A DNA stretch of 46,929 bases from Deltaproteobacteria bacterium. Its GTDB lineage: Bacteria > Desulfobacterota > Binatia > UBA12015. A model generated the notes under the pieces. It was not told where the DNA came from. It made no database searches and worked only from the letters and a program-made list of their open reading frames with translations. Positions 1-46,929 of the stretch are shown in pieces. The position numbers and the translations under genes were made by a program. The DNA lies in the NCBI GenBank assembly GCA_016874795.1, contig VGTG01000029.1, forward strand, positions 1 through 46,929, given 5' to 3'. Every line of letters starts with the position of its first letter. The stretch's first letter is position 1.

Positions 1-162
1 AGTGCACCGCCGTCGAGATAGCGTCAACATCTTACCGCCCCTCGACGCCCCTCGCGGCGTCACACCTCCTCGAAATATGCCAGATATTCCTTCGTCGGCG
101 TTCCTTGCGAGGGACGCCGATGAACGGCAACCTGCTTGACGCTATCTCAACGGCGGTGCACT
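1..162. mobile_element. 162-bp element with 27-bp terminal inverted repeats (MITE-like)
   Basis: Bases 1-27 and 136-162 are inverted copies matching at 26 of 27 positions (the mismatch is at position 14). Between them, read on the minus strand, is a short open frame ending in KEYLAYFEEV followed by TGA at about 61-63. It has no start codon and runs out of the right-hand repeat. This looks like the 3' tail of a transposase or other mobile-element gene left between the ends of an internally deleted insertion sequence. No target-site duplication can be tested because the element starts at the window edge. The family is unknown. Confidence 0.6.
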
Positions 163-207
163 AGCGCGCACCGCTCGTCACGGGCGCGGCAGCTTCGCGG
201 GCCGGGG

Positions 208-663
208 TCAAGCCGGGATGTGCACCAGCTCGAGCTTGATCCCGTCCGGGTCGGCGAAGAAGACCGCGTAGTAGCCCGGTGTGTAGTCGTACTCGCGCGG
301 CGGATCGAGGATCGTCTCGTTCCGTTGGCAGAGCTCGCGCGCGAGCGCGTCCACCTGCGCGCGGCTCCCGGCGCGGAACGCGATCTCGCAGAGGCCGACG
401 CGGTCCTTGCTGAACGAGTCGGAGGCGAACCGCGGATCCGCCTGCTTCACCCAGAAGCTCCCCGCGGCTCCGTACCAGCCGACTCCGCCCGGGTACTCCT
501 TGATGCCCGGATACCCGAGCTTCGGCAGGAGCCAGCCGTAGAACCGCCGCGCCCGCTCGAGATCGTTCGCGTTCACGATGACGTGGTGGACGCCGGCCGC
601 GACGCCGTCGGGCGCGCTCGACGCCTCGGTCGGCGGACAGCCGCAGGGATCGGTCGTGCTCAT
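208..663 (-). CDS. VOC-family (glyoxalase/dioxygenase fold) protein
   Basis: A 151-residue single-module vicinal-oxygen-chelate protein. It opens the module with GVHHVIVNANDLERARRFY (about residues 24-42) and closes it with FADPDGIKLELVHIPA at the C-terminus. The His of the first beta strand and the Glu of the last (KLELV) are two usual metal ligands. The ATG at 663 was chosen because the longer frame upstream lies over the permease gene and reads as an arginine-rich shadow. The N-terminal 20 residues include CGCPP, a possible metal or disulfide site. It is the last gene of a minus-strand series: permease, metallo-hydrolase and crotonase lie upstream with gaps of 3-26 bp. The substrate cannot be deduced. 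Confidence 0.85.
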   Translation of the reverse strand: MSTTDPCGCPPTEASSAPDGVAAGVHHVIVNANDLERARRFYGWLLPKLGYPGIKEYPGGVGWYGAAGSFWVKQADPRFASDSFSKDRVGLCEIAFRAGSRAQVDALARELCQRNETILDPPREYDYTPGYYAVFFADPDGIKLELVHIPA

Positions 664-689
664 CGTGGGACCTCCATCATCGAACCCCA

Positions 690-2096
690 TCATCGGACGC
701 GGGACGCCCGCATCCGGGAGAAGACCCAGAGGAAGGGAAGGCCGCTCGCCGCGACGAGCAGCGCGATCAGGCACTCGAGCGGGCGTCCGCGGAGGAGAGC
801 GATCGCGATTGCGCCGTTCGCGACGAAGTAGAGCGCCGGCACGAGCGGATAGCCCCAGGCCCGATACGGACGCGGACGAGCCGGCTGCCGCACGCGCAGC
901 GCGTACAGGGCCGCGATGTCCGCCATCGTCGCGAGCACGATCGCGAACGTCGTGTAGTCGAGCACGCTCGGGAAACGCCGGAGGAGGAGGATCAGCGCGA
1001 TGGAGAACGCCGCCTGCGCGGCGAGGGCGACGTGCGGCGTGCGGTAGTGATCGTGGACGCGCTCCGCGCCGGGAAAGAAGTGACCGTCGAGCGCCATCGC
1101 GTACGCAATGCGCGGTCCGACGAGGATCGTCGCGTTCAGGCAGCCGAGGACGGAGAGCAGGATCAGGATCGCGGCGACGATGCCGCCGACGCCGCCGAAC
1201 AGCGATCGCGCGGCCGCCTCGCCGGCGTCGCTCGCGCCGATCAGGTGCTCGAGTGGCAGCGTCCGCACGTAGAGCGCGTTCATCGCGAGGTAGAGCGCGG
1301 TGCAGATCCCGAGCCCGACGAAGAGCGAGCGCGGAATCGTCGTTCCCGGCTCGCGGATCTCGCTCGCGACGTATACCGGTGCGTTCCAGCCGAGGTAGCT
1401 GAAGAGGATCGGCGACATCGCGAGCGCGAAGCCGCCCGCCGTCACCGCGCTTCCCTCGGGCGACGTTCCCTCGAGCGGCGGGGTCGTGCTCGGAGCGGGA
1501 GCCAAGAGCCAGCCGACCGCGACCAGGAGCGCGAGCGTCCCGATCTTGAGCACGGCCGTCACGTTGTTGAAGCTCGCGCCGGTGCGGATCCCGACCCAGT
1601 TCACCCACGTGGTGGCGAGCGTCACCGCGATCGCGAGCGCGATCTTGCCCGCGCTTCCGAGGGGAAGGAGCCGCTCGACGCCGTCGGCGAAGCCCGTCGC
1701 GAGCGCCGCGACGGTTCCCGCGTAGATCACGAAGAACGAGAGCCAGCCGACGAGGAAGCCGGCCGCCGGATGGAACGCCTCGCGCAGGTAGACGTAGTCG
1801 CCGCCCGCGCGCGGGAACATCGCGCCGAGCTCGGCGTTGCCGAGCGCTCCGGCGAGCGAGATGCAGCCGCCGACGAGCCACGCGAGAAGGAAGAGCGTCG
1901 GATCGGGGACGGTCTCCGCGACGACGCCCGGCGTGAGGAAGATCCCCGCACCGATCACGGACGAGACGAGAAGGAGCGTCGTGTCGGAGAAGCCGAGCTC
2001 GCGCACGAGGCGGTCGTCGGGGTGTGCTGCGCCGTCGTACGCCGCGGCGGGCGGGGCGAGATGCGGATCGCGCGTGTCCATGCGTTCGACGGTCAC
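690..2096 (-). CDS. APC-superfamily amino acid permease
   Basis: A 468-residue integral membrane transporter of the amino acid-polyamine-organocation superfamily, probably a proton-coupled uptake or exchange system in the inner membrane. TM1 carries the family signature SSVIGAGIFLTPG (about residues 45-57). It is followed by the TM2-TM3 stretch with NAELGAMFPRAGGDYVYLRE, which is typical of the family. About twelve hydrophobic segments run to residue 460. The first in-frame start is GTG at 2096, three bases after the stop of the upstream metallo-hydrolase gene. An ATG five codons later (2081) is equally possible. Together with the VOC, metallo-hydrolase and crotonase genes it looks co-transcribed. 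Substrate specificity is not visible. Confidence 0.9.
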   Translation of the reverse strand: MTVERMDTRDPHLAPPAAAYDGAAHPDDRLVRELGFSDTTLLLVSSVIGAGIFLTPGVVAETVPDPTLFLLAWLVGGCISLAGALGNAELGAMFPRAGGDYVYLREAFHPAAGFLVGWLSFFVIYAGTVAALATGFADGVERLLPLGSAGKIALAIAVTLATTWVNWVGIRTGASFNNVTAVLKIGTLALLVAVGWLLAPAPSTTPPLEGTSPEGSAVTAGGFALAMSPILFSYLGWNAPVYVASEIREPGTTIPRSLFVGLGICTALYLAMNALYVRTLPLEHLIGASDAGEAAARSLFGGVGGIVAAILILLSVLGCLNATILVGPRIAYAMALDGHFFPGAERVHDHYRTPHVALAAQAAFSIALILLLRRFPSVLDYTTFAIVLATMADIAALYALRVRQPARPRPYRAWGYPLVPALYFVANGAIAIALLRGRPLECLIALLVAASGLPFLWVFSRMRASRVR

Positions 2097-2099
2097 ATC

Positions 2100-3230
2100 T
2101 CAACCGTCGCGCGCGCTCGCGCTCGACGAGGAGATCGCGCGCTCCGCGTCCGCTCCGGACGCGACGAGCTCACGCGTCTCGCCGATCGCGAGGATCCACA
2201 TGTCCTCGGGATCGTAGCCCGCCTGGACGCCGGCCGCGCGGAAACGCGCCGGCGGCTCCGACGGCGGCTCGTCCGAGAGATCGAACGTGCCGAAGTGGAT
2301 GCCGACGAGGCGATGCGCTTCGAGGTCGCGTCCCGCGCGAACCGCTTCCTCCGGGCTCATGTGGAACGGCCGCATCATCTCCTCCGGGCGGTACGCGCCG
2401 ATCGGCACCGCCGCGAGGTCGAACGGGCCGAGTACGGCGCCGATCGCGGCGAGCTCCGGGAAGTAGCCGGTGTCGCCCGCGAAGTAGAAGCGCTCGCCCG
2501 GTCCCGTCACCGCCCACGAGGCCCAGAGCGCCTTCCGGTCGTCGAAGAGCCCGCGCGCGCTCCAGTGCTGCGTCGGCAGGCAGTGGATGCGGAGATCGCG
2601 CGACGTCGCGACGTCGCCCCAGCCGAGCTCCTCGACGTTCGGGATTCCGGCCTCGCGCAGCAGCGCGCCGTTCTCGAGCGGGACGAAGAAGCGCGCCGTC
2701 GGGTTCCGAAGAGCGATCTCGGCGAGCGAGGCGAGATCGAGATGGTCGTAGTGGTTGTGCGAGATCAGCACGAAGTCGATCGGCGGCAGATCGTCGAGCG
2801 CGACGCCGGGCGGCTGCATGCGCCTCGGCCCGGCGAACGAGAACGGGCTCGCGCGCTCCGCCCAGATCGGATCGGTGAGGAACGTCTGGTGCTGCATTTG
2901 CACGAGGAGCGTCGCGTGGCCGATCCAGGTGACCGTCGGGACGCTCGCTCGTGCGTTCTCGCGCAGGAACGCGCCGTCGTTCGCGACCTGCGGCGGCGGA
3001 TCGTCGCGCCCCGTGAATATCATCCCGGCGCGTCGCAGGAAGAAGGGAAGGGTGGTCGTGGGGCCGGCGCGCGTGATCTTGCCCGCGAGATTGACGAAGC
3101 GTCCGTCCTCGGCGCGCTCCGCGGGGCGGATGCCGCCGGCGAGGAGCTTCGGATCGGGTTCGGCGGCGTGCGTCTCCGTCGCCGGAGCGAGCGCGAGCGC
3201 GACGGCGAGCACTCGTGCGCGCGACCTCAT
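2100..3230 (-). CDS. Exported metallo-beta-lactamase-fold hydrolase (NAPE-PLD / UlaG-like)
   Basis: A 376-residue metallo-hydrolase. An N-terminal signal peptide (MRSRARVLAVALALAPATETHA) predicts export. The fold is shown by WIGHATLLVQ, the zinc motif ISHNHYDHLD (HxHxDH), YFAGDTGY, and the late HFGTFDLSDE segment. These belong to the family that includes N-acyl-phosphatidylethanolamine phospholipase D and lactonase-like enzymes. Length and motifs fit an intact enzyme. The ATG at 3230 was chosen over a start about 30 codons upstream because it begins a clean signal peptide 10 bp after the crotonase stop, with GGGGTGAGG a little upstream as a possible ribosome binding site. Role in phospholipid or lactone hydrolysis is inferred from family only. 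Confidence 0.85.
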   Translation of the reverse strand: MRSRARVLAVALALAPATETHAAEPDPKLLAGGIRPAERAEDGRFVNLAGKITRAGPTTTLPFFLRRAGMIFTGRDDPPPQVANDGAFLRENARASVPTVTWIGHATLLVQMQHQTFLTDPIWAERASPFSFAGPRRMQPPGVALDDLPPIDFVLISHNHYDHLDLASLAEIALRNPTARFFVPLENGALLREAGIPNVEELGWGDVATSRDLRIHCLPTQHWSARGLFDDRKALWASWAVTGPGERFYFAGDTGYFPELAAIGAVLGPFDLAAVPIGAYRPEEMMRPFHMSPEEAVRAGRDLEAHRLVGIHFGTFDLSDEPPSEPPARFRAAGVQAGYDPEDMWILAIGETRELVASGADAERAISSSSASARDG

Positions 3231-3240
3231 CGCGTCGACC

Positions 3241-4065
3241 TCACCCCTGCGACTGCTGGCGGCCGCGGTCCTGGACGCGTCCGCGTCGCTCCTCGAGCGC
3301 CTCCGGAGTGACGCTTCGCGCATGCGCCCGCGAGCGCTCGCTCTCGAGCGTCATGCCCTGCTCGAACGTCGTCGCGAAGCCGTCGTCGATCACCTTCTTG
3401 TAGCCGGCGAGCACGTCGGGCTCGCACGAGAGCATGTCGCGCGCGAGCGCGAGGCACGTCGGCAGGAGCTCCGCCGGCGAAACGACGCGGCTCACGAGCC
3501 CCCAGTCGTACGCGCGCGCTGCTTCGAGGTAGTTGCCGGTCAGCGACAGCTCCTTCGCGCGGTAGATGCCGATCGCGCGCGACAGGCGCTGCGAGAGACC
3601 CCAGCCGGGAAGGATCCCGACGCGCGCGTGCGTGTCGGCGAAGCGCGCCTCGGTCGAGGCGATGAGGAGGTCGCAGCCGAGCGCCAGCTCGAAGCCGCCG
3701 GTGATCGCGAAGCCGTTGATCGCACCGATCACCGGCTGCGGCACGCGCGCGAGCGCCCGCACCGGATCGAGCGCGGTGATCGCGTCCGTTGCCGAGCTTC
3801 CGCCGCCGCCACCTCCGCCGCCGCCTTCTCCGCCGAGGCCCTTCGTGCCGAGCTCCTTCAGGTCGAGGCCGGCGCAGAAAGCGCGGCCCGCCCCGGTCAG
3901 GATCACGACCCGCGTCTCGCGATCGGAGGCGAGCGCCGCGAACGCGTCGGTGAGCGCGCGGCGCAGGTCGCGCGAGAGCGCGTTCATCGCTCCCGGCCGG
4001 TTGAGCGTGAGCGTCGCAACGCCTTCGGACTTCTCGACCAGGAGAACGGAGCTCGCGTCGGACAT
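3241..4065 (-). CDS. Enoyl-CoA hydratase/isomerase (crotonase) family protein with poly-Gly insertion
   Basis: A 274-residue crotonase, acting on a CoA thioester in beta-oxidation-type chemistry. The first oxyanion-hole segment is AFCAGLDLKELG (about 63-74) and the second is NGFAITGGFELALGCD (about 115-130), which includes the Glu matching the first catalytic Glu of rat enoyl-CoA hydratase. At the second catalytic Glu position the sequence FADTHARVGILPGWG has His, so it may be an isomerase- or hydrolase-like member rather than a classical hydratase. A run of about nine glycines (GEGGGGGGGGGSS, DNA near 3800-3838) lengthens the variable loop between the two segments. It is the first gene of the minus-strand series, divergent from the MBL/P450 operon with 101 bp between starts. 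Confidence 0.9.
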   Translation of the reverse strand: MSDASSVLLVEKSEGVATLTLNRPGAMNALSRDLRRALTDAFAALASDRETRVVILTGAGRAFCAGLDLKELGTKGLGGEGGGGGGGGGSSATDAITALDPVRALARVPQPVIGAINGFAITGGFELALGCDLLIASTEARFADTHARVGILPGWGLSQRLSRAIGIYRAKELSLTGNYLEAARAYDWGLVSRVVSPAELLPTCLALARDMLSCEPDVLAGYKKVIDDGFATTFEQGMTLESERSRAHARSVTPEALEERRGRVQDRGRQQSQG

Positions 4066-4166
4066 GGTGGTACCTCCCGCTCTTCGCGGTAGCGGACCGC
4101 CTCCGAGCGGTCGAGGGGAAAGGCTCGCTTGACAGCCGGCCAGCGCGATAGGGTAGACCCACGGGA

Positions 4167-5102
4167 ATGGAGCTCCAGGAGATCGGCCGTGACGTCTACG
4201 CGTGTCTTCAGGAGGACACCGGCCTCGGGAAGAGCAACTCCGGGCTGGTGAACCGGGGCGGCGGCCTCGTCGTCGACACCTTCTGGGACCTGCCCCATAC
4301 GCGGGAGATGATCGCGCAGTACCAGAGGGTCTGGCGCGGTCCGGCGCAGCGCGTCGTGAACACGCACCGGAACGGCGACCACTGCTGGGGGAACCAGCTC
4401 TTCACCGGCGCGGAGATCATCGGCCACCGGATGTGCGCCGAGCTGTTCCACCTCGAGACGCCGGCCGGCATGCAGGCGCTGCGCGAGGGCGCGAGCAGCG
4501 ACCACCCGATGCTGCGCGAGTTCGGACGGGCGCTCTCCGAGTTCGACTTCACCGGGATCGAGCCGACGCCGCCGACCACGCTGATCGACGAGCGCATGGA
4601 CATCGAGCTCGACGGCGTCAAGGTGAGCCTGATCTGGGTCGGGCCCGCGCACACGGGCGGCGACGTCATCGTGCACCTGCCCGAGCAGCGGATCGTCTTC
4701 AAGGGCGACATCCTCTTCCGTCTCTGCACGCCGATCGGCTGGGAGGGGACGTACGACCACTGGATCGCGGCGCTCGACCGGATCGTCGAGCTCGATCCCG
4801 AGGTGATCGTCCCGGGGCACGGCCCGCTCTGCGGCGTCCAAGGACCGCGCGAGATGAAGCAGTACCTCCAGTACGTGCGTGCCGAGGCGAAGCCGTGCTT
4901 CGAGCAGGGTCACTCGATCCTCGAAGCGTGCAAGCGGATCGATCTCGGACCCTACGCGTCCTGGACCGAGCCCGACCGCATCGTCTTCAACGTGGCACGC
5001 GCGTACCGGGAGCTCCGCGGCGAGCCGTTCGACGCGCCGATCAACATCGCGGAGGTGTTCGGAACGATGTTCGAGCTCCGCAAGTCGCGAGGGAAAGCAT
5101 GA
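4167..5102 (+). CDS. MBL-fold metallo-hydrolase with HxNxDH zinc motif
   Basis: A 311-residue cytoplasmic metallo-beta-lactamase-fold protein. The metal-binding loop reads NTHRNGDHCWGN (about 65-76). His is replaced by Asn at the second position of HxHxDH, while the other likely ligands remain: GPAHTGGD, VFKGDILF and IVPGHGPLCG. I recall this NGDHCWGN variant from an actinobacterial/proteobacterial subgroup, so it is probably not inactivation. The stop overlaps the start of the P450 gene (ATGA), which implies translational coupling. Partnership with a P450 and an acyl-CoA ligase suggests hydrolysis of a thioester or lactone made in the same pathway, which is inference. Confidence 0.88.
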   Translation: MELQEIGRDVYACLQEDTGLGKSNSGLVNRGGGLVVDTFWDLPHTREMIAQYQRVWRGPAQRVVNTHRNGDHCWGNQLFTGAEIIGHRMCAELFHLETPAGMQALREGASSDHPMLREFGRALSEFDFTGIEPTPPTTLIDERMDIELDGVKVSLIWVGPAHTGGDVIVHLPEQRIVFKGDILFRLCTPIGWEGTYDHWIAALDRIVELDPEVIVPGHGPLCGVQGPREMKQYLQYVRAEAKPCFEQGHSILEACKRIDLGPYASWTEPDRIVFNVARAYRELRGEPFDAPINIAEVFGTMFELRKSRGKA

Positions 5103-6367
5103 GCGAGGAAGCGCAGGCCGGAGCGAACGGAGCCGCGGGCGAAGACTACGACCCGTTCGAGGTCTTCGACACGTCGACCGGAGCGGGTGCCGTGCGCGAT
5201 CCGTGGCCCGTGTTCGCGCGGCTGCGCGCGGCCTCGCCCGTCTACGAGGGCATGCTGAGCGAAGCGTTCGGCCTGCCGCCGATGCTCGAGTCGGCGATCT
5301 CGGCGGGCTCCCGGCTCTTCGCGGCGGTGAGCTACGACTCCGTGAGCCAGCTCCTGCTCGATCCCGAGACGTTCTCCTCGACGGGCTACGCGAAGGCGAT
5401 GGGCCTCGTCTTCGGGCACAGCATCCTCGAGATGGATCCGCCGGAGCACCGCCGCTACCGGAGCGCCCTGCAGCAAGCGTTCACGCTGAAGGCGATGGAG
5501 CGCTGGGAGAACGACATCGTCCGCCCGATCGTCGATCGCCGGATCGACGCGATGATCGGCCGCGACCGCGCGGATCTCGTGCGCGATCTGACGTTCCCGT
5601 TCCCGCTCGAGGTGATCTCGGCGATGATGGGTCTGCCCGAAGACGACCTGCCGAAGTTCCACCGTCTCGCCGTCGAGCTGATCAGCATCTCCGTGAACAT
5701 CGAGCGTGGGCTCCTCGCCTCGGAGAAGCTGCGCGAGTACTTCGCGGAGATTCTCGCGAAGCGCCGCGTCGAGCCGCGCGACGACTTGATCAGCATGCTC
5801 GCGCAAGGCGAGCTCGAGGACGGACAGAAGCTCACCGACGACGACGTCTTCGCGTTCCTGCGCCTCCTCTTGCCCGCCGGAGCGGAGACGACGTACCGCT
5901 CCTCGAGCAACCTTCTTTGCGGGCTCCTCCAGGATCCGGCGCAGCTCGAGGCGCTTCGCGCGGACCGCTCGCTGATGCGACAGTCGATCGAGGAGGGACT
6001 TCGCTGGGAGCCTCCGCTCACGAGCATCGCGCGCAACGCGATGCGCGACGCGGAGCTCTGCGGCGTCCCGATCCCGAAGGACTCCGTCGTCACGGTGTGC
6101 ATGGGCTCGGCGAACCACGACCCGGCGCGCTGGGACGAGCCCGATCGCTTCGACATCTTCCGTCCGCAGAAGCCGCACATCTCGTTCGCGACCGGGCCGC
6201 ACACGTGCCTCGGTCTGCACCTCGCGCGGATGGAGACGGCCGTCGCGCTGAACGCGCTTTTCGACCGTCTCCCGAACCTCCGGCTCGATCCGGAAGCCGA
6301 GGACGTGCACATCACCGGGCTCACCTTCCGCGCTCCGCGCGCGCTTCCCGTCGTCTTCGACGCCTGA
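5099..6367 (+). CDS. Cytochrome P450
   Basis: A 422-residue soluble bacterial-type P450 (monooxygenase needing ferredoxin and reductase). Diagnostic motifs are the I-helix LLPAGAETTYRSSS (oxygen-activating AGxET), the K-helix EEGLRW (ExxR) and the haem loop FATGPHTCLGLHLARME with the axial Cys. Length is normal. The start ATG at 5099 overlaps the TGA of the preceding hydrolase. The longer same-frame extension upstream lies over the hydrolase and is a shadow. No ferredoxin is in the operon, but a small 4Fe-4S ferredoxin is encoded 10 kb away (16444-16662). The neighbours suggest hydroxylation of an acid that is later CoA-activated, such as a fatty, terpenoid or steroid side-chain acid. Confidence 0.95.
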   Translation: MSEEAQAGANGAAGEDYDPFEVFDTSTGAGAVRDPWPVFARLRAASPVYEGMLSEAFGLPPMLESAISAGSRLFAAVSYDSVSQLLLDPETFSSTGYAKAMGLVFGHSILEMDPPEHRRYRSALQQAFTLKAMERWENDIVRPIVDRRIDAMIGRDRADLVRDLTFPFPLEVISAMMGLPEDDLPKFHRLAVELISISVNIERGLLASEKLREYFAEILAKRRVEPRDDLISMLAQGELEDGQKLTDDDVFAFLRLLLPAGAETTYRSSSNLLCGLLQDPAQLEALRADRSLMRQSIEEGLRWEPPLTSIARNAMRDAELCGVPIPKDSVVTVCMGSANHDPARWDEPDRFDIFRPQKPHISFATGPHTCLGLHLARMETAVALNALFDRLPNLRLDPEAEDVHITGLTFRAPRALPVVFDA

Positions 6368-6411
6368 ACCGTTTCCGCTTCACTCCGCTTCAAAGAGAAG
6401 GAACACCGCCG

Positions 6412-8229
6412 ATGGCAGGGCCCTACAGCTTTCAAGCCGACTTCGTCCTGGGCGCGCAGATCGAAGCGCGTGGTCTCCACCCCGAGGTCGGGGAGCGAAC
6501 GCTCCTCGTGCACGGGGATCGGAGGTGGACGTATCGGCGCTACCGAGACGAGTCGGTGCGGATGGCGCACTTCCTCCGGGGACGCCTCGGGAGGGTCGAC
6601 GAAGCGCGTCCCGGCTACGTCGCGATGCTGCTCGAGAACCACTGCGAGCTGATGTCGCTCTACGGCGGCTGCGGGTACGCGGGGCTGACGCTCTTCGGCG
6701 TCAACACGGGCCTTCGCGGCGAGACGCTCGCGGGCGTGCTGAACCAGTCGAAGGCGCGCGTCCTCGTGGTCGACCAGGCGTTGCAGGAGCACGTCGAGAA
6801 GATCCGGGGTGACCTGAAGCACATCGCAGGCGAGAACCTCCTCGTCGTGCGGACGACAGGCGCTGGCTCGCTCATCGGGCAGGAGCTGACGGAGGCCGCG
6901 ACGGCGGAGATCGGCGATCTCTCGCGCGAGCGCGAGGCACCGGCGGTGGAGGTCAAGGCCGAGCAGCCGCTGATGGTGATCTACACCTCGGGAACGACGG
7001 GTCTCCCGAAGGGTATCCTCAACAACCACGCGAAGCTCCTCCTGATCGGCATGGCCGTTTCGGGGAACCTGCAGCTCGTCGCAGACGACCGCGGCTACGC
7101 GTGCATGCCGCTCTTCCACTCGAACGCGATGTTCCTCGGCTTCATGCCCCCGTTCACGGTCGGCGGCAGCCTCGCGCTACGCGAGCACTTCAGCGCTTCG
7201 CAGTTCGTGCCGGACTGCTTCCGTCACGGCGTGACGTTCTGGAACTACGTCGGCGAGCCGGTGCACTACGTCCTCGGCGCGCTCGAGAAGCAGTACGGCT
7301 CGGTCGAGCGGATCCGGGCCGAGGTGACGAACAACCCGCAGAACAAGCTCCGCTTCGCGCTCGGCAACGGCGCCGCCGCGCCCGACATCGAACGCTTCAT
7401 GGACTGGCTCGGCCTCGAGGACATGTTCGAGCTCTACGGCTCGACCGAGGCGGCGATCAGCACGTTCCGGAGGAAGGGCGATCCGCGCGGCAGCGTCGGA
7501 GAGGTCGCCGATCCCGCCGTCAAGATCCTGAACGAGCGCGACGAGGAGTGTCCGCCGGCCGAGCTCGACGCGGACGGGAAGATCACGAACTACGCGGCCG
7601 CGGTCGGCGAGATCTGTCGCGTCGCTCCCGACACGTCGCTCTTCCAGGGCTACTTCGAGAACGAGAAGGCGAACACCGACAAGTACCGGAACGGCGTCTA
7701 TCACTCGGGCGACCTCGGTCACATGCTCGTCCGCGACGGGAAACGCTACCTCTTCTTCGACGGCCGCACGGACGACTGGATCCGGAAGGACGGCGAGAAC
7801 TTCTCGGCGCTGCAGGTCGCGCGTCTCGTGCAGGAGCATCCCGACATCGTCCTCGCGGCCGCCTACGGCGTTCCGTGCGCGGTTTCGGACGAGCTCGTGA
7901 TGGTGGCGCTGAAGCTGCGGGAAGGGGCGAAGTTCGATCCGAAGGCGTTCTTCGACTTCTGCGAGCGCTCGATCACGCAGGGCGGGATGGACCGGAAGTG
8001 GTTCCCGGACTTCGTCCGCCTCGTCGACGAGTTCGAGTACACGCAGACCGAGAAGATCCTCGTGCGGAACCTGAAGAAGGTGCACTTCGACCGGAACCGG
8101 CTCCCGGACGCGCCGATCTACTGGCGGATGCGCGGCGACTCCTCGTACAAGCCGCTCACGACCGAGGATTACGGCGGGCTCCGGAAGGAGTTCGCGAAGG
8201 CGGAGAAGCTCGACCACCTCGATCGGTGA
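6412..8229 (+). CDS. AMP-forming acyl-CoA synthetase (FadD-like)
   Basis: A 605-residue ANL-superfamily ligase that adenylates a carboxylic acid and transfers it to CoA. The P-loop-like motif VIYTSGTTGLPKGI is near residue 185. ELYGSTEA (A5), YHSGDLGHM and FDGRTDDWIRKDGENF (A7/A8) follow in the normal order, and the C-terminal catalytic lysine region ends YTQTEKILVRNLKKV. The size matches FadD17/FadD-like or bile-acid/steroid CoA ligases. The ATG at 6412 has AGAGAAGG upstream. It follows the P450 by 44 bp and faces the CoA-transferase gene on the other strand. It is likely the activating step of the operon's pathway, and the acid substrate is unknown. Confidence 0.93.
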   Translation: MAGPYSFQADFVLGAQIEARGLHPEVGERTLLVHGDRRWTYRRYRDESVRMAHFLRGRLGRVDEARPGYVAMLLENHCELMSLYGGCGYAGLTLFGVNTGLRGETLAGVLNQSKARVLVVDQALQEHVEKIRGDLKHIAGENLLVVRTTGAGSLIGQELTEAATAEIGDLSREREAPAVEVKAEQPLMVIYTSGTTGLPKGILNNHAKLLLIGMAVSGNLQLVADDRGYACMPLFHSNAMFLGFMPPFTVGGSLALREHFSASQFVPDCFRHGVTFWNYVGEPVHYVLGALEKQYGSVERIRAEVTNNPQNKLRFALGNGAAAPDIERFMDWLGLEDMFELYGSTEAAISTFRRKGDPRGSVGEVADPAVKILNERDEECPPAELDADGKITNYAAAVGEICRVAPDTSLFQGYFENEKANTDKYRNGVYHSGDLGHMLVRDGKRYLFFDGRTDDWIRKDGENFSALQVARLVQEHPDIVLAAAYGVPCAVSDELVMVALKLREGAKFDPKAFFDFCERSITQGGMDRKWFPDFVRLVDEFEYTQTEKILVRNLKKVHFDRNRLPDAPIYWRMRGDSSYKPLTTEDYGGLRKEFAKAEKLDHLDR

Positions 8230-8342
8230 GAGAGATCTGAAGCGGCGAACGTCGCCTCGTCGTACGTGATCGGCTTGCGGAGCGCCGAGCAGCCCGCGAG
8301 CGAAAGCACCGCGAGCAGCAAGACGATCGCGTGCACGCGCAC
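8169..8342 (-). CDS. Short putative lipoprotein, possibly a remnant
   Basis: A 57-codon frame from GTG 8342 (alternative GTG 8336), a few bases after the CoA-transferase stop. It begins VRVHAIVLLLAVLSLAGCSALRKP in two parts: a hydrophobic segment and a good lipobox, LAGC, then about 40 residues. The 3' third overlaps the acyl-CoA ligase gene on the opposite strand and becomes Ser/Phe-rich there, which suggests that the true gene was truncated or that only its 5' end survives. No family was recognised. Coding is supported only by the signal sequence. Confidence 0.4.
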   Translation of the reverse strand: MRVHAIVLLLAVLSLAGCSALRKPITYDEATFAASDLSHRSRWSSFSAFANSFRSPP

Positions 8343-8346
8343 CCCC

Positions 8347-9534
8347 TCAGGCGACGACGCCCTTCGCGCGGAGCTCGGCCTGGCGCGCGTCGGGCACCCC
8401 GAGCTCCGCGAGGATCTCGCTCGTGTGATCGCCATACAGCGCCGGCGCCGCCGTCTCGCCGCACGCGGTGACCGAGAAGTGCGCCGCGGCGCGCGCGCGG
8501 CGGTAGGCGCCGTACACCGGATGCGTCGCCTCGACGATGCAGCCGTTGTGCGTGATCTGCGGATCGACGAGCACGTCCGGGTGCGAAAGCACCGGCGCCG
8601 CGGCGACCTCGTGCTCGAGGAGGCGTCGGTACGCTTCGGCGGTCGTCAGCGCGGCGAGCCCGTCGCGGATCGCCTCCGCGCGCTCGATCTGGTTCGCTTC
8701 CTCGAGCGAAGCCGCGCCGCGATGTCGCGGCGCGTCCGCGAGGTCGTCGCGTCCGACCGCGCGCAGGCTCCCATGGATCTGCGCCGACGTGCTCGTCCAG
8801 ATCACGATCTGTCCGTCCGAAGTCGGCTGCAGCTGATAGCGCTCTCCCGGCACGGCGAAGTTCTGCACGCCGTCGCCGATCAGCGAGTGGCGCAGCATCC
8901 CGTCCGGCCAGAAGAACGCGAGCCCCGCGTCGAGCATCGAGATGCGGACGTGCTGTCCCGGCGCGCCGCGCTCGCGCGCGAAGAGCGCCGCGGTGATCGC
9001 CTGCGCGAAAGCGAACGACGTCGCCTTGTCGACGACCGCGTTCCGCACGAGGTCGGGAATCGGGATCTCGGGATTGAGCTGCGCCGCGACGTAGCCCGTC
9101 AGCGCCTGGAAGATCGGATCGTAGCCGCGCCGGCTCGCGTACGGGCCGGAATCGCCGTACCCGGCGATCGACGCGTAGACGATCCTGGGGTTGACCTTGC
9201 GCAGGTCCGCCTCGCCGACGCGCAGCCGCTCCGCCGCGCCGGGGCGCCAGTTCTGCGCGAACACGTCCGCGCCGCGGACGAGCTCGTAGAGGAGCTCGAG
9301 GCCCTCGGGCGTCTTCAGGTTGATCCCGATCGAGCGCTTCCCGTGATTGCAGTTCAGGTACATCGCCGCCATGCCGGCGCGGTAGTTCGAGAGCTGCCGG
9401 CTCTCCTCGCCGTACTTCGGCGGCTCGATCTTGACGACGTCGGCGCCCTGATCGGCGAGGATCATCGTCGCGAGCGGGCCCGAGATCACCTCGGTCACGT
9501 CGATGATGCGCACTCCCTGCAGCGGTCCAGGCAT
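8347..9534 (-). CDS. Family III (CaiB/BaiF) CoA-transferase
   Basis: A 395-residue class III CoA-transferase, moving CoA between carboxylic acids. It has the N-terminal GVRIIDVTEVISGPLATM, the CoA-binding stretch DVVKIEPPKYGE, NCNHGKRSIGINLKTPEG (two pieces of the typical core), DVFAQNWRPGAAERL, and the region RRGYDPIFQALTG carrying the catalytic Asp. The C-terminal third (HPVYGAYRRARAAAHFS, HTSEILAELG) is complete. It converges on the acyl-CoA ligase and probably belongs to the same acid-catabolic neighbourhood (racemase or transferase chemistry). The start ATG at 9534 is the first in the frame with plausible N-terminal sequence. Confidence 0.92.
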   Translation of the reverse strand: MPGPLQGVRIIDVTEVISGPLATMILADQGADVVKIEPPKYGEESRQLSNYRAGMAAMYLNCNHGKRSIGINLKTPEGLELLYELVRGADVFAQNWRPGAAERLRVGEADLRKVNPRIVYASIAGYGDSGPYASRRGYDPIFQALTGYVAAQLNPEIPIPDLVRNAVVDKATSFAFAQAITAALFARERGAPGQHVRISMLDAGLAFFWPDGMLRHSLIGDGVQNFAVPGERYQLQPTSDGQIVIWTSTSAQIHGSLRAVGRDDLADAPRHRGAASLEEANQIERAEAIRDGLAALTTAEAYRRLLEHEVAAAPVLSHPDVLVDPQITHNGCIVEATHPVYGAYRRARAAAHFSVTACGETAAPALYGDHTSEILAELGVPDARQAELRAKGVVA

Positions 9535-9580
9535 CGCGTCCTCGTTTAACGAGGCCCGCGTGCGTTGTCATCGACGCGGA

Positions 9581-12553
9581 CTACTTGCAGCGCAGGAGCG
9601 GCCGCTTCCCGGCCTTGGCGGTGCAGGCGGCGAGCGAGTCCTCGAAGTCGAGCAGCCCGGGGTCATTCGCTGTGATCACGACGCGTCCGGGCCCGGCCGG
9701 AGGGACGGTCACGTCGACGCTCTTCGCCGTGCTCGCGATCTTGAGCACGCCGTTCGACGCCCGGCGCACCGTCAGCTTGAGCCGTGAGCCGGGCGGGTCC
9801 GGCAGGTTCTTCTTGCAGATCGCGCGGATCGGCTCGGGAAGGCCGACGAAGAGGCAATCGGACGCGGCGAAGCCGTAGGTCAGGATCGGCTCGTCCGACG
9901 CGAGCGGCGGGCTGCTCGTCGCGAATGCGTGGACGGTGAAGCCCGCGAGCTTCGCCTGCGCGAGGAACGCACCGGATCCGCCGTAGGGCGCTCCGACCGT
10001 CGCGTCGCCCGACCACGAGAGCGAGCCGTCGGGCTCGTCGTCGTCGGAGATCGACTCCTTCACCTTCAGCTTCTTCACGACGAGCCCGCTCAGATCGGCG
10101 AGATCGATCGCGTCGCAGAACGTGTCTCCATCGAAGTCGACGACCGTGCACGTCGCGGAGCAGCAGTGGTCGAGGCCGACCGCGGCGCCGGAGTCGCAGA
10201 CCTCCACGCCCGTCCGGACCACGCCGTCGCCGCAGACGTTCGGCGTGCAGTCGCTCTTGCAAGCGTCCGAGCTGACGAGGTTCCCGTCGTCGCAGACCTC
10301 GCCGGTCGTGACGATGCCGTTGCCGCAGGCTGTGGGCGTGCAGTTCGAGTCGCAGCCGTCGCCGTCGAGGAGGTTCTGGTCGTCGCACGTCTCGCCGCTC
10401 GTGACGACGCCGTTGCCGCAGGCCGTCGGCGTGCAGTTCGAGTCGCAGCCGTCGTCGTCGACGAGGTTCTCGTCGTCGCAGACCTCGCCCGCCGTGAGGA
10501 CTCCGTTGCCGCAGGCGGTCGGCGTGCAGTTCGAGTCGCAGCCGTCGCCGTCGAGGAGGTTCGCGTCGTCGCACTCCTCCTCGTTCGCGACGATGCCGTT
10601 TCCGCAGGCGGTCGGCGTGCAGTTCGAGTCGCAGCCGTCGCCGTCGACGATGTTCGCATCGTCGCAGCCTTCGCCGACGGAGAGCACGCCGTTGCCGCAC
10701 CCGGTCGGCGTGCAGTTCGCGTCGCAGCCGTCGCCATTGTCGAGGTTGCCGTCGTCGCAGGCCTCGAAGCCGACGTTCAGGGACCCGTCGCCGCAGACGT
10801 TCAGCGAGCAGTCGTTCCGGCACGCGTCGCCGTCGACCCCGTTGCCGTCGTCGCACTCCTCGCCGTCGGTCGTGATCTCGTTCCCACAGCCCGTCGGCGT
10901 GCAGTTCGAGTCGCAGCCGTCACCGTCGACGAGGTCGCCGTCGTCGCACGTCTCGCCGTCGGTCTCGATGCCGTTTCCGCACGCGGTCGGGGTACAGTTC
11001 GAGTCACAGCCGTCGCCGGAGACCTGGTCCCCGTCGTCGCAGAGCTCGCCCGGGGAGGTGACGGCGTTCCCGCAGGCGGTCGGCGTGCAGTTCGCGTCGC
11101 AGCCGTCGCCGCTCGTCTGGTTGGAGTCGTCGCAGACCTCGTCGGGCGTCACGATTCCGTTGCCGCAAGCGGTGAGCTCGCGCAGGAAGACGTCGCGCTT
11201 CCCGTTCGCGTCCGCCGCGACGAGGTTCGTCGCGACACTCTCGAAGACCGCGAACGAGCCGCCGGCCGTCACCACGGGGCGGAGCATCGTCCCGCTGTCG
11301 CCGTTCCCTTCGACTCCCGCCGTGGAGACGCTGGCACGCGCGAGGAGGACGTGCAGCGCCTCGTCGAAGATCTGATCGTTGTCGGTGTCGCGATCGTGCA
11401 GGAAGACGTCGCGTGCGCCGTTCGCGTCGCCGTCGACGAGGTTCGTCGAGGCGCTCTGGAAGACCACCATGCGGCCGTCGTTCGAGACGGAGGGCGTCGT
11501 GCTCTCGAAGTTCCCCTCGGCTCCGAAGCCGTTCACGCTGAGACGCACGGTCGTGGCGCTCTGCAGATCGCGCGCGAGGACGTCGCGCGCGTTGTTGCCG
11601 TCGCCTGCGACGAGGTTCGTCGCGACGCTCGAGAAGACGACGTGACGCCCGTCCGCGGAGATCGCGGGCCAGCGGCTGCTGCCGTTGGCCTGTGCACCCG
11701 CCGAGCTGACGCTCGCGCGTACCGTGAGAATGGCGCCGGGCTCGTCGAAGACCTGATCCTCGTCGACGTCGCGGTCGACGACGAAGACGTCGACGTCGTT
11801 GTTCGTGTCGTTCGGCACGAGATTCGTCGCAGAGCTCTCGAAGGCGACGAACCGTCCATCCGGCGAGAGGACCGGGTTCTCCGCGTCGTGGTTGCCGACG
11901 ACACCGCTCGTGCTCGTGCTGACGAGGGTCGAGACGCCGGAGTTGCGGTCGTAGACGAGGATGTCGGATCGCCCGGCCGCGCGATTCGCCTGGAAGGCGA
12001 CGAAACGGCCGTCGGCGGAGAGCGCCGGGTTGCTGCTCGTCCGGTCGCGCTGCGCGCCGGCAGAGTCCACGCTTGCGCGGGTGGTCGTGCCGGTCTGGAG
12101 GTCGCGCAGGAACACGTCGCGGACGATGTTCGTGTCGCCGGCGACGAGGTTGCTCGCCGTGCTGTCGAATGCGACGAAGCGGCCGTCGGCGGAGATCGCG
12201 GGATTGTCGCAGTCCTGATTCGACTGGACGCCGAACGAGTCGACGCTCGCGAGGACGGTGGTCCCGGCTTCGCGATCGCGGACGAAGACGTCGCGACGCG
12301 TGTTGACGTCGCCCGGCACGAGGTTCGTCGCTTCGCTCGCGAACGCGAGGCGCTTTCCGCTTGTCGAGGCGGTCGGGATCAGGTTGTTGTCGTTCGCTTC
12401 GCCTCCGGCGTGCGTCGAGCTGACGCGCACGGTTTCCTCCGCGAGAGCACGCGAAGCAAGCGACGCGGAGAGCGCGATGACGATCGCAAGAGCGAGTCGG
12501 ATCGCAGTGGAGGCGGAGGTGAGCATTTGCTTGGACATTCGGGTGCGTTGCAA
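9581..12553 (-). CDS. Large exported beta-propeller protein with DUF4215 cysteine-rich repeats
   Basis: About 990 residues. A signal peptide (IRLALAIVIALSASLASRALA) leads into seven TolB/WD40-type repeats of 50-65 residues, recognisable by SADGRFVAF, ATNLVAGDxN and RDVFLRD, to about residue 460. Ten DUF4215 repeats of about 30 residues follow (CGNGxxxxGExCDDGN..DGDGCDSNCTPT), plus an eleventh diverged copy, up to about residue 800. The C-terminal 185 residues resemble a beta-sandwich found in exported proteins and end in Cys-Lys. The start is either TTG 12553, with AAGG placed correctly, or ATG 12538; both keep the signal peptide. An Asp-rich, disulfide-rich stalk suggests a calcium-stabilised surface or outer-membrane-exposed protein. 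Function is unknown. Confidence 0.9.
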   Translation of the reverse strand: MQRTRMSKQMLTSASTAIRLALAIVIALSASLASRALAEETVRVSSTHAGGEANDNNLIPTASTSGKRLAFASEATNLVPGDVNTRRDVFVRDREAGTTVLASVDSFGVQSNQDCDNPAISADGRFVAFDSTASNLVAGDTNIVRDVFLRDLQTGTTTRASVDSAGAQRDRTSSNPALSADGRFVAFQANRAAGRSDILVYDRNSGVSTLVSTSTSGVVGNHDAENPVLSPDGRFVAFESSATNLVPNDTNNDVDVFVVDRDVDEDQVFDEPGAILTVRASVSSAGAQANGSSRWPAISADGRHVVFSSVATNLVAGDGNNARDVLARDLQSATTVRLSVNGFGAEGNFESTTPSVSNDGRMVVFQSASTNLVDGDANGARDVFLHDRDTDNDQIFDEALHVLLARASVSTAGVEGNGDSGTMLRPVVTAGGSFAVFESVATNLVAADANGKRDVFLRELTACGNGIVTPDEVCDDSNQTSGDGCDANCTPTACGNAVTSPGELCDDGDQVSGDGCDSNCTPTACGNGIETDGETCDDGDLVDGDGCDSNCTPTGCGNEITTDGEECDDGNGVDGDACRNDCSLNVCGDGSLNVGFEACDDGNLDNGDGCDANCTPTGCGNGVLSVGEGCDDANIVDGDGCDSNCTPTACGNGIVANEEECDDANLLDGDGCDSNCTPTACGNGVLTAGEVCDDENLVDDDGCDSNCTPTACGNGVVTSGETCDDQNLLDGDGCDSNCTPTACGNGIVTTGEVCDDGNLVSSDACKSDCTPNVCGDGVVRTGVEVCDSGAAVGLDHCCSATCTVVDFDGDTFCDAIDLADLSGLVVKKLKVKESISDDDEPDGSLSWSGDATVGAPYGGSGAFLAQAKLAGFTVHAFATSSPPLASDEPILTYGFAASDCLFVGLPEPIRAICKKNLPDPPGSRLKLTVRRASNGVLKIASTAKSVDVTVPPAGPGRVVITANDPGLLDFEDSLAACTAKAGKRPLLRCK
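10140..11175 (-). repeat. Tandem 90-bp coding repeats (DUF4215 array)
   Basis: Eleven consecutive units of about 90 bp encode the Cys-rich repeats of the exported protein. Adjacent units share long near-identical stretches around the CDSNCTPTACGNG boundary, while the centre of each unit varies. This is a protein-coding tandem array prone to copy-number change, not a CRISPR: no short constant repeat with unique spacers exists, and the reading frame runs through all units. Confidence 0.9.
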
Positions 12554-12649
12554 TCCTACCTTGGCTGAGCCGAGGTCGTCGAAGCAAGAGGCTTTTCGAC
12601 GGAAAAACGAAGTGGGCCAAAGTGCCCCGCGCGACGTCGTCCGTTCCGC

Positions 12650-14761
12650 TCAACGCAGAGGGAGCGCGAGCTCGAATGTCATCCCGCGCGCGCCGGGCGA
12701 GCGCGCGCGCAGCGTTCCGCCGTGCGCCTCGGCGACGCGGCGCGCGATCGAGAGGCCGAGTCCGGTGCCGTTCTCCTTCAACGAGAAGAACGGCTCGAAG
12801 AGACGCTCGATCACCTCGTCCGGAGCTCCGCGGCCGGTGTCGGTGACGCAGAGCTGCGCCGTGCCGTTCTCGCGCGCCGCGCGAAGCGTCAGCGAGCGAG
12901 GCTCGGGTGCGCCCGCGAGCGCGTCGAGGGCGTTCTCGATGAGATTGACGAGGACCTGCCGGATCTTCTCGGCGTCCGCATTCGCCGTGAGCGCACCTTC
13001 GCCTTCTTCGAGTCCCTCGATTCGAACGGCGACGCCCGCAGCCTCGATCCGCGAATGGAGGTCGTCGGCCGTCGCGCGGAGGAGCTGCCCGAGGTCGACC
13101 GGCGCGAAGCGAAACTCCTCCCGGCGGGCGTAGCGGAGAAGCGCGGACACCTGTCGCTCGATGCGCTCGAGCTCCGCGAGGATCACCTCGAGCTCGCGCG
13201 CAAAGGGCGTCGGCTCCCGGACGAGCTGCTGGGCGAGGCTGCGCGCGGCCGTCGCGGGATTGCGGATCTCGTGCGCGATCCTCGCGGAGAGCTCACCGAT
13301 CGCCGCGAGTCGCTCTGCGTGCGCGAGAGAGCGCTCGACCTCGAGCGCGCGCGAAAGAAGCTCCGCGCTGTCGAGCACGAGTCCGAGACGATCGGCGAAC
13401 GCCTCGAGAGCGCGGATGTGGTGCTCGCCGCGCGTGGTCCGGCCGAGGAGCCGCTCCGTCAAGAAGAGATGGCCCCACGCGCGCCGCGGGCTCCGGATCG
13501 GGACGACGAGAGAGATCTTTGCCGCCGCCATCGCTTCGCGGAGGGAAGGATCCGTCAGCGCGTAGAACCCGAACGCGTGGACGGGAAGCCGCTCCGCCGC
13601 GCGTCCCGTCGGCCAGACCGGCTGGATTGGCTCGAGCGAAAGCGGGCCGAAGGCCGCCGTCCGCGGGGCTTCGCGATCGAGCAGCACGGCGGCGCCGTCG
13701 ACCTGCGTGACGCGCGCGAGCTCGGAGAGCGCGCGGCGGCAGCACTCGAGGACGCCCACTTCTGGCGACAGCGTCTGCAGGAAATGCTCGAGGATCTCGC
13801 GCGAGCGCCGGCTCTGCCGGAACACGACGCGATCGAGGAGCTCCTGCACCCACGGCAGCCCCGGGCCGAGCACGATGACGATGCCGAGAAGGACCGAAGC
13901 GACGTAGAGGTAGCGGAGCTCGGGGTCGGCGATCTCGACGCCGAAGCCGGGCAGCGCGAAGAGGAGCCCCGCGAGCGCGATCATCGCCGCGCCGATCACG
14001 ATGCTCCGCAGGAACTCGCCGAGGATCATCACGGCGAAGGCGGACGCAACCACGAGTCCCATCGTCGTGTGCGCGAGGAGCGACAGGTCGAACGGATCCG
14101 CGCGGCCCGGCCGCACGTGGGCGAGCAGGATGCCGCCGAGCCCGCCCGCGACGAGGATGCCGAGGATCGCCGGTACCGCGAGCATCGCCGTCCAGAACGC
14201 GACCCCCTGCACGTCGTAGAAGCTCGGCAGCGCTCCCTTCCGGCGCAGGCGTCCCATCTCGACGATGCCGAGCGGGATTGCGATCGCGGTGTACGAGTAG
14301 ACGGGCAGGACGGGACTCTGCCACGTATGCGGCGGATCGTCCCCGTAGACGAGGAAGAGCAGTCCCGCGAGGACGAGCACGGCGGCGGCACTTCCGTAGT
14401 TGACGATGAGCCAGGCGCGCGTCGGCGGCTCCTCGCGAGTCGCCATGTACGGAACGAGGTGGCGGAAGATCGCCGCCGGCGCCACCTGCGCCGCCGCGAT
14501 GACGACGTAGAGCGCTTCGTGCAGGTGGGGCAGTCGACGGCCGAGCTCCGTCGGCGTCAGCTCGATCACGCCGTGGATGGCCCAGTGCAGCGCCATCAGC
14601 ACGCTCATCACCGAGATGAGGAGGAAGACTCGCGACGGCCGATTCCGCAGATAGAGCTGCGTGTACTCGAACGTGAGGATGATCCATACGACCGCCGGCA
14701 GGAAGTGGAAGCAGGCGGTGACGATCTGGTCGGGGACGCCCGCGTGTACGCCTCCGCTCAT
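12650..14761 (-). CDS. Membrane-bound sensor histidine kinase (orphan)
   Basis: A 703-residue kinase. Residues 1-290 hold about seven to eight hydrophobic segments, a MASE/7TM-like sensory module. A GAF-like region (about 330-470) follows, then the HisKA domain with the phospho-acceptor in RIAHEIRNPATAARS (about 500). The HATPase_c domain has the N box VLVNLIENALDAL, G1 DTGRGAP and G2 FSLKENGTGLGLSIARR. It would autophosphorylate on His and pass the phosphate to a response regulator. None is encoded within the window, so it is an orphan here. It is transcribed in the same direction as the propeller gene 96 bp downstream, and the same promoter could serve both. The signal sensed is unknown. 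Confidence 0.93.
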   Translation of the reverse strand: MSGGVHAGVPDQIVTACFHFLPAVVWIILTFEYTQLYLRNRPSRVFLLISVMSVLMALHWAIHGVIELTPTELGRRLPHLHEALYVVIAAAQVAPAAIFRHLVPYMATREEPPTRAWLIVNYGSAAAVLVLAGLLFLVYGDDPPHTWQSPVLPVYSYTAIAIPLGIVEMGRLRRKGALPSFYDVQGVAFWTAMLAVPAILGILVAGGLGGILLAHVRPGRADPFDLSLLAHTTMGLVVASAFAVMILGEFLRSIVIGAAMIALAGLLFALPGFGVEIADPELRYLYVASVLLGIVIVLGPGLPWVQELLDRVVFRQSRRSREILEHFLQTLSPEVGVLECCRRALSELARVTQVDGAAVLLDREAPRTAAFGPLSLEPIQPVWPTGRAAERLPVHAFGFYALTDPSLREAMAAAKISLVVPIRSPRRAWGHLFLTERLLGRTTRGEHHIRALEAFADRLGLVLDSAELLSRALEVERSLAHAERLAAIGELSARIAHEIRNPATAARSLAQQLVREPTPFARELEVILAELERIERQVSALLRYARREEFRFAPVDLGQLLRATADDLHSRIEAAGVAVRIEGLEEGEGALTANADAEKIRQVLVNLIENALDALAGAPEPRSLTLRAARENGTAQLCVTDTGRGAPDEVIERLFEPFFSLKENGTGLGLSIARRVAEAHGGTLRARSPGARGMTFELALPLR

Positions 14762-14870
14762 CGAAGGGATCTCCGGCCCTGCCTTCTCACGCGGCGGCGA
14801 GGATCTGCAAGGCCGGTGCCACGGCGGCGTCCCGGCTGCGCGAGCGAAGCGGGGCGCTGCTGCAGTCTAG

Positions 14871-15048
14871 CCTGCATTTCTCACCAGATCCCTACTGCGG
14901 CGGCCGATAGCACCGAATCTTCGCGAGCTTCTCCCTCCGGGCTCCTCGACGTACTGTTCAAGTACGCCTGCGTCGCCCTCCGGTCCGAGGCTCGCGAATC
15001 TTCGGCACTCTCGACCGCCTCGCGACGTGATCTGGTGAGAAATGCAGT
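14871..15048. mobile_element. 178-bp foldback (MITE-like) element flanked by CTAG
   Basis: Positions 14871-14890 and 15029-15048 are inverted copies (19 of 20 match, 18 of them continuous). CTAG lies immediately outside both ends (14867-14870 and 15049-15052), as expected of a 4-bp target duplication. Inside is a second, imperfect inverted repeat around the pair CCGAATCTTCGCGAGC / GCTCGCGAATCTTCGG, and a third at CGTACT..AGTACG (14950-14966), so the whole unit can fold into one long hairpin. No complete ORF is carried. It is probably a non-autonomous element moved by a transposase encoded elsewhere. Confidence 0.7.
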
Positions 15049-15086
15049 CTAGAGCATGCACCCGCCTGCCATTCGGATCGGACGCT

Positions 15087-15215
15087 TCAATCCAGCGGTG
15101 GGTCGGGGATCGCGATCCCTTCGTGCTCGTAGCCGATCTTCCGCCGGCTCCAGACCGTCTTCGCGTTCTCGGGCCGCAGCTCCGCGTAGAGCACGCCCGC
15201 GTAGCGACGCGCCGT
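15087..15215 (-). pseudogene. 3' remnant of an unidentified gene beside the foldback element
   Basis: A stop-free minus-strand stretch of about 42 codons ending with TGA at 15087-15089. It reads as ordinary protein: RYAGVLYAELRPENAK, then VWSRRKIGYEHEGIAIPD. An in-frame TGA at 15216-15218 precedes it and no start codon is present, so it is at most the tail of a destroyed gene. No family was recognised. The rest of 14762-15283 outside the foldback element shows nothing else that I can support. Confidence 0.35.
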
Positions 15216-15283
15216 TCAGCTCGAGCTCGTTGCGGCCGCCCGATCATTGCCCGGATGTCGCGGCCCTGGACACGCGGCGTCTC

Positions 15284-15302
15284 ATAGCTATAAGATAGCT
15301 AT
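15284..15302 (+). promoter_or_regulatory. Paired palindromes at the brnT start (likely autoregulatory operator)
   Basis: Two copies of the perfect 8-bp palindrome ATAGCTAT lie at 15284-15291 and 15295-15302. They are spaced 11 bp centre to centre, which is one helical turn, in an otherwise very GC-rich region. The second overlaps the brnT start codon. This is the geometry expected for cooperative binding of two ribbon-helix-helix antitoxin dimers. Assignment to BrnA is inference from position. Confidence 0.6.
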
Positions 15303-15663
15303 GCGATTGGCAGCCGACCCGGAGGCCGCTGAATGGCTCGAGGAGGTTCCGGGAGGCTCGCGTGGTTTCGATTGGGATGAAGGGAATCGAGGCAAGCTCA
15401 TCAAGCATCGGCTCGAGCCGGAGGAAGTCGAGTCGATCTTCCGATCCCCGTTCGTGTTCGCGGGGCGAATCGTCGAGCCGGAGCACGAGGAGCAACGCTG
15501 GTTGGTGCTCGGACGAGTGGGCGATCGGCGCCTCGCCTTGATCTTCACCCGGCGAGGCAAGCGCTTGCGGCCGATCAGCTGTCGCTCGATGAGACGGAAC
15601 GAGAAGCAAGCATATGAAGACGCGATCGAAGAAGAAGGCAAAAGCGAGCCGCACGATTCGTAG
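15301..15663 (+). CDS. brnT: BrnT-family toxin (DUF497)
   Basis: A 120-residue BrnT-like ribonuclease toxin. The DUF497 core is visible as GFDWDEGNRGKLIKHRLEPEEVE, in parts: DWDEGN then a helix with KHRL. The variable strands FVFAGRIVEPEHEEQRW and the conserved tail RPISCRSMRRNEKQAYED follow, where the family normally has RxISAR..xxxEr..Y. It carries about 20 extra N-terminal residues compared with the second copy at 33761-34027. The ATG at 15301 lies within the operator; an upstream in-frame start (15247) would read through it. The 3' end overlaps the brnA start by 50 bp. The toxin is expected to cleave cellular RNA unless bound by BrnA. Confidence 0.82.
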   Translation: MRLAADPEAAEWLEEVPGGSRGFDWDEGNRGKLIKHRLEPEEVESIFRSPFVFAGRIVEPEHEEQRWLVLGRVGDRRLALIFTRRGKRLRPISCRSMRRNEKQAYEDAIEEEGKSEPHDS

Positions 15664-15877
15664 GGACTCTCAGGTCGCCGAATTCGAGACGCGCGATCTG
15701 GGAACGGACATCAGGGCTGCACGCACTGCCCGAGTCCTCCGACCCCGAGCGAGGCCGACGTCGATCCTGCTGGACGACGACCTCGTCGACCAACTCCGCG
15801 CAAAGGCGGCCAAGCGCGGCCTCGGCTACCAGACGATGCTCAAGATGATCGTGCGGGAGCATCTGGACGAGTACTGA
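15614..15877 (+). CDS. brnA: BrnA-like antitoxin (RHH/CopG type)
   Basis: An 87-residue protein with a basic, disordered start (MKTRSKKKAKASRTIRR) and a C-terminal ribbon-helix-helix module: RPTSILLDDDLVDQLRAKAAKRG followed by GYQTMLKMIVREHLDEY, in two halves. The start ATG at 15614 lies inside brnT, so the two are one coupled operon with toxin first, the usual brnTA order. It should neutralise BrnT and repress the operon through the twin palindromes at the promoter. The sequence shows the fold clearly, and the BrnA assignment rests on the partner gene. Confidence 0.8.
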   Translation: MKTRSKKKAKASRTIRRDSQVAEFETRDLGTDIRAARTARVLRPRARPTSILLDDDLVDQLRAKAAKRGLGYQTMLKMIVREHLDEY

Positions 15878-15918
15878 TCCCCGTTCGGTGTTCCCTTCAA
15901 GGGCCGCGCAGGACCATA

Positions 15919-15956
15919 GGCTCAACTGTTGTCATCACGGAAGCCTAGGTTGAGCC
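15919..15956 (+). terminator. Possible stem-loop after brnTA
   Basis: GGCTCAAC (15919-15926) and GTTGAGCC (15949-15956) form an 8-bp stem with a 22-base loop, 42 bp past the brnA stop. There is no T tract, so it may be only a weak or Rho-assisted terminator or a protein-binding palindrome. Confidence 0.3.
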
Positions 15957-16032
15957 CCCGGTCTACTGTGTAGGGGACGCATGCAATCTCGTTGCGCTCG
16001 CCACTCGGTCGATTACGGCGCCGCAGCGCTGC

Positions 16033-16257
16033 CTATTGGCCGAAGCTCACAGTTACCCGGAGGAATGCAGCTTCGAGCGAGCCCTCGCGTGTCAGCTCGG
16101 CATGTCGTACTGCGTAGCATTCGGGCACGACCTCCTTGCCGTCGAAGAGTTGGTCGAAGCCGAACAGAGTGAGTCCGACGTCGAGATCGCCGCCGGCCGC
16201 GATCTCCTCCGGCCCGTCCGTCGGTGGTTCGAACGAGAAAGGCCGCGGCCGATCCAA
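16033..16257 (-). pseudogene. Fragment with a Cas6-like RAMP motif (tentative)
   Basis: A 74-codon frame whose only in-frame start is a TTG without a ribosome binding site. It reads RPRPFSFEPPTDGPEEIAAG, then GDLDVGLTLFGFDQLFDGKE. The first 35 residues resemble the RPfvlePP...y.pGe.l.fgLtLfG segment in the C-terminal half of Cas6 and related RAMP proteins (PF10040). The following 40 residues (AVRHAELTREGSLEAAFLRV) do not clearly match. No CRISPR array or other cas gene is in the window. The rest of 15957-16440 shows no convincing gene. This is either a relic of a Cas6-like gene or a chance resemblance. Confidence 0.3.
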
Positions 16258-16443
16258 AGCCGTGGTGGGCCTGGTCGCCGGGGCCCGCGGTCGCGGTTGG
16301 CGGCGCTCCGGCCGGGTTGCAGACGAAGGGCCCGGGGGCGAACGACAAGGCTCGCTGCCATGGCGTTCGTCGAGGGCTGGCGGGATTCGCCTCGAGCGAA
16401 AGGGAGGTGCCGATCGTGCTCCGCTTCGGCGCGGGGTGTCCGC

Positions 16444-16662
16444 TCAGTACAGCTTGACGACCTTCACGCCGTCCGGCGACGCCTGCGTGCACAGGTCGCA
16501 GAGGACGCACTCGTCGACGTTCTCCTCGACGACGTCGACCGAACGATCGTCCGAGGCGAGCTTGAAGATGTTGACCGGGCAGACCTCGACGAGCTTCTTC
16601 GCGAGGCCGTCGGTCTGGCGGACGATGGCGTCGTCCACGTCGACGCGGATGAACATGGCCAT
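16444..16662 (-). CDS. Small 4Fe-4S ferredoxin
   Basis: A 72-residue soluble electron carrier. Four cysteines fit one cluster: the CP of VEVCPVNIF (about residue 28) and the triplet CVLCDLC (about 53-59). The fourth Cys-Pro therefore precedes the triplet, as in divergent mono-cluster ferredoxins of the FixX or ferredoxin-like type. The usual second cluster is missing. Starts at 16662 and 16656 (MAMF) are both possible. It is a candidate partner for the P450 (5099-6367) or for a dehydrogenase elsewhere, which is inference. Downstream, in the same direction and 249 bp away on the other side, no operon partner is evident. Confidence 0.8.
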   Translation of the reverse strand: MAMFIRVDVDDAIVRQTDGLAKKLVEVCPVNIFKLASDDRSVDVVEENVDECVLCDLCTQASPDGVKVVKLY

Positions 16663-16707
16663 GGGCGGGTGGTTATCTTCCCGCCGCGCCGGAATCCAGC
16701 CGTGCCC

Positions 16708-17580
16708 TCAGGCCACTCCGGCGCGGCGGGCCCGCTCGAGGACCCGCTCCTGGACCGCGACGAGCGGCGCGTCGACCATCTTCCCGTCGACGGTGAGGAC
16801 GGCGCTCCCCCGATCGCGCGACCGCCACGCCTCGAGCACGCGCTTCGCCTTGTCGATCTCCGCCGGACCGGGCGTGTAGACCTCGTTCGCGATCTCGACC
16901 TGCCGCGGATGGATGCAGAGCTTCCCTTCGAAGCCGAGCATCCGACCCGCGTCGGTCTCCGCGCGAAAGCCGTCGTCGTCCTTGACGGCGAGGTACACGC
17001 TGTCGATCGGCGTGACGCCTCCGGCGCGCGCCGCGATCACGAGGTTGCAGCGCGCGTGGTACACGACGCCGCGCGAAGCGTCCGCTTCGCCGAGCCCCAT
17101 CTGCAGCGCGAAGTCCGCGTGGCCGAAGCAGAGCGCGGCGACGCCCGCGCGGGCGACGTCGAGCGCGCGCGCGATGCCGAGCGGCGTCTCGACGAGGGCG
17201 AGGAGATCGACGCACTCTCCGCCCGCGAGGCGTGCGGCGGCGCGCGCGACTTCGGCGAGCGTCTCGGGACTCTCCGACTTCGGGATCATGACCGTCCGCG
17301 CGCCCGCGCCGAGCACCGCCGCGAGGTCCGCTTCGAAGTACGCCGTATCGGGCGCATTGAGCCGCACGGCGGCCTCTCCGACGAAGCCGCCCGCGCGAAT
17401 CGTGTCCGCGACGAGGGAGCGCGCTTCCTCCTTCTGCGGCGGCGCGACCGAGTCCTCGAGGTCGAGAAGCACGACGTCGGCGACCGCCTCGCGCGCGCGC
17501 TCGAGCTTCCGCGGCTCCGCGCCGGGCACGAAGAGGAGCGAGCGTCTCGAGCGAAGGGAGTCTGCGGCGGGCGTTGCCAT
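16708..17580 (-). CDS. CitE-like CoA-ester lyase (HpcH/HpaI family)
   Basis: A 290-residue TIM-barrel lyase. It has [16 protein letters not shown] (phosphate/CoA-binding start), LDLEDSVAP, the Arg-containing strand VRLNAP, and [21 protein letters not shown] carries the metal-ligand Glu, and [11 protein letters not shown] carries the second acidic ligand. The tail, [16 protein letters not shown], is typical of citrate lyase beta-like or (S)-citramalyl/malyl-CoA lyases. It would cleave or form a CoA ester with Mg2+. It is divergent from a second lyase of the same superfamily, with 46 bp between the two starts, so both probably share a control region. The natural substrate cannot be read from sequence. 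Confidence 0.9.
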
Positions 17581-17626
17581 TTCTCGATCCTGTTGCTTCC
17601 CTCAAGAGCCGAGGAGGAGCCGATTC

Positions 17627-18676
17627 ATGCGTAGCGCAAAGGATTTCTTCAAGCCCCTCGCTCTCGGAGCGCCGACCCCCGTGCGGGAGATCCCGTTCCG
17701 GCCCTCCCGCATGATCCACTTCTTCGACCCGAGCAACCCGAAGATGGCCTCGAAGGTCGGCGACCTCGCGAAGCAGTGCGACGTGCTCCTTGGCAACCTC
17801 GAGGACGCGATCCAGGCGGACAAGAAGATCGAAGCGCGGAAGGGCCTCGTACAGATCGCGAGGAACACGGACTTCGGGAGCTGCCAGCTCTGGACGCGCG
17901 TGAACAGCCTCGACTCGCCGTGGGCGCTCGACGACGTCGTCGAGCTCGTGACGGAGGTCGGCGACAAGCTCGACGTCATCATGATCCCGAAGGTCGAGGG
18001 GCCGTGGGACATCCACTACATGGACCGGCTCGTCGCGCAGCTCGAGGCGAAGGCGGGTCTGAAGAAGCCGCTCCTCTTTCATGCGATTCTCGAGACGGCG
18101 GCGGGCGTCACGAACGTCGAGGAGATCTGCGGTGCGAGCCCGCGCATGCAGGGGCTCTCGTTCGGTCCCGCCGATCTCGCCGCTTCGCGCCGCATGAAGA
18201 CGACGCGCGTCGGCGGCGGGCATCCCGGCTACCTCGTCCGCACGGATCCGGATCCGAACGACCCGAACGCGTTCCGCCCGACCGCGCAGCAGGACCTCTG
18301 GCACTACACGCTCGCGCGCATGGTCGACGCCTGCAACACGCACGGCCTCTTGCCGTATTACGGCCCGTTCGGCGACATCAAGGACACGATCGCGTGCGAG
18401 GATCAGTTCCGGAACGCGTTCCTCCTCGGCTGCGTCGGCGCGTGGAGCCTGCATCCGGTGCAGATCGAGATCGCGCGCAAGGTGTTCAGCCCGCCCGTCG
18501 ACGAGGTGCTCTGGGCGAAGAAGGTGCTCTCGGAGATGGGTGACGGCACCGGCGTCGTCATGATCGACGGCAAGATGCAGGACGACGCGACCGTCAAGCA
18601 GTGCCGCGTGATGGTGCGGCTCGCCGAGCGCCTCGCCGCGAACGACCCGGAGCTGAAGAAGGCGTACGCGTTCTAG
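17627..18676 (+). CDS. L-malyl-CoA / beta-methylmalyl-CoA lyase-like protein (HpcH/HpaI family)
   Basis: A 349-residue protein closer in length and motifs to Mcl1 of Rhodobacter/Chloroflexus than to CitE. It has [20 protein letters not shown] (where Mcl1 has LDLEDS), [39 protein letters not shown] with the ligand Glu, [15 protein letters not shown], and the end region [17 protein letters not shown]. Mcl-type enzymes split malyl-CoA to acetyl-CoA and glyoxylate, or beta-methylmalyl-CoA to propionyl-CoA and glyoxylate. A strong GAGGAGGAG ribosome binding site precedes ATG 17627. With the methylmalonyl-CoA mutase (24787-26970) it suggests glyoxylate/propionyl-CoA handling. The stop is TAG. Confidence 0.85.
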
Positions 18677-18723
18677 ATCTCGGCCCTTCCGAGCGCGTCT
18701 CGCGTGCGCGCTTCACGGCTGCG

Positions 18724-19137
18724 TCAAGCACCGGTCGGGACGACTCGGGCACCCTCCAGGCTGAGGTCACGGTCCGTTCCCCAGACTTCCCGAATGCGCA
18801 GCCGCGAGAGAAAGACGAGGCTCGACGCGTCGACGTAGGTGAGCTTGTGGCCGCGTAGGCTCTCGAGCTTCGTGATGACGGCTTCGTGGTGCGCGGAATC
18901 GATGGCCTCGAGCGTGAGCCAGGAGAAGTCGGAGAGCGCCAGGCGAAACGTGCGGGCGGCCTCTTCGCCGAGTCGGTGGAGGAACCAACCATACGTCTCC
19001 GAGACGATCGCCAGAGACGAGTGGCATCGCGGCGGAGGGTCCGAGAAGAGCTCGACGGCGGCGGCGTGGAAGCGATCCGAGCGATCGAGGAAGGCGATGA
19101 AGATCCCGCTGTCGAGGAAGACGGCTCTCGCCTTCAC
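18724..19137 (-). CDS. vapC: PIN-domain toxin (VapC-like)
   Basis: A 137-residue PIN-domain ribonuclease. The acidic active-site residues are visible in FLDSGIFIAFLDRSD, the central Glu of AIVSETYGWF, and LTYVDASSLVFLSR near the C-terminus. The chosen start is GTG 19137, which shares GTGA with the antitoxin stop. The longer frame to 19224 would lie inside the antitoxin gene and reads as Arg-rich shadow. It is predicted to cut tRNA or rRNA when free of its antitoxin. The coupled overlap and antitoxin-first order are classical for vapBC. Confidence 0.9.
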   Translation of the reverse strand: MKARAVFLDSGIFIAFLDRSDRFHAAAVELFSDPPPRCHSSLAIVSETYGWFLHRLGEEAARTFRLALSDFSWLTLEAIDSAHHEAVITKLESLRGHKLTYVDASSLVFLSRLRIREVWGTDRDLSLEGARVVPTGA

Positions 19138-19367
19138 GGTCGCGGGCGCCCGTAGACGACCTCGTCGACGCTTCGACTCGCGTCGGAATCGCCGGACGCC
19201 AGCGCTCCGGCGTGTCGCATCCACGGCCGCTCGCGGGTGCGGCGATGTCGAATTCCGGCGGCGACGAGCCGGCGCAGGAACTCCGCAAGGGAGATCCCCT
19301 GCTGGCGAGCCTCCCGTTTCGCCTCGCGGTAGGCCTCTTCATCCAAGGAGATCTGCGTTCGGATCAT
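19134..19367 (-). CDS. vapB: VapB-like antitoxin (RHH)
   Basis: A 77-residue protein. The N-terminal ribbon-helix-helix is MIRTQISLDEEAYREAKREA followed by QGISLAEFLRRLVAAGI. The C-terminal tail (SRSVDEVVYGRP) would thread into the PIN toxin groove. ATG 19367 was chosen because it begins the RHH strand and lies directly beside a palindromic operator. The much longer open frame upstream is the antisense shadow of the BVMO gene. It overlaps vapC by 4 bp. It should bind VapC and repress its own promoter. Confidence 0.9.
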   Translation of the reverse strand: MIRTQISLDEEAYREAKREARQQGISLAEFLRRLVAAGIRHRRTRERPWMRHAGALASGDSDASRSVDEVVYGRPRP

Positions 19368-19368
19368 G

Positions 19369-19393
19369 TTATCACGATAGTCTATAGTGATAA
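19369..19393 (-). promoter_or_regulatory. 25-bp palindromic operator of vapBC
   Basis: A 12-base arm (19369-19380, starting TTATCAC) pairs with its inverted copy (19382-19393, ending GTGATAA), 11 of 12 positions matching around a single central base. The palindrome ends one base before the vapB start codon in an AT-rich patch, so it almost certainly holds the promoter/operator bound by the VapBC complex. Confidence 0.75.
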
Positions 19394-19417
19394 CACGGGC
19401 AAGACGTGAGCGGACCT

Positions 19418-20875
19418 TCAGCAGCGCTCCCACGCCTCGAAGTCCGGCTTCGCCATGCGCTCGCGGAAGCGCTCGAAGCTCCACGGCCACGCGGCCGGGA
19501 CGCCGCGGTCGTCGAGGTACCAGCTTCGGCAGCCGGTCATCCAGATCGTCTTCTTCGCGGCCTCGACGCGGTCCGCGTCGAATCGATCGCTCGCCGCGTG
19601 CGTCGGGCTGAGCTCGCGGCAGCGTCCGGTGCGGATTTCCTCGACGAGCTGCAGGACGTAGTCGAACTGCAGCTCCGCCACCTCGATCAGCGAGAAGTTC
19701 CCGACCGGCCCATTCGGCCCGTTCAGCAAGAACAGGTTCGGGAAGTCGGGGATCGAGATCGAGAGGTACGCGCTCGGCCGCTTCGCCCACACGTCGTCGA
19801 GCCGCGTGCCGCCGCGGCCGACGACCTCGATCGGACGGAGGAAGCGATCCGTCCGGAAGCCCGTCGCGAGGACGAGCACGTCGAGCTCGTGCAGCCGTCC
19901 GTCCTTCGTCCGGATTCCGCCTCTTTCGATCCGCTCGATCGCTTCGGTGACGAGCTCCGCGTTCGGCCGCTGGATCGCCTGATAGAAGTCCGGTGACACG
20001 ACGAGCCGCTTGCACGCGGCGCGATACGAAGGACGGAGCTTCTCGCGCAGCACGGGATCGGAGACGCTGTTCTCGAGGTTCGCGCGGCAGACCTCGGCGA
20101 TCATGCGCATCTGCGGCGAGTCGGCGTCGCCGAGAGCGTTCGCGAAGTTGTCGGCGAACATCCGCGACATCACGTCTCGGAGCTCGCGCATCTGCTCGGG
20201 CGAGCGCGCGAACGTCGCCTTCTCCCCGGCGGTGTAGGGGGGATTCTCCTGCGGCGCGATCCACTGCGCGGTCCGCTGGAAGAGCGAAAGCTTCGCGACG
20301 CGATGGACGAGCGCCGCGGTCATCTGCACCGCCGTCGAGCCGGTGCCGATGATGCCGATCCGGCGGCCGTCGAGCGGCACGCGATGGTCCCAGCGCGCGC
20401 TGTGGAACGCCGCGCCGCCGAAGTCGGCGAGACCGGGGAGGTCCGGGACGTTCGGGTGGTGGAGGACGCCGGTCGCGCCGATCACGACGTCGGCCTCGTC
20501 CCGCACGCCGTCCTTCGTCTCGAGGAGCCAGCGCCCGTCGCGATGCTCGCAGCGGGCGATCTCCGCGCCGAAGCGGATCCGCCCGACGACGCCGCGCCGC
20601 CGCGCGACGTCCTCGAGGTACGCCTGGATCTCGTCTCCGGGCGAGTAGCGATGGCTCCAGTCGGGGTTCGGCTCGAACGAGTAGCTGTAGAGGTGCGAAG
20701 GGACGTCGCAGGCGATGCCCGGATAGGTGTTCTCGCGCCAGGTGCCGCCGAGGCGGTCCGCCTTCTCGTAGATCGAGACGTCCTCGTACCCGGCCTCCTC
20801 GAGCCTGATCGCCGCGAGGATGCCGGACATCCCGGCGCCGATGACGACGAAACGTAGGGGTTGGGGGTCGCTCAT
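19418..20875 (-). CDS. FAD-dependent Baeyer-Villiger-type monooxygenase
   Basis: A 485-residue class B flavoprotein monooxygenase. FVVIGAGMSGILAAIRLEEAG binds FAD, in the form GxGxxG. EKADRLGGTWREN and the GIACDVPSHLYSYSF stretch are typical of cyclohexanone/phenylacetone monooxygenases. The BVMO fingerprint appears as FGGAAFHSARWD, and the NADPH fold as GIIGTGSTAVQ. The C-terminal half with FLLNGPNGP and the final WP/WSFERFRERM motif is complete. ATG 20875 was preferred over 20950 because it starts right at the Rossmann strand. Expected reaction: insertion of oxygen next to a ketone to give an ester or lactone. Steroid, terpenoid or cyclic-ketone substrates would fit the neighbourhood. Confidence 0.92.
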   Translation of the reverse strand: MSDPQPLRFVVIGAGMSGILAAIRLEEAGYEDVSIYEKADRLGGTWRENTYPGIACDVPSHLYSYSFEPNPDWSHRYSPGDEIQAYLEDVARRRGVVGRIRFGAEIARCEHRDGRWLLETKDGVRDEADVVIGATGVLHHPNVPDLPGLADFGGAAFHSARWDHRVPLDGRRIGIIGTGSTAVQMTAALVHRVAKLSLFQRTAQWIAPQENPPYTAGEKATFARSPEQMRELRDVMSRMFADNFANALGDADSPQMRMIAEVCRANLENSVSDPVLREKLRPSYRAACKRLVVSPDFYQAIQRPNAELVTEAIERIERGGIRTKDGRLHELDVLVLATGFRTDRFLRPIEVVGRGGTRLDDVWAKRPSAYLSISIPDFPNLFLLNGPNGPVGNFSLIEVAELQFDYVLQLVEEIRTGRCRELSPTHAASDRFDADRVEAAKKTIWMTGCRSWYLDDRGVPAAWPWSFERFRERMAKPDFEAWERC

Positions 20876-20983
20876 ATCGTCGCGGCGATACCACAACGGC
20901 CGGCGACACGCCGGGACGAGGGGGTCCGGTTCGTTGCGCCGCATCTGCACCCAGGCTCGCGAGAGTCCGGGTGCCCCCGCCGC

Positions 20984-21166
20984 TCAGCGGACCGGCTGCT
21001 CCACTCCGGGCGCTGCGCGCCCCTTGCGGAGGAGGAACCACTCGGGGAACGCGACCGGCCCGGCGAGCTGCTCGATCGGCGCGACGAGCTCGAATCCTCC
21101 GACCCAGAGAAAGAGGAGGCCGAGCAGCCACTGGACGGTCCACAGAGCGGCGTTCCTCGTTCGACT
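20984..21166 (-). pseudogene. Truncated DoxX-family membrane protein
   Basis: A 60-codon frame without a start codon. It reads RTRNAALWTVQWLLGLLFLW and then VGGFELVAPIEQLAGPVAFPEWFL, given here in two segments under 25 residues that belong to the first transmembrane helix and following loop of DoxX proteins (A-LW-xQ-xLLxLLFL-x-GG-x-KL-xxPIE-x-L). It then breaks into RKGRAAPGVEQPVR and a stop, where a normal DoxX continues with three more helices. The missing start and three quarters of the gene mark it as a remnant. It occupies the gap between the BVMO and the MoaD-like gene; nothing else is seen in 20876-21185. Confidence 0.6.
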
Positions 21167-21185
21167 CCATTCGTCTCGAGCTTCT

Positions 21186-21482
21186 TCAGCCGCCGGCCAT
21201 CGCGCCGACGATCAGGAACGGCTCCGTCCCCTTCGCGATCGCCTCGGGGAGCGGCGTGTCCAGCGACTCGTGCGAGAGATCCTGCTCGCACGCGAAGAAG
21301 CGGACGAACGGACGCCGCTTCTGCGTCGCGTGATCGCGGATCGTGCCGAGGAGCGCAGGGAAGCGCGCCTCGAGGGCGTCGACGACGGCGCGCGTCGTGA
21401 CGACACCCGAAACCTCGACCTCCACCTCGCCGTCGACGCGGGCAAGCTTCCTGAGGTGCGCGGGGAGGACGACGCGGATCAT
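21186..21482 (-). CDS. MoaD/ThiS-family small beta-grasp protein with C-terminal Gly-Gly
   Basis: A 98-residue ubiquitin-like protein. It has [37 protein letters not shown] and an exposed tail ending IVGAMAGG, given as separate short motifs. In the family this diglycine is adenylated by an E1-like enzyme and carries sulfur as a thiocarboxylate. The ATG overlaps the stop of the upstream beta-propeller gene (ATGA), so the two are translationally coupled and probably work together. No MoeB/ThiF, MoaE or JAMM gene is nearby, so the activating enzyme must be elsewhere. Lengthwise it is slightly longer than MoaD. The pairing with a BNR propeller is the main clue to function. Confidence 0.85.
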
Positions 21483-22594
21483 GGCAGCGTCTGCACCTCG
21501 ACGGACAGCACGGCGGGAAGGTCGCGGACGATCGGGTTCCAGGAGTCGCCGGCATCCGCGGAGGCGTACACCTGCCCGCCGGTCGTGCCGAAGTAGATGC
21601 CGCACGAGTCGAGCGAGTCGACCGCCATCGCGTCGCGCAGCACGTTCACGTAGCAGTCGCGCTGCGGCAGTCCCTTCGTGAGCGGCTCCCACTCGTTCCC
21701 GCCGGAGCGGCTCCGGTAGACACGGAGCTTCCCGTCGGGCGGGTAGTGCTCCGAGTCGCTCTTGATCGGTACGACGTAGACGGTGCTCGGCTCGTGCGCG
21801 TGCACGTCGATCGGGAAGCCGAAGTCGCTCGGCAGGTTCCCGCTCACGTCCTCCCGGGAGTCGCCCGCGTTCTCGCTCCGCATCACGTCCCAGTGCTTCT
21901 GCATGTAGAGGACGTTCGGCCGCGACGGGTGCATCGCGATCCGGTGCACGCAGTGGCCGACCTCGGCGTTCGGATCGGGGATGCCTTCGGACTTGAGCCC
22001 CCGGTTGATCGGCTTCCACGACTTGCCGCCGTCGTCGGTGCGGAACGCGCCCGCGGCGGAGATCGCGATGAACATGCGCTCCGGGTTCGAGGGGTCGAGG
22101 AGGATCGTGTGCAGGCACATTCCGCCCGCGCCCGGCTGCCAGAACGGTCCGGAGCCGTGCTCGCGGAGCCCCGGCAGCTCGCTCCAGCTCTGCCCGCCGT
22201 CGGTCGAGCGGAAGATCGCGGCGTCCTCGACGCCGGCGTAGACCGTGTCGCGATCCGTGAGCGACGGCTCGAGGTGCCAGACGCGCGCGAACTCCCAGGG
22301 ATGCGGCGTGCCGTCGTACCACTGGTGCGTACCGGGGACGCCCGCGTAGGTGAACTGGTTGCCGACCGTCTCCCAGGTCTTGCCGCCGTCGTCGGACCGG
22401 TGCACGACCTGCCCGAACCAGCTGGTGCACTGCGAAGCGTAGAGGCGGTCCGGATCCACGGGGGATCCCTTGAGGTGGTAGATCTCCCAGCCGCCGAAGT
22501 GGGGACCGCTCACGTCCCACTTGTCGCGCTTCCCGTCCGCGGTCAGGACGAACGCACCCTTTCGCGTGCCGACGAGGACTCGTACTCCGCTCAT
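21479..22594 (-). CDS. BNR/WD40-like beta-propeller protein coupled to MoaD
   Basis: A 371-residue cytoplasmic propeller of the exo-sialidase/VPS10 type. BNR (Asp-box-like) repeats recur as [52 protein letters not shown] and [13 protein letters not shown], preceded by [12 protein letters not shown] at the N-terminus. No signal peptide is present. Conserved Cys and His occur at [14 protein letters not shown] and HCVHRI. The ATG at 22594 has a strong AAAGGAGGAGG site. It overlaps the MoaD-like gene by 4 bp. I recall such pairs from many genomes without a known role. The propeller may be the target or scaffold of the Gly-Gly protein, which is inference. Confidence 0.85.
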
Positions 22595-22632
22595 GCCTCC
22601 TCCTTTTCGTGAGGTAAGTCGAACGGCACCGT

Positions 22633-22649
22633 GCGGGTTCGACACCCGC
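22633..22649 (+). other. tRNA T-arm-like fragment
   Basis: GCGGG-TTCGACA-CCCGC forms a perfect 5-bp stem with a 7-base loop carrying the TTCGA core of a tRNA T-arm, followed by CGGAGGAA. The preceding 60 bases cannot form D- and anticodon arms (most belong to the propeller start). At best it is a 3' tRNA end of the kind left as an attachment-site copy by an integrative element. Chance is possible. Confidence 0.35.
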
Positions 22650-22661
22650 CGGAGGAAATCT

Positions 22662-23528
22662 CTACTCGGCGGCGGGCGCGACGCAGCGGTTGACCAGGGT
22701 GCCGAGGTGCTCGATCTCGCTCGTGATCTCGTCGCCGACCGCAAGGTAGCGGCGGGGATTCCGGACGGATCCGACCCCCGCGGGCGTCCCCGTGAAGATC
22801 AGGTCGCCGGGGAGGAGGGTGCAGTGCCGGGAGAGGTACGCGATCGTCTCGGGGACCGAGAAGACCATCAGGCTCGTCCGCGCGCTCTGCATGCGCTCGC
22901 CGGAGACGTCACAGGTGAGTGCGAGGTCGTTCGGATCCGGTATCGCGTCGAGCGAGATCACCGCCGGTCCGATCGGTCCGAAGTTCGCGAGCGACTTCCC
23001 CAGTGAGAACTGCGCGGGCGTGTCGGAGAACTGCAGGCGCCGGTCGGAGACGTCCTGCCCGACGCAGTAGCCGGCGACGTGCTCGAGCGCCTTCGCCTCG
23101 GGGATGTTCCGTCCGCCGCGACCGATGACGGCGACGAGCTCGACCTCCCAGTCGACGCGGCTCGAGCCGATCGGGACCGCCGCGCGCGGTCCGGCGAGGC
23201 AGCTCGGGAACTTCGTGAAGATCATCGGCGACTTCGGCAGCTCGAGCCCCGCCTCGGCGGCGTGATCGCGGTAGTTCAAGCCGAGCGCGAAGACCTGCGC
23301 GGGGAAGGGGACGGGCGGCCCGAGCGCGGCTTCGTCGAGCGTGGTGACGAGCCCTTCGCTCGCGCCCGCAAGCGAGGCCGCGGCCCAGTCGCGCACGACG
23401 TCCCAGGCGCGGATTGCGGCCATCGGATCGGAGGGCAGCGCTCCGCGCGAGGCTTTCTCGAGGTCGACGGCTCCGTCGCCGCGCCGCAGCGCCGCGCGGC
23501 CGTGCAGGTTCACGAGTGCGGTTTTCAT
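22662..23528 (-). CDS. Fumarylacetoacetate hydrolase (FAH) family protein
   Basis: A 288-residue metal-dependent hydrolase, decarboxylase or isomerase acting on beta-diketo or oxo acids from ring degradation. The family core is [30 protein letters not shown], the ligand pair in [28 protein letters not shown], and the end [16 protein letters not shown]. An N-terminal 70-residue lid domain precedes it. ATG 23528 ([10 protein letters not shown]) was preferred to the longer frame, whose added 38 residues are Arg/Ser-rich. It stands alone, 67 bp from the propeller start. It may act downstream of the BVMO in ring cleavage, which is inference. The 210-bp gap beyond its start (23529-23738) shows no gene. 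Confidence 0.9.
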
Positions 23529-23738
23529 CGACCGGACGATACTGTGCGTCCGAGATCCGCGCGAGCCGCCATGTCGAGGGCAACAGAGATCTCCTCGGAC
23601 GAATCGCCGTTTCTGCCGAGACGAGCGCTCTCGATGCTGCAAGGAGGGCGTCGTAGATCGGGGATCTGCCGCGCACGATGAGCGTCGCGCGGCAGCTCGA
23701 GATCGCCCGCGCCGAGCCTCGCTGCCGGGGCGCCCCGG

Positions 23739-24830
23739 TCAGCGCGCGCGAGCGCGACGGGACGAGGAGGGTGCCCCGGCGGCCGACTCCACCCCGCCGT
23801 CGAGCAGCGCCAGCAGCCGCCGCGCCGCGTCCGTCGGCGTCAGCTCCGCGCTCGAGACCGACGCCTCGAGCTTGGGCAGGAGCTCGCGCACGTCCGCGCG
23901 CGCGAGGAACTTCCTCCGGAGCCCGTCCTCGAGCGTGCTCCAGAACCACGCGTGACGCTGCTCGCGGCGGAGCTCGTCGAGAGCGCCCGCGGCCTCGAGC
24001 TTCTCGTGGTGGTCATGGATGATCGACCACACCTCGTCCATGCCGCGCTGCTCGAGCGCGCTCACCGTGACGACCGGCGGATCCCAGTGCGGCGTCCGGT
24101 GGCGGAAGAGCCGCAGCGCGTTTCGATACTCGGCCGCGGCGCGCATCGCGCGTTTCGCGTTGTCGCCGTCCGCCTTGTTGATCGCGAGCGCGTCGGCGAG
24201 CTCCATGATGCCCTTCTTGATCCCCTGCAGCTCGTCGCCCGCGTTCGGCAGCATGAGGACCAGGAAGAAGTCGACCATCGAGGCGACCGCGACCTCGGAC
24301 TGCCCGACGCCGACCGTCTCGACGAGGACGACGTCGTAGCCCGCCGCCTCGCAGACGAGCATCGCCTCGCGCGTACGCCGTGTGACGCCGCCGAGCGAGC
24401 CGGCCGAAGGGCTCGGTCGAATGAACGCGTTCGGTGAAGCCGAGAGGTTCGACATGCGCGTCTTGTCGCCGAGGATGCTTCCGCCCGAGCGCGCGCTCGA
24501 TGGATCGACCGCGAGCACCGCGACGCGCTTTCCCTGCCCGATCAGGTAGAGCCCGAACGCCTCGATGAACGTGCTCTTGCCGACGCCGGGCACGCCCGTG
24601 ATGCCGACGCGCGCGGAGCCGCCCGTCGACGGCAAGAGCGTCTCGAGCAGACGCTGCGCTTCCTGCTGATGATCGGCGCGCGTGCTCTCGACGAGCGTGA
24701 TCGCCTTCGCGAGCGAGCGACGATCGCCCGCGCGCACGCGCTCGGCAAGCGCTTCCACCGCGTTCGTCGAGGTCGCCGAGCCGGGGCTACTCGTGGGCGG
24801 CACCGGGCTTTCCGCCGTTCGCGCTTCCAC
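23739..24830 (-). CDS. meaB: Methylmalonyl-CoA mutase-associated GTPase MeaB (ArgK/MeaB family)
   Basis: A 363-residue G3E-type GTPase that gates cobalamin loading and protects methylmalonyl-CoA mutase. It has Walker [10 protein letters not shown] (about 78-86), [16 protein letters not shown], the switch region [14 protein letters not shown], and the base-specificity motif NKADGDN. GTG 24830 lies inside the 3' end of the mutase gene (44-bp overlap), so the two are coupled. The C-terminal 25 residues are low-complexity Ala/Ser/Arg. The mutase overlap and motif set make the assignment firm. Confidence 0.95.
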
Positions 24831-26970
24831 GGTGCGCGATCAGGTCGAGCACGCGCCGCGCCGCGACGGGGATGCGCGTCCCCGGTCCGAAGATCGCCTT
24901 GACGCCGGACTTCTCGAGGAACGGATAGTCCTTCGGCGGGATGATGCCGCCGACCGCGACGACGACGTCGCCCGCGCCGAGCGCGTCGAGCTGCTTCACG
25001 ATCTCCGGCACGAGCGTCTTGTGCCCGCCGGACTGCGTCGAGACGCCGACCACGTGAACGTCGTTCTCGACGGCCTGCCGTGCGATCTCCTCGGGCGTCT
25101 GGAAGAGCGTCCCGACGTCGACGTCGAAGCCGAGGTCGGCGAACGCCGTCGCGATCACCTTCGCGCCGCGGTCATGCCCGTCCTGCCCGACCTTCGCGAC
25201 GAGCATGCGCGGGCGGCGTCCCTGCGCGGAGAGGAAGCTCTCGATCTCCTTCTGCATCTCGCGCCAGTCGTCGTCCTCGCTGAACGCGGAGCCGTAGACG
25301 CCGGAGATCGACTTGATCTCCGCCTGGTAGCGCCCCCAGACCTTCTCGAGCGCGGCCGAGATCTCGCCGACCGTCGCGCGCGCGCGCGCCGCCTCGACGC
25401 CGAGCTCGAGGAGGTTGCCCTGGCCGGTCTGCGCGCAGGTCTGCAGCGCTTCGAGCGTCGCGGCGACCTTCGCTGCGTCGCGCGTCGCGCGGATCTTCTC
25501 GAGCCGCGTGACCTGCGCCGCCCGCACCGCCGTGTTGTCGATCTCGCGGAGGTCGAGCTCCGGCTCGTTCGGGCGCTGGAAACGGTTGACGCCGACGATC
25601 ACGTCCTCGCCGCGGTCGACACGCGCTTGACGCTGCGCGGACGTCTCCTCGATGCGGAGCTTCGGCATGCCCGCCTCGATGGCGCGGACCATGCCGCCCA
25701 TCTCCTCGACCTCCTCGATGATGCCGAGGGCCTTCGTGGCGAGAGCGTGCGTCAAGGACTCCATGAAGTACGAGCCGCCCCACGGGTCGACGACCTTCGG
25801 GATCCCCGTCTCGAGCTGCAGCACGAGCTGCGTGTTGCGCGCGACGCGCGCGGACTCGTCGGTCGGGAGCGCGAGCGCCTCGTCGAACGAGTTCGTGTGG
25901 AGGCTCTGCGTCCCGCCCATCACCGCCGCCATCGCCTCGACGGTCGTGCGGATGATGTTGTTGTACGGGTCCTGCTCCGTCAGGCTCGCACCCGACGTCT
26001 GGCAGTGCGTGCGGAGCATCAGCGACTCGGCCTTCTTCGGCGCGAAGTGCCTCTTCATCAGCGTCGCCCAGAGGAGCCGCGCGGCGCGGAGCTTCGCCAC
26101 CTCCATGTAGAAGTTCATCCCGATCGCGAAGAAGAACGAGAGGCGTCCCGCGAACGCGTCGATGTCGAGGCCCTTCGAGAGTGCCGCGCGCACGTAGTCG
26201 AGGCCGTCGGCGATCGTGAAAGCGAGCTCGAGATCGTTCGTCGCTCCCGCCTCCTGCATGTGGTAGCCGGAGATCGAGATCGAGTTGAACTTCGGCATCT
26301 CCTTCGAGGTGTACTCGATGATGTCCGCGACGATCCGCATCGAAGGCGCAGGCGGATAGATGTAGGTGTTGCGGACCATGAATTCTTTGAGGATGTCGTT
26401 CTGGATCGTGCCGGTGAGCTGAGCGCGCGGCACGCCTTGCTCCTCGCCGGCGACGATGAAGCTCGCGAGCACCGGGAGAACGGCGCCGTTCATCGTCATC
26501 GAGACGGACATCTTTTCCAGCGGCACGCCTTCGAAGAGGATGTTCATGTCCTCGACGGAGTCGATCGCGACGCCCGCCTTGCCGACGTCGCCGACGACGC
26601 GCGGGTGATCGCTGTCGTACCCGCGGTGCGTCGCGAGGTCGAAGGCGACCGAGAGGCCCATCTGCCCGGCGGCGAGGTTCGCGCGGTAGAACGCGTTCGA
26701 CTCCTCGGCGGTGGAGAACCCGGCGTACTGCCGGATCGTCCACGGGCGCTCGGTGTACATCGTCGCGCGCGGGCCGCGTACGAACGGGAATCCGCCGGGG
26801 ATCCCGTCGGCGAAGTCGATGCCCTCGACGTCGGCCCGGGTGTAGAGCGGCTTCACGTCGATGCCTTCGGGCGTGTGCCAGACGAGTTGTTCGGGATCGG
26901 CGCCCTTGCGCTCGCGCTTGGCGAGCTCGCGCCAGCGCTCGACGTCTGCCTTCTCGGGTTGTGTGGCCAT
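24787..26970 (-). CDS. mcm: Methylmalonyl-CoA mutase (large/single-subunit type)
   Basis: A 727-residue adenosylcobalamin-dependent mutase interconverting succinyl-CoA and (R)-methylmalonyl-CoA. The TIM-barrel half carries [34 protein letters not shown], the substrate-site [12 protein letters not shown] with the catalytic His, and [15 protein letters not shown]. The C-terminal B12 domain has the cobalt-ligand motif [14 protein letters not shown] and [12 protein letters not shown]. Length matches the full mutase rather than ethylmalonyl-CoA mutase. ATG 26970 begins at [13 protein letters not shown]; the upstream extension is Arg-rich shadow. It overlaps meaB. The pathway is propionyl-CoA assimilation, from odd-chain, branched or sterol side chains. 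No epimerase or carboxylase is in view. Confidence 0.96.
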
Positions 26971-27125
26971 GGGCAGGTAGGATCGGCTTCCGGCGGGGCA
27001 GGCGCAAATCGCTGCTCCCGCCTGCGGCGGAGCCATGCTTGACCGCGTTCGCGCTGCTCGGATAGGCAGGCTTAGGAGACCCAAGTGACTCGACCCACCG
27101 CTGGGCCCACCGTCTTGACGCTCTT

Positions 27126-27311
27126 TTGCGTGAGCCTGACCTTCGGGGCGACCTCCAGGTCGGGCAGTCCGAAGCACCGGTCCGGGTCGAGCTCACGATC
27201 GGCGAGACGTGGCGCTACTGCGCCGAGTTCGGCGGCTTCGTCGTGCACGACGGCTCCGATGGGAAGTCGTTCCTGGCGAAGCTCTCCCCAACGCCTGCCG
27301 GCTGCCCCTGA
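27126..27311 (+). pseudogene. C-terminal fragment of an exported-type protein
   Basis: An open frame without a proper start (TTG only). It reads [20 protein letters not shown], then VVHDGSDGKSFLAKLSPTPAGCP to the stop, in two pieces. The style (beta strands with Cys, FLAK...PxPAxCP end) resembles the C-terminal sandwich of exported proteins such as the one at 9581-12553. The N-terminal part is absent, so it looks like a truncated gene. Nothing else is visible in 26971-27341. The identity is uncertain. Confidence 0.35.
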
Positions 27312-27341
27312 GCGCCGCGCGGACAGACGGGGCACGAGACG

Positions 27342-28151
27342 GTGGACCTAGGACTGAAAGGGGCCGCCGTCTGCGTGCAGGGCGGCAGCAAGGGCATGGG
27401 GCGCGCAGCGGCCGAGTGCTTCGCGGCGGACGGAGCGCGAGTCGTGATCCTCGCGCGGGGCCGGGACGAAATGGACGCGACCGTCGCGGAGCTGCAGCGT
27501 CTCGGCAGCCCGGACGCGTGGTGCTGGCCGACCGATCTCCTTCACCCGACGAGCGTCGAGGAGGCGTTCGCTGCGATCGGCGAGCGCTGGGGCGAGCTCA
27601 ACACGCTCGTCAACGCGGCCGGCCCCGGAGCCGACCAGAAGACGTTCGACGGGATCTCGGACGACGAGTGGCACCGCGCGTTTTCGCTCGGCGCGCTCAG
27701 CGCCGTCCGCTGCGCGCGCGCGGCGCTGCCGTGGCTCCGGAAGGCGGAGTGGGCGCGCATCGTCAACGTCTCCGCGCACTCGACGAAGCGGCAGTCGCGG
27801 ACGCTCGCGGCCTACACCGCCTCCAAGGCGGCGATGACGAGCATCAGCAAGAACATGTCGCTCGCGCTCGGACCGGAGGAGATCCTCGTGAACACGGTGT
27901 CTCCCGGCTCGTTCGCTTCGGACGGGTTCAAGATGGGGATGCGCCGCCTCGCCGCGGGCCGCGGCCTCGATCCGGACAATCTCTACGACTGCATGCGCTG
28001 GATCGCGGAGGACTTCGGACACCCGGCGCACCTGCCGCGCGCCGGCGATCCGAAGGAGATCGGCGCGGTGATCGCGTTCGTCGGGTCGAAACGGAACTCG
28101 TACATGACGGGCGCGAACATCAACGTCGACGGGGGCTCGGACTTCACCTGA
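27342..28151 (+). CDS. Short-chain dehydrogenase/reductase
   Basis: A 269-residue classical SDR. The nucleotide loop is VQGGSKGMGRAAAE (TGxxxGxG type, with Gln-Gly-Gly at its start), the NNAG equivalent is VNAAGPG, and the catalytic Ser/Tyr/Lys set is in VSAHSTKRQSRTLAAYTASK. The C-terminal MTGANINVDGGSDFT is typical. The start is GTG 27342. The region before helix alphaFG (PGSFASDGFKMGM) is longer than usual, which suggests a bulky substrate. It would oxidise or reduce an alcohol/ketone with NAD(P). It stands alone, so its pathway is open. Confidence 0.92.
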   Translation: MDLGLKGAAVCVQGGSKGMGRAAAECFAADGARVVILARGRDEMDATVAELQRLGSPDAWCWPTDLLHPTSVEEAFAAIGERWGELNTLVNAAGPGADQKTFDGISDDEWHRAFSLGALSAVRCARAALPWLRKAEWARIVNVSAHSTKRQSRTLAAYTASKAAMTSISKNMSLALGPEEILVNTVSPGSFASDGFKMGMRRLAAGRGLDPDNLYDCMRWIAEDFGHPAHLPRAGDPKEIGAVIAFVGSKRNSYMTGANINVDGGSDFT

Positions 28152-28164
28152 AGCTCCCGGCGGC

Positions 28165-28302
28165 ATGAACGACGCGACGAGCTCTCGCGCGGCCTCGGAA
28201 GCGGGCGTGCCGGAGCCGGAGCCCGCCTCCGACGTGCACCTGCACGACTACGAGACGCCGCCGTCGCGTCCGGCGGCGGGAAGGATCGTCGGCTTGCGTT
28301 GA
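28165..28302 (+). CDS. Possible 45-residue hypothetical protein
   Basis: ATG 28165 to TGA 28300-28302, starting 13 bp after the SDR stop in the same direction. The product (MNDATSSRAASEAGVPEPEP, then HLHDYETPPSRPAAGRIVGLR) is hydrophilic, acidic then basic, with no recognisable domain. A ribosome binding site is not evident. It could be a real small protein co-transcribed with the SDR or a fortuitous frame in GC-rich DNA. Confidence 0.25.
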   Translation: MNDATSSRAASEAGVPEPEPASDVHLHDYETPPSRPAAGRIVGLR

Positions 28303-28332
28303 GCGCGCGGAGCCACCGAGCGCGGCTCGAAA

Positions 28333-29436
28333 TCAGAGGACGACGGTGCGGCCGGCTTCGCTGGCGATCTCGATCGCGGCGAAGTCGACCGCGCCGGAGC
28401 ACTTCTGGAACACGCTGACGGCGATCAGCCAGACGGCGACGATCTCACGCGGCGGCGGCGCGTCGGTCCGTACCGCGGTTTCGTAGTCGCGCACGACCGA
28501 CCGCTCCTCGTCGTGCCACTTGCCGATTCCCGAAGCGCCGCTCCGCACGACGAGGTGCGTCTCGCGCTGGTCCCAGTGCGGCAGCGGGCAGCGGAAGCAC
28601 GTCTCCGCGGGGAGCGTGCTGCTCCAGTACCAGGTCAGGTCCTGCCCGTTGTCGAGCTCGAGGGCAATCGAGAGGTAGTCGTGCGTGACGAGCTGGTCCT
28701 CGGCGACGGCGCTCGGCAGGTCGTGCACGCGCCAGCGCCAGCGGAGGCGCGTGTCGTCGCGGAGCGGCACGCGGACGGGACGGCGCAGTATGCCGACGTC
28801 GTCACGCGTCTCGGCCGAGATCGCGGCGGTTCCGTCGAAGCGTGCCGCGCGGTAGATGTCCGCAGGGCCGAGGAACCAGAGGTACTCCCAGCCCGCCGGC
28901 TTCTCGATCGGCCTTGCCAACCGCGCGCTCTCGGCCGCAAAGAGCGGCTCCTCCGGTACGGCCCGAGCGAGCGCCTCGACTCCGGCGCGTGCTTCACCGC
29001 GCCAGCGAACGACGAGGACCGCGAGACCGCCGCCGAGCGCTTCGTAGAGCTCGCGCGGCGTGTCGAGATCGCCGTCCTCGTTCCGCCACTCGCCCTGGTA
29101 GATCCCGAGCTCGAGCGCGCCGCTCGACGGTGCGCGAAAGCCGTACGTGTCGCGCGTGCCGTTCAGGAGCGGCCCGCGTCCGCCGACGCGCGCCCAGAGG
29201 TGCAGGGCGGCACCGTTCCAGAGCCCGGCCTCCTCGGAGAGGACGACGCGCCCCTCCGCGAAGAGCGTGAAGGAGTCGCCTTCCGCGAGCGCGACGCCGG
29301 TCACGGTCCATGGCGGGACCTGCGCGGGAAGGTCGACGACCTCGGCGGCGGCGACGTGGCGCTCGAAGACGTCCCGAGGCACGCGCGCGAGCGAGTCGCG
29401 CAGTCGCCTCGCGGACTCCGAAACGCTCGTCGCCAT
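28333..29436 (-). CDS. DUF3047-domain protein
   Basis: A 367-residue protein of unknown function. The C-terminal third matches the DUF3047 pattern: LRWRWRVHDLPS, HDYLSIALELDNGQDLTWYW, LPHWDQRETHLVVRSG, and EERSVVRDYETAV. The N-terminal half is a beta-rich region with repeated Trp/Gly, perhaps a carbohydrate-binding-like sandwich (NGAALHLWARVGGRGPLLNG). No signal peptide is obvious with ATG 29436; the longer frame to 29499 adds charged residues only. It follows the PPOX protein gene by 23 bp and may be co-transcribed with it. No reaction can be assigned. Confidence 0.8.
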   Translation of the reverse strand: MATSVSESARRLRDSLARVPRDVFERHVAAAEVVDLPAQVPPWTVTGVALAEGDSFTLFAEGRVVLSEEAGLWNGAALHLWARVGGRGPLLNGTRDTYGFRAPSSGALELGIYQGEWRNEDGDLDTPRELYEALGGGLAVLVVRWRGEARAGVEALARAVPEEPLFAAESARLARPIEKPAGWEYLWFLGPADIYRAARFDGTAAISAETRDDVGILRRPVRVPLRDDTRLRWRWRVHDLPSAVAEDQLVTHDYLSIALELDNGQDLTWYWSSTLPAETCFRCPLPHWDQRETHLVVRSGASGIGKWHDEERSVVRDYETAVRTDAPPPREIVAVWLIAVSVFQKCSGAVDFAAIEIASEAGRTVVL

Positions 29437-29459
29437 GGCCGCGTCCGACCTCGGCTCTT

Positions 29460-29900
29460 CTACGCTCCGGTGAACTTCCGGAAGTCCGCGCTCGCCCACC
29501 GCTCGGGACGAAGGAGGACGAGGATCTCCGACGTGACACCGTTCGGATAGGACGCCGCGAGGTACGCTTCGCCCATCTCCTTCCCGAGGTAGCGGATCGC
29601 CATCTCGCGCGTGTCCTGCGCGAAGTCGACCTTGGCGAACGTGACCGGTCCTTCGACGGTGACGTAGATGTACGGCGCGGTCTCCGTCTGCGCGCAGAGC
29701 GTCGCGCGGCCGAACTTCCGCAGGAGGCGCGCTTTCCGCGAATCCTCTCCCGTTGCGATCCGGATCTCGCCGCCGGGCGCATAGCGGTACCAGACCGGGA
29801 CGGCGAGAGGGCCGCGCGTTTCCGCGGCGACGCTGAGAATTCCGACGTGCGTTTCGGCGAGGAACGCCTCGGACTCGGCTCGGCTCATGGCGAGAGACAT
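29460..29900 (-). CDS. PPOX-class (pyridoxamine 5'-phosphate oxidase fold) flavin-binding protein
   Basis: A 146-residue split-barrel flavoprotein. The family pattern is LAETHVGILSVAAETRGPLA, VPVWYRYAPGGEIRIATGED, SRKARLLRKFGRATLCAQTE and YIYVTVEGPVTF, in that order. The Trp-Tyr strand fits FMN- or F420-binding PPOX proteins. A strong GGAGGAG site lies before ATG 29900; the upstream part of the open frame is the broken methyltransferase region. It is likely an oxidoreductase for a small aromatic or cofactor-like substrate. The substrate is unknown. Confidence 0.85.
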   Translation of the reverse strand: MSLAMSRAESEAFLAETHVGILSVAAETRGPLAVPVWYRYAPGGEIRIATGEDSRKARLLRKFGRATLCAQTETAPYIYVTVEGPVTFAKVDFAQDTREMAIRYLGKEMGEAYLAASYPNGVTSEILVLLRPERWASADFRKFTGA

Positions 29901-29910
29901 GAAACTCCTC

Positions 29911-30357
29911 CTACGGATTCGGATAGAACGGCGTCGAGTCCCAGAGGTTCTGCGGCTCGAGGCTCCACCTGCGTGACGACGAGCGTCTCCGACTGGAAGA
30001 GGTCCCCGTCGGCGTTCGGCATGCGGACGACGTCCCAGCAGAAATGCCATGTGGAAACCGTCGATCCCGAGGTCGGGACCGTCTGGGTGAGCTCGTTGCC
30101 GGAGGTGCCGTAGCCGCCGGGGGATCGCGGAGCATCTCGATCCGGTGGAACGCCGCCGCCTTCGCGGGGTCGTCGGACGACGTCAGGTCGCACACGACGA
30201 CGCGTCCGCCCGGGTCGAGCACGGTGTCGTCGGGCCCGGCTCCGCTCACCTCGACGAGGAGTGCCAGCGCGCGCTCGTCCTTGATCGCGGGCGCGGTCGA
30301 GAACGGCACCGCCTGCTGCGTGAACTGATCGAGGATCCGCTCGCGATGGGTCGACAT
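29911..30357 (-). pseudogene. Mosaic remnant: SAM methyltransferase with internal deletion fused to an unrelated 3' end
   Basis: The first 47 codons (MSTHRERILDQFTQQAVPFS ... GPDDTVLD) match the start of a UbiE-type class I methyltransferase. The next codons read PGGRVVVCDLTSSDDPAKAA, which belongs about 80 residues later in the family, so the SAM-binding core (V-A-C-G-P-G) is deleted in frame. After MLRDPP the frame becomes Arg/Ser-rich. In a neighbouring frame a different natural-looking sequence appears (NELTQTVPTSGSTVSTWHFC, WDVVRMPNADGDLFQSE), and the original frame resumes at EPQNLWDSTPFYPNP. At least two rearrangements have occurred, and a functional enzyme is not expected. It fills the gap 29901-30357. 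Confidence 0.75.
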
Positions 30358-31007
30358 GGCGGGAGGAGACTATCACGAGGGACGATCTCGCGCGGAAGCG
30401 GCTCTCGAGTTGGCGTGCGCGCGGGATCCGGTAGTCTCTCGTCATGGTGCGCCGTGACGGCGAGGCACGACCTCTCGATGTGCGAGTGGGAGGAGCGTCG
30501 CCAGGCTGCACATCTCCGGCGGGTGAGAGTCCCGCCTCGGTAAGCGCCGGAGCGCCGAGTAGCAGGCCCCCGACGAGAGAGGGAGACCTTAACGTCGAAG
30601 CGGGGCGTCAAGAGCCCGCGACGCGGCGAGAGCCGTACAGCGGGGAGCAAGCGCGCGGGCCGCAACATGAAGTGAAGCCTGCAGCCTCGACAGAGGAACA
30701 AACTGGGAGCCGAGCCGCTCATGTCACGGCGAAGGCCACGTCCGTCGCACCGAGACCGGAGGGTGCGGCGGGTCCCGGCGGGGTATGGGGCGCAGCACGC
30801 GTGCAAGGAGACGTGCGGAACACGGGAGACCCGTCTGCGCGGCCGTGGTCGCGGCAGGGCGAGCCGTATAAGTCGAAGACGAAGTCGGCGGCTGCGCAGC
30901 GGGAGTCCGAGGGGACCGTAGTACCGTCGATCGCCGCGACGAAGAACGCGGCGGGAGGGAAGGGTCCCTGCGGTGGTCAGGGCGGCGGAGGAGGTAAGCG
31001 CGAGGGC

Positions 31008-31664
31008 ATGGCCGGCGAGACCGGACCCAAACACCCCCGCGGGCGTAAGCCCGTGGACAAAGTGCGACAACTCCAACGACGGCTGTGGGCCGCGGCCAAG
31101 CGGTCCCCGACCCGCCGCTTCCACGCGTTGTACGACCGCATCTACGGGAGTGACGTCCTGTGGGAAGCGTGGAGGCGGGTGCGAAGCAACCGTGGAGCGG
31201 CTGGGCTCGATGCTCGGACGATCGCGGCTGTGGAGGAGTACGGCGTCGAGCACTTCTTGGAGGAGCTCGGCGTCGGGCTGCGCGAAGGCAGGTACCGGCC
31301 GCAGGCGGTCATGCGGCGGTACATCCCGAAAGGGGACGGAAGGAAGCGGCCGCTGGGAATTTCGACGGTACGGGACCGAGTGGCGCAGATGGCGGCGAAG
31401 CTGGTGCTGGAGCCGATTTTCGAGGCGGACTTCCTGCCGTGCTCGTACGGTTTGCGGCCGAAGCGGAGTGCGACGATGGCGCTCGAGACCCTGCGCAAGG
31501 CAGGGGCGAAGGGCGGCCACCACGTGCTCGACGCCGACATCCGCGACTACCTCAAGCCGGGCGAGGCCGCGAGATGGACGCGCGAGTCATTCTGGAACCT
31601 CGGGGTGCATCGCCTTCGGGGAACGGTGCGGTACCCGGAGACACCGGCATGGGGATGGGCGTAA
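31008..31664 (+). CDS. Truncated group II intron reverse transcriptase/maturase (LtrA-like)
   Basis: A 218-residue product. The N-terminal RT region is normal: RRLWAAAKRSPTRRFHALYD, the RT-0/1 stretch SNRGAAGLDARTI, YRPQAVMRRYIPKGDGRKRP, LGISTVRDRVAQMAAKLVLE, and CSYGLRPKRS, up to the motif DADIRDY. It then switches to unrelated residues and stops. The catalytic YADD block, thumb/X maturase domain and any endonuclease domain are absent, against about 420-600 residues for a full protein. ATG 31008 has GGAGGAGG upstream. It cannot be an active reverse transcriptase. Confidence 0.85.
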   Translation: MAGETGPKHPRGRKPVDKVRQLQRRLWAAAKRSPTRRFHALYDRIYGSDVLWEAWRRVRSNRGAAGLDARTIAAVEEYGVEHFLEELGVGLREGRYRPQAVMRRYIPKGDGRKRPLGISTVRDRVAQMAAKLVLEPIFEADFLPCSYGLRPKRSATMALETLRKAGAKGGHHVLDADIRDYLKPGEAARWTRESFWNLGVHRLRGTVRYPETPAWGWA

Positions 31665-31689
31665 TGCAGCGACTCGAGAGATCACCGGT

Positions 31690-31722
31690 AAGCCGTGTGC
31701 GGGAAATCCGCACGCACGGTTT
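31690..31722 (+). ncRNA. Group II intron domain V
   Basis: A 33-base hairpin with the catalytic AGC triad (31691-31693), the lower stem AGCCGTGTGCGG pairing with CCGCACGCACGGTT, and a GAAA-like terminal loop. It closely fits the group II domain V consensus. Together with the GTGCGCC 5' end it is the decisive evidence for the intron. Confidence 0.9.
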
Positions 31723-31763
31723 GAAAGGGGGTCTTGACCCCCGGCGCTGCCTCACGGTGGCGC

Positions 31764-31773
31764 GGAGGTAAGG
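31764..31773 (+). promoter_or_regulatory. Ribosome binding site for peroxiredoxin supplied by the intron 3' end
   Basis: GGAGGTAAGG ends 8 bases before the peroxiredoxin ATG (31782) and lies inside the intron by my boundary. The 5' exon just before the intron (ending CTCTCGTCATG) has no comparable site. Splicing would therefore remove the Shine-Dalgarno sequence. The conclusion depends on the 3' boundary being near 31779. Confidence 0.5.
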
Positions 31774-31781
31774 ATCTACCA

Positions 31782-32333
31782 ATGAGAAAGCACGCTCGGT
31801 TGCTGGCACTCGCGACTTTCCTCGTCCTCGGAGGATCGCTCGGTCTCGGCTTCGCCCTCGGCTCGGCCGAGGCCGCGGACATGCTGAAGGAGGGCGACGC
31901 GTTTCCCGCGTGGAAGCTTCCCGATCAGACGGGCAAGCCGGTCTCGTCGGGCGAGCTCCTCGGGCAGACGTACCTCCTCTGGTACTACCCGCGCGCGATG
32001 ACTCCCGGCTGCACGGCCGAGGGGCAGGGGCTTCGCGACCGCGCAGGCGAGCTCGACGCGGCCGGCGTCGTGATCCTCGGGATCTCGTTCGACTCGCCCG
32101 CCGACAACGCAAAGTTCGCCGAGCAGGAGAGCTTCCGCTTCCGCCTCCTGAGCGACGACGGCTCGCTCGCGCAGAAGGTCGGGGCGGTGGACTCACCGGA
32201 CCAGAAGGTCGCGAAGCGGATCTCGTACCTCGTCGGTCCGGACGGCAAGGTGAAGCAGGCGTACGCGGACGTCGACCCGATCGCGCACGCCGGCGAGGTC
32301 GTCGACGACGTGCAATCGGGCGGCGGGTCCTGA
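31782..32333 (+). CDS. Exported 1-Cys peroxiredoxin (Bcp/AhpC-TSA family)
   Basis: A 183-residue thioredoxin-fold peroxidase. The signal peptide ARLLALATFLVLGGSLGLGF predicts a periplasmic or lipid-exposed location. The peroxidatic Cys is in PRAMTPGCTAEGQGLRD; the resolving Cys that Bcp proteins have five residues later is Gly/Gln here and no other Cys remains. It must therefore be recycled by an external thiol. Downstream blocks ILGISFDSPADNAKFAEQ, FRFRLLSDDGSLAQKVGA and SYLVGPDGKVKQAY are complete. The ATG directly follows the group II intron. It converges with malate dehydrogenase. Confidence 0.92.
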   Translation: MRKHARLLALATFLVLGGSLGLGFALGSAEAADMLKEGDAFPAWKLPDQTGKPVSSGELLGQTYLLWYYPRAMTPGCTAEGQGLRDRAGELDAAGVVILGISFDSPADNAKFAEQESFRFRLLSDDGSLAQKVGAVDSPDQKVAKRISYLVGPDGKVKQAYADVDPIAHAGEVVDDVQSGGGS

Positions 32334-32336
32334 GAT

Positions 32337-32354
32337 CCCTCGCGCGCGAGCGGG
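32337..32354. terminator. GC-rich palindrome between convergent genes
   Basis: CCCTCGCGCGCGAGCGGG sits in the 35-bp gap between the convergent peroxiredoxin and malate dehydrogenase genes. It can form a short, very stable hairpin from either strand. A bidirectional terminator is the simplest reading, although no T tract follows. Confidence 0.4.
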
Positions 32355-32368
32355 CCTGAGCTCGGTCT

Positions 32369-33379
32369 TCAGCTCGCGAGGCGCGGGTTCAGCTTCGTCC
32401 ACTCCGAGGCGGGCGGCAGCAGCCCCATCCCGATCACCTCCTCGCGCATCTTCACGAGGTGGTCGTAGGAGGCGCGGAGATCGGCGATCTCCTCGTCGGT
32501 GCCGCGCGGCATCTCCCAGGTGACGCCGTTCGTGCCGATCTTCGTCTCCATCGCCATCAGGATCTTCTCGAAGCCGTTCTTCGGCGAGTCGACGTAGACG
32601 CCGGCCGGCCACGGGTACGCCTTTCCGTCGATCGCGGCCTTCACCATCATCACGGACTGGTGCGCGGGGCTCTGGAAGGAGCTCCGTCCGCGGAGCTGGA
32701 TGATGCGCTTGCCGCCCTGACGGACGTGCTCCTGGATCGCGGCCCACGCCTCGTTGGTGAGCTTTGGCGTTCCGATGAGGTCGGTGAGGGGCGTGCCGGA
32801 GACCTTCGCGGTGCTCGCGAACACGGCCATCATCTCGCCGTGGCCGCCGTAGGTGCGGCAGCCGGTGACGTCGTCCTGCGGGATCTTGAAGTGCTGCGCG
32901 AGCGCGGTCTGCAGGCGCGTGCTGTCGAGCGCGGCGAGCGTCGTCACGCGTCCCGCCGGCAGGCCCGAGTGCACCTGCGCGACGAGGCCCGTCACGTCGG
33001 CCGGATTGAAGATGATGACGGCGAGCTTCACGTCGGGGCAGTGCGTGCGGATGTCCTTGCCGAGCTGTGCGGCGATCTCGGCGTTGCCCTTCAGGAGGTC
33101 CTCGCGCGTCATCCCTTCCTTGCGCGGCGCGCCGCCCGACGAGATGACGTACGAAGCGCCCTTCAGCGCCTCGCCGATGTCGGTCGTGAAGGTGACGCGC
33201 GCTCCCGGGAACGCGCAGTGGTAGATCTCCTCCGCCGCGCCCTCGTTCCCCTTCTCGAAGGGGTCGTACATCACGACGTTCGGCGTGAGACCGACGGTCA
33301 GAGCCGACTGCACCATGTTCGAGCCGATCGCACCGGCCGAGCCGAGGATGGCGAGCTTGTCCTGTGTCAAATGGCTCAT
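32369..33379 (-). CDS. mdh: Malate dehydrogenase (lactate/malate dehydrogenase family)
   Basis: A 336-residue NAD-dependent 2-hydroxyacid dehydrogenase. The Rossmann start is LAILGSAGAIGSNMV. The mobile loop SSGGAPRKEGMTREDLL has the two Arg that select malate. The conserved Asn is in FNPADVTG, Asp in LAALDSTRLQTAL, and the catalytic His in TYGGHGEMMAVF. The C-terminal part is longer than in cytosolic MDH but regular. It converts malate and oxaloacetate in the TCA cycle. ATG 33379 is followed by a natural strand. It stands as a single gene, upstream of which (transcription-wise) lies the brnA end. Confidence 0.88.
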   Translation of the reverse strand: MSHLTQDKLAILGSAGAIGSNMVQSALTVGLTPNVVMYDPFEKGNEGAAEEIYHCAFPGARVTFTTDIGEALKGASYVISSGGAPRKEGMTREDLLKGNAEIAAQLGKDIRTHCPDVKLAVIIFNPADVTGLVAQVHSGLPAGRVTTLAALDSTRLQTALAQHFKIPQDDVTGCRTYGGHGEMMAVFASTAKVSGTPLTDLIGTPKLTNEAWAAIQEHVRQGGKRIIQLRGRSSFQSPAHQSVMMVKAAIDGKAYPWPAGVYVDSPKNGFEKILMAMETKIGTNGVTWEMPRGTDEEIADLRASYDHLVKMREEVIGMGLLPPASEWTKLNPRLAS

Positions 33380-33453
33380 CGCGTCTTCTTCCTTCCGTTG
33401 CGCGTGGAGAAGGCGAGGAGTCTACCGCATCGATCCCGATGTGCCAGTCGGAG

Positions 33454-33789
33454 TCAGCTCGCCCTCCGGATCCAGCCGAGAAGCGCCGCGCGCATGGCCT
33501 GATGCAGATTGAGGGACTTCGCGTGCGCAGCGCGCTCCAGCTCCTTCCAGAGCGCCTCCGGCAGACGGACGGATCGTACGACGGTCGTCCGTCGCTTCCC
33601 TTTGCCAGGACGACCGCGACGGAGAAGGACCGCGTCCTGGGCGAGCTGCGGCATCTCCCACAGCGCGGAGAGAGAAGGGCCGCCGGCCTCGTCGGCACCG
33701 GCGAAGGCGTTCCGCCGGACGGGCCCGAAGCGGGAGAAGTCGACGGGCCCGTCCAGCGGATCAGTCGTTCTCGTAGCGCGCTTTTTCAT
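33454..33789 (-). CDS. brnA: BrnA-like antitoxin, second copy
   Basis: A 111-residue protein. The C-terminal RHH module reads TTVVRSVRLPEALWKELERA, then HAKSLNLHQAMRAALLGWI. The first 60 residues are a Pro/Gly-rich linker (PLDGPVDFSRFGPVRRNAF) that should contact the toxin. Its start lies 29 bp inside the toxin gene, so the pair is coupled. It is longer than the first copy (87 residues) and differs throughout, so the two loci are not a recent duplication. Confidence 0.75.
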   Translation of the reverse strand: MKKRATRTTDPLDGPVDFSRFGPVRRNAFAGADEAGGPSLSALWEMPQLAQDAVLLRRGRPGKGKRRTTVVRSVRLPEALWKELERAAHAKSLNLHQAMRAALLGWIRRAS

Positions 33790-34027
33790 GCTTGGTCGCC
33801 TTTCGTGCGCTCATGATGCGAATCGCGTCCACGTCGACCTCGGCGTAGACGACGTAGAGAATCCGCTGCCGCCGCGAGTATCCGATCAGGATGAAGCGAT
33901 CGTCGTGGAGCCCGTCCGGATAGTAGCCAGCCAGCGGATCGTCGAAGGCCGAGGAAGCCTCGTCGAACGAGACGCCATGCTTTCTCAGATTGGCGGCAGC
34001 CTTCCTCGCGTTCCAAGCGAAGCGCAC
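33761..34027 (-). CDS. brnT: BrnT toxin (DUF497), second copy
   Basis: An 88-residue canonical BrnT: MRFAWNARKAAANLRKHGVS, then FDEASSAFDDPLAGYYPDG, RFILIGYSRRQRILYVVYAE and the conserved end IRIMSARKATKHEKARYEND. The start is GTG 34027. Upstream is an AT-rich patch (34031-34052) holding the 9-bp palindrome TGTACTACA at 34036-34044, the likely promoter/operator. The predicted RNase toxin is controlled by the following brnA. No stop or frameshift is seen, so the locus may be active. Confidence 0.88.
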   Translation of the reverse strand: MRFAWNARKAAANLRKHGVSFDEASSAFDDPLAGYYPDGLHDDRFILIGYSRRQRILYVVYAEVDVDAIRIMSARKATKHEKARYEND

Positions 34028-34159
34028 GGGATAAATGTACTACAATTAACCCCATGCGACCAAGGGCCGGTTTCCTAACGCCGGCGATGTTGACGTGGAG
34101 CAGGGAGGGCGAAAGCCATGGCAGCACAGCGGCCGGAGGATTGGCCGGACGAGCTCACG

Positions 34160-35326
34160 CTACGCGGCGAACGACTTCCGCAGCGCTTCGAGCTCCGCGA
34201 CGTCGCTTCGTCCGTACAGAGCGAGCTCCGCGAGGATCCGCCCGGTCAGCGGCGCGAACTTGAACGCGTGGCCCGAGCACGCGGCGCCGACGATGATCCG
34301 CGGCTCGCCCGGTAGGGCGTCGATCACGAAATCCTCGGTCGGGGTGTTCGTGTAGAAGCACGACTCCGCGCCGGCGAGACGCTCGACGGGCACGGAGAGC
34401 TCGCGGTCGAGGAACGCGCGGAGGTCGGCGAGGGCGTGCTCGTCGGGCGCAATCCGCGCTGCGTCGGGATCGTCCGAGACGGCCGAGACGGCCGAGGTCA
34501 CGTGGCGCGCGGCCTTGACGCCCGCCCGTCCGAACTGCGGCAACCCATAGTAGAAGTCGTTCGCGTCGCGCCCGAGGTAGCACCAGAGCGGAAACCGTCC
34601 GAGGCTCCCCGTCGCTTCGCCGCCCTCGAGCGCGAAGTAGCCGATCGTCTGTCGCGCGCCGGAGAAGCGGGACGCGATCGTGGGGAGGAGCTTCGCGATC
34701 CACGGGCCAGCCGCGACGATGACACGTCCCGTCTCCAGCGTCCCCCGGTCGGTGACGACGTCGATCCGCTCGGTGCGCGGTTCGATCGCGAGAACGCGCG
34801 TGTCCTCGCGCACGTCGACGCCGGCTTCGCGACAGAGCCTCGCGAGCGACGAGAGCGTCTCGACCGCAGCGATCAGGGCGGACGTGCCATCGACGAGCAC
34901 GTCCGCGGCGCCGTCGAAACGGAACGCGGGCGCTCTCCGCCGCGCTTCGGCGGGCGACACCGCGTCGATCGGCGCTCCGGCGTCCCGCACCGCGCGCGCG
35001 TAGCTGTCGATCGCGCCTCCGGGCGGACCGAAGAAGACCGCAGGCGCCGGGTGAAGGAGGGTCCGTCCCGCGGCTCGCTCGAGGCGCGGCCACTCCTCGT
35101 CCCGCGCGCGCGTCGCGAGTCGCACGTAGCGCGCATCGGGATAGACGCAGCGGAAGATTCGCGACGCCCCGTGCGAGCTGCCGAGGTCGTGACCGATGCG
35201 GAATTGCTCGACGAGGGCGGAGCGGCGCGCTCCGAGCCGCGCGGTGTGCCAGGCCGCGGCGAGGCCGTTCACGCCGGCTCCGATCACGACCACGTCGAAC
35301 GCGTTGCCTCCGGGATCCTTCGCCAT
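34160..35326 (-). CDS. Sarcosine oxidase / N-methyltryptophan oxidase-like flavoprotein
   Basis: A 388-residue DAO-family FAD enzyme. FDVVVIGAGVNGLAAAWHTA binds the cofactor. EQFRIGHDLGSSHGASRIFR is diagnostic of monomeric sarcosine oxidase-type proteins. SCFYTNTPTEDFVIDALPG carries the Cys that is covalently attached to FAD in this family, and GAACSGHAFKFAPLTGRILA closes the fold. Expected activity is oxidative demethylation or oxidation of a secondary or N-methyl amine, with hydrogen peroxide formed. The start ATG 35326 fits the Rossmann strand. It is a single gene. At 34028-34159 the plus strand begins a short frame (MAAQRPEDWPDELTLRG from 34118) that may be the 5' end of a lost gene. Confidence 0.9.
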   Translation of the reverse strand: MAKDPGGNAFDVVVIGAGVNGLAAAWHTARLGARRSALVEQFRIGHDLGSSHGASRIFRCVYPDARYVRLATRARDEEWPRLERAAGRTLLHPAPAVFFGPPGGAIDSYARAVRDAGAPIDAVSPAEARRRAPAFRFDGAADVLVDGTSALIAAVETLSSLARLCREAGVDVREDTRVLAIEPRTERIDVVTDRGTLETGRVIVAAGPWIAKLLPTIASRFSGARQTIGYFALEGGEATGSLGRFPLWCYLGRDANDFYYGLPQFGRAGVKAARHVTSAVSAVSDDPDAARIAPDEHALADLRAFLDRELSVPVERLAGAESCFYTNTPTEDFVIDALPGEPRIIVGAACSGHAFKFAPLTGRILAELALYGRSDVAELEALRKSFAA

Positions 35327-35496
35327 GAGCCTTCTCCCGCTGAAGCGGATCGACTCGATATATCAATCCCGGCCTCGAGCGACGCTCCCCGGAGTCCGGT
35401 CGCTCCACGGACGAGGAAATCTCGCGTCCAGCGTCTCGTCGATTGGTGGCGCGCCGGTTGCCATGCCTCCGCTCGAACGCCGCGTGCGGCGTCGCG

Positions 35497-35515
35497 GGAT
35501 CGGATCTCCCGATCC
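35497..35515 (+). promoter_or_regulatory. Stem-loop in the leader of the Cys-rich protein gene
   Basis: GGATCGG-ATCTC-CCGATCC makes a 7-bp stem with a 5-base loop, 36 bp before ATG 35551. It could be a leader structure, an operator or the terminator of something upstream. The remaining 35327-35496 shows only an AT-rich spot (GATATATCAA near 35356), which might be a promoter -10 element. Confidence 0.3.
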
Positions 35516-35550
35516 TGCACTCCCGGGAAGCCGGGCAAGGAGGAGCGACC

Positions 35551-36054
35551 ATGAAGACCCGACTCGAGCTCGCCACGGCGATCGTCGCTTCCGGAATCGT
35601 GATCGCGTCCTCGCTGGCATCGGCGCACGCCGAGAGCGGTCGCCGCGGCGGTCCGTCGGTCGTCGTCTCCACCGTTCGCGATGCGGCGCGCGATACCTCG
35701 ATCGACGCGAAGAAGCTCGCGGATCTCGATTGCCAGGCCGAGCGCGCCGAAGCGCAGGCGAAGCTCGCGAAGAGCCTCGCGACCTGCCTGCGCCGCGACG
35801 CGCGCGAGGAAGGCTCCGGTACGGACCTGCGCGCCTGCGAGGAGGCGAGCTTCCAGAAGTACCTTCATGCGACTCTGGAGCTGCCGTGCTCCGGCGTGAG
35901 CGACGTCGTCGGGACCTACTCGTGCCAGGGCGTCCTGTGCTCCTGCCACGGCGACGACTGCGCGGAGATGATCGAGAGCGAGGTCTGCGGCGAGTCCGTC
36001 GTCTGCGAACGCGTCGGAGGCGAGGCGGTCTGCTCCTGCCTGCCGCCTCTTTGA
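35551..36054 (+). CDS. Small exported cysteine-rich protein
   Basis: A 167-residue protein not recognised as any family. A clear signal peptide (MKTRLELATAIVASGIVIAS ... SAHA) is followed by an alpha-helical, charged stretch (residues 50-110: DAKKLADLDCQAERAEAQAK). A compact Cys-rich end follows: LPCSGVSDVV, YSCQGVLCSCHGDDCAEMIE, SEVCGESVVCERV and AVCSCLPPL. About a dozen cysteines in the mature part imply disulfides formed outside the cytoplasm. AAGGAGGAG precedes the ATG closely. The longer in-frame start at 35443 would bury the signal. It is followed 47 bp later by another exported Cys-containing reading frame, so the two form a pair. Function is unknown. Confidence 0.8.
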   Translation: MKTRLELATAIVASGIVIASSLASAHAESGRRGGPSVVVSTVRDAARDTSIDAKKLADLDCQAERAEAQAKLAKSLATCLRRDAREEGSGTDLRACEEASFQKYLHATLELPCSGVSDVVGTYSCQGVLCSCHGDDCAEMIESEVCGESVVCERVGGEAVCSCLPPL

Positions 36055-36101
36055 AGAGAAGTGAACGAGCGCAAGCTCAAAAGCGAAGAGAGGGTAAACC
36101 G

Positions 36102-36506
36102 ATGAGAGCGATTCTGAAGGGCGTCACGACAGCACTGCTGACGGCCGCCGCGGTGATCGGTGCGGCGGACGCGAGCCACGCGCTGAAGAAGAGGCCCACG
36201 TACGTCACGAAGTGCACGTGCACGTGCGTCGCGTAGGACGAGGACTCGAACCGCTGGGAGGGCGACAGCTTCACGTTCGACACGCCGGGCGAGGACTGCA
36301 CGCACGGCATCAACATCAAGTGCATGGTCGAGGCGTCGGATGGCCTCATCTGGGGCGCCTACGCGTCTTGCATGGGGACCACGCGGGTGGAGAAGGCTCG
36401 CGGCGTCAAGTCGGGCGGCCTCCTCGATCCGGGCTCTCTTCCCCGACCGACCCCCCGCCCTGCGATCCCCGGAATCCCCGCGGCCGGCGCCGCGCCGCGG
36501 CGCTGA
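36102..36506 (+). pseudogene. Exported Cys-rich small protein interrupted by an in-frame TAG
   Basis: ATG 36102 opens a signal peptide (KGVTTALLTAAAVIGAADAS) and runs 44 codons to KCTCTCVA, then meets TAG at 36234-36236. The very same frame continues without another stop for 89 codons: DEDSNRWEGDSFTFDTPGED, then NIKCMVEASDGLIWGAYASC, and a Pro-rich end before TGA at 36504. The downstream part has ordinary composition and matching Cys spacing, so it belongs to the same gene. TAG is an ordinary stop elsewhere here (18676, 39939), so recoding is unlikely. A recent nonsense mutation is the best reading; a sequencing error is possible. Confidence 0.65.
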
Positions 36507-36574
36507 CCCGTCCGAAAACGCTCGCCCCGTCCGCTTCGGCGTTCCGCCGCTGACGTCTGACCACGCCGAGACGT

Positions 36575-36617
36575 GATCCGTGCACCGGCTCTGGTGTAGA
36601 GGGCCGGTGCATGGATC
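36575..36617 (+). promoter_or_regulatory. Hairpin enclosing the sulfatase start codon
   Basis: Arms 36575-36589 and 36603-36617 are complementary at 14 of 15 positions (core TGCACCGGC / GCCGGTGCA) with a 13-base loop. The ATG of the sulfatase (36611-36613) lies within the 3' arm and no good Shine-Dalgarno sequence precedes it. In RNA this would hide the start codon, so it may control translation. In DNA it may be an operator. Confidence 0.45.
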
Positions 36618-38881
36618 CGAAGGACTTCAAAGGCAAGATCGGCCGCGACTGGCGGGACTCCGAGCCCTGGTGGCCGGAGCCGGTGCGTCCACCCGAGGGC
36701 GCACCGAACGTCGTCCTCATCGTGCTCGACGACGTCGGGTTCGCGCAGCTCGGCTGCTACGGCTCCGACCTCGCGACGCCGGCGATCGACCGGCTCGCCG
36801 CGAGGGGTCTCCGCTACACGAACTTCCACACGACGGCGCTCTGCTCGCCGACGCGCGCGTGCCTCCTGACCGGACGGAATCACCACTCCGTCGGCATGGC
36901 GCGCGTCGCGGACCTGGCGCGAGGGTTCCCCGGCTACTCGGGGATGATCCCGAAGTCGTGCGGCTTCCTGCCGGAGATCCTGCGCGAGCGCGGCTACGCG
37001 ACCTACGCCGTCGGGAAGTGGCATCTCTGCCCGGAGTCGCACGCGCACCTCGCCGCGTCGCGCGGAACGTGGCCGCTCGGCCGCGGCTTCGAGCGCTACT
37101 ACGGCTACTTCGGCGGCGAGACGCACCAGTACTCGCCGGCACTCGTGCACGACAACCACTTCATCGAGGCGCCGTACGACGAGTCGTATCACCTGACCGA
37201 AGACCTCGCGGATCACGCGATCGAGCTCCTGACCGATCTCCGCGCCGTCGACGCGGAGAAGCGCTTCTTCCTCTACTTCTGCACCGGGGCGTGCCACTCG
37301 CCGCACCAGGCGCCGCGCAAGTGGATCGACGAGTACCGCGGCCGGTTCGACGCCGGCTGGGACGTGTGGCGCGAGGCGACGTTCGCGCGTCAGGTCGCGA
37401 GCGGGATCGTGCCTCCTGGGACGGAGCTTTCGCCGCGACCGCCGTGGGTGCCTGCCTGGAGCGAGCTGTCGGACGAGGAGCGTCCGCTCGCGATCCGCTT
37501 CATGGAGTGCTTCGCGGGCTTCCTGTCGCACGCGGATGCGCAGATCGGCCGCGTGATCTCGTTCCTGGAAGAGCTCGGGGAGCTCGACGACACTCTGGTG
37601 ATCCTGCTGTCGGACAATGGCGCCAGCTCCGAGGGCGGGAAGCACGGCTCGATCAACGACCTGAGGCTCTGGAACGTGAACCCGGCCGGCGTCGCGGAGA
37701 TGCTCGCTCGCCTCGACGAGTTCGGCGGTCCGACGATCCACAACAACTACCCGTGGGGCTGGACGATGGCGGGCAACACGCCGCTGCGTCGCTGGAAGCG
37801 CGAGACGCACGAGGGCGGCGTGGCGGACCCCTGCATCGTGCACTGGCCCTCGCGCATCGCCGCGCGAGGCGAGGTGCGGCGACAGTTCGTGCACGCGATC
37901 GACGTCGCTCCGACCGTGCTGGATCTGTGTCGCATCGAGGCTCCGGCGACGCTCGACGGCTTTCCGCAGAAGCCGATCGAGGGCGCGAGCTTCGCCGCGA
38001 CTCTCGCGGATCCCGCGGCCGCGACGCGCGGGACGCAGTACTACGAGATGCTCGGCTCGCGCGCGATCTATCACGAGGGCTGGAAGGCGGTGGCGTTCAA
38101 GCCTCTCGGTCCGATGTATTCGCCCACCGACGACGCCAATCGTCCGTGGGACGACGATCCGTGGGAGCTCTACCACGTCGCCGAGGATTTCTCGGAGTGC
38201 CGTGACCTCGCCGCGCAGGAGCCCGAGCGGCTCCGTGCGCTCGTCGACCTCTGGTGGCAGGAGGCGGAGAAGTACCAGGTGCTGCCGCTCGACAATCGTA
38301 TCTACATCGCGATCCTCGAGCCGCCGCCGACCGGCATCCCGCCGCGCGAGCGCTACGTGTACCGGCCCGGCGGCTCGCGCGTTCCCGAGGAGGTCGCGGT
38401 CGACGTCAAGGGCCGACCGCACGCGATCGTCGCGGACGTCGTGATCCCGAGCGGCGGCGCCGAGGGCGTGCTCCTCGCGATGGGCTCGATCCTCGGCGGC
38501 TACTCGTTCTTCGTCGCGGACGGACGTCTCCAGTACGTGCACAACTTCCTCGGCCGCGAGGAGCACCATGTCGATTCCGAGGAGCGCGTGCCCGAGGGGA
38601 AGCACCGGCTCGGGTTCGTCTTCGAGGCGGGCAAAAACGCGCGCTTGACGATCGACGGGCGAACCGTCGGGACGGGCTCGGTCCCGCGCTTCACGCCCGT
38701 CCGGTTCTCGATCACGGACGCGGGCCTCACGTGCGGAGAGGACGCGGGATCGGCGGTGACGCGCCGCTATCGCGCGCCGTTCCGGTTCACGGGGAAGCTC
38801 GACCGCGTCACGGTGCACGTGGCGGGACCGGGCGTCGTCGATCCGGACGCCCTCGTCGAGTCGAAGCTGCGCACCCAGTAA
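36611..38881 (+). CDS. Type I sulfatase (arylsulfatase)
   Basis: A 756-residue sulfatase. The formylglycine motif is ALCSPTRACLLTGRN (CxPxR, about residues 77-91), so it needs a maturation enzyme encoded elsewhere. Metal and catalytic residues are seen in NVVLIVLDDVGFAQLGCYG, VGKWHLCPE, ILLSDNGASSEGG and TPLRRWKRETHEGG. No signal peptide is present, which suggests a cytoplasmic enzyme. The last 200 residues (from about 555) form an additional beta-rich domain found in large arylsulfatases of this type (AVDVKGRPHAIVADVVIPSG). Hydrolysis of an aryl or alkyl sulfate ester is expected. The start codon lies in a hairpin. Confidence 0.93.
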   Translation: MDPKDFKGKIGRDWRDSEPWWPEPVRPPEGAPNVVLIVLDDVGFAQLGCYGSDLATPAIDRLAARGLRYTNFHTTALCSPTRACLLTGRNHHSVGMARVADLARGFPGYSGMIPKSCGFLPEILRERGYATYAVGKWHLCPESHAHLAASRGTWPLGRGFERYYGYFGGETHQYSPALVHDNHFIEAPYDESYHLTEDLADHAIELLTDLRAVDAEKRFFLYFCTGACHSPHQAPRKWIDEYRGRFDAGWDVWREATFARQVASGIVPPGTELSPRPPWVPAWSELSDEERPLAIRFMECFAGFLSHADAQIGRVISFLEELGELDDTLVILLSDNGASSEGGKHGSINDLRLWNVNPAGVAEMLARLDEFGGPTIHNNYPWGWTMAGNTPLRRWKRETHEGGVADPCIVHWPSRIAARGEVRRQFVHAIDVAPTVLDLCRIEAPATLDGFPQKPIEGASFAATLADPAAATRGTQYYEMLGSRAIYHEGWKAVAFKPLGPMYSPTDDANRPWDDDPWELYHVAEDFSECRDLAAQEPERLRALVDLWWQEAEKYQVLPLDNRIYIAILEPPPTGIPPRERYVYRPGGSRVPEEVAVDVKGRPHAIVADVVIPSGGAEGVLLAMGSILGGYSFFVADGRLQYVHNFLGREEHHVDSEERVPEGKHRLGFVFEAGKNARLTIDGRTVGTGSVPRFTPVRFSITDAGLTCGEDAGSAVTRRYRAPFRFTGKLDRVTVHVAGPGVVDPDALVESKLRTQ

Positions 38882-38919
38882 GACCGCGACGGCGCTCAAC
38901 CGCACGTGCCGATCCGCCG

Positions 38920-39939
38920 ATGAAGACTGGAGTGCCTGGAGATCGAATGCGGGAAGGGCGCAGAGTCTGGCCCGTCACCATCGTCGCCATCGTCGCGTCG
39001 ATGACGGCGGGGATCTCCGCCGGAGTCGCCTACGCCTCCGGGCTCGAGGCGGAGTCGACCTTGCCGGGAGCGCGCTCGCTCACGGGCGTGCCTGCACGGG
39101 AGGAGTTCCGTGCGCGCGTGAAGCGCGCTCGCCTCGGGAGCGTCGAGCTCGCGTACTACGAGCGCGGCTCCGGTCCACCCCTCTTGCTCAACATCGGAAG
39201 CGCCTCGACGATGTCGGAGTGGGATCCGGCCCTTCTCGCGTCGCTCGCCGCACGTCGTCGCTTGATCGTCTACGACTACCGCGGGATCGGGCTCTCGAGC
39301 CGGATCCCTGCCAAGGGCCTCACGATCGAGACCCTCGCGGACGACGCAAGCGCGCTGCTGGACCATCTCGGGATCGAACGAGCAGACGTCCTCGGGTGGT
39401 CGCTCGGTGGCTTCGTCGCGCAGCAGATCGCCATCCGGCACCCGGAGCGAGTGCGACGGCTGATCCTCGCCGGCACGAATCCCGGCGGCGCTCGGACGGT
39501 CTTCGGACCTCCGTACGCTCAGGAGATCGACAGCGATCCGGACGCAACCGACGAAGAGATCCTGAGCGTCAACTTCCCGCGCACGCGTGAAGGCCGCGCC
39601 GCGGCCCGCGCTTTTCTGGATCGCCTCGAGGACGCCGCCGAGACGGGCGAGTCGCCCCTGGATTTCACCGTTCCGCGAAGCGGCTATCGCGCGCAGCTCG
39701 GGGCCGAGGAGCGCTGGTACGAGAGCGAGGCGAACCTCGAGCGCCTGAGCGACCTGCGCATTCCCGTGCTCGTTGCGACGGGCCGGAGAGACTTGCTCAC
39801 GCCGCTCGCCAACTCGCGTCTCATCGCGAGTCGCATTCCGGGAGCACGGCTCGTCGCCTTCTCGGGCGCCGGGCACGCGTTTCTGTTCCAGGACTACCCG
39901 CGCTTCGCGCGGCTCGTCGAGGAGTTCCTGCACCCGTAG
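38920..39939 (+). CDS. Membrane-anchored or exported alpha/beta hydrolase
   Basis: A 339-residue alpha/beta-hydrolase fold protein. A hydrophobic N-terminal segment (WPVTIVAIVASMTAGISAGV) should act as signal or anchor. The oxyanion region is PLLLNIGSAS. The nucleophile elbow is LGWSLGGFVAQ (Ser), the acid is in VATGRRDLLTP, and the catalytic His in FSGAGHAFLFQDYP. It may be an esterase, lactonase or haloperoxidase-like enzyme. ATG 38920 and ATG 38947 (MREGRR) both keep the hydrophobic segment; the second looks more natural. It follows the sulfatase by 38 bp and may be co-transcribed with it. The stop is TAG. Confidence 0.88.
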   Translation: MKTGVPGDRMREGRRVWPVTIVAIVASMTAGISAGVAYASGLEAESTLPGARSLTGVPAREEFRARVKRARLGSVELAYYERGSGPPLLLNIGSASTMSEWDPALLASLAARRRLIVYDYRGIGLSSRIPAKGLTIETLADDASALLDHLGIERADVLGWSLGGFVAQQIAIRHPERVRRLILAGTNPGGARTVFGPPYAQEIDSDPDATDEEILSVNFPRTREGRAAARAFLDRLEDAAETGESPLDFTVPRSGYRAQLGAEERWYESEANLERLSDLRIPVLVATGRRDLLTPLANSRLIASRIPGARLVAFSGAGHAFLFQDYPRFARLVEEFLHP

Positions 39940-40016
39940 CGGGAAGGACTCCGCCGGTGACGGGCTCGGGCTCGGGCCCCGGTGAAGGTGGTTCGTCCTC
40001 GGGGATGCGCGGGCGG

Positions 40017-40477
40017 ATGCTCGGTCCAGTTCAGTGCGCGGCAGACTTCGCCGATCCAGCAAGGGTGTGCGACAGACTCGGAACGAACGTCAGCCGGCGC
40101 CGGCTCCTGGCCGGTCTCCTGGCGGGTGGAGCCACCGTATCGGTCCTGCCCGCCGCGTGCGCCTCCGCGCGCTCCGGCGACGCGCGCCTCGCGGCCGCGG
40201 ACTCGGGAGCCGTCGTGAGCACGTTCTTCTCCGACCCCGGCATCAACTTCCAGATGCTCTTCGCGCTCGGCGCGGCCGGCTACGGCGCGTCCGAGGTGGG
40301 CGAAGTCAAGGAGCTCACTTCACTGCCGCCGAGGGCGCGCAGTTCCACTGCGAGCCCATGGCGCCGCAGCTCAGGAACGAGCGCGTGTTCGACTGGCTCG
40401 AGCGGATCCTCGAGCCGAGCTTCCGCGCGGTCGCGGGAGAATGCGCTCCGGCACGGCTCGCCACCCGGCACGGCTGA
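40017..40477 (+). pseudogene. Tat-exported alpha/beta hydrolase with internal deletion
   Basis: The N-terminus has a twin-arginine-type signal (NVSRRRLLAGLLAGGATVSV) and continues as the start of a FrsA/S33-like hydrolase: STFFSDPGINFQMLFALGAA, then GYGASEVGEV. At about 40310 the frame changes. In the adjacent frame the characteristic C-terminus of the same type of protein follows: AHFTAAEGAQFHCEPMAPQL, then RNERVFDWLERIL to TGA at 40475. Roughly 250-300 residues with the catalytic Ser and Asp are gone, and the join is out of frame. No functional product is expected. The exact start is unclear (ATG 40005 or 40017, or GTG near 40066). Confidence 0.7.
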
Positions 40478-40489
40478 CGAGGGCCGGCG

Positions 40490-40801
40490 TCAATCGTCCG
40501 ACGGCTCGCGAATCTTCTCCTGCGCGTCCGCGTGGTTCTCGAGCGCCTCGAACAACCCCGAGGCGAGCTCGCCGATCTCGCGATTGACGGTGCGGATCGC
40601 GTCGTAGACGGCGCCGATTCCGAGGTCGACGGCGCGAAGCGCCTTTTCCCCGTCCTCGCCGAGGAGGCCGCGCTTCTCCAGCGCGGTGAGCGGGAGCTCG
40701 GCGATGGTCTTGTGGATCTGCTCGACCGAGGTGGCACCCTTGTCGACCGCTTCCTGGATCAAGTCCTTGACGGCTTCGACGCGCGCGATGGTGCTCTTCA
40801 C
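40490..40801 (-). CDS. Small helical protein of the desaturase operon
   Basis: A 103-residue, all-helical, charged protein. It reads IARVEAVKDLIQEAVDKGAT, SVEQIHKTIAELPLTALEKR and IGAVYDAIRTVNREIGELAS. The pattern is reminiscent of phasin-like or stress-type small proteins I recall beside lipid genes, but no firm family can be given. The start is GTG 40801 with GAGGGAAG upstream, 20 bp after the desaturase stop, so it is the third gene of that operon and probably under the same regulator. It has no Cys and no membrane segment. A lipid-surface or granule-binding role is a guess. Confidence 0.7.
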   Translation of the reverse strand: MKSTIARVEAVKDLIQEAVDKGATSVEQIHKTIAELPLTALEKRGLLGEDGEKALRAVDLGIGAVYDAIRTVNREIGELASGLFEALENHADAQEKIREPSDD

Positions 40802-40821
40802 GGGACTTCCCTCCACGGCCT

Positions 40822-41952
40822 TCAAGCGGCGACGGCCGCTTCGGGCGACCGCACCGGCAACGAGTAGCGCAGGATGCGCCACACGACGCTGGTGAACTGA
40901 CTCCAGAACGATCCGGTATTGTAGTACTGACCGTAGCGCTCGGCGATCTCGCGCACCCGTACCGCCATGTCCGCGTATCGCACGGCGGGCACGTCCGGGA
41001 AAAGATGGTGCTCGATCTGATGGCTCAGGTTGCCGCTCAGGAAGTGGAAGGTCGGGCCGCCGGTCAGGTTGCTCGAGCCGCGGAGCTGGCGCACGTACCA
41101 GGCGCCTCGCGATTCGTCTTCGAGCGCGGTCTCCGGGAACGTCTCGACGTCGGCCGTGAAGTGCCCGCAGAAGATGATGCCGAACGTCCACAGGTTCCGT
41201 GCGAGGTTCGCCGCGAGGTTGCCCGCGAAGACCGGCAGGAACGCGGGACCGGCGAGCACCGGGAAGAAGACGTAGTCCTTCGCGAGCTGACGCAGCCCCT
41301 TCCTCAGCACGGGTCCGAGCTCGCGGCGGAGCTTCTCGGGCGGCACCTTCCCGCGCACGACGCGCTCGAGCTCGAGGTCGTGCAGCGCCACGCCCCACTG
41401 GAAGAGCACCGCGAGACCCACCGCGATCGCCGGCTGGATCAGGTGCAGTGGGTTCCACCGCTGCGACGGGAAGAGGCGCAGGAAGCCGTAGCCGATGTCT
41501 CGATCGCGTCCCTCGACGTTCGTGAACGTGTGATGCAGGTAGTTGTGCGAGTGGCGCCAGGCCTCGCCTTCGCACGCGTTGTCCCACTCGTACGTGTCGC
41601 CGCGCAGCGTCGGCTCGTTCATCCAGTCGTACTGGCCGTGCATGACGTTGTGGCCGAGCTCCATGTTGTCGACGATCTTGCTGAACGCGAGGAGGCCGGT
41701 ACCGGCGAGCCACGCGGGCGGCAGCCAGCCGAGGAAGAGCAGGGCGCGGCCGCCGATCTCCGTGTAGCGCACCGTCGCCTGCACCCGGCGGATGTACTGC
41801 GCCTCGCGCTCGCCGAGGCTCGCGATCACCTCGCTGCGAACCTCGTCGAGCTCCGCTCCGATCGCGTCGAGCTCGGCGGCGGTGAGCGCACGATGGCGCG
41901 AGCTTCCCGGAAAAGCGGGGAGGGCGAATTCTTCTTCGCGTTGGGGATGCAT
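40822..41952 (-). CDS. Membrane fatty acid / acyl-CoA desaturase (DesB-like)
   Basis: A 376-residue di-iron integral membrane desaturase. The three histidine boxes are HNVMH (about 101-105), HSHNYLHH (about 135-142) and HQIEHHLFPD (about 310-319), with hydrophobic segments between. It would introduce a cis double bond into a long-chain acyl chain using electrons from the reductase encoded just upstream (31 bp gap, AAAGGAG site). The order reductase-desaturase, divergent from a FabR/DesT-like repressor, matches the Pseudomonas desT-desC-desB locus. This supports an acyl-CoA delta-9 desaturase role. The C-terminal end is complete. Confidence 0.93.
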   Translation of the reverse strand: MHPQREEEFALPAFPGSSRHRALTAAELDAIGAELDEVRSEVIASLGEREAQYIRRVQATVRYTEIGGRALLFLGWLPPAWLAGTGLLAFSKIVDNMELGHNVMHGQYDWMNEPTLRGDTYEWDNACEGEAWRHSHNYLHHTFTNVEGRDRDIGYGFLRLFPSQRWNPLHLIQPAIAVGLAVLFQWGVALHDLELERVVRGKVPPEKLRRELGPVLRKGLRQLAKDYVFFPVLAGPAFLPVFAGNLAANLARNLWTFGIIFCGHFTADVETFPETALEDESRGAWYVRQLRGSSNLTGGPTFHFLSGNLSHQIEHHLFPDVPAVRYADMAVRVREIAERYGQYYNTGSFWSQFTSVVWRILRYSLPVRSPEAAVAA

Positions 41953-41983
41953 TCGGATCTCCTTTCGCTCGCGGCGAGGCGGC

Positions 41984-43075
41984 TCACAGATCGAGGGTGA
42001 CAGGCCCGAGAGGCTCGCTGACGCAGATGCGGATGCGGCTTCCCGCCGCCGAGTCGATCTCCCCCGTCACGCGGTCGCGCACCGTCCCCGAGACCTTGAC
42101 GCAGGTGCAGGTCCGGCAGATGCCCATGCGGCATCCGGTGGGCGGTCGAAGTCCGGCGCTCTCCGCGACGGCGAGGAGCGTCGGTGCGCTGCTCAGGGCG
42201 GTGCGGACGCTCCGGCGGAACGAGACGGAAGTGGGACCGCGAGTGTCGCGAGAGGCGTCCTCGCTCGCGTCGGCGGCGCTCGTCGCGAGAGCGAACGCCT
42301 CGCAGCGCAGCCGATGCACGAGGCCGGCGCTCTGCCAGTGCCGCTTCACCGCCTTCGTCAAGCCAGCGGGGCCGCACAGGAACGTGTCGCGCTCCGCCCA
42401 GTCGGGGGCGGACTCCGCGAGATGCGCCTCGGAGAAGCGGCCCGCAGCCACTTCGCCGTCCTCCGGCGATTGCGGGAGAAAGCGCACGCGGAAGCCTTCG
42501 TGTCGCGCGGAGAGCTCCTCGATCCCGCGTGCGAAGGCGAAGTCGGCGCGACGACGCGCGTAGTACAGGAGCGCGACGTCGGCGTCCGCGCGCCGGCGAA
42601 GGGCGGCGCGAGCGAGGCTCCAAACGGCGGTGATCCCGCTCCCGCCCGCGATGAGAAGCAGCGGCGTCGTGCTGGCGGGAGGGAGGACGAACTCTCCCGC
42701 GGCAGGTCCGATCTCGACGACGTCGCCGAGCGCCGCCGTGTCGCTCACCCACCGGGACACCGTGCCCGACGGCTGACGCTTGACGGTGATCGCGAGCGTC
42801 CGCTCGTGCGGCTCGCTCGTCGGGCTGTAGCAGCGCTCGTGCACGACGCCGCCGATGAGAACGCGCACGGGGACGTGCTGCCCGGGGACGAAGCCTCGGA
42901 AGCGCCGATTCGGCCGCAGTACCAGGGTCGTCGTGTCCGCGGTCTCGCGGCGGATCTCCACGACGCGGGCGAAGGTCCGGGTGAGGCTGAACGTCGGATC
43001 GACGTGGCGGACGGCGAAGTCGATCCAGTCCGGGTCCAGGGCCAGAGAGAGGCTTCTGAGTGCACGCATGTACAC
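41984..43075 (-). CDS. Ferredoxin-NADP(H) reductase with 2Fe-2S domain (DesC-like)
   Basis: A 363-residue electron-transfer protein for the desaturase. The FAD-binding domain has GFVPGQHVPVRV and HERCYSPTSEP (RxYS type, with Cys-Tyr-Ser). The NAD(P) domain has LLLIAGGSGITAVWSLAR and FLCGPAGLTKAVKRHW. The C-terminal plant-type ferredoxin has CRMGICRTCTC and a distal Cys in RIRICVSEP. The domain order FNR then 2Fe-2S is that of DesC/Rv3230c-type partners. The start is GTG 43075 or ATG 43069. A palindrome overlaps the start, so repressor binding would block transcription directly. It is the first gene of the desaturase operon. Confidence 0.92.
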   Translation of the reverse strand: MYMRALRSLSLALDPDWIDFAVRHVDPTFSLTRTFARVVEIRRETADTTTLVLRPNRRFRGFVPGQHVPVRVLIGGVVHERCYSPTSEPHERTLAITVKRQPSGTVSRWVSDTAALGDVVEIGPAAGEFVLPPASTTPLLLIAGGSGITAVWSLARAALRRRADADVALLYYARRRADFAFARGIEELSARHEGFRVRFLPQSPEDGEVAAGRFSEAHLAESAPDWAERDTFLCGPAGLTKAVKRHWQSAGLVHRLRCEAFALATSAADASEDASRDTRGPTSVSFRRSVRTALSSAPTLLAVAESAGLRPPTGCRMGICRTCTCVKVSGTVRDRVTGEIDSAAGSRIRICVSEPLGPVTLDL

Positions 43076-43076
43076 T
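43059..43076 (-). promoter_or_regulatory. Palindromic operator overlapping the reductase start
   Basis: An 18-bp imperfect palindrome with arms AGTGCACGC / GTACACT (12 of 18 positions symmetric; outer AGTG and CACT perfect). Its layout (AGTG-N10-CACT) is like the operators of FabR/DesT repressors. It overlaps the reductase start codon. Confidence 0.5.
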
Positions 43077-43098
43077 CATGTAAGACACCCTCCCGTTT

Positions 43099-43116
43099 GA
43101 GTCAACACTTGTACTC
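43099..43116. promoter_or_regulatory. Second operator-like site in the desT-desC intergenic region
   Basis: GAGTCAACACTTGTACTC has inverted GAGT/ACTC ends, and on the minus strand includes TGTTGACT, half of a DesT-type site. It lies between the divergent starts (43075 and 43168), where a repressor could control both promoters. TTGACT on the minus strand could also serve as a -35 element. Confidence 0.45.
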
Positions 43117-43167
43117 CTAAATGGGGCCATCTTTCCCAGGGCCTTCAGCCGTGCTAGAGAATTCTCC

Positions 43168-43860
43168 GTGAACTCTCGTTCCGAGGCCCTACCGCCGAAC
43201 GAGCGCACCCTGACCCTCCGCGACGAGCGGAAGCTCCGGACCCGGCAGGCCCTCCTCGACGCCGCTCTCACGCTGATGGGGCAGGGCCGAAGCCTCGCCG
43301 GCATCAGCCTGCGGGAGGTGGCGCGCGAGGCCGGCGTGGTCCCGACCGCCTTCTATCGCCACTTCCGCGACATGGACGGGCTCGGTCTCGCGCTCGTCGA
43401 CGACGTTTGCTTGACGCTCCGGAAGCTGATGCGCGAGGCGCGCGTCGCGGCGCAGGGCGCACGCGACGTCGCCATCCAAACGTCGGTGCAGGGCTTCGTC
43501 GGGTACGTCCTCGCGAACGACCGCGCTTTCGAGTTCCTCACGCGTGAGCGCTTCGGCGGCCGACCCGCCGTGCGCCAGGCGATCGCACGTGAGATTCGCT
43601 ACTTCGTCGCCGAGCTCGCCAACGACGTGCGCGTGGTTCCGCCTTTCGCGGCGATGCCGAGCGACGATCTCGAGATGATCGCCGACCTGGTGGTGCACAC
43701 GGTCCTCAACCTGAGCGCCGATCTCCTCGAGCTGCCGTCCGGACAGCGCGTCCGCGAGCACGAGCTCACGGCGCGCACGATCAAGCAGCTCCGCTTGATC
43801 TTCCTCGGCGCCGCGCAGTGGAGATCCGATCGCGGCGCCGTGCCTCTCGGCCCGATCTGA
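43168..43860 (+). CDS. desT: TetR-family regulator, FabR/DesT-like
   Basis: A 230-residue repressor. The helix-turn-helix, SLREVAREAGVVPTAFYRHF, followed by RDMDGLGLALVDD, is almost that of E. coli FabR and Pseudomonas DesT. The continuation LRKLMREAR and the ligand-domain start VRQAIAREIRYFVAELAND also align with them. FabR/DesT sense the ratio of saturated to unsaturated acyl-CoA or acyl-ACP and control unsaturated fatty acid genes. The divergent desaturase operon and two palindromes between make autoregulation and control of that operon likely. The start is GTG 43168. An acyl-CoA dehydrogenase remnant follows 25 bp downstream. Confidence 0.9.
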   Translation: MNSRSEALPPNERTLTLRDERKLRTRQALLDAALTLMGQGRSLAGISLREVAREAGVVPTAFYRHFRDMDGLGLALVDDVCLTLRKLMREARVAAQGARDVAIQTSVQGFVGYVLANDRAFEFLTRERFGGRPAVRQAIAREIRYFVAELANDVRVVPPFAAMPSDDLEMIADLVVHTVLNLSADLLELPSGQRVREHELTARTIKQLRLIFLGAAQWRSDRGAVPLGPI

Positions 43861-43885
43861 GTCGCCATCGCGCGCGGAGTCGACG

Positions 43886-44220
43886 ATGCCAGAATCGCAC
43901 CTCGACAGCGAAGCCATTCTCTCCAATGCGCGCGCTCTCGGTCCCGCGATCGAGTCGGTCGCCGACTCGATCGCTCGATACCGCCGCCTCCCGGACGACC
44001 GGATCGAAGCGATGCAGCGCGCGGGGATCTTTCGCGTCGCCTTCCCGCGCACCTGGGGCGGCCCGGAGAGGACGATCCTCCAGCAGTGCGAGCTGATGGA
44101 GAGCCTCGCGTACCACGACGCGTCGGCGGCACCATCTCCTGCCACCTCGTCGGCCAGCGGCGGGCGCTCCAGACGGCCGGACAGCTTCTCTGCGGCGAAG
44201 ACGTGCCGACGTTCGTCTGA
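43886..44220 (+). pseudogene. Acyl-CoA dehydrogenase with internal deletion
   Basis: The first 80 codons read as a normal N-terminal helical domain of the HsaA/DszC-like acyl-CoA dehydrogenase group: ALGPAIESVADSIARYRRLP, DDRIEAMQRAGIFRVAFPRT, and QQCELMESLAYHDASA. At about 44125 the reading frame is lost. In the +2 frame the C-terminal helix of the same family follows (GGTISCHLVGQRRALQTAGQ, LLCGEDVPTFV, TGA 44218). About 270-300 residues, including the FAD-binding middle domain, are missing. It starts 25 bp after desT and would once have been its downstream neighbour. Confidence 0.75.
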
Positions 44221-44283
44221 ACGGCGGTCCTGGGCTAGGTTTGCGGAGCTCGACGCTCAGCGCTTCGAGCAGGAGGTGCTTCC

Positions 44284-44988
44284 ATGGGTCTTCCGAACGG
44301 CATCCACCATCTCGCGATCGCGACGCGGGACATGAAGGCGCAGATCGAGTTCTTCACGCAGATCGTCGGGATGGAGCTCGTCGCGCTCTACTGGATGCAC
44401 GGCGTACCGAAGACGTTCCACGCGTTTCTCCGGCTCGGTGATCACTCGTCGCTCGCGTTCGTGCAAGGCCCCGAGATGGACTCGATCGAGCCGGTCCCCG
44501 GAGTGTCGCACGCCGGCTTCACGGCCGGTCCGGTCGCGGGCGGCGCGATGCAGCACGTCGCGCTGAACGTCGACTCCGAAGAGGAGATGCTCGCGATCCG
44601 CGACCGCCTGCGCACCCACGGACACTGGGTGATGGGTCCGATCGACCACGGGATGTGCAAGTCGATGTACCTCGCCGCTCCCGAAGGCCTGATGCTCGAG
44701 TTCGCGACCTCGGAGTCGCCGATCGACGCCGACGAGTGGATCGATCCGGAGGTCGTGGCCCTCTGCGGCATCGACGCGTCCGAGCTCGCACGCTATCGCC
44801 GCCCGCCGTCGTTCGCCGAGCGCGGCGGTGCCGTGGCGCAGCCCGATCCGCACGCGCAGCCGAACTTCGTCTTTCCGCCGGAGCAGCGAGAGCAGCTCGG
44901 CGCGCTGCTGCACATGAGCGACGAGCAGATCGCGACGCTGCTGAGCTTCCCGACGCCGCCGGTGCCGAAGCAGCGCGGAGCCGCCTGA
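44284..44988 (+). CDS. VOC-family protein (extradiol dioxygenase/glyoxalase-like)
   Basis: A 234-residue vicinal-oxygen-chelate enzyme. Module one is GIHHLAIATRDMKAQIEFFT and module two is GAMQHVALNVDSEEEMLAIR. Both carry the expected His, and the Glu ligand is in GLMLEFATSE. After about residue 150 there is a non-VOC tail with PPSFAERGGAVAQPDP and a helical end (EQIATLLSFPTPP). Both His and Glu are present, so metal-dependent activity is plausible; the substrate is unknown. The ATG follows the remnant dehydrogenase by 63 bp, with AGGAGG upstream. Confidence 0.85.
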   Translation: MGLPNGIHHLAIATRDMKAQIEFFTQIVGMELVALYWMHGVPKTFHAFLRLGDHSSLAFVQGPEMDSIEPVPGVSHAGFTAGPVAGGAMQHVALNVDSEEEMLAIRDRLRTHGHWVMGPIDHGMCKSMYLAAPEGLMLEFATSESPIDADEWIDPEVVALCGIDASELARYRRPPSFAERGGAVAQPDPHAQPNFVFPPEQREQLGALLHMSDEQIATLLSFPTPPVPKQRGAA

Positions 44989-45083
44989 CGGGAAGACGGC
45001 GCTGCGGCGCGCTACGGCAGGAGCGCGCCCGCTTCCGGCTCGATCGCCGACGCGTAGAGCACGCGCGTACGGAGGAGGCTTCG

Positions 45084-45872
45084 ATGACGGAATGGCACGC
45101 GAGCGACTACTACCGCCGATCGGGCCTGCAGAAGGCGATGGCCGACGAGGAGCTCGCGCGGCTCGTGCTCGCGGGTGACGAGCGCATCCTCGACGTCGGC
45201 TGCGGCGACGGCAAGATCACCGCGGAGATCGCCGATCGCGTTCCGCGCGGCGCGGTGGTCGGCATCGATCCCTCCACGGAGATGATCGCGTTCGCCTCGA
45301 GCCACTTCGGCGCGCCGGCCCGGCCGAACCTCTCGTTCGAGGTCGGGAGCGCCCTGCAGCTCCACCATCGCGGCGAGTTCGACCTCGTCCTCTCCTTCAA
45401 CGCGCTCCACTGGGTGCCGCGGCAGGATCAGGCGCTGGCCTCGATCGGGCAAGCGCTCCGGCCCGGCGGACGCGCGCTCCTCCGCATGGTGTGCGAGGGT
45501 CCGCGGAAGAGCCTCGAGGACGTCATCGAGGACATCCGCAGCGGCCCGCGATGGGCGGGCTTCTTCCGCGACTTCCGGAAGCCGTACCTGCACCTCGGGC
45601 CCGATGCCTATCGATCACTCGCCGAGTCCTCGGGCTTCCGCGTCCTCCGGCTCGACGTGGAGGACGAATCCTGGGACTTCGGCTCGCGCGACGCCTTCGT
45701 CGCCTTCGCGCGCGCGACCTTCGTCGAATGGACGAGACGCCTGCCGGAGAGTGAGTGGCTCGCCTTCATCGGCGAGGTTCTCGACCTCTATCGGACCGTG
45801 GCTGCCGACGGCCCGGCCGAGGCGAGCACGTTCAAGTTCTATCAGATGGAGATCGAGCTCGGCTCGCCCTGA
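45084..45872 (+). CDS. Class I SAM-dependent methyltransferase (trans-aconitate methyltransferase-like)
   Basis: A 262-residue methyltransferase. The SAM-binding motif I is ILDVGCGDGKIT (about 34-45). The acidic residue is in VVGIDPSTEMIAFA, post-I motifs are FDLVLSFNALHWVPRQD, and motif III is ALRPGGRALLRMVCEG. The ALHW(V) signature and overall length are typical of trans-aconitate 2-methyltransferase (Tam) and relatives that methylate small acids. GGAGGAG precedes ATG 45084. The neighbouring gene downstream is another methyltransferase of a different subgroup. The acceptor is unknown. Confidence 0.88.
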   Translation: MTEWHASDYYRRSGLQKAMADEELARLVLAGDERILDVGCGDGKITAEIADRVPRGAVVGIDPSTEMIAFASSHFGAPARPNLSFEVGSALQLHHRGEFDLVLSFNALHWVPRQDQALASIGQALRPGGRALLRMVCEGPRKSLEDVIEDIRSGPRWAGFFRDFRKPYLHLGPDAYRSLAESSGFRVLRLDVEDESWDFGSRDAFVAFARATFVEWTRRLPESEWLAFIGEVLDLYRTVAADGPAEASTFKFYQMEIELGSP

Positions 45873-46174
45873 CGACGGAACGGCAGAGGGCTGCGAGGGC
45901 CGCTGCAGCCGAGCGCTGTCCACTGAGGAGGGTGCCGTGCAGGCTCCCGCGCATGGTCAACGGTGCCGACGCCTCGCTCGCGAAGAAGATCTGGTTCGCG
46001 AGAAGCTCGCTCGACAGGGCCTGGCTCGCGAGCGTCAAGCGCCCGGGGCCGCCGCCCGGAACGGCGTGCGTGTACGCGGGACTCTTGTTTGGAGCGCGGA
46101 CGCCCGGGCCGAGCGCAGAGCGAACCGCGGGCCCGTGACGCAATGGAATTGGTGGCAGGAGCGTCTTCACGAGC
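45873..46174. other. Intergenic stretch with no supported gene
   Basis: The 302 bp between the two methyltransferase genes hold a 61-codon frame (from ATG 45954, LAKKIWFARSSLDRAW in its middle) without a ribosome binding site or family resemblance. A repeated TCGCGA motif (three copies near 45980-46025) can pair with itself. Nothing here is supported as a gene. Confidence 0.4.
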
Positions 46175-46929
46175 ATGAATCCGAACAAGGCACTGTGGGA
46201 AAAGGGCGACTTCACGAAGATCGCGGAGACCATGCGCGAGGGCGGGGACGCTCTCGTCGAGAGCCTCGGTCTCCGGAAGGGGATGAAGATCCTCGATCTC
46301 GGCTGCGGCGACGGAACGACGGCGATCCCGGCGGCCCGCCGCGGTGCGGACGTCCTCGGCGTCGACATCGCGCGGAACCTGGTCGAGGCCGGGAGCCGGC
46401 GCGCGCAGGCGGAGGGCCTCTCGAATTGCCGGTTCCAGGAAGGCGACGCGACCGACCTGCAGGGCCTCGCGGATGACTCCTTCGATCTGACCGTCTCCTT
46501 CTTCGGAGCGATGTTCGCGCCGAAGCCGTTCGACGTCGCGAAGGAGATCGTGCGCGTCACCCGGCCCGGAGGCCGGATCGTCATGGGGAACTGGATCCCG
46601 AACGATCCGACGCTCGTCGCGCAGATCTTGAAGATCAGCTCGGCCTATACGCCGCCTCCGCCGGAGGGCTTCGTCAGCCCGATGACCTGGGGCGTCGAGA
46701 GCAACGTGACCGAGCGCTTCGTCGCCGCCGGGGCTCGGGCCGATCGCGTGTCGTTCGCGCGCGACACGTTCACGTTCCGGCTCGCCGGCGCTCCGTCGGA
46801 GCCCCTCGCGATCTTCCGGACGTACTACGGACCGACGATGAACGCGTACGAGGCGGCTTCGAGCGGCGGCCGCGGCGCCGATCTGCAGAAGGAGCTGGAG
46901 GCGTTGTTCGAGAGCCAGAACTCGAGCGG
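46175..46929 (+). CDS. UbiE-like SAM methyltransferase, 3' end beyond window
   Basis: An open frame from ATG 46175 to the window edge (251 codons, no stop reached). Motif I is ILDLGCGDGTTAIPAARRGA, then VLGVDIARNLVEAGSRRAQA, FDLTVSFFGAMFAPKPFDVA and VRVTRPGGRIVMGNWIPND. These fit methyltransferases of the UbiE/arsenite-type 'class I' group acting on quinones or small metabolites. The sequence is still regular at the edge (LQKELEALFESQN), so it should end soon after. The N-terminal WEKGDFTKIA is common in a family of about 270 residues. Confidence 0.88.
   Translation, partial: MNPNKALWEKGDFTKIAETMREGGDALVESLGLRKGMKILDLGCGDGTTAIPAARRGADVLGVDIARNLVEAGSRRAQAEGLSNCRFQEGDATDLQGLADDSFDLTVSFFGAMFAPKPFDVAKEIVRVTRPGGRIVMGNWIPNDPTLVAQILKISSAYTPPPPEGFVSPMTWGVESNVTERFVAAGARADRVSFARDTFTFRLAGAPSEPLAIFRTYYGPTMNAYEAASSGGRGADLQKELEALFESQNSS

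Follow-up and report, generated by a model that had tools for sequence, protein, structure and literature searches.

CysO-CysM, MoaD-MoaE, ThiS-ThiG and TtuB-TtuA are all systems in which a sulfur carrier works with a dedicated acceptor enzyme. Proteins that join a ThiF domain to a rhodanese domain, the MoeZ/Uba4 architecture, are known for making thiocarboxylates. The window analyzed here, a stretch of DNA of 46,929 nucleotides, contains a gene pair that resembles these systems: a small beta-grasp protein ending in Gly-Gly is encoded beside a single partner, and an E1-type enzyme is present in the genome. The difference lies in the partner, which is a BNR propeller and not a PLP enzyme, MoaE, ThiG or a tRNA thiolase. 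We know of no described system in which a BNR propeller is the partner in a sulfur relay or of a ubiquitin-like protein. The earlier note on this DNA had likewise been aware of no described role for the pair, and no published account was found in a search of open-licence papers. A term search of PMC1779556, PMC1949818 and PMC2948915 found neither BNR nor sialidase, with 'propeller' appearing once as an abbreviation in a legend, and passages of PMC3495685 are unrelated to the pair. The explanation that we favor, with confidence slightly short of even, is that the unit is a dedicated sulfur-carrier system with the propeller as its partner, activated by an E1 enzyme and regulated by stress in many hosts.

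The organization of the pair in the window (Table 1) is as previously described. The MoaD-like ORF ends exactly in Gly-Gly (C-terminal sequence VGAMAGG), and it has an ATGA in common with the 371-residue propeller at 21482-21479. Judging by this overlap, the two genes are probably translationally coupled. The statement that no E1, MoaE or protease gene is adjacent also holds in the window, where a scan of the neighbors found an FMO-like flavoprotein gene after the pair and FAA hydrolase and MeaB genes before it. The FAA hydrolase and MeaB genes (both recognized by Pfam) and an apparent methylmalonyl-CoA mutase gene stand one after another directly ahead of the pair, at 22662-27177 on the minus strand.

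Table 1. Features of the gene pair. Gene coordinates include the stop codon; in the direction of transcription the propeller gene runs from 22594 to 21479 and the MoaD-like gene from 21482 to 21186.
Feature	Position	Strand	Basis or remark
BNR/Asp-box beta-propeller, 371 aa	21479..22594	-	Pfam BNR and Sortilin-Vps10, 3b7f fold, neighbor conservation
MoaD/SAMP1/CysO-like ubiquitin-fold protein, 98 aa, Gly-Gly end, presumed sulfur carrier	21186..21482	-	AlphaFold2 model, fold matches
ATGA stop/start overlap of the propeller and MoaD-like genes	21479..21482	-	Sequence; same 4-nt overlap in 56/79 homologous pairs
AAAAGGAGGAGGC stretch, likely ribosome-binding site of the propeller gene	22595..22607	-	Sequence; inference
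ECF42-type promoter-like site TGTCGA-N17-CGAC	22618..22644	-	Ends 23 nt ahead of the propeller ATG

The AlphaFold2 model of the MoaD-like protein (mean pLDDT 90.4) has a ubiquitin-like beta-grasp fold. Its nearest folds are SAMP1 (3po0) and CysO (4n6e and 3dwg), with E values of 4e-5 to 2e-4. The protein is thus like SAMP1 of Haloferax volcanii, and also like Urm1, in its fold and in the occasional E1-rhodanese gene next door (described below), but it differs from them in its propeller partner and in its score against the NCBIfam SAMP1 profile (16.4 bits versus a cut-off of 60). A distant MoaD-like relative (L091) scores 40.9 bits against that profile, and the window's protein scores 17 bits (E 0.009) against Pfam ThiS, whose cut-off is 22.5. 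The least certain part of the model is residues 91-98, with a mean pLDDT of 66. Such low certainty in the last eight residues fits a free tail, as expected.

A scan of a genome collection gave 198 confirmed matches to the MoaD-like protein, and the best 80 of them, which are a ranked set and no census, were used for comparison. These 80 homologues are 67-80% identical to the 98-aa protein. Gly97-Gly98 is present in 81 of 81 rows (the 80 homologues and the window). Of the 80 homologues, 75 end exactly there and five have further residues behind it. Between 1 and 14 residues follow the Gly-Gly in carriers L013, L034, L056, L059 and L071, and also in L234, L236 and L238. Such carriers would need trimming ahead of activation.

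A propeller gene adjoins the MoaD gene in 79 of these best 80 loci, and the propellers are 71-89% identical to that of the window in the best segment. The sole exception, L081, starts at a contig edge. The two genes overlap by 4 nt in 56 of the 79 pairs and by 1 nt in five, and they are separated by a gap of 8-583 nt in 18. The homologues come from Nitrospira, acidobacteria, actinobacteria, Rokubacteria, Gemmatimonadales, Verrucomicrobia, Chloroflexi and others, mostly as MAGs. A natural fusion of the two proteins was found in none of 161 loci. Among 98 genomes comprising the window's own and its relatives, the window-type propeller (split or cut in some) and the window-type MoaD occur in the same 26. 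The pair is present in one of four genomes of the window's genus, and a propeller match at E 1e-30 or better is present in five of 395 genomes sampled from the phylum, all in the window's class. The pair is therefore patchy in distribution, and it has been inherited or moved together. The match between the distances among the MoaD-like proteins and those among the propellers is no more than modest, with a Mantel r of 0.32 compared with 0.22 for the best of 1000 permutations. Distant-type propellers (195-322 bits) are present in the same 98 genomes too; there are at least 10, and for two of these the genome has the window type as well. A Gly-Gly partner adjoins nine of 10 distant-type propellers from the relatives, ending exactly in Gly-Gly in six and with extra residues in three; no partner was found alongside the remaining one, L241.

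The pair is kept even where the gene order is reversed. In plasmid records of Pseudomonas aeruginosa, Burkholderia, Paraburkholderia, Cupriavidus and Mitsuaria, a MoaD gene is followed by the propeller gene; in records that carry annotation, the names are 'MoaD/ThiS family protein' and then 'exo-alpha-sialidase' or 'hypothetical protein'. The propeller gene lies 24-148 nt after the proteobacterial MoaD gene in all 10 plasmid records with a near-full-length match, and the five proteobacterial-type partners whose tail was read all end in Gly-Gly. The window's own MoaD, used as a query against the plasmids, gave no match. The earlier proposal that the two proteins form a functional unit is strongly supported by the pairing over many phyla, by the co-occurrence in the same 26 relatives and by the reversed order in proteobacteria. 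We conclude that the pair is real and that selection on it is strong.

The propeller exceeds the Pfam cut-offs for BNR (37.8 versus 27 bits) and Sortilin-Vps10 (50.3 versus 33 bits). Its AlphaFold2 model (pLDDT 91.3) has seven blades, counted by hand from the predicted strands. The nearest solved structure is 3b7f (Reut_B4987 of Ralstonia eutropha JMP134), a member of the same propeller family with a TM score of 0.89 and 36% identity. The relatives of the propeller are annotated as exo-alpha-sialidase or sialidase family protein, and these names would suit an ordinary sialidase or glycosyl hydrolase with an incidental MoaD-like neighbor. We regard this as exceedingly unlikely, given that the pairing spans many phyla and both gene orders. 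The propeller also falls below the cut-off of curated glycosyl hydrolase models, scoring 63.5 bits against the 175 required by NCBIfam F510_1955, which is far below, and 15.5 against 27 for Pfam BNR_3. The structure 3b7f is titled 'putative glycosyl hydrolase with BNR repeats', a name that rests on fold only, and the weaker fold matches that come after it are GH74, DAIP, YCF48 and Vps10 propellers.

The conserved core of the propeller comprises W106, W152, H162, D188, W193, H217, Q232, H234, R239, F258-G259-F260 and R320. The conservation of Cys and His seen in the earlier note proved correct for histidine, with H162, H217, H234 and mostly H265 kept family-wide, and not for cysteine, none of which is kept family-wide; the invariance of C215 and C314 is confined to the propeller subfamily of the window. 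Several core residues, placed by predicted strands, map to successive innermost strands, which in our reading suggests a central pocket.

The actinobacteria show how far the tail can be separated from the rest of the unit. In the order of Sphaerisporangium, a propeller at E 1e-30 or better is present in 186 of 249 genomes. The window-type loci sampled there have a Gly-Gly partner in 20 of 20 cases. Among 40 hand-picked distant-type loci of the same order, 20 have a Gly-Gly partner, 13 have a tail-less partner, six have no partner that could be found and one is cut by a contig end. The tail-less partners end in LPALA, MPSLA, LPALG or similar. The 10 loci of the plasmid set comprise six with a Gly-Gly partner, one with a tail-less partner (L086) and three with no partner found. 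The tail-less loci are L086, L109, L112, L113, L114, L116-L122, L124 and L125, and propellers with no partner found alongside are L085, L087, L088, L241 and the six distant-type actinobacterial loci. Since tail-less partners are still encoded near the propeller, they are a natural loss-of-tail experiment. The earlier note had tied its reading to a pair conserved beyond this genome and to a constant terminal Gly-Gly. The outcome on these points is mixed: the pair is conserved, but some propellers stand without a partner, and the Gly-Gly is invariant in the window's subfamily, usual in the distant ones and lost in one actinobacterial group.

The propeller core is unaffected by this loss. Conservation of the core residues is at least 90% in all groups that have Gly-Gly, and it is 93-100% in those whose partner is tail-less or missing. 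The propeller core is independent of the Gly-Gly tail, and the propeller therefore seems to have a function in its own right. The His/Arg set is likewise unchanged in these groups, so the propeller is not there only for the tail. We also sought the site of the tail through residues that change when Gly-Gly is lost. The changing positions are W26, Y119, G133, D326, D329 and Y334, and the conserved His, Arg and Gln residues all stay the same.

Because Gly-Gly is lost in one actinobacterial group where the partner gene is still adjacent, a different reading stays alive, in which the ubiquitin-like protein serves the propeller non-covalently, as a structural or regulatory subunit, the propeller is an enzyme or a sensor, and the Gly-Gly is secondary or used in another pathway. 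The absence of a partner beside other propellers, with propeller residues unchanged, is also consistent with it. We consider it possible but rather unlikely, as Gly-Gly is retained throughout the window's subfamily, in all of the proteobacterial-type partners read and in nine of nine distant-type partners of the relatives, and an E1-rhodanese gene adjoins some of the pairs. A third reading, which we consider improbable, is that of a modifier similar to SAMP or Urm1, conjugated to lysines, with the propeller as its main target or adaptor. That SAMP1 is the nearest fold and that every group conserves the propeller's K12 would agree with this reading; K12 is, however, equally conserved in propellers without a Gly-Gly partner, and no deconjugating protease was recognized among 25 recurrent neighbor clusters (10 exemplars by Pfam and the rest by eye).

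A possible source of activation for the favored sulfur carrier is encoded beside a few of the pairs. A tblastn search with one query found a ThiF-type E1 gene directly beside the pair in three of the 80 loci. The E1 gene is located 14 nt after the carrier gene in L009 (Hydrogenedentota) and about 100 nt after it in L065 (Acidobacteriaceae), and it is divergent and about 90 nt upstream of the pair in L064 (Omnitrophota). All three proteins contain ThiF and rhodanese domains. In 15 pair-bearing genomes there are 42 ThiF matches, some of them weak, in 79.8 Mb, or about 0.5 per Mb, and by our own arithmetic about 0.1 E1 genes would be expected by chance within 1 kb of 80 pairs, as opposed to the three observed. 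In another 40 loci, no E1 gene was found. The sulfur-carrier role suggested earlier is thus indirectly supported by the constant Gly-Gly, the SAMP1/CysO fold and these neighbors. The mere presence of an E1 gene proves little because such genes are nearly universal: they occur in 97 of the 98 relatives and in all 15 pair-bearing genomes tried, and the window's genome has three ThiF matches. Co-occurrence with E1 or with MoaE (92 of 98 relatives) was for this reason uninformative as proof of function.

Four other MoaD/ThiS genes were found in the window's genome. Three of them adjoin an enzyme that they could serve or depend on, namely a CysM-like PLP enzyme with ThiF, MoaE, and a molybdenum-binding subunit. 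A canonical role of the 98-aa protein in Moco or thiamine synthesis was judged unlikely because another MoaD, accompanied by MoaE, and a distinct ThiS are encoded in the genome. In the same genome, a MoaD-like protein with the C-terminus GGG (L004, C103:318-566) is encoded directly behind the gene of a molybdopterin cofactor-binding (MoCoBD) subunit.

The genomic neighborhood of many of the pairs, a matter not raised in the earlier note, resembles that of ECF42 sigma factors. The survey proposed in the earlier note, of how often the pair co-occurs and with what third gene, gave the near-constant pairing above and no constant third gene in the 80 loci, and in particular none of obvious sulfur chemistry; the best is a YCII gene in 26. 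These 26 loci compare with 0.8 expected, and without Nitrospira the YCII count is 15 of 65 versus 0.7 expected. An ECF42-type sigma gene is present in 17 of the 80 loci, with DUF6596 in 17 of 17. ECF42 proteins are sigma factors with a TPR-rich extension and a YCII gene nearby (PMC8999054; PMC6180224), and a review links ECF42 to oxidative stress and antibiotic sensitivity in Pseudomonas putida (PMC8999054). Two Sinorhizobium ECF42 targets in PMC6180224 show TGTCGG-N17-CGTC (spacing counted here), which the TGTCGA-N17-CGAC of the window's pair resembles. A term search of PMC8999054 and PMC6180224 found no mention of MoaD or sialidase.

The match in the window alone is not significant, because TGTCGRN17CGWC has a single match there (22644-22618) and about two are expected by chance. 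The pattern TGTCGA-N16/17-CGAC was chosen after seeing the window's copy. Among the 67 testable loci, 26 have it at up to 2 kb upstream (three antisense), versus 0.7 expected from Markov sequences, and without Nitrospira the count is 14 of 53. This enrichment over loci is significant. When a spacing of 16-18 is allowed in the 67 loci, there are 27 sense and five antisense sites upstream, but the pattern is frequent in the 2 kb downstream as well, with 10 sense and four antisense sites. Of 25 loci from relatives in the class, at least two of which (L209 and L201) duplicate loci of the first set, 10 have the site (three antisense), nine have YCII and nine have ECF42. In P. aeruginosa, a TGTCGA-type site faces a divergent YciI gene, and a sigma factor with DUF6596 is encoded nearby. 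Two results speak against such control: no DUF6596 ECF42 sigma factor was matched in the window's genome, which is 96.7% complete, and the promoter-like site is present at none of 20 actinobacterial pairs of the window type. We also considered a tRNA remnant as the origin of the TGTCGA stretch, and ARAGORN found none. An HxlR-type regulator gene (exemplar identified by Pfam) lies near the pair in seven of the 80 loci (L011, L013, L014, L053, L068, L071 and L079), and it is another possible control besides ECF42.

The neighborhood raises the alternative that ECF42/YCII stress neighborhoods carry the pair as one of many cargoes and that it has no joint biochemistry. VOC, DoxX, SRPBCC and DUF1579 genes do recur around the pair together with YCII. 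Yet no third gene approaches the constancy of the partner, and actinobacteria keep the pair outside such a setting: YCII or ECF42 is present at one of 15 actinobacterial pairs. We therefore take a mere cargo role to be very unlikely.

The most economical mechanism pairs a sulfur carrier with a propeller dedicated to it. The ubiquitin-like protein would be made with a ready-to-use Gly-Gly tail, which an E1 of the MoeB/MoeZ type, drawing on a rhodanese sulfur donor and usually encoded elsewhere in the genome, may convert to a thiocarboxylate. The propeller, as a dedicated partner, would bind the carrier in a physical complex, and its conserved His/Arg/Trp set could form the pocket. From there, sulfur might pass to, or be released towards, a substrate that is either a small molecule or a protein. 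An ECF42-type sigma factor could, in many hosts, turn on the pair together with YCII and VOC genes by transcription from the promoter-like site, and a role in stress would therefore be indicated. More tentatively, and with somewhat less confidence than in the carrier system as such, we suggest that the BNR propeller takes the thiocarboxylated tail into its central pocket for a sulfur reaction, in an ECF42-controlled stress pathway that extends across many phyla; the propeller would then be a new class of partner in sulfur relay, hidden by the name sialidase. Sortilin binds a peptide C-terminus, and the titles of YCF48 entries describe a bound D1 peptide. These BNR-type relatives, for which we know of no ubiquitin-like partner, are no more than an analogy for a propeller that might take up the C-terminal tail of a carrier.

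If this explanation is true, the names exo-alpha-sialidase and MoaD/ThiS family protein mislead, and the very widespread pair behind them is a system of the sulfur-relay or ubiquitin-like kind; the role of part of the ECF42/YCII neighborhoods would then be explained. The lineages without Gly-Gly or without a partner offer a natural comparison for how carriers become plain subunits. At least two other MoaD-like matches were found in each of the 14 genomes tried that have a solo propeller or a tail-less partner. Six of these other loci, from three genomes, were read by eye; three are beside threonine synthase and three beside CysM, and a tail was seen only in L163 (AVAGG). The MoaD-like gene adjoins the apparent threonine synthase gene in L171, L163 and L162, from three actinobacterial genomes. 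Elsewhere in the window, on the plus strand, are small overlapping ORFs (15247-15663 and 15614-15877) that we take to resemble a BrnT/BrnA-type toxin-antitoxin pair.
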